Shown here in pieces: positions 1 to 21,449 of a stretch of 21,449 nt of DNA. How positions within the stretch are numbered: position 1 is the stretch's first letter; each line of letters opens with the position of its first letter. The stretch covers positions 1 to 21,449 of IMG/VR virus record IMGVR_UViG_3300021090_000119. One strand, written 5' to 3'. The notes beneath the pieces were generated by a model. The model searched no databases and was not told the origin of the DNA. It saw only the letters and a program-made list of their open reading frames with translations. The DNA is from a virus. Made by a program: the position numbers and the translations under genes.

Positions 1-2651
1 TAGCCATACGCGCGGGCTTCCTGCGGAGTCGAGACGATTTCGTCGACTAGATTGGTTTTGTGCTCCGTGTCGTAGCGCTGCACCGACTCGAGCAACTTTT
101 CGAATAGCGGTGCGCCCGGGCGGAGCTGTCGCGCGATCACAAGCCGCTCGCGCCCGTCTAGCACCTTATCCTCGAGATAGTGAAAACCCTCGTGGTCCGC
201 CACTGATAGCTCGTCTTTCGCGTTGAGTGCCAACGAGATCACGGACTTCAGCGTATTCGTGCGCGTGTAGCCGCCGATCGCTTCACCGGGTCCGGCTTGG
301 TAGAGGCGCACTTCGAGTTGCGGGTCCTCGCCGATCATGCCTTTCAGGTGCGCGATCAGCGCCTGTCCGTGCTCCGTCAACAAATTATCGCGCTGGTCGA
401 TAGCAGTCATGACGGCCGCGTTTGATGCGGTCGCGCGGGAGCCATCAAGATTCAGGAAAAACTCCGGGTTGAACGGGCGCCACTGCGCTGCGCCGGGGCC
501 ATATAGTTCGCCTTCTACACCGGTCATCACCGCGATCGCTTCCTGCCGGAGCGCGACGCTGATAGCCTCGGCTTCCTCGGGACTAGGCGCTCGAGCAAGT
601 CGGGCCACCAGGGTTTGTTCTGTAGCCGACTGGCGCACGGTGGACTCTTCTACGCCAAGAGGCTGCAATGCGGCGAGCACTTCCTCGACCGTCACGCCCT
701 TCCCGTCGTTCGTCGCGAGGCCAATATTCACCAAGACAGGCGCGCGTACATCGACGGCGAGCGCGGCGAGTTGAGCGGAAGCTCCCGCCTTCGAGTATAA
801 TGTCGGCGCGCTGCGCACGTCCGCAGCAACAGCCTGCGCGAACGTCTCGGCATCCTGCTTGTTCACCTTCCCGGCGAGCGCGCGGATCGCCGCGTCGTAG
901 ACGGCCTTCTCAGCGGCCTCGATCGTGGGCACCTGCGCGGCGGCTACGGCAGCACGCTTCAGTCCTTCGATGGCCGCGGGCTCGGTGCCTTGACGGAACG
1001 CAAGCCCCTGTCGATGCGTTTCGATCGACTGGGTCGCGACGCCTTCGATCACCTCGGCGCGGCGCTCGGGCGATACCTGTTTGAAGCGCTCGCGCGCCTG
1101 ACGCTCCTCCACGACCGCAACAGCGGGCTTCACCGGCGCGGCCTTCGCGGCGTTACGCAGGAGCTTTGCTTCGCGGCTCGAAACCAATGCCCCAACGGAC
1201 TGCTTCTGCCGGGCAACGGTCAGTTCGGCCGCAGTCGTGTCCTCGATAGGAGTCCGTTTAAACGCTCCCGACTCGGTGAATACCGGCTCGGTGGGCAGGG
1301 TCCGCTCCGGTGCCCGCGCGATCACCTCGGCAGACTCCTCAGAAGCGAACCGGTTGCGGATCTGCTGGGTCAAAACCCCAATTTGGGTATTCAACGCCCC
1401 AATTTGGGTATTCAGCGCCCGCGATTCATTCGCGATGGCACTCTTTACCCGGCGTTTGCCCTCGGGCAGTTTGAACTCTGCATCCAGTTCAATCCGATGA
1501 GCCGCAGCGGTCTCCTGTTGGGCCCGTAGAGCCTCTAGGGCTGCGTAGTCGGCATCCGCGGCCACAGGCGCCGCCCCACGGCGATAGTCGGGCTCAGTGG
1601 GCACACGAGGCGCCCCAGCGTCCGGCGCCACTGGGAGCGTGTCCACCACGGGAGGTACCCCAAGATCTCGGATATCAGGGAGGGCGCCTTCCGTCGACGT
1701 CAGGACCGGCAGCGGCACTTCCGCGGGCGGCGCGCTCACGATAGGCGGCTGTACACCCGTGATGGCCGGAGCCGGTTCCTGTACAGGCTGTTGCAACGTC
1801 CGCACGCCTCCAACAGCACCGCCGATCGTACCGCCCGCTACGGCGCCTATCGCCGCCGAGTTCAAGTAATCACTGATGGCCTCGGGAGTGTCCAGTGGTT
1901 GACCCGCGGCAGCCCGTTCGATCACCGCCTGCGTAGCCTCAGTCGTCGACTCGAGTGCGAGACCCGTCAGAGCGTCTCTTCCCGCACCCTTGAGAACTGC
2001 ACCCGCTCCAGCTTTACGTGGGGCACGAAGAGCAGCGTCCCCGACCAGCCCAAGCCGGCGAGCAGCCGCGTAGCCAGGTAGGATATCTAGCGCGCCGGCG
2101 GCAACACCACCGGCAACAGCGCGAAGCGCCGGATCTTCCACTTTAGATTCCACGGCCTCGGGGAAGATGCTCCCGGCTTCGATCCCGATAGAGGAAGCCG
2201 CAGCACCGCCGACCAGTCCCGCCTGTTTTACCATTTCGCGAGTAGCTTGCGCGGCGTAACGCTTCGCGACCAAGCCCGCTACACCCCGACCGAGTATGCC
2301 CCCACCCACCATCGTCAGGATCGACGGCAGGGCCGTCCCAAGGGCATACTTGGCGAAGTCGAAGGCTTCCCCAGGCGAAGAGACGTCCTCGACCCGCATC
2401 TGGTCTGGGGCTGTAGCTTGGAGAGTATCTTGTGCGGCTTGGAGGGCTTCTGCCTCAGCGACTTCCGCGCCTATCGCTCGAGCGCCGAGCGCCTGGACGC
2501 CGCGGGCCGCGGCCTTGACTCCCGCGATGCCTGTGCGCAGACCGCGCCGGAAAGGCCCGGGAGCGTTAGGGTCAGGAGCGAAGGGATCGAGACCTGCTAC
2601 CGGTTGGGAGAGGTCCAGCCCCGCGTTCGGCCCGAAAGGGTCAAGCGCCAT
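1..2651 (-). CDS. Large polyvalent virion protein with HExxH motif, partial (C-terminus beyond left edge)
   Basis: An open frame of at least 883 codons starts at the ATG at 2651, three bases after the stop of the 336-aa gene, and leaves the window without a stop. The N-terminus has two related motifs, LDPFGPN and LDPFAPDPN. Gly/Ala-rich hydrophobic segments follow at about residues 103-130, 145-163, 175-195 and 263-282. After a Pro-rich linker (about 285-340) comes a coiled-coil stretch with a 7-residue duplication near 411-430. An HEGFH motif sits at residues 820-824 (bases 180-194). An EARAYG segment about 54 residues later could give a third metal ligand. Proteins of this size and position in short-tailed phages are often ejected with the DNA. 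The hydrophobic segments suit membrane insertion and the HExxH suggests a zincin-like peptidase domain. Both roles are inferred. The Shine-Dalgarno signal is weak, so translational coupling to the gene before is likely. Confidence 0.85.
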   Translation of the reverse strand, partial: MALDPFGPNAGLDLSQPVAGLDPFAPDPNAPGPFRRGLRTGIAGVKAAARGVQALGARAIGAEVAEAEALQAAQDTLQATAPDQMRVEDVSSPGEAFDFAKYALGTALPSILTMVGGGILGRGVAGLVAKRYAAQATREMVKQAGLVGGAAASSIGIEAGSIFPEAVESKVEDPALRAVAGGVAAGALDILPGYAAARRLGLVGDAALRAPRKAGAGAVLKGAGRDALTGLALESTTEATQAVIERAAAGQPLDTPEAISDYLNSAAIGAVAGGTIGGAVGGVRTLQQPVQEPAPAITGVQPPIVSAPPAEVPLPVLTSTEGALPDIRDLGVPPVVDTLPVAPDAGAPRVPTEPDYRRGAAPVAADADYAALEALRAQQETAAAHRIELDAEFKLPEGKRRVKSAIANESRALNTQIGALNTQIGVLTQQIRNRFASEESAEVIARAPERTLPTEPVFTESGAFKRTPIEDTTAAELTVARQKQSVGALVSSREAKLLRNAAKAAPVKPAVAVVEERQARERFKQVSPERRAEVIEGVATQSIETHRQGLAFRQGTEPAAIEGLKRAAVAAAQVPTIEAAEKAVYDAAIRALAGKVNKQDAETFAQAVAADVRSAPTLYSKAGASAQLAALAVDVRAPVLVNIGLATNDGKGVTVEEVLAALQPLGVEESTVRQSATEQTLVARLARAPSPEEAEAISVALRQEAIAVMTGVEGELYGPGAAQWRPFNPEFFLNLDGSRATASNAAVMTAIDQRDNLLTEHGQALIAHLKGMIGEDPQLEVRLYQAGPGEAIGGYTRTNTLKSVISLALNAKDELSVADHEGFHYLEDKVLDGRERLVIARQLRPGAPLFEKLLESVQRYDTEHKTNLVDEIVSTPQEARAYG
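1376..1417 (-). repeat. Tandem 21-bp duplication inside the large polyvalent gene
   Basis: Two adjacent 21-bp units (1376-1396 and 1397-1417) differ at one base, tcaacg against tcagcg. On the minus strand they encode LNTQIGA followed by LNTQIGV, one heptad each. A third degenerate heptad, LTQQI, follows. The duplication therefore lengthens a predicted coiled coil by one heptad and keeps the reading frame. Confidence 0.9.
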
Positions 2652-2654
2652 AGG

Positions 2655-3665
2655 CTAGTCTACCAGTCGATAGCCGGGTAGTTTCGCGAGATCCGTGCGG
2701 ACCTGCGCGTCGGACTTGTAAGTTTTGTTCAGTTTCGCGCTAGCAACGGCCTCGGCCAAAGTGATATCCTGTACCGGTGGCGTCGGTATGACTCGCCGGG
2801 CCTTACCGGTACGCGCGTCGATCACAGTCACCGCGCCGGTCTTAACATCGGGCAGCGTAGTAGTGGACTCGCGGAACGGCACACCACCCCCACCTTGCGA
2901 GCTACCATGAAGAATTGCAGAAAGCTCTGCCGGAGTAGCTCCTTGCGCACGAGCTTCTTCTGCCAAGGCCAAACTCGCTTGCGTGATACCCAAGGCCGCA
3001 GCACCTCGTGCGGCGGTCCCTCGTGCGGCCAAGTTTGCAGCGGCGGCCTTCGCTTGTGCAGCCTTCAGTGCGTTGTCGCCGGAAACCTGCCGCAGTCTAA
3101 GTAGCGCTCCGGTAAAATCACCGGCAAAATTTCCCGTAGGGCGCGGCGCGGCAGGAACGGGTTGTCCGCGAACGTCAAAGTTCATCACGCGGCCCGTCAT
3201 ATTGTTGCGAAAGAAACCCGTGCCGCGAGGCGGTACGGCCAAGTTTTCCGGAGTAGCGAGTACTTCAGGTACAACGGGCTCGGCCGAGGGTGCGGCAGCG
3301 GGCGCTGCCACGGGCGCGGGTGCGGCAGCAAGCATCGTAGGCGCAGTAACGGGCATCGCACCAAATCCGGCTCGACCCTGCTCGACCGTCCCTTGAACTG
3401 TAGGACCGCCCGCAATCATATTCGCCGCGATATCAATGCCTCTTAAATAGCCTTCTCCGAGTAACAAACCCGCCCCTACCGGACCTGCCGCGCGCCCAAG
3501 CACCCGAGCGCCCCGGCCGAGTTTGCTCAACCAAGGTGGGACAGGTAGGGGGCGGTTATACCACGGAAGCGTACCAGCGCTCGCGGGGGCGGCAGGGACT
3601 GCCAGCGTAGGAGTCCCCGGGCCGCGCAAAAACTCATCAAGGTTGTATGGATTGTACTCAGCCAT
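2655..3665 (-). CDS. Ala/Pro-rich putative internal virion protein (336 aa)
   Basis: I do not recognise a named family. The ATG at 3665 lies three bases after the stop of the 406-aa gene, with GGAG upstream that overlaps that stop. The N-terminus (MAEYNPYNLDEFLRGPG) looks soluble. A Gly-rich stretch near residues 48-90 has hydrophobic character. Residues about 105-135 are a low-complexity Ala/Pro linker. Residues about 185-250 are Ala-rich and probably helical. The C-terminal 70 residues look folded, with a segment reading TGAVTVIDARTGKARRVIP. The gene lies between a coiled-coil protein and the very large polyvalent protein. This is where short-tailed phages often keep internal virion or ejection proteins, so that role is inferred from context only. 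Confidence 0.8.
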   Translation of the reverse strand: MAEYNPYNLDEFLRGPGTPTLAVPAAPASAGTLPWYNRPLPVPPWLSKLGRGARVLGRAAGPVGAGLLLGEGYLRGIDIAANMIAGGPTVQGTVEQGRAGFGAMPVTAPTMLAAAPAPVAAPAAAPSAEPVVPEVLATPENLAVPPRGTGFFRNNMTGRVMNFDVRGQPVPAAPRPTGNFAGDFTGALLRLRQVSGDNALKAAQAKAAAANLAARGTAARGAAALGITQASLALAEEARAQGATPAELSAILHGSSQGGGGVPFRESTTTLPDVKTGAVTVIDARTGKARRVIPTPPVQDITLAEAVASAKLNKTYKSDAQVRTDLAKLPGYRLVD

Positions 3666-3668
3666 GTG

Positions 3669-4889
3669 TTACTCCGTTGCCGATTGGACCGAAAGGGTGT
3701 TGAGCGAGCCCCACATAGCCGCTAGTGTAGAGAAAAATTGCGATGAGCCAAATTTTGCGGACTCCATCGCAAATTGCAAGCCCGTCATCGCGGCGGCCAA
3801 GCGGGCCTTCATCGTCTCCACAGTCAGCCGGGAAATGTCGATATTCTGCTGCGACGTAACTTCGATAACCTTCTGTTGTAGGGATGTACGGGCAATAAGC
3901 CCGTCAGTTATTGCGCGATTGCCGTCGATGTCTGCCCGGTAAAGATCCACTTGGAGTTTCAGCGGCTCAATCAACTGGCGCAAGTTCGCTTCGTATGCCG
4001 TGATCTGCCCGCGATAGAGTTCGATGGTCGCCGATGCTCGTGCGAGGTCAACTTGCACGCGTTGAAGTTGCACGTCAGAAGTAATCTTTGCCGCATCCAA
4101 GCGGAGTTTATAGCGCGCGAGGAGCGCGTTGTAGACTACGATTGCCAACTCTTGTGTCGCCTTTGCGACGTTGAGCGCACGCTCCTGTATCGAATTGTGG
4201 AACCCAAGTAGCACTGTCTCAAGTTGCCGGACCTGCTCAATGGTAAATTGCCGATTCGCCACGAAGCGCTTTGCTGCATCCACGAAGATCTCCCGCGATA
4301 CCGAGGACATCTTGTTCTGGAGATCTTGGTACGCCCGGTCAATCTGGATAGACAGTTCGCCGGGTGGGAGCGGGAACCCGCGTGCGGCCATAGTCCTACC
4401 GGCTTCGTCGATACGCATCAGCGCGCTCTCGGTCTCCCGGTCCCGCGTTCGTTGGTAGAGCGCGGCCTCATCGGCCGTGTCGATCCCGTAACCGCCGTTC
4501 GTCAGGTCAGCGAGGAGTTTAGCCTTCAGCGGGTCCAGCAAGGTCGAGACATAGGCCGCCTCGAAAAACGCGAAATTATCCGTTGGCGCCAACAGGTCAT
4601 CCGTCGGCAGGATAATATCCGCCGGTGTACTGAGGACGATACTGGGCACTTCGGGCGGGCCTGCACCGAGCGCAGGTATCGTGGGGCGCAGTCCACCGCC
4701 AACAACTGGAAAATCTACCGTTGGGACACTGGCGTAATTGAACGTCGCGGGGATGGAGGCAGCGAGATCAAAGCCCGTAAGCTCCGCGGAGGTCGCGATC
4801 GTTACCAGGAGGTTCAAGAAGGCGTTCGCATCCGACAGCGCCGTTGCTGCTGCTGCTTGCGCTGCCGTGATATTGCTGTCTACAGACAT
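3669..4889 (-). CDS. Helical putative virion protein (406 aa)
   Basis: The ATG at 4889 follows an 80-base gap, one of the larger gaps in the cluster, with a CGGAG element some 13 bases upstream. The first 30 residues are Ala-rich helix and residues about 55-110 are Pro-rich. Residues about 125-390 are almost entirely predicted helix and coiled coil, with charged heptads such as TIEQVRQLETVLLGF. There is no signal peptide or convincing membrane segment, although residues 370-395 are hydrophobic and Met/Phe-rich. No family is recognised. Its length, helical content and place just before the other two large Ala-rich proteins fit an internal virion or ejection protein. A tail-associated scaffold is an alternative. 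Confidence 0.82.
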   Translation of the reverse strand: MSVDSNITAAQAAAATALSDANAFLNLLVTIATSAELTGFDLAASIPATFNYASVPTVDFPVVGGGLRPTIPALGAGPPEVPSIVLSTPADIILPTDDLLAPTDNFAFFEAAYVSTLLDPLKAKLLADLTNGGYGIDTADEAALYQRTRDRETESALMRIDEAGRTMAARGFPLPPGELSIQIDRAYQDLQNKMSSVSREIFVDAAKRFVANRQFTIEQVRQLETVLLGFHNSIQERALNVAKATQELAIVVYNALLARYKLRLDAAKITSDVQLQRVQVDLARASATIELYRGQITAYEANLRQLIEPLKLQVDLYRADIDGNRAITDGLIARTSLQQKVIEVTSQQNIDISRLTVETMKARLAAAMTGLQFAMESAKFGSSQFFSTLAAMWGSLNTLSVQSATE

Positions 4890-4927
4890 ACTTTAAGCCT
4901 ACTCCGGGCTATAGTACTATGATGAGC

Positions 4928-4956
4928 ATTATACGTGACATTTTAGCGCGGGGGAA
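4928..4956 (-). promoter_or_regulatory. Candidate sigma70-type promoter before the 406-aa gene
   Basis: On the minus strand a perfect TATAAT (4933 to 4928) lies in the 80-base gap before the 406-aa gene. Seventeen bases upstream is TTCCCC, which matches only three of six positions of the -35 consensus. The start codon is about 40 bases downstream. The -10 box is good and the -35 is poor, so this is only a candidate. An activator or phage factor would probably be needed. Confidence 0.3.
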
Positions 4957-4971
4957 CCTGCACCGCGCGCT
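4945..4971 (-). other. Intergenic stem-loop after the 601-aa gene
   Basis: An inverted repeat begins at the stop of the 601-aa gene. Arms of AGCGCG and CGCGCT extend by two pairs past one mismatch, around a 9-base loop. No T-run follows on either strand, so it is not a classical intrinsic terminator. It overlaps the upstream part of the candidate promoter, so it could act as a boundary element between two late transcripts. Confidence 0.4.
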
Positions 4972-6775
4972 ATTCAAACCCAAGGATCATGGCAAACGGT
5001 GTTAGTTGAAAATTTGGACCTCCAACTACTCGGTTGAACGTGTCCGAAGATAGCGGGTCCGTTGGAGGAATAACCGGCACAACCAAGGTTGCCGGCACCA
5101 GGAGCGCAGCCCCTTCAGGCAGCACGCTGTAAACCCCCTCCGTGATGGTGATACCATACCGCCGAATCTCGTTCACCCCGGTATCGGTGTTGACTTCTCG
5201 GCCATAGAAAAAGGTGGGGGTAGTATATTCCCCGACCCCCCGTATAAGCGTGGCCCGCGTGACCCCTGCTCGAGAAGCAACAACCATCCAGGTGCCGAGC
5301 ACTTTGGTCAGAATATCTACCCTGGTGGGCGAAGCAGCAAACTGTATAACATACTGTCCGTCCTCTGTCAACCTGAACACGTCTGTGCCTACGACCCCAA
5401 GATCAGTTATAGTGCCTGTGTCATACAAAAACTGGTGGCCGGGCGAGGGCGGCAGTTTGGTATACAAAAAACGTAGCCCCGCGCCCGCCGTGTCCACAAC
5501 ATACCCCACCGTCATACTGCTCCCGTCTGCGTATGTCGTCGCGTCTACCTCGGCCCCGTTCACAAAGAGGCGTCGCCGGTCATGGGTATTGTTTCCCGCC
5601 CCAGTAACCTGTTTGGAATTACTAACCGCAACCACAGTGTTACCCCGGGCGGTCATGTGATGCTGCTCAATCTGAAACGGATTCACGCTGTCAAAGAACG
5701 ATTCGTCGTTCTCAACAGCTATTGCGTCGAACCCGCCGCGGGACGTTGCGGTCTTCGTCTCGTCATATATTATGGTGAACTCGCCCGGAGTGGGTCCGCT
5801 GCCCTGCCGAGTTATGTGCTTGGAATTTACCGCGACAGTGAGCTGGCGACTTTTCAGAGTAAAAAGTGTCTCCGGTCCAGAACCAACATCTCCCGTAAAC
5901 TCTGACTCCACCCACCCGTAGGTCAAGCTCGCCACGTTCGGCGCCAGAACGCTTGCCCCAGCCCTGATTATTATCGTTGGAACACCTGTGTCTATTGGCG
6001 TGTAACTGTTGGTTCTGTAGTCCGGCGACACACTCCACGTACTCAAGCCAATACTTTGTATCAACGGCTCGATATAAGTCTGCCAATCAAACTTGGTTGT
6101 AAGAACCTCATCCCCAGGTCCGGTTGGAGCCGGATTGGAACGCATGATCTCCAACGCCGCGTCGTCGAACAACTGGTCTATGAAGGTATTACCACCAGAC
6201 ACGCCTGCATACAAAACCCACCACGCCGCGCCATCCGGTGCCATGCCAGTCCGAAGCCCGTTCCTGGTGACCGCGTTAGCGATCACCTTCGTAGCCAGCA
6301 GCACACCATTGCGTACGTACGCATACGGTCCACCTTCGTCTGGTGCATTGGAGTTCAATACGTCTTGTCCAAGCCATGACTGCCCATCCTGCGAAAAGTA
6401 ATACCGTAGAAACGGCGACAAGTCCGCAAACGGGGGCGCATACGTAGGAGTATGTGGGTGGATAGGCAGCGGCGCAGTAGACACCACCCCAAGGCGCTCA
6501 AACATTCCGATTCGCGTTCGGGAAGGTGCCGTAAGCGAGAAGCGAGCAAAACCGAATGTGGGGCCGCCAGCCTCAATCCTAATCCAATCCCACCAGAGAT
6601 CGTTTCCGAGATCTAGCGCTTTTATCCAGATCTTGTCCGTCGAATTCACCCAAAAGTGCTTGCTAATGACACGCAAGCCGGCGGGCTTCATCCACGCCTT
6701 GAGTTGACGGAGTTTACTTAGGGCCAGGGCAAGGTACTTCTCCCCGCCCGGCTGAATGTCGACGATACGAGGCAC
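4970..6775 (-). CDS. Putative tail fibre or receptor-binding protein (601 aa)
   Basis: The start is a GTG at 6775 whose first base is the last base of the upstream TAG stop (TAGTG). This indicates translational coupling to the 305-aa fibre-like gene. A weak GGGTGA lies just upstream. After a helical N-terminus of about 30 residues the protein is rich in beta-type and aromatic sequence. Residues about 30-95 (LWWDWIRIEAGG, FGFARFSL) could be a jelly-roll-like module. From about 250 to 560 the pattern suggests repeated beta blades. There are no transmembrane segments and no catalytic signature I can name. Its place at the end of the tail module, after two fibre-like genes, makes receptor binding the best guess. 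No enzyme domain is claimed. Confidence 0.8.
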   Translation of the reverse strand: MPRIVDIQPGGEKYLALALSKLRQLKAWMKPAGLRVISKHFWVNSTDKIWIKALDLGNDLWWDWIRIEAGGPTFGFARFSLTAPSRTRIGMFERLGVVSTAPLPIHPHTPTYAPPFADLSPFLRYYFSQDGQSWLGQDVLNSNAPDEGGPYAYVRNGVLLATKVIANAVTRNGLRTGMAPDGAAWWVLYAGVSGGNTFIDQLFDDAALEIMRSNPAPTGPGDEVLTTKFDWQTYIEPLIQSIGLSTWSVSPDYRTNSYTPIDTGVPTIIIRAGASVLAPNVASLTYGWVESEFTGDVGSGPETLFTLKSRQLTVAVNSKHITRQGSGPTPGEFTIIYDETKTATSRGGFDAIAVENDESFFDSVNPFQIEQHHMTARGNTVVAVSNSKQVTGAGNNTHDRRRLFVNGAEVDATTYADGSSMTVGYVVDTAGAGLRFLYTKLPPSPGHQFLYDTGTITDLGVVGTDVFRLTEDGQYVIQFAASPTRVDILTKVLGTWMVVASRAGVTRATLIRGVGEYTTPTFFYGREVNTDTGVNEIRRYGITITEGVYSVLPEGAALLVPATLVVPVIPPTDPLSSDTFNRVVGGPNFQLTPFAMILGFE

Positions 6776-7692
6776 TACATCACCCGACGGCGGAGACCTG
6801 TCGGATAGGCGAGCACGTTCTCGATGACGAAGTCCGCGCCATTCTCGCCCTCAAGTTCATATTGCCAGTAGCGAGCCTTCGGGCCCTTGCCGATCGGGAC
6901 GCGGCGCTGTTGCATCCCATCGACGTGATTATGCACTAGGCGATACGTGCGTGTGCCTGTTGCGTCAACGATCGTGCGGAACAACACGTCGCCGTTGAAC
7001 TCGCCACCCACGTATAGTCGTGGCACGCGTTTCAAGTGGGTCTCACCGTAATCGGACTTGCCAGTGCGCGCCCGACCCGTGATAGGCAGCGCACCATCGA
7101 CCGCTTGCGTACCCAGCACCACGACGCCGGCGGGAGAGACACCAAGCACAAGGCCGTTGAAGAGCGCGTATGAGGTAAACTCGAAATCGTATTCTGTGAG
7201 GGCGTTCCTGCGGGTATTGAGTACCCAAGTGCGGAATGCTGCTGCGAGCGCAGGTGACAGTTCCGCCAGCAGTTGTATCGACGGTAAGTTAAACGCCGCG
7301 GAGAATTGCGTAGCAGAGATGAACTGTGCGACTAGTGCCAGCACCGGCAACTGCGGCGCCGCACTGAACAACTGCCCGGACAGTATCTGAGCAGAGAGTT
7401 GCGGGCCGGGGAGCAGAAAGCCCGCGCTGAGTAGCCCGTCTGAGCGGAGCGTGGCGACTGCGGAGACCGTGGGGAGTGAGAACACCGCCACCAGAGCATT
7501 TCCGGCTATAAGCGTGCCTTGAAACTCCGCCGCGGGCAGTGTAAACTCAGCCGCTATGTGTTGCCCAGGGGAAAAGGCCGCCGAGACGGTGATAACCGGT
7601 AGATTGAATTCCGCCCCTATCCCGATGAACACACCGGTCGCCGATAGCGTGACTACCGGCAGGTCAGGAATGGCAATGAAGTTAACGCCCAT
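6775..7692 (-). CDS. Fibre-like tail protein with seven 21-residue repeats (305 aa)
   Basis: Residues 5-150 consist of seven consecutive units of 20-21 residues with consensus x-x-A-x-F-x-L-P followed by alternating hydrophobic positions, for example IGAEFNLP, IAAEFTLP, LVAVFSLP and FSAAFNLP. This suggests a repetitive beta shaft or solenoid. Residues about 152-305 form a separate domain (TWVLNTRRNALTEYDFEF to YPTGLRRRV) that I recognise as recurring in phage and prophage tail-associated proteins, with motifs GKSDYGETHLKR and ARYWQYELEG. I infer a tail fibre or tail accessory protein, with the shaft first and a conserved beta domain last. The ATG at 7692 has only a weak Shine-Dalgarno. The gene is preceded by a 70-base gap with a strong hairpin and runs directly into the next start. 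Confidence 0.85.
   Translation of the reverse strand: MGVNFIAIPDLPVVTLSATGVFIGIGAEFNLPVITVSAAFSPGQHIAAEFTLPAAEFQGTLIAGNALVAVFSLPTVSAVATLRSDGLLSAGFLLPGPQLSAQILSGQLFSAAPQLPVLALVAQFISATQFSAAFNLPSIQLLAELSPALAAAFRTWVLNTRRNALTEYDFEFTSYALFNGLVLGVSPAGVVVLGTQAVDGALPITGRARTGKSDYGETHLKRVPRLYVGGEFNGDVLFRTIVDATGTRTYRLVHNHVDGMQQRRVPIGKGPKARYWQYELEGENGADFVIENVLAYPTGLRRRVM
7243..7680 (-). repeat. Seven-unit 21-residue protein repeat (coding)
   Basis: Units by residue of the 305-aa protein are 5-24, 25-45, 46-66, 67-87, 88-108, 109-129 and 130-150. The first is 20 residues and the rest are exactly 21. LP is invariant at unit positions 7-8 and Ala nearly so at position 3. Position 5 is Phe in five units and Pro in two. 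Position 14 is Ala or Gly. The DNA copies have diverged, so this is an old protein-level repeat kept by selection. Confidence 0.88.
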
Positions 7693-7712
7693 GCGCTGCT
7701 CTCAAGTAACAA

Positions 7713-7750
7713 CGCCGGCTACGCCAGATACACATCTGGCTGAGTCGGCG
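7713..7750 (-). other. Long intergenic stem-loop between two tail genes
   Basis: A perfect 7-bp stem GCCAGAT/ATCTGGC (7723-7729 and 7734-7740) closes a 4-base loop. It is flanked by outer arms (7713-7720 and 7743-7750) that pair at seven of eight positions across a 2x2 internal loop. It lies in the 70-base gap between the 262-aa and 305-aa genes. No clear U-run follows on the minus strand, so it may slow or stabilise the late mRNA rather than terminate it fully. Confidence 0.55.
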
Positions 7751-7762
7751 CTTAACGTCTTA

Positions 7763-8551
7763 TTACGCGTTCGCCGGTTCGGTCGGCGAGAAGGTGCTTA
7801 CAGTGTGCGTCGCGGCCGCGGCCAAGGTAGTACTGGACGCGTTCATGTCCCCGCCGGAAGTAGCGATGTTGCCATCCAAGCGAGTGAATGCTCCCGCGCC
7901 ATCCGCCGAGTCGTTGTCCGCAATCGGCCCGCGCAGGCGGAACCAACCGGCAACGCCATCGAGGAGACCCAAGCCGGACCATGTCTGTCCGGTGCGCTTC
8001 GCCAAAAGACCCGTCGCCACATCGTCGAAGTTCAACCCGTTGACTTGGAGCACCCCGGCCACTGCGCTGCCGATATTCACGTCGGCACCAGCAATATCGC
8101 CACCAGCTTCCGTGGTCGTCACAACCATGCCATTGATCGCTGTGCCGTAGCCCAACTTAGCCGTCAGGGTCACGACGTTGGTCGCGGCGCTGGCAGTCAC
8201 GATCTTGTGGCCGTGGAACTTGTTGATCTGATCCCGAACAAGTCCGGCGGTCACGTCATTCGACGTAGTCCAAGTCACCGTAGCGCCAAGGATCTGCACG
8301 CCACCGAGAGTGATACCCGTGATGGTGCCAGAGGTACCCGTGATAGTGATAGTGCCCGTCGCGCGCACTTCCGCGGTATGGGCGCCGGAAGCGTCTGTGA
8401 TCGTCACGAGCAATGAGCCGCTCGGTGCGGTATCCGCTGTCGCCGGCTGCGCGCCCGAATAGACACTCAGTTTCCCGCCTTGAAAAGCGCTGCGGAAGGA
8501 ACCGTTTTGCTGGAGGTGGTTCCGAAGCCCTGTTGATTGCCGAATCGTCAT
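7763..8551 (-). CDS. Tail-associated structural protein with inserted beta domain (262 aa)
   Basis: Both ends match a small phage structural family I recognise by pattern. The N-terminal part reads STGLRNHLQQNGSFRSAF and then GGKLSVYSGAQPATAD. The C-terminal part has LNFDD, TGQTWSGLGLLDGVAGWFRL and RLDGNIATSGGDMN. In the shorter relatives I recall these parts are nearly contiguous. Here about 110 residues (roughly 57-168) separate them. The insert is Thr/Val-rich beta sequence of a type seen in tail fibres (ITLGGVQILGATVTW, NVVTLTA, INGMVV). The ATG at 8551 has AGGAG about seven bases upstream. It precedes the repeat-containing fibre gene, so a tail-tip or fibre-attachment role is inferred. 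Confidence 0.85.
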   Translation of the reverse strand: MTIRQSTGLRNHLQQNGSFRSAFQGGKLSVYSGAQPATADTAPSGSLLVTITDASGAHTAEVRATGTITITGTSGTITGITLGGVQILGATVTWTTSNDVTAGLVRDQINKFHGHKIVTASAATNVVTLTAKLGYGTAINGMVVTTTEAGGDIAGADVNIGSAVAGVLQVNGLNFDDVATGLLAKRTGQTWSGLGLLDGVAGWFRLRGPIADNDSADGAGAFTRLDGNIATSGGDMNASSTTLAAAATHTVSTFSPTEPANA

Positions 8552-8576
8552 GAAAAGCTCCTGTTAGATATGTGAT

Positions 8577-9809
8577 TTACGCTGCTATGTTGCCTGCAAC
8601 TTCTGCACCATGCAGAGTAGTCAGGTACTGCGTCATGCCCCGATGCCGGCGCACGATACCCGCGCCACGTTCTTGTGAAGGGTATTGAAATCTACCCTCT
8701 GTGAAATTTATCATCTGCCCGCCATTCGCACCAACACACAAGCCTTGTGTAGTAGCGAAAAATACCGCGCGGCCTTTGTCTTTCCCGTCCCCTAAAGAAG
8801 CGAGACTATCCTCATAGGCCGTCCCCGGGATCACTCCGTAGGGCGCCTTCACTACAAAGTTCCACTTCTCGGGCTCCGCGTTTGGAAGCCATATCACTTG
8901 GTTGCGCGTGCCCAACCACGTTCCGTCTTCGAGAGACGCGATCATCGTGATTGTATCGAGGAACGGCCAACTCTTTCGCGGGTCGAACAGTTCTGGCGCG
9001 TAGGGCTCCGAGCAGTAGAGCCTGTTGTCCACAGACACGAGCATTCGCCCATTTCCGTAGGCACTATGGTCGATAGCGCCTAACATACTAGGCGGGACAA
9101 GGAACTGTGTCGCGAGCGCTACCGTACCCATCCGTTCTTCGCGAACCGCGAATATCGTGGTCGCGTTATCCACTACGGCATAGCGATGCAGGGTCTCACC
9201 GTCTCGATCGGATACGTACACAGTTTTCTGTGTCACATCGAAGTCGGTCGACACCGGCAAGGTCAGTTCGTAGCCGCCCGTAATCGGCAACTCGAGCACT
9301 TGCGCCAGCGCGGCGCCGGACTCCTGTCCATCATTGCGCAAGTAAGCCATGCTGTACTGGTAGCGCCCGGCCCGCAGAACACCACCCACTAGGATCGCAG
9401 GCCCCAACGCGGGGGGCGTCAAGCCCCAACTTCGATGCTGCCCGTTCTCCACCACACCGAACTCGACACCGTTCGTGTAGTAGACCCGAGCGCCGGCCAC
9501 CGAGTATGACAGAGGGCGTGACGGAGTCAAACCAGAACGGAGCGTGATCGTGCTCCAATCTGGCATGATATGCTTCAGCGCGTTGCTCCCGACGCCGAGG
9601 CACATGCTGCCCGCGGCGTATAGGTCGCGGTCCACACCCGCCACGACGACCGCGGAATAACCCTTCCGACGCAGGAGGAAGCCCGTATCGTCAATATCGA
9701 CGTTCAAACCAACCTCGAGGTCGCCCGGGTCAAACCCGGCTGCACCGACGTTGCTCCGTAGGCCTGTGAAGTCACGCTGCTCGCGTAGATCTTGGTCGAT
9801 CGTCTTCAT
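8577..9809 (-). CDS. Putative tail nozzle / tail-tube-like protein (410 aa)
   Basis: The start overlaps the adaptor gene stop as ATGA (9806-9809), so the two are translationally coupled. The N-terminus, with LEVGLNVDIDDTGFLLRRKG, resembles the opening of beta-propeller nozzle or DNA-stabilisation proteins of short-tailed phages. These proteins often carry a motif in which an Asn is followed by a Gly and then an Arg-rich turn (RRxG). The rest is beta-rich with repeated blade-like segments and no membrane helices. In short-tailed phages the nozzle gene commonly sits right after the adaptor, as here. The role comes from motif pattern and gene order. A generic minor tail protein remains possible. 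Confidence 0.85.
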   Translation of the reverse strand: MKTIDQDLREQRDFTGLRSNVGAAGFDPGDLEVGLNVDIDDTGFLLRRKGYSAVVVAGVDRDLYAAGSMCLGVGSNALKHIMPDWSTITLRSGLTPSRPLSYSVAGARVYYTNGVEFGVVENGQHRSWGLTPPALGPAILVGGVLRAGRYQYSMAYLRNDGQESGAALAQVLELPITGGYELTLPVSTDFDVTQKTVYVSDRDGETLHRYAVVDNATTIFAVREERMGTVALATQFLVPPSMLGAIDHSAYGNGRMLVSVDNRLYCSEPYAPELFDPRKSWPFLDTITMIASLEDGTWLGTRNQVIWLPNAEPEKWNFVVKAPYGVIPGTAYEDSLASLGDGKDKGRAVFFATTQGLCVGANGGQMINFTEGRFQYPSQERGAGIVRRHRGMTQYLTTLHGAEVAGNIAA

Positions 9810-10543
9810 CGTATGCGCGCCGTGTCACTTGCAAATTGGAATCGTGGCTCCGCACCTTCCGCCCGCAGCATTTCTTGCCGAGCTTCACGAATCGTTGCTT
9901 CCACTTGCGACAGTATGTTTCGCCCTTCAGTCTTCGCCGAAGCATCGGCATTGGGATGAGTCAAACACTTTCCAGCCGCGTACATACAAAGAATTTCCTG
10001 GTGCCACTGCTCATCCACCTCGGGCTCCGCTTCGAGCTTATCGAGTGTCAACTCGCAGACGGGCATTCGCGCGACTTTGAGAATAACGCGCAAGCCATTT
10101 TGGGTCGCTGATGGCGCCGGCACGACTCGCATTGTCCGCGTCGCTGCGTCCGTGGAGATTGCTAACGGCACGCCCGGAGTAAACAACTCTGCGCGGTTGA
10201 TATCCCAGTAATCCATATCGGTCGGACGCGGACGCATCAACTGCTCATCGGTCCAGTGCGAGAGGGGCACGTCTACATCATCGGGCGTCGCGACGCGGAC
10301 ACGCAGCACAGATTTGTGCAAATGGTAGAGCGACTTGTCCGTAGCGAGTACGATTACGCCGGCGGTAGGATGCCCGATATCCTGGAGCACCCAAGCACGC
10401 CGGCAGAGGCGTTTTTCTGCTTCGTTGAAATACCGGACGAGAGTTATATCGGACCACAGCTCATCGGCTTCACCGTCGAGTAAATCCGTACGGTCATCCA
10501 GATATTCCTCCGCCGTGTAGGCGAGCATATCCGAGAGTTTCAT
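9806..10543 (-). CDS. Putative head-tail adaptor protein (245 aa)
   Basis: The N-terminal region (LSDMLAYTAEEYLDD, ELWSDITLVRYFNEAEKRLCRRA) matches the pattern of phage adaptor proteins that dock below the portal: a helical start with a conserved W-[ST]-D and an NEA-x(3)-L-x-R-R-A helix. A beta-rich middle follows, with RVRVATPDDVDVPLSHW and RTMRVVPAPS. A C-terminal helical bundle has HQEILCMYAAGKCL. It lies 7 bases after the 177-aa gene and overlaps the nozzle-like gene by four bases. No strong Shine-Dalgarno precedes the ATG, so coupling is likely. The adaptor call rests on pattern memory plus gene order. It is better supported than the names of the neighbouring small genes. Confidence 0.82.
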   Translation of the reverse strand: MKLSDMLAYTAEEYLDDRTDLLDGEADELWSDITLVRYFNEAEKRLCRRAWVLQDIGHPTAGVIVLATDKSLYHLHKSVLRVRVATPDDVDVPLSHWTDEQLMRPRPTDMDYWDINRAELFTPGVPLAISTDAATRTMRVVPAPSATQNGLRVILKVARMPVCELTLDKLEAEPEVDEQWHQEILCMYAAGKCLTHPNADASAKTEGRNILSQVEATIREARQEMLRAEGAEPRFQFASDTARIR

Positions 10544-10550
10544 GGGCTTA

Positions 10551-11084
10551 TTACGCGGTCGTTACGACGCGTTTCCCTTCGGCTGCCATCTGCGCCTTGA
10601 ATGCGAGGTATTCTTCCTCGGTAGCCGGCGATGCTTGATACGGGAAGCGGTGCGCGGGTTGCGTGATAAGTCCACCCTCCGCTTGCAGCACCACTTCTGT
10701 TATGGCGTTGTTCAGCGCGTCCGCTACGACGGAATGCACAACAACAGCCTCTCCGCGGCGGATACGCCACACGAACCCATTGACGCCCACGGGGACATAC
10801 GACAGGTCCTGCTTGGAGGTACTTTTGAAGATCGTCAGCTTGACATATTTCTTCGGGAATCCAAGGCTGTCGAGATCCTGCACTTCGGCTGCGGGGAGGG
10901 AGGCTTCCGCGTCTTCGCGCAATTCGGCTTCACGCCGGGCAACCGCTTCCGCGGTGTACTTGGCGAGAAGAGTCTGCTCGTCGACTTGGGCTGCTGCGGC
11001 AACTTCCGCTTGTGCGCGGAGGCGCGCTTCGACATCGACGGGGATACTAAATGCTGTGTTGCCTTGATGTGCCTGGGTTTCCAT
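10551..11084 (-). CDS. Putative virion protein with conserved phage domain (177 aa)
   Basis: Residues 1-75 are Ala/Glu-rich helix with few folded-looking features. Residues about 78-125 (KYVKLTIFKSTSKQDLSYVP, then VGVNGFVWRIRRGEAVVVH) follow a pattern I have seen in phage proteins, where a short beta domain contains V-P-V-G-V-N-G and R-R-G-E. The C-terminus is helical and charged. Function is not established. It lies between the head genes and the adaptor, so a minor virion or head-completion role is plausible. Its ATG at 11084 has no recognisable Shine-Dalgarno, only an A/T-rich leader in the 41-base gap. Confidence 0.8.
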   Translation of the reverse strand: METQAHQGNTAFSIPVDVEARLRAQAEVAAAAQVDEQTLLAKYTAEAVARREAELREDAEASLPAAEVQDLDSLGFPKKYVKLTIFKSTSKQDLSYVPVGVNGFVWRIRRGEAVVVHSVVADALNNAITEVVLQAEGGLITQPAHRFPYQASPATEEEYLAFKAQMAAEGKRVVTTA

Positions 11085-11125
11085 ATTAGATGTGTTTGTC
11101 CAGTTGAACTGCGGTGGATGAAAAG

Positions 11126-11395
11126 TTACTTCTGTTTCGAAGCCTCGCTAAAGGCCGCGTCGTACTCTCCTTCGGGCATCTGCTCGAGGCTCGCTTGCAC
11201 GAGTTTCAGGACTTCCTTGACTGACTTCGCCGCGTAACTCTTCTGACAATCGCCGCAATACGGGTCCAATTGCGGCGGCTTTGCCTTTTTGCCTTCGGCC
11301 ATCTTTTTTGCAATCATCTCCATGTCTGGTACTTCGACTTTGAAGCCGTTTTCCAGTTGTTCCACAGAGACTCGGTAGTGCTTGTGCATACGCAC
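11126..11395 (-). CDS. Small CxxC protein with scaffold-like C-terminus (89 aa)
   Basis: The ATG at 11395 has an excellent AAGGAG about six bases upstream. The protein has a basic N-terminus (MRMHKHYRVSVEQLENGF), a CxxC pair (PYCGDCQKS, half of a possible metal or disulphide site) and a helical C-terminus ending YDAAFSEASKQK. That end closely matches the scaffold C-terminus (YDGAFAEAAAAK). No family is recognised. Its place right after the capsid genes and the shared tail peptide suggest contact with the capsid or a capsid assembly intermediate. That is inference. A second M at residue 3 is possible as start, but the ribosome site favours the first. Confidence 0.78.
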   Translation of the reverse strand: MRMHKHYRVSVEQLENGFKVEVPDMEMIAKKMAEGKKAKPPQLDPYCGDCQKSYAAKSVKEVLKLVQASLEQMPEGEYDAAFSEASKQK

Positions 11396-11407
11396 TCCTT
11401 AAATACT

Positions 11408-11450
11408 CACGGGGCCGTCACAGACGCGTGGCGACTGCGAGGGCCCCGTG
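11408..11450 (-). other. Strong intergenic hairpin, possible attenuator
   Basis: Perfect 9-bp arms, CACGGGGCC and GGCCCCGTG (11408-11416 and 11442-11450), enclose 25 bases that can themselves fold partly. It sits between the 144-aa and 89-aa genes, next to a 12-bp perfect palindrome (CCGCGGCCGCGG, 11455-11466). Only a short AGTATTT follows on the minus strand, so complete termination is doubtful. Partial termination or mRNA protection would reduce expression of downstream genes relative to the capsid genes. Confidence 0.55.
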
Positions 11451-11470
11451 TCGGCCGCGGCCGCGGTAAA

Positions 11471-11905
11471 TTAGCCTAGAATTTCCCAGGCAACCGTCTC
11501 GTTGTCGCCCAGCGCGTCACCGGACGCAAGGATCGTCACGACGCCTGTGGTCTCGTTCACCACCAATACGTCGTCCGTTTCCAAACTGCGCGTGCCTGCG
11601 GCGACCGTCTTGACGTAGTCGCCCTGATTCATCCCCTTGAACCACTCATGCGTGATACGAGCGGTAACGTCAACCACCTTCACGTAGTTCGGAACGAACC
11701 CGGGGGTGATAGTCAGGACGCCGCCGGTGATAGCCGCGCCGGCACTACCCTGTCCGAGGACTCCATTGGGATTCGCGAGACTGGCCGGGGTGCCCGCGCC
11801 GCTCGAGGCGTTAACCTCCGAGGCAGCGGTGTAGGTGCCGCTAATGAGGCCGAAATGGCGCTGTACAACGTCAGAGCCTTTGAAGTACCGAAGTGTGGAA
11901 GCCAT
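11471..11905 (-). CDS. Putative head-associated protein (144 aa)
   Basis: The gene lies directly downstream of the major capsid gene, after a strong hairpin, with a GAGAG-type ribosome site. The first 70 residues are Gly/Ala/Thr-rich and low in complexity. The second half is a compact beta domain (PGFVPNYVKVVDVTARITHEWFKGM, then GTRSLETDDVLVV) that resembles small phage head proteins I have seen next to capsid genes. I infer a capsid decoration or auxiliary head protein. No catalytic residues or membrane segments are visible. A capsid-stabilising role is more likely than a tail role because of its position. Confidence 0.82.
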   Translation of the reverse strand: MASTLRYFKGSDVVQRHFGLISGTYTAASEVNASSGAGTPASLANPNGVLGQGSAGAAITGGVLTITPGFVPNYVKVVDVTARITHEWFKGMNQGDYVKTVAAGTRSLETDDVLVVNETTGVVTILASGDALGDNETVAWEILG

Positions 11906-11938
11906 GTGCTGTTCTCTCTATGAAAGGTGGTTGACCGG

Positions 11939-11961
11939 GCGGGGGAGGGTCACTCCCCCGC
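11939..11961 (-). terminator. Hairpin downstream of the major capsid gene
   Basis: A perfect 9-bp GC-rich stem, GCGGGGGAG and CTCCCCCGC, with a 5-base loop begins seven bases after the capsid stop. The sequence after it on the minus strand (CCGGTCAACC) has no U-run. It is therefore either a weak or factor-dependent terminator or an mRNA-stabilising end for the abundant capsid transcript. Confidence 0.5.
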
Positions 11962-11967
11962 TACCGA

Positions 11968-12957
11968 TTAGTTCGTCGCCGCGACTTCCAGCCGGACCAG
12001 CCAGAGGTCGTTCAGGATCACGCTGGCTTGCCAGGTCTTCCAGCCAATAGTCCCGCGTTGGTTCAGCGGGTCGCTCGAGCCGGAGCTGCCAGGGTTGTGC
12101 GCGATAATGGACGCTGCGCTCTTGCCCTTCAGCGGGACGATGCCGTAGGCATCTTGCGCGAAGAGGATGACCGGGTAGACGTCGGCTTGAGTCACGCCGA
12201 TCATCGCACCCTTGACGCCACCACCTTCCAGGAACGGTGTGAAGAGAGTCGAACGCACATAGCGAACGTCCTCGACAGAACCGATCTCATTCGCCCAGGC
12301 GACCGCACCAGAGTAGTTCTTCGGGTCGGTGAAACCGGGGATGTTGCGAATGTCGTTCTCGACGTCAGTGTGGCAGATGCCCACGAACGCAGCGGCGATG
12401 GATTCCTTGTTGAACCGGGTATCCGAGGATACGACGGACTTGATCTGCTTCGCACGTTGGCGCTTCAGTGCCCGCGTGCCTTTGCGCTGGAGGGCCAGCG
12501 TGAGCGGCGTGTTGACGTCCGTGCGGACCGTACCGTTCGCGTAGAACACGTTGGTACCAGCTTTGACCACGTTCCAACGAAGGGTCTCGATGGTCTCAGT
12601 CGCTTGCTGGCTCAGGAGGGCAGTGTTCTCTTTCAGAACCGGGTCCTCGTGTGTGTCTTCAATGACGTCGGTGTACGGGATGAAGTCACCGTACTGCTCG
12701 ATCGACACGGTGTAATCCGTGAAGGTCGGCTTCGTGCCGGCCGGGGTCACGCCTTCGACCAACGGGGTCGTAGCGAGCGGCAGCACTTCGTACCGGCGGA
12801 ACTTGGCCGTCTTGGTCGACTTCGTCGGCAGAACGTAAGTTTGGCCGAATTTCTCGAGGATCATGTCCTCGTGGCCGCGCTTCAGCAAGTCGACTACCGC
12901 GTAAGCCGCGGTACGGGGCGAAATATCGCCATACGTTAGGGGGGAGGCAACAGGCAT
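11968..12957 (-). CDS. Major capsid protein, N4-gp56 family
   Basis: This protein (329 aa) builds the icosahedral shell. The N-terminus follows the N4-gp56 family pattern: PLTYGDISPRTAAYAV, then a Leu/Arg helix, EKFGQTYVLP, a Thr/Lys segment, KFRRYEVLPLATTPLVEGVTP, and SIEQYGDFIPYTDVIEDT. The length suits a single HK97-type fold without large insertions, although the fold itself is not visible from sequence. The gene follows the scaffold and a 211-aa structural gene. It has GAGG eight bases before the ATG, a candidate promoter of its own and a strong hairpin at its end, all consistent with high expression. No prohead protease is visible nearby. The family call is by pattern recognition and is the most secure structural call in the window. 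Confidence 0.92.
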   Translation of the reverse strand: MPVASPLTYGDISPRTAAYAVVDLLKRGHEDMILEKFGQTYVLPTKSTKTAKFRRYEVLPLATTPLVEGVTPAGTKPTFTDYTVSIEQYGDFIPYTDVIEDTHEDPVLKENTALLSQQATETIETLRWNVVKAGTNVFYANGTVRTDVNTPLTLALQRKGTRALKRQRAKQIKSVVSSDTRFNKESIAAAFVGICHTDVENDIRNIPGFTDPKNYSGAVAWANEIGSVEDVRYVRSTLFTPFLEGGGVKGAMIGVTQADVYPVILFAQDAYGIVPLKGKSAASIIAHNPGSSGSSDPLNQRGTIGWKTWQASVILNDLWLVRLEVAATN

Positions 12958-12995
12958 TGTAGTATCCTCAGATGTGGTTGAAAGTTAGTGCTTTG

Positions 12996-13023
12996 CTTAT
13001 TGCTGACACATCTTTGGCGTCAA
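12996..13023 (-). promoter_or_regulatory. Candidate promoter for the capsid gene
   Basis: On the minus strand TTGACG (13023 to 13018, five of six matches to the consensus) is followed after 16 bases by AATAAG (four of six). The capsid ATG is about 40 bases downstream. The gap also holds a 7-bp inverted repeat, AGATGTG/CACATCT (arms 13007-13013 and 12970-12976), which could be an operator or a leader hairpin. Only matches by eye support it. Confidence 0.4.
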
Positions 13024-13047
13024 GCGGGCAATGCTGATGAAAAAAGA

Positions 13048-13683
13048 TTACTTATCGCCAAGCATCATCCAGGCGAACGAAATGGTGCCGGTGAAAAACG
13101 CCGTACCTGCGCCGTGCGCAGCATTATCGTCGATCACGAAATTCAGGAACATACCCTTGGCAGTTCCCGTGCCATCCAGATGCCGGGCGCCGGATTCCGT
13201 CAGAGCAGCCGCAACTGTCACTGCATCAGCAACCGCCACTTCGGCGACAGCCTGTGCAAGTGCGACCGATTGCATCAAATCCGCCTCGGTGCCAATCAGC
13301 GTAGCACCAGTCGTAGCCGTCACCGTACCCAAGGCAACATCGCCATCGAACGTGTCGATCAACGAAGCATACCCAGTTAGGGCGCCGTCAATAACTGCAC
13401 CGAGAAACAGGAGAAGCCCTGCCGGGAAGTCATAGACCTGCACGCCGCCGTATTGGGCTACCGCCGCGTCATCGGCAATAGAGATCGGCGTGCGGCTACA
13501 CGTCAGAACGGTCTTGCGTAGCGGACCCACGCCGTATTCGGCTGCGGCCACTGTGGCACCAAACGCGATACCCGGGCCATTGGCTGAACCGGGAGCACCG
13601 ACATCCACACCGAGCAGGCGATGAAAGGCCGCCTTCACAGCGGGTGCGACGTTCAACAGATTGATGCTTTGCGAATCGAGCAT
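13048..13683 (-). CDS. Putative virion structural protein between scaffold and capsid (211 aa)
   Basis: The pattern YGVGPLRKTVLTCSRTPISI, then ADDAAVAQYGGVQVYDFPAG, then FDGDVALGTVTATTG and a closing FTGTISFAWMMLGDK belongs to a protein type I have seen beside N4-gp56 capsid genes in other phages. It is Ala/Thr/Gly-rich and beta-type with no charged low-complexity tail. There is no membrane helix and no known catalytic motif. The ATG at 13683 has AGAGG about six bases upstream. Lying between scaffold and capsid suggests a head protein (decoration or minor capsid component), but function is not established. Confidence 0.83.
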   Translation of the reverse strand: MLDSQSINLLNVAPAVKAAFHRLLGVDVGAPGSANGPGIAFGATVAAAEYGVGPLRKTVLTCSRTPISIADDAAVAQYGGVQVYDFPAGLLLFLGAVIDGALTGYASLIDTFDGDVALGTVTATTGATLIGTEADLMQSVALAQAVAEVAVADAVTVAAALTESGARHLDGTGTAKGMFLNFVIDDNAAHGAGTAFFTGTISFAWMMLGDK

Positions 13684-13700
13684 GGCGTTATCCTCTTGGT

Positions 13701-13726
13701 GAAAATCAAATCTCGCAGACTGCGAG
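13701..13726 (-). terminator. Candidate intrinsic terminator after the scaffold gene
   Basis: On the minus strand a perfect 6-bp stem, CTCGCA/TGCGAG with a 3-base loop (13712-13726), is followed at once by ATTTGATTTTC. The stem is short but GC-rich, and the following stretch is U-rich. It would reduce read-through from scaffold into the 211-aa gene. Upstream in the same gap is TATAAG, but no convincing -35 element. Confidence 0.4.
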
Positions 13727-13780
13727 CGAATACCTTATAATTCATTGTCTCACACCCGCCGGCCCGCCGCTACCCGCGCC

Positions 13781-14806
13781 CTATTTCGCGGCTGCTGCTT
13801 CGGCGAACGCCCCATCGTAGTCATCCATTGCCGGCCCGCCTTTGGGGTTCGGTGTGGCCCGGCGAGTCACCACCGGTGCCCCGGCCGCGATTTCCTCGGC
13901 CGTTGGACCCGGCTTGGCCGGTATGGTCGGTGTCACCAGTGGAACCTTGTAACCGGTCTCGGTCTTGAACCTCGTGAAGAGATCATTCACTTCCTTCGTA
14001 CTCCCATCGTCGTAAACCTTCTGGTAGGCCGTTTGAAGATACATCGGCTGCGTCTTGATCCACTCGCCCACCAGGGGTACCACTTCATCCGCATCGGGGT
14101 GTGCCGCTCGGATTGCCGCCTCATGACGTTCCGCAGCATCCGCGGCGACACTAGCCGCGAGCGGATTGACCACGGCCCCCACTTGCTTCAGGGCTTCTTG
14201 CACGGCGGTATGGACTTGCCGTTGCACATCATGGGCCGAACTCTTCAACCGGGCTTCAATCGCGGCGTACTGTTCGGGCCACTCCTTCTTCAGGAGATCC
14301 AGCGCGGCTTTATCCTCAGCCGTTGGCTCGTATGGTTTGGACATGGCTTCAGTCTTCGCCTTGCGATCAGCCTCAGCCGCAGCCTTCGTCTCCGCATCCG
14401 CTTTCGCTTTGAACTCGGCAGCTACCTTCGCCTCCGCGTCAGAGCGCACCTTCGCCTCCGCTGTGGCGCGGGCGGTAGCTTCTTCCTGGGTCTTTACGGC
14501 CGCTGCGACCTTTTCATCGGCCGCTTTCGTCGCCGTTTCTTCGGCAGCGATCTGCTCGGGCGTCTTCCCCTTATTCGCTTCGGCCTTCACTTTGTCTGCC
14601 GCTGCGGCTTCCTCGGCCGCCTTCGTGTCCGCTGTAGCTTTTTCCTCGGCGACTTTCGTCTCAGCATCCGCCGCGGCAAGCTCCTCCGGAGTTTTCGTCT
14701 CGACCTTCGGTTCATCCTTCACCGGCGTCTGGACCTTCTCTGCCCCCTCTATCGCGGCCGCATCAAATGCGTCCGAGAAATCTTTGTCTTCCTCTGCCTG
14801 TGCCAT
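13781..14806 (-). CDS. Capsid scaffolding protein
   Basis: This 341-aa protein is dominated by Ala, Lys and Glu. A long charged coiled-coil region spans about residues 40-150, with many AEAK/ADTK-type repeats. A helical segment covers about 155-230 and a more ordered part about 235-285. The last part is a Pro/Gly linker ending MDDYDGAFAEAAAAK. That composition, the position between portal and capsid genes, and the absence of a protease domain fit a scaffold that fills the prohead and is then removed. The N-terminal DFSDAFDAAA resembles the C-terminal peptide, so both ends may contact capsid subunits. An AAGGAGAA ribosome site lies six bases before the ATG, inside the end of the 74-aa gene. 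Confidence 0.85.
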   Translation of the reverse strand: MAQAEEDKDFSDAFDAAAIEGAEKVQTPVKDEPKVETKTPEELAAADAETKVAEEKATADTKAAEEAAAADKVKAEANKGKTPEQIAAEETATKAADEKVAAAVKTQEEATARATAEAKVRSDAEAKVAAEFKAKADAETKAAAEADRKAKTEAMSKPYEPTAEDKAALDLLKKEWPEQYAAIEARLKSSAHDVQRQVHTAVQEALKQVGAVVNPLAASVAADAAERHEAAIRAAHPDADEVVPLVGEWIKTQPMYLQTAYQKVYDDGSTKEVNDLFTRFKTETGYKVPLVTPTIPAKPGPTAEEIAAGAPVVTRRATPNPKGGPAMDDYDGAFAEAAAAK

Positions 14807-14808
14807 CG

Positions 14809-15033
14809 TTATTCTCCTTGTGTGATCGGTTGTTCATCCATGAAACGCATCAGCTTTCTCAGCGCACGCGCTTCACCTTGGTACTGTAGCAGTTCATCGC
14901 CGCCGGCATCGAGCCAACTCGCGTTCACCGCATCCCGACGCATAACCACCAACTCTCGCAATGCCCGCAGGCCCTCGTCGAGCCGGTGTCTATGCACCAT
15001 CTGCTGTAGTTCCAGTTCCGCTTCCCTTGCCAT
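14809..15033 (-). CDS. Small coiled-coil protein overlapping the portal gene (74 aa)
   Basis: The ATG at 15033 lies inside the portal gene and the reading frames overlap by 44 bases. GAGGGG precedes it with a longer-than-usual spacing. The stop falls two bases before the scaffold ATG, and the scaffold ribosome site lies in its last codons. The sequence is a single charged helix (REAELELQQMVHRHRLDEGL, then LLQYQGEARALRKLMRFMDE) with no membrane segment. I do not recognise a named family. The tight fit between portal and scaffold supports a real gene, probably an assembly factor. A chance frame is less likely but possible. Confidence 0.7.
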   Translation of the reverse strand: MAREAELELQQMVHRHRLDEGLRALRELVVMRRDAVNASWLDAGGDELLQYQGEARALRKLMRFMDEQPITQGE

Positions 15034-17011
15034 TGTTGGTCAACCCCTCTAGAATAGTTTGTACCACTTCCACCGTAGCACCGGTCTTGGCGGCCTGCCC
15101 TTCCAACACCTTCTTGAACGCACTTGCCATGAGATCGTTAACCTTGGCTTCGATCTCCTCACCCTGCAACTCCACCAGTCGCTGTTGGCCCGCCTGCGCC
15201 GAAGCAATCTTCCGCTCGGCATCCGTCTGAGTTTCAAACAACTCCTCAGTCGGAATATCGTGCGCCTTCGCCTTCGCCTCTAGGAGCTTCCGCGTCTTGA
15301 TGTGCGCACGTTCCTCGTCGGTCAGTGCAGCCGAGAAGATATCGAGCTGCTGGCCTTGGACTTCTTTCGCGATCAAGCTCGTCGACCCACGCGCGATGAC
15401 GTTGAAATCCCCATCGCGGGATTCATTCGGATCATAGCGCATATTCCACTTGACGAGCGCCCCCATGACCGAGATCGTGAACGAGTCAAAGTTCCGTACC
15501 GTGTCGCGGATCGGGAGCGCCGCGGCGCCCAAGAACATGCTCGCATTCTTCGACGTGCGAAGCGCCTCCGTACCACCCCCGGAGGTGTCCCCGAGCGATG
15601 GCGGCGGCAGCCCGGACTCGCTATCAGCGAACTCGCGGAACATCCGCACCATCAGCATGAGATCACCCAAACGACTTTGCCGGGGTAGCGGGCGCACAGC
15701 GGGCACATTAGCTGCCGTACCTTCCGTCTCTTCGATCCACACTTTGTAGGAAGCCGGGTCCATGTTGTGCCCGGGGACAAGTTTCTCCTTGTTGACGATC
15801 AGATTCTCACCCCCAATACTCGCCTCGTCGAGGGCCATGCGAGCGGCCTCGGCGATCGACAGCGCGGAATCGCGCAATGTATCGCACTGCCCATTGCCGA
15901 GTAGCGACAAGTCATCGTCCTCGAATATGAATTCGTGGTGCATCCGCGCCTCATCTCCCAAGATAGCGATGCGCGCCTTTATAACGCTGTTGTCGAGCAA
16001 CCACACGTTACCATGATACGTCTTCGAGAGATCCGTCTCGGCAATCGCTGCGCCAGCCTCACGTAGCTCATGCCCGGTAACATCACCCCAATAGGCAATC
16101 ACGACATATTTCTTGCCGTCACCCTTCTTGACTGTGGTCTGGTCGCTCTTCGGTTCCTGCGAAAGTGCAGTCTCCCAATGAAGTTGCTGGTGATTTCCCG
16201 ACTTGTTATCGAGTAACCACTGGTCGATTGCCGCCTTCCGGTAGTCCGCACGCTTACCAAGATCTTCTACTTCGCGACGACTCATCACATGGCGTTCGAA
16301 TGTACCGTCCTGCTTATTCAGCGCGGTCGCACTCATATCCGGATAATAGTTCCATACCGGGAGAAACTCCAAGATGGGTTTCAGCTTCGTCACTTCCACG
16401 GCTTCGTAGAGCCCAGTATTCACGTTTCGCTGCCATGTCCGCGCCTGGTACGGAACGTGCATAGGCCCCTTGAGGAGACCGATGTTGTAGAGCACTGCGC
16501 TGCGCACGACCTTACGGACCAGTGTGATGTACTCCATCTCTTGCAGGTCATCGTCGAGTTTCAACTCCATGCGCGCAGCCTTGCCCTTCGCATATTCGCT
16601 GATCGCGGCCTCGATCTGTTCATCCGTACACTCGACTGCCCGCGGTTCGATCTGCTGTTCGGCCGCTTTCTTCATGACCAGCGCGTCGAGCACTTCCTGC
16701 AACTGCGCCTTCGAGAGGTTCGGCAGCGGGGAAGCGTTGATCCCATAGTTCTTCTCGGACTGGGGGAAAAGCATCTGCATCAGGCGAGCAATAGTGCCGA
16801 TTACTTTCCAACGCGTGACCTTCGGATATGCTCGCGAGCGATCCTTCGGGATCTTCACTTCCGGGTCGTAGATCCCACGGAATTGCCGCAGATTTTGCAA
16901 CCAGTGGTCCTCAACGGCCTTGCGGTCGTCACGAGACTGTTCCCATTTTGAGAACAACCGTTGCCCGAATTGCTTCAGTTTTTCTTCGCTCAGTACGATT
17001 TCATCAGCCAT
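14990..17011 (-). CDS. Portal protein
   Basis: This protein (673 aa) forms the ring through which DNA enters and leaves the head. The opening helix is followed by RAYPKVTRWKVIGTIARLMQ, a pattern typical of portal proteins of N4-like and related short-tailed phages. Later parts include an alternating helical stem region and a C-terminal helical and coiled-coil part rich in Glu and Lys (residues about 570-650). The gene lies three bases after the TerL stop, as expected for a TerL-portal pair. GAGG from the TerL end provides the ribosome site. The length is within the range of large podovirus portals. The last 44 bases overlap the next gene. I am confident in the portal role from gene order and overall pattern, less so in subfamily. 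Confidence 0.87.
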   Translation of the reverse strand: MADEIVLSEEKLKQFGQRLFSKWEQSRDDRKAVEDHWLQNLRQFRGIYDPEVKIPKDRSRAYPKVTRWKVIGTIARLMQMLFPQSEKNYGINASPLPNLSKAQLQEVLDALVMKKAAEQQIEPRAVECTDEQIEAAISEYAKGKAARMELKLDDDLQEMEYITLVRKVVRSAVLYNIGLLKGPMHVPYQARTWQRNVNTGLYEAVEVTKLKPILEFLPVWNYYPDMSATALNKQDGTFERHVMSRREVEDLGKRADYRKAAIDQWLLDNKSGNHQQLHWETALSQEPKSDQTTVKKGDGKKYVVIAYWGDVTGHELREAGAAIAETDLSKTYHGNVWLLDNSVIKARIAILGDEARMHHEFIFEDDDLSLLGNGQCDTLRDSALSIAEAARMALDEASIGGENLIVNKEKLVPGHNMDPASYKVWIEETEGTAANVPAVRPLPRQSRLGDLMLMVRMFREFADSESGLPPPSLGDTSGGGTEALRTSKNASMFLGAAALPIRDTVRNFDSFTISVMGALVKWNMRYDPNESRDGDFNVIARGSTSLIAKEVQGQQLDIFSAALTDEERAHIKTRKLLEAKAKAHDIPTEELFETQTDAERKIASAQAGQQRLVELQGEEIEAKVNDLMASAFKKVLEGQAAKTGATVEVVQTILEGLTNNGKGSGTGTTADGA

Positions 17012-17014
17012 TGG

Positions 17015-18502
17015 CTACCTCGGCATTGCATAAGGGTTTGATTGCTGTATTTGGGCCCGGCGGGCTTCATCCCAACTCTGCTCTTGATGCAAGTGTTCGG
17101 CCTTCCTGCGCCGGCCCTCATGAAAATACATATCTCCGTACTCATTCGCTTCTCCGATATGCGAGTGATCGTTCTTGTCGACCTCCTCAGAATGGCGCCC
17201 GTCCTTATGTTTCTTGTACATGAACCCGCCCGAGAGCGCGGCGATCGTAGCCTCGCAACCCGGATCGACCAAGTATGCAGGCTTCCCCTGCATCACGAGG
17301 AAGTGGTCGGTGCCCGCACGCCGCGCCACCGGCGAGTTACTCGATGCCATCTTGACCTTCCCAAGGTGCCGCTTGTACTCGCGGAACGTGTCGACACAGG
17401 AGGTCTCGTCGTTCTGCGCACCGGTGTCCCCCGAGGGATCGCCAGTGACAAGGATCTCATACTCGCCGTTCTTCGCCCCGCCCTTGTATTTCTTGGCGAG
17501 AAGTGGCAGGAGCCGCGTCTCGATCGCGCGTTCGAGCCCCATATCGAAGCACGCAATGTCATCCAGCGTTAGCACGCGCCCGAAGGCATCCTGTTGCTTC
17601 AACACGATCGCCGGCGTGAGTCCGAAGTCTGCTGCTACCAGTAACACCAATTCTCGGCTGGGTATGATCGACGACTTCGCGACGTGCAAGTCACGGCTGA
17701 ACTGGGGATGCACTGGCCGGCCGCCCTTCGAGCGCCCGTACTGCGCGAGCACGTTGACTCGGATGAAGTCCTCGGTCTTATCCTTGATGAGCTGCTGGTA
17801 GTAGTCCGCCGGCAAGTTCTCGAGATTCTCCGCGCGGGGGTTCAACACGTATCCCACGTCGATCTTCAGCATCGCTGGGGGCTGCTTGAAAATCGCCCAG
17901 TCGTTCGGCAGTGCCTTCTTGAAGTCGTCCGGGTCGCGTCCCTCTTGCTTCGCGTGCCAGTACGAACCCTCCTCGGGCATGTTCGAATCTCCCCACATAC
18001 CAACCCAGCTCGGGCCTCCTTCATTCATCCGCGGGTAACGCCCGATCCGTCCGTCAAGTGCCTCGACGATCTCGCGCGGGATCTCGCGGTATTCGGCTAA
18101 CAGCGCCCCGGTCAGCTCCATACCGAGGAGCTTCGTAATATCCGCTTGGTCGTCAAGCGCACAAAAAATTACCTCCGCGTCGACATCATGGGTGGGATGA
18201 TTGATGTGGTAAGTCTTGGTCGTCGACATATAGTACCCAAGAGATCCGGCAGGGAACCAGTCAAACCACGACTTCATTGTCGTCTCACGCAACTCCGGCA
18301 TGGTGTTACGCACCACCGCCCAGCGGCTCTTGCGCTTACCTGTGCCTGGTGAGACGCGTTGCATCTTCGCGCGGCGCACGATGTCGACGAGGCCCCCGAC
18401 GGTCTTCCCGGAACCGAATGGCCCGGCAATGAACCGGTGGCGCGCGTCCGACTGCATGTAGCGGGACACGGTCTCAGGGAACTTGATGTCGAGGTTTATC
18501 AC
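17015..18502 (-). CDS. terL: Terminase large subunit (GTG start)
   Basis: This is the ATPase-nuclease motor that packages and cuts DNA. From the GTG start at 18502 it is 495 aa. Walker A is GPFGSGKT at residues 27-34. A Walker B-like segment, LTGALLAEYRE, places the catalytic Glu near 137. The nuclease part shows acidic residues in VAADFG (D292) and VTGDPSGD (D355), and a C-terminal NDHSHIGEA (about 444-452) where a Glu stands where many relatives have Asp. A longer TTG start at 18532 exists. I prefer GTG because it overlaps the upstream stop as GTGA, has AGAGG upstream, and begins VINLDIKFPETV without a basic extension. It lies three bases before the portal gene. Confidence 0.93.
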   Translation of the reverse strand: MINLDIKFPETVSRYMQSDARHRFIAGPFGSGKTVGGLVDIVRRAKMQRVSPGTGKRKSRWAVVRNTMPELRETTMKSWFDWFPAGSLGYYMSTTKTYHINHPTHDVDAEVIFCALDDQADITKLLGMELTGALLAEYREIPREIVEALDGRIGRYPRMNEGGPSWVGMWGDSNMPEEGSYWHAKQEGRDPDDFKKALPNDWAIFKQPPAMLKIDVGYVLNPRAENLENLPADYYQQLIKDKTEDFIRVNVLAQYGRSKGGRPVHPQFSRDLHVAKSSIIPSRELVLLVAADFGLTPAIVLKQQDAFGRVLTLDDIACFDMGLERAIETRLLPLLAKKYKGGAKNGEYEILVTGDPSGDTGAQNDETSCVDTFREYKRHLGKVKMASSNSPVARRAGTDHFLVMQGKPAYLVDPGCEATIAALSGGFMYKKHKDGRHSEEVDKNDHSHIGEANEYGDMYFHEGRRRKAEHLHQEQSWDEARRAQIQQSNPYAMPR

Positions 18503-18753
18503 GCGGCCTCTGGCCCGAGTGGCGCGGGCCAACCTTTGAAGTGTGTGTACTGTGTGCCGTCCATACGCTCGAGGATCACTCCGCCTTCCTGGCTGTGGCC
18601 GATCGTGCGCACCAATTCAAAGCGCCCACGGGCATCCGAAGGACTGACGCCCATGTTCGAACAATCGAGCCCGGCCTTCTCAAGTCCGACCTCGAGCGCC
18701 CCTACAGCCGGACCTTCCCGATACTTCGGATGCACAAACACGCGGGCGCTCAT
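18499..18753 (-). CDS. Small conserved-looking phage protein of unknown function (84 aa)
   Basis: The ATG shares one base with the stop of the 50-aa gene (TGATG at 18751-18755). Its TGA overlaps the TerL GTG by four bases. The sequence contains VFVHPKYREGPAVGALEVGL, DARGRFELVRT and DGTQYTHFKGWP. It is compact, with aromatic residues near the end, and has no Cys pair, signal peptide or membrane segment. I do not recognise a named domain. The coupling on both sides supports a real gene. The neighbouring terminase suggests a packaging accessory, but nothing in the sequence proves it. Confidence 0.8.
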   Translation of the reverse strand: MSARVFVHPKYREGPAVGALEVGLEKAGLDCSNMGVSPSDARGRFELVRTIGHSQEGGVILERMDGTQYTHFKGWPAPLGPEAA

Positions 18754-18905
18754 CAGTAAGCCCGCTTCTTCGTAGGCACGCCGCGCGCACGCCGCTGCAC
18801 GGAGAGGGCTATCGCGACTGCCCGCTTATGCGGTTTTCCAGCGGTCATCTCCGTCCTGATGTTCGCGCCAACTGATTTCTTGCTACCGGATTTATCGAGC
18901 GGCAT
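18753..18905 (-). CDS. Small basic phage protein (50 aa)
   Basis: A 50-codon gene with TAGGAG six bases before the ATG, overlapping the stop of the metzincin-like gene. It reads MPLDKSGSKKSVGANIRTEM, then TAGKPHKRAVAIALSVQRRA and ends KKRAY. The pattern of Lys/Ser start, N-I-x-x-E-M, A-G-K-P-x-x-x-A-V-A-I-A-L-S is one I recognise from many short phage proteins of unknown function, perhaps the DUF6496-like type. It is strongly basic, so nucleic-acid contact is possible. Length is below many gene-finder limits, so it is easily missed. TGATG coupling to the next gene and the strong ribosome site support it. Confidence 0.85.
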   Translation of the reverse strand: MPLDKSGSKKSVGANIRTEMTAGKPHKRAVAIALSVQRRARGVPTKKRAY

Positions 18906-18914
18906 GGCTATCTC

Positions 18915-19271
18915 CTATTCGTGTTGTGCGCCGAGCGAGTGCAGTACCTCGTGGCCGAGGACCTGCAATGCCAACGCGTCATTGAAGCTGCGGGGCCGTT
19001 GTACTACGAGCACCTCGCCTTCTTCGGTTTTGACCCGACAGCCGAGGGCATCCTCCACTCCGCATAACTTGGCGGATTCTTCCCGGGATTCTACCCATAC
19101 CACTTCCGCATTGATCTGCGTCTTAGTAGGGACTATGTAGGTCACATAAAATTTCTTCCGCTCGAGTTGCACGGAATCTTGTGGGGGAAAAATATGCGTC
19201 CCGTATCCTCCCAAAAGGAACAATACTAGCGTAGTGCTTATTGCCAGGCGCCAAGCAAACCGTTCAGCCAT
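18915..19271 (-). CDS. Membrane-anchored metzincin-motif protein (118 aa)
   Basis: A single hydrophobic segment (about residues 7-24) serves as signal anchor. The rest would lie outside the cytoplasm. Two Cys (70 and 78) could pair there. The protein ends HEVLHSLGAQHE, which fits the full metzincin pattern HExxHxxGxxH with His107, Glu108, His111, Gly114 and His117. It stops one residue later. No Met-turn can follow, so it is not a full canonical metzincin. It may be a minimal peptidase or a metal-binding protein. The start at 19271 is chosen because GGAGG lies nine bases upstream. A GTG start at 19310 would add 13 residues without a ribosome site. It overlaps the 43-aa membrane gene by eight bases. 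Short phage proteins with a similar ending exist in my recollection, with no known role. Confidence 0.82.
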   Translation of the reverse strand: MAERFAWRLAISTTLVLFLLGGYGTHIFPPQDSVQLERKKFYVTYIVPTKTQINAEVVWVESREESAKLCGVEDALGCRVKTEEGEVLVVQRPRSFNDALALQVLGHEVLHSLGAQHE

Positions 19272-19395
19272 TGATCCAGTCCTCCAGTGAACGAAGCGCG
19301 ACGATGACACAGAACATCACCGTCGCAGCTATCAGTCCGATCGCGATCAGCCCGAACATCAGGATGTACCGCCCCCAAAATGCTACCCCGCGCAC
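19264..19395 (-). CDS. Small one-pass membrane protein (43 aa)
   Basis: From the GTG at 19395 it encodes a basic, aromatic start (RGVAFWGRY), one membrane helix (ILMFGLIAIGLIAATVMFCV and following) and a short acidic tail ending EDWING. An internal ATG at residue 13 of this reading, with GGGGGCGG upstream, would give 31 aa. It follows the 52-aa gene by four bases and overlaps the metzincin-motif gene by eight. Function is unknown. A holin-like or lysis-accessory role is possible from size and topology, but with no endolysin in view this is a guess. The start is uncertain. Confidence 0.6.
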   Translation of the reverse strand: MRGVAFWGRYILMFGLIAIGLIAATVMFCVIVALRSLEDWING

Positions 19396-19399
19396 ACTA

Positions 19400-19558
19400 T
19401 TACTTCCAGCCGAACGCCATGTGGAAGGTGATGCCAAATGCGCCGAAGGCGAAATCCGCACCGTACTTGTGGATTTCCACGACTAGCTCGAACCAGTTGG
19501 CTTTCTCCACGATCAGGTGAAGACTCATATACTTCCAATCGAACCCATGAATGGCCAT
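19400..19558 (-). CDS. Small aromatic-rich protein (52 aa)
   Basis: An ATG at 19558, with GAGGGG about seven bases upstream that overlaps the end of the preceding gene, opens a 52-codon frame. It begins MAIHGFDWKYMSLHLIVEKA and ends FHMAFGWK. It is unusually rich in Phe, Trp, His and Tyr. It is not clearly a membrane protein, since its hydrophobic stretch is broken by charges. The second half (FAFGAFGITFHMAFG) is amphipathic and could associate with a membrane. No family is recognised. Ribosome site and close packing support it. Confidence 0.68.
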   Translation of the reverse strand: MAIHGFDWKYMSLHLIVEKANWFELVVEIHKYGADFAFGAFGITFHMAFGWK

Positions 19559-19562
19559 GCTG

Positions 19563-20051
19563 TTACCCCTCTATGGTTATGGGCTCGCGCCCGGTGGTGA
19601 CAGTCTGCGGTGCTTGACCGGCAAACGTGATCGACAGGTGCAGACCCCCGCCGGCGCCGTTATCCTTCCCATCCTTCTTGGCCGGCTCGAGGTCTGCGAC
19701 CCGGGCCATCCACTGTATCAGGTCCGCCCGCACGGCGGCACTCGCCAGCTCGTCGGTCGCGATCTCGTAGCCGTGCTGGAGCAGGTCCTCGGCCATCACG
19801 CGGGCCTTCGCGCGGAACGAGAGACCCTTCTCGCGCACCTCCTCCACTACCCGCTCGAGGAGCACAGGGAACTCCTGGGTCTCGAGGAGGGCCAGGGCTT
19901 GCTCGCCAGTATACCCGTGGCGGGTGAAGATCGTGGCGGAGTCGTCGAGCTTCAGCGCCAGCTCGTAGGCAAGGCGCTCGTGCTGGGTCTTGTAGGCAGC
20001 CGGGAGCGCGGCGAGGCGCTCGGCTTGGCGGGAAGCGAGGACGTCGGTCAT
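19563..20051 (-). CDS. Putative terminase small subunit (162 aa)
   Basis: The ATG overlaps the upstream stop as ATGA. Residues about 28-110 are helical, with an early region (ELALKLDDSATIFTRHGYTG, then EQALALLETQEF) that could be a helix-turn-helix-like start. Then come GLSFRAKARVMAEDLLQHGY, VRADLIQWMARVADLEP and a Gly-rich, beta-type C-terminus (LHLSITFAG, ITIEG). This order resembles small terminase or packaging-initiation proteins of some short-tailed phages. The gene is upstream of TerL but separated by five small genes, which is less usual. A DNA-binding regulator is the main alternative. Confidence 0.7.
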   Translation of the reverse strand: MTDVLASRQAERLAALPAAYKTQHERLAYELALKLDDSATIFTRHGYTGEQALALLETQEFPVLLERVVEEVREKGLSFRAKARVMAEDLLQHGYEIATDELASAAVRADLIQWMARVADLEPAKKDGKDNGAGGGLHLSITFAGQAPQTVTTGREPITIEG

Positions 20052-20386
20052 CGCATCACCACGCGTTTGACTGTGCCGTTCTCGTGGTACTCGATTTCAT
20101 GGACTTGCGGGCAGAAAGTATCGTGGAACCCGCCGCACCAGGAGCAGCGCACCGGTGCTGTACTTGGTGCGGCTGTACTTTGCACGCGATGAGGTCCCTG
20201 CCAGAAGGGTTCCCCAAACCGGGCGAGGGGTCCGAAAACGATCGTCCCCACCTGGGGGACTACGGCGCTGTCGGGCAGCGGATTCAGAGGCTCGTCATGC
20301 ACCGGTGTCCATGCGTCCCACGGGTCCATGTCGGGAGTACTGGCCGGCGGCCGCGGGTAGGAATCGCCCATGCCAGGTGATATCAT
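20048..20386 (-). CDS. Zinc-knuckle-like small protein (112 aa)
   Basis: The ATG at 20386 has TAGGA upstream and the gene ends in an ATGA overlap with the next. The first 75 residues are Pro-rich and probably disordered. The C-terminus has Cys81, Cys84, His88 and Cys92 (CSWCGGFHDTFC), a CCHC pattern close to a zinc knuckle. It is followed by PQVHEIEYHENGTVKRVVM, a motif common at the end of short phage proteins. A nucleic-acid-binding or packaging-accessory role is possible. Nothing beyond metal binding is suggested by the residues themselves. Confidence 0.78.
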   Translation of the reverse strand: MISPGMGDSYPRPPASTPDMDPWDAWTPVHDEPLNPLPDSAVVPQVGTIVFGPLARFGEPFWQGPHRVQSTAAPSTAPVRCSWCGGFHDTFCPQVHEIEYHENGTVKRVVMR

Positions 20387-20391
20387 GATTC

Positions 20392-20577
20392 CTACACCAC
20401 CGGTGCTAATTCAACCAAGGGGTCATGCGAAAAGACCACGGTAAAGTCGTCTTTTTGATATTGCTCTTGGTCAACAGAGATCACGCGCGGGCGCTTTGAT
20501 AACTCTTTTTCCAACCAGTCCTCCACGGCTTGACGAATATTCGCCCGGCTCAACTTCATTGTCACAGTGCCTATCAT
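20392..20577 (-). CDS. Small protein of unknown function (61 aa)
   Basis: AAAGGAGGGAGAT lies right before the ATG at 20577, the best ribosome site in this part, and the start overlaps the preceding stop as ATGA. An internal ATG at residue 7 is possible but has no comparable site. The sequence has a helix (IRQAVEDWLEKELSK) and a beta-type end (DFTVVFSHDPLVELAPVV). No motif is recognised. Confidence 0.75.
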   Translation of the reverse strand: MIGTVTMKLSRANIRQAVEDWLEKELSKRPRVISVDQEQYQKDDFTVVFSHDPLVELAPVV

Positions 20578-20849
20578 ATCTCCCTCCTTTGTTTGTCCAA
20601 TTCCTGTTCACAGACTTCGGGGGTCAACCACGGTGCCAGGCGGAACGGCACCTCTTCTAGGAGTTGCCTCGTGTGGCCGAAGCCGTGAATTGGCGCGGGG
20701 GTCTCCATGTCAGTTGTTGCCCCCGCCCGCGCTGACCCGCGTCCTTGCAAGTTCGGTTCTTCGATCACCTGTCCTGTGATGCCATCAATCAGCACCGGCT
20801 CCCGCACAAGAGTTTGCTGCGGCTGGATGCAAGAGTCTTCTGTGCTCAT
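20574..20849 (-). CDS. First gene of the late cluster, unknown (91 aa)
   Basis: I use the ATG at 20849, giving 91 aa. A TTG start at 20900 would add 17 residues, but that TTG is itself part of a TTGACA promoter-like element. The ribosome site is weak. The sequence is polar with low complexity (CIQPQQTLVREPVLIDGITG, then Gly/Ala/Thr-rich) and a more helical end (LTPEVCEQELDKQRREI). No family is recognised. Its overlap with the next gene (ATGA) supports translation. Confidence 0.62.
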   Translation of the reverse strand: MSTEDSCIQPQQTLVREPVLIDGITGQVIEEPNLQGRGSARAGATTDMETPAPIHGFGHTRQLLEEVPFRLAPWLTPEVCEQELDKQRREI

Positions 20850-20869
20850 TCTTACAGTGTCGCACGTCC

Positions 20870-20929
20870 TGTCAAGCAGCGCTACCCGCGGAGGTGTCAA
20901 GTGCTTTACATACGCGTTATTTTTGTCAA
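20870..20929 (-). promoter_or_regulatory. Three TTGACA elements facing the late genes
   Basis: Three exact TTGACA hexamers occur on the minus strand, at 20929-20924, 20900-20895 and 20875-20870. The first lies in an AT-rich stretch. None has a clear TATAAT at 16-18 bases, so the elements may be -35 boxes of weak or activator-dependent promoters. They could also be copies of a regulatory site. The late gene cluster starts immediately downstream. Confidence 0.35.
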
Positions 20930-20939
20930 TTTCTTTACG

Positions 20940-20970
20940 AAATCATTAAAATGGCTCGCGGTGTGCGAGC
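20940..20970 (-). terminator. Candidate terminator upstream of the late genes
   Basis: On the minus strand a perfect 6-bp stem GCTCGC/GCGAGC with a 5-base loop (20954-20970) is followed by CATTTTAATGATTT. It would stop leftward transcripts coming from beyond the window just before the TTGACA elements. The U-run is broken, so efficiency is uncertain. Confidence 0.4.
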
Positions 20971-21098
20971 GGGGGAGACATGACGCCGGCTCGCGCGATC
21001 CCCGCCCCCAACTGCTTCGCCGCCCCGCCGCTTGACAAAAACGCTCCCCGCCGCGCCGCCGCTAGGCACGTCACACGTAAGCCGTTGATAATGCAGCG

Positions 21099-21117
21099 AT
21101 AAGGCGCATAAGGCGGG
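21099..21117 (+). repeat. Iteron cluster A (two 9-bp units)
   Basis: ATAAGGCGC (21099-21107) is followed directly by ATAAGGCGG (21108-21116) and one more G. The whole 19 bases recur exactly, inverted, in cluster C. Confidence 0.9.
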
Positions 21118-21167
21118 TTGTCACGCAGTGGCGCAGCGGACCTGCATCGCATGTAACACATTGATGC

Positions 21168-21193
21168 ATAAGGGATAAGGCGGATAAGGCGGG
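21168..21193 (+). repeat. Iteron cluster B (two full units plus a short one)
   Basis: ATAAGGG (21168-21174) leads into two head-to-tail ATAAGGCGG units (21175-21183 and 21184-21192). Short GCAGCG and GAGGCAG motifs follow up to about 21220. Confidence 0.9.
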
Positions 21194-21241
21194 TATGCAG
21201 CGAGGCAGCGTGAGGCAGGATGTCGGCCCACGCAGCACGAT

Positions 21242-21262
21242 AACCCTACTGGCATTAGGGTT
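21242..21262. repeat. Perfect inverted repeat next to iteron cluster C
   Basis: AACCCTA (21242-21248) and TAGGGTT (21256-21262) are perfect 7-bp arms with a 7-base spacer. It abuts cluster C. It may be an operator for a dimeric protein or a hairpin. No U-run follows on the plus strand. Confidence 0.6.
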
Positions 21263-21290
21263 GCCTTATTGCCCGCCTTATGCGCCTTAT
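21263..21290 (-). repeat. Iteron cluster C (opposite orientation)
   Basis: On the minus strand ATAAGGCGC (21290-21282) and ATAAGGCGG (21281-21273) are tandem. A further ATAAGGC lies at 21269-21263 after three bases. It mirrors cluster A, 19 of 19 bases. Confidence 0.9.
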
Positions 21291-21363
21291 GCCAATGTAA
21301 TCAAGGGGATTGACGGGAAAATATGCCAAAAAAGGCTATATATAAGTGTTTGATTAACCATCT

Positions 21364-21391
21364 ATAAGGCGGATAAGGCGGAAAAGGCGGG
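21364..21391 (+). repeat. Iteron cluster D (two full units plus a variant)
   Basis: Two tandem ATAAGGCGG units (21364-21372 and 21373-21381) are followed in the same phase by AAAAGGCGG (21382-21390). An AT-rich stretch containing TATATATAAG lies immediately upstream. Confidence 0.9.
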
Positions 21392-21425
21392 AAAAAAACA
21401 CAAGTGTCGCGCGCGCGGGCGCGAC
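21392..21425 (-). terminator. Candidate terminator at the right edge
   Basis: On the minus strand a perfect 7-bp stem GTCGCGC/GCGCGAC with a 6-base loop (21406-21425) is followed, after seven bases, by seven T (21398-21392). It would end a leftward transcript entering from beyond the window. The distance from stem to T-run is longer than ideal. Confidence 0.35.
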
Positions 21426-21449
21426 CTTCTGATGATGCAGTGTTGCATG

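Follow-up and report, generated by a model that had tools for sequence, protein, structure and literature searches.

A family of small, predicted exported phage proteins that end in a zinc-peptidase motif and resemble mini-zincins

Mini-zincins are proteins of about 110 aa that lack a Met-turn; two of them, Acel_2062 (3e11) and TTHA0227 (2ejq), have been proposed as MEROPS family M94 (PMC3890501). Both are built from a three-stranded sheet and an HExxH helix, followed by a Gly and a third zinc ligand with very little chain beyond it. The third ligand is an Asp (HExxHxxGxxD), and a C-terminal Tyr replaces the Met. A Met-turn and a domain of well over 100 residues, which a first-pass annotation of the DNA described here had held to be necessary, are therefore dispensable for a zincin. 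Metzincins (MMPs, adamalysins, and astacins) share the motif HExxHxxGxxH and possess both a Met-turn and a C-terminal subdomain. One of them, the exported, phage-derived Mtz of Listeria, is paired with the Tim lipoprotein and sensitises Listeria to phage lysis (PMC8235301). Here we describe a phage gene whose product, P0001, is closest in kind to the mini-zincins, yet represents a new family of that kind.

The gene is carried on a virus record of 21.4 kb, the whole of which was analysed and is referred to below as the window. It occupies 18915..19271 on the minus strand, with an ATG at 19271, a stop codon ending at 18915, and a GGAGG Shine-Dalgarno sequence (19281..19285, minus strand) 9 nt upstream of the ATG. 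The first-pass annotation had located the gene correctly, but its strand has to be corrected: a plus-strand reading of 18915-19271 was rejected, as it contains internal stops. The product is 118 aa in length (MAERFAWRLAISTTLVLFLLGG...VLGHEVLHSLGAQHE, then stop). Residues 107-117 (18921..18953, minus strand) read HEVLHSLGAQH, in which every position of HExxHxxGxxH is present (H107, E108, H111, G114, and H117), and the chain ends one residue later, just as had been noticed at the outset. Among the 106 ORFs of at least 60 aa in the window, P0001 is the sole carrier of this motif. Its composition-based chance expectation is approximately 0.0009 over all window ORFs and 6e-5 when the motif must fall within 10 residues of a C-terminus. 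Elsewhere in the window, an 883-aa ORF that runs off the end (2651..1, minus strand) bears a second HExxH motif at 180-194 (...SVADHEGFHYLEDKVL), possibly part of a zincin domain; this ORF is of virion type and weakly matches a PHROG annotated as virion structural protein.

Queried alone, P0001 matched no Pfam, NCBIfam, or PHROGs family, and peptide patterns yielded no direct relatives. Its only convincing match in a named phage was a 112-aa lipoprotein of Xanthomonas phage Rb1 (XPA09438; ending in LGHEAWHCFGARHN, then stop). A scan of IMG/VR with the DNA pattern [LF]GHExxHxxGxxHx-stop returned 21 stretches, nearly all encoding small proteins with a signal or lipobox that could be aligned over their whole length. 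Because this pattern imposes the stop, it was rerun without the stop and with GA fixed. The tails of true members past the last His were then 0, 1, 3, 5, 8, or 9 aa long; those of unrelated matches (ArdC-like proteins, other metallopeptidases, and a chance ORF) ran to 58-184 residues. A longer-spaced variant, HExxHxxxGxxH, contains one additional residue and frequently takes the form HCF-x-G, an aromatic residue preceding the last His; it was first met in phage C48C1 and two Alteromonas phages. It is much commoner than the HExxHxxGxxH form, with at least 120 matches in one pattern scan, and a single profile matches both.

In all, about 114 non-redundant relatives of P0001 were collected from phage and prophage sequences and from a small number of proteobacterial chromosomes. 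Alteromonas phage PT11-V22 also has a relative, ORF25. Two of the chromosomal copies, in Limnohabitans/Burkholderiales MAGs, lie near a kup-like gene, while chromosomal lipoprotein members from one taxonomic family share a locus adjoining a tex-like gene; the family is rare there, the full profile matching 6 of 400 genomes. No Pfam, NCBIfam, or PHROGs model matched the family members tested, and the literature searched contained no description of such a phage family. On this evidence, P0001 belongs to a large unnamed family of predicted exported, mini zinc-peptidase-like proteins found in phages and some bacteria.

Pattern matches cannot show whether motif residues are kept, so motif-blind searches were also run, using a truncated phage query, a truncated alignment, and a truncated profile over genomes, in addition to the full profile, which does not require the motif. 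One truncated-profile search, over 369 genomes of the centre genome's class, returned no match, not even in the centre genome itself, and is thus uninformative. The relatives that were recovered motif-free (L101-L107 by profile; L228-L239 and L249 by truncated query) all keep HExxH and the closing His, though the last His is shifted in L231 (HEVRHCFAGKWAGHP, then stop). Homologues that vary freely at the His and Glu positions, a possibility raised by the first-pass annotation, were not what emerged. The Glu of HExxH is invariant in every motif-bearing relative, the motif-free finds included. L249 has lost both glycines while retaining H, E, H, and H, which indicates that the metal and base residues are what is held. 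Purifying selection was evident in ten close pairs (dN/dS 0.03-0.18). A tandem chromosomal pair was also observed in L245 (5406-5750 and 5011-5409, both minus strand), the second copy of which keeps the Cys pattern and reads VGRLFLLC at the motif position, probably through frameshift or decay.

The N-terminus of P0001 was predicted by AlphaFold to form a hydrophobic helix at residues 2-21 (19209..19268, minus strand; pLDDT >90) that lacks a lipobox and would serve as a signal anchor, in agreement with the first reading of the sequence. A hydrophobic N-terminus is present in 109 of 112 full-length relatives, 50 of which have a lipobox. The possible disulphide suggested earlier also gained support from the relatives. 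In the columns of Cys70 and Cys78 (19038..19064, minus strand), 88 of the 114 aligned sequences have both cysteines, 26 have neither, and none has only one. A second pair, formed by a strand Cys and a Cys right after HExxH, is missing from P0001; both are present in 100 sequences and absent from 12, with 2 discordant. Mapped on a tree, the first pair comes down to just 1 change and the second to 3-5, and every change that could be tested was concordant. With so few independent changes the pairing is suggestive rather than independent proof, and it suggests that the cysteines form disulphides in an oxidising compartment.

P0001 was modelled with AlphaFold2 from 23 sequences. Residues 46-118 (18918..19136, minus strand; pLDDT of about 97) were predicted to form a compact zincin-like domain with strands at 55-60, 77-82, and 85-91 and helices at 63-70 and 99-112. 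In this model HExxH lies within one helix and the last His just after it, rather than far apart as a contrary fold would have them. The longer-spaced variant, modelled from a separate alignment, returned the same E-H-E-E-H topology (mean pLDDT 91). The P0001 model had nothing below E 0.99 in a Foldseek search of the PDB, and a profile search of PDB sequences gave no match; its best BFVD match was an uncharacterised 113-aa phage protein (E 9.5e-5). VIA-align placed SPRTN (Z 3.7), TTHA0227 (3.4), and projannalysin (3.2) at the top, followed by anthrax lethal factor, PprI, MMP-11 (2.7, 69 residues), and adamalysin (2.7), with lugdulysin, Acel_2062, and HtpX in lower rows. MMP-11 and adamalysin aligned over 61-69 residues. 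The alignment with Acel_2062 stops at residue 105 of that protein, its third zinc ligand (PMC3890501).

For the longer-spaced variant, YbeY led (1oz9; Z 4.2, 75 residues) and MMP-11 recurred; most of the remaining rows were unrelated folds. YbeY is a zinc enzyme with three His ligands that resembles MMPs (PMC6943124). An identity with YbeY was rejected, as the match is one of fold only and the P0001 family has the Glu throughout and an N-terminal export signal. YbeY itself is a cytoplasmic endoribonuclease from which the HExxH Glu is absent. Structural scores of this size (Z of 3.7 or less for P0001 and 4.2 or less for the variant) fall in a range that, as the tool warns, may reflect just a common arrangement. 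The model is nevertheless confident and its matches are mostly zincins, so a zincin-like arrangement is supported, but homology is not. We consider it very probable that P0001 is exported and folds in a zincin-like manner.

Set beside the described systems, P0001 has the single minimal zincin domain, the three-stranded sheet (as predicted), and the lack of a Met-turn that characterize mini-zincins, and is of similar length, with almost no chain after the third ligand. It differs from them in using His117 rather than Asp as the putative third ligand and in having no Tyr or Phe after it. The P0001 family is also phage-borne and predicted to be exported, with tails of 0-9 residues, whereas mini-zincins have not been described as exported lipoproteins; Pfam scans of P0001 and its relatives found no mini-zincin family. 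P0001 is likewise not a metzincin by definition, since only 1 residue follows H117 (0-9 follow the last His in true relatives) and no Met-turn is present. It lacks the C-terminal subdomain, is about half the size of metzincins, and reached their family profiles only below threshold (Reprolysin_5, E 0.28, for P0001; Astacin, E 0.19, for one relative). With no Met-turn, Asp ligand, C-terminal aromatic residue, or matching family model, the P0001 family is a new one. Like Mtz, P0001 is phage-associated, apparently exported and tied to the envelope, and carries HExxHxxGxxH; unlike P0001, Mtz is Gram-positive, a full metzincin with a Met-turn, and paired with a TIMP-like lipoprotein.

The gene for P0001 lies between that for TerL, the terminase large subunit (17015..18532, minus strand; PHROGs phrog_2, 6.7e-15), and a 162-aa gene (19563..20051, minus strand) that, by its position, is a candidate small terminase. 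The packaging cluster proposed in the first pass is confirmed for TerL and the portal/head-tail adaptor (14990..17011, minus strand), but the 162-aa gene, conserved in contigs L008, L010, and L016 and with neither family nor BLAST match, is just a candidate for the role. Between P0001 and TerL are two small genes (18499..18905, minus strand) of 50 aa (18753-18905) and 84 aa (18499-18753), both conserved in L010. On the upstream side, P0001 is overlapped by a gene for a single-TM protein of 43 aa from a GTG (19264..19395, minus strand; 65 aa from 19461), a possible partner that has no family match and has a counterpart at L010:2437-2589. Contig L010 keeps the gene order of the window, and L008 and L016 have a P0001 relative with the same terminase region. 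The presence of P0001 in such a cluster had been considered unexpected; in phage T7, however, the Rz/Rz1 spanins sit exactly between the terminase genes (annotated order: holin, TerS, Rz/Rz1, TerL), a lysis-gene precedent for an exported gene in the TerS-TerL interval. T7 spanins are also exported and, given the candidate TerS, their genes are similarly placed, but they have no sequence similarity to P0001 and, to our knowledge, no zinc motif.

Gene context across the family is heterogeneous, and membership of a lysis cassette as a family-wide rule is unsupported. Endolysin or spanin genes occur within a few genes of the family gene in L021, L035, L054, L110, L133, L163, and L200. Other members are found with tail-fibre or receptor-binding genes, RNA ligase, recombination genes, or T4-like auxiliary genes, and some are chromosomal, with no prophage genes visible around them. 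When PHROGs near the family genes were compared with those of control genes, no clear lysis enrichment appeared among the best 25 families listed; among these, the neighbours were late or structural and the control genes early.

Several local arrangements were observed in addition. A single-TM protein with a Pro/Asn-rich tail is encoded by a small gene adjoining the family gene at L021:8875-9700 (plus strand) and L025:2140-2355 (minus strand); an Rz/Rz1 pair follows this small gene in L021. A deltaproteobacterial prophage-like region (L247 / L054:4180-4905, minus strand) has the gene for an exported trypsin-like protein just before the family gene and a GH108-like endolysin gene after it. Many freshwater T4-like contigs (L119, L122, L130, L138, L149, and others) have the longer-spaced variant followed by a conserved gene (YDLRSSKELCDKVK...YAQNLYAAMCNM), often with an IF-1-like gene as well, forming a stable auxiliary cassette.

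Our main reading, to which we assign a probability of about 60%, is that P0001 is an exported, membrane-tethered mini-zincin that acts as a periplasmic zinc peptidase on the host envelope late in infection. The N-terminal helix would anchor the protein in the inner membrane with its C-terminal domain in the periplasm; many relatives would instead be lipoproteins or have a cleavable signal. The domain of approximately 70 residues (strand-helix-strand-strand-helix), stapled by the putative disulphide, would display the active-site helix with HExxH, and the chain would stop as soon as H117 has supplied the third zinc ligand. The zincin analogy assigns Zn2+ binding to H107, H111, and H117, and to E108 the activation of a water molecule that would hydrolyse a peptide bond in either an envelope protein or a cell-wall-linked peptide. 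P0001 would be made late and help to open or remodel the envelope for release. Late expression and envelope opening are the best guess because T7 uses this slot in the packaging operon for its spanins, and Mtz makes a phage-derived exported zinc protease plausible, even though Mtz has a Met-turn (PMC8235301). Any such late role at the envelope or in lysis is the leading functional guess, but a weak and tentative one.

Of the three options offered by the first-pass annotation (a minimal envelope-active peptidase, a lysis accessory, or a metal-binding protein), the first is the best supported, given a conserved family with export signals, an H/E/H/H set that is invariant, general-base Glu included, and a predicted fold resembling that of mini-zincins; that P0001 is a peptidase is, on these grounds, the better bet. 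Its catalysis is nonetheless uncertain, since it has neither a Met-turn nor a substrate-binding C-terminal subdomain. In this chain the lower half of a peptidase cleft is missing, as would suit an exported protein that binds zinc without catalysis, whether a structural or a metal-sequestering lipoprotein, with the site serving stability. The HExxH Glu is dispensable for zinc binding, however, and its invariance in all motif-bearing relatives makes this alternative rather unlikely. In a variant of the same idea, P0001 would bind an outer-membrane protein, in the manner of Cor and other small phage lipoproteins that are exported and exclude superinfection. Matches to the Cor PHROG occurred in three members, the best at just E 0.02 and probably owed to the signal peptide, and some members adjoin tail-fibre or receptor-binding genes.

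The lysis accessory is unproven because family neighbours vary. P0001 could be spanin-like or part of a lysis complex, a periplasmic linker working with the overlapping small TM gene (compare 18.5/18.7 of T7) in the T7 Rz/Rz1 slot, the motif being secondary. Position next to the candidate TerS and the lysis genes near the family gene in L021, L035, and L054 are in keeping with this, but P0001 matches neither an Rz nor an Rz1 PHROG (of 23 members compared, a single one did so, weakly, at E 0.018), L021 bears a family gene besides its own Rz/Rz1 pair, and many family genes lie at a distance from any lysis gene, some of them in chromosomes; we consider it improbable. That P0001 is what remains of a longer metzincin after decay, or that its motif arose by chance, would explain why the chain stops at the motif with no Met-turn, but scarcely why no true relative extends more than 9 residues past the last His, why dN/dS is well below 1, or why the predicted fold is compact and confident, and the chance expectation given above is minute; this explanation is very hard to credit.

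The preferred reading, P0001 as an envelope-directed zinc peptidase, can be carried further, although only speculatively: the family may be a large undescribed group of zinc peptidases that phages make and export late in infection, either to cleave a protein of the envelope during lysis or to keep competing phages out. With chains that stop at the third zinc ligand, they would rank among the smallest His-ligated zincins in nature. Members of this unannotated family, which is common in aquatic phage contigs, seem to have all the parts of a zinc-peptidase active site within a predicted periplasmic domain of some 70 residues. Should they prove catalytic, they would illustrate how small a His-ligated zincin can be, and a protease would join holins, endolysins, and spanins among the means by which phages act on the envelope.
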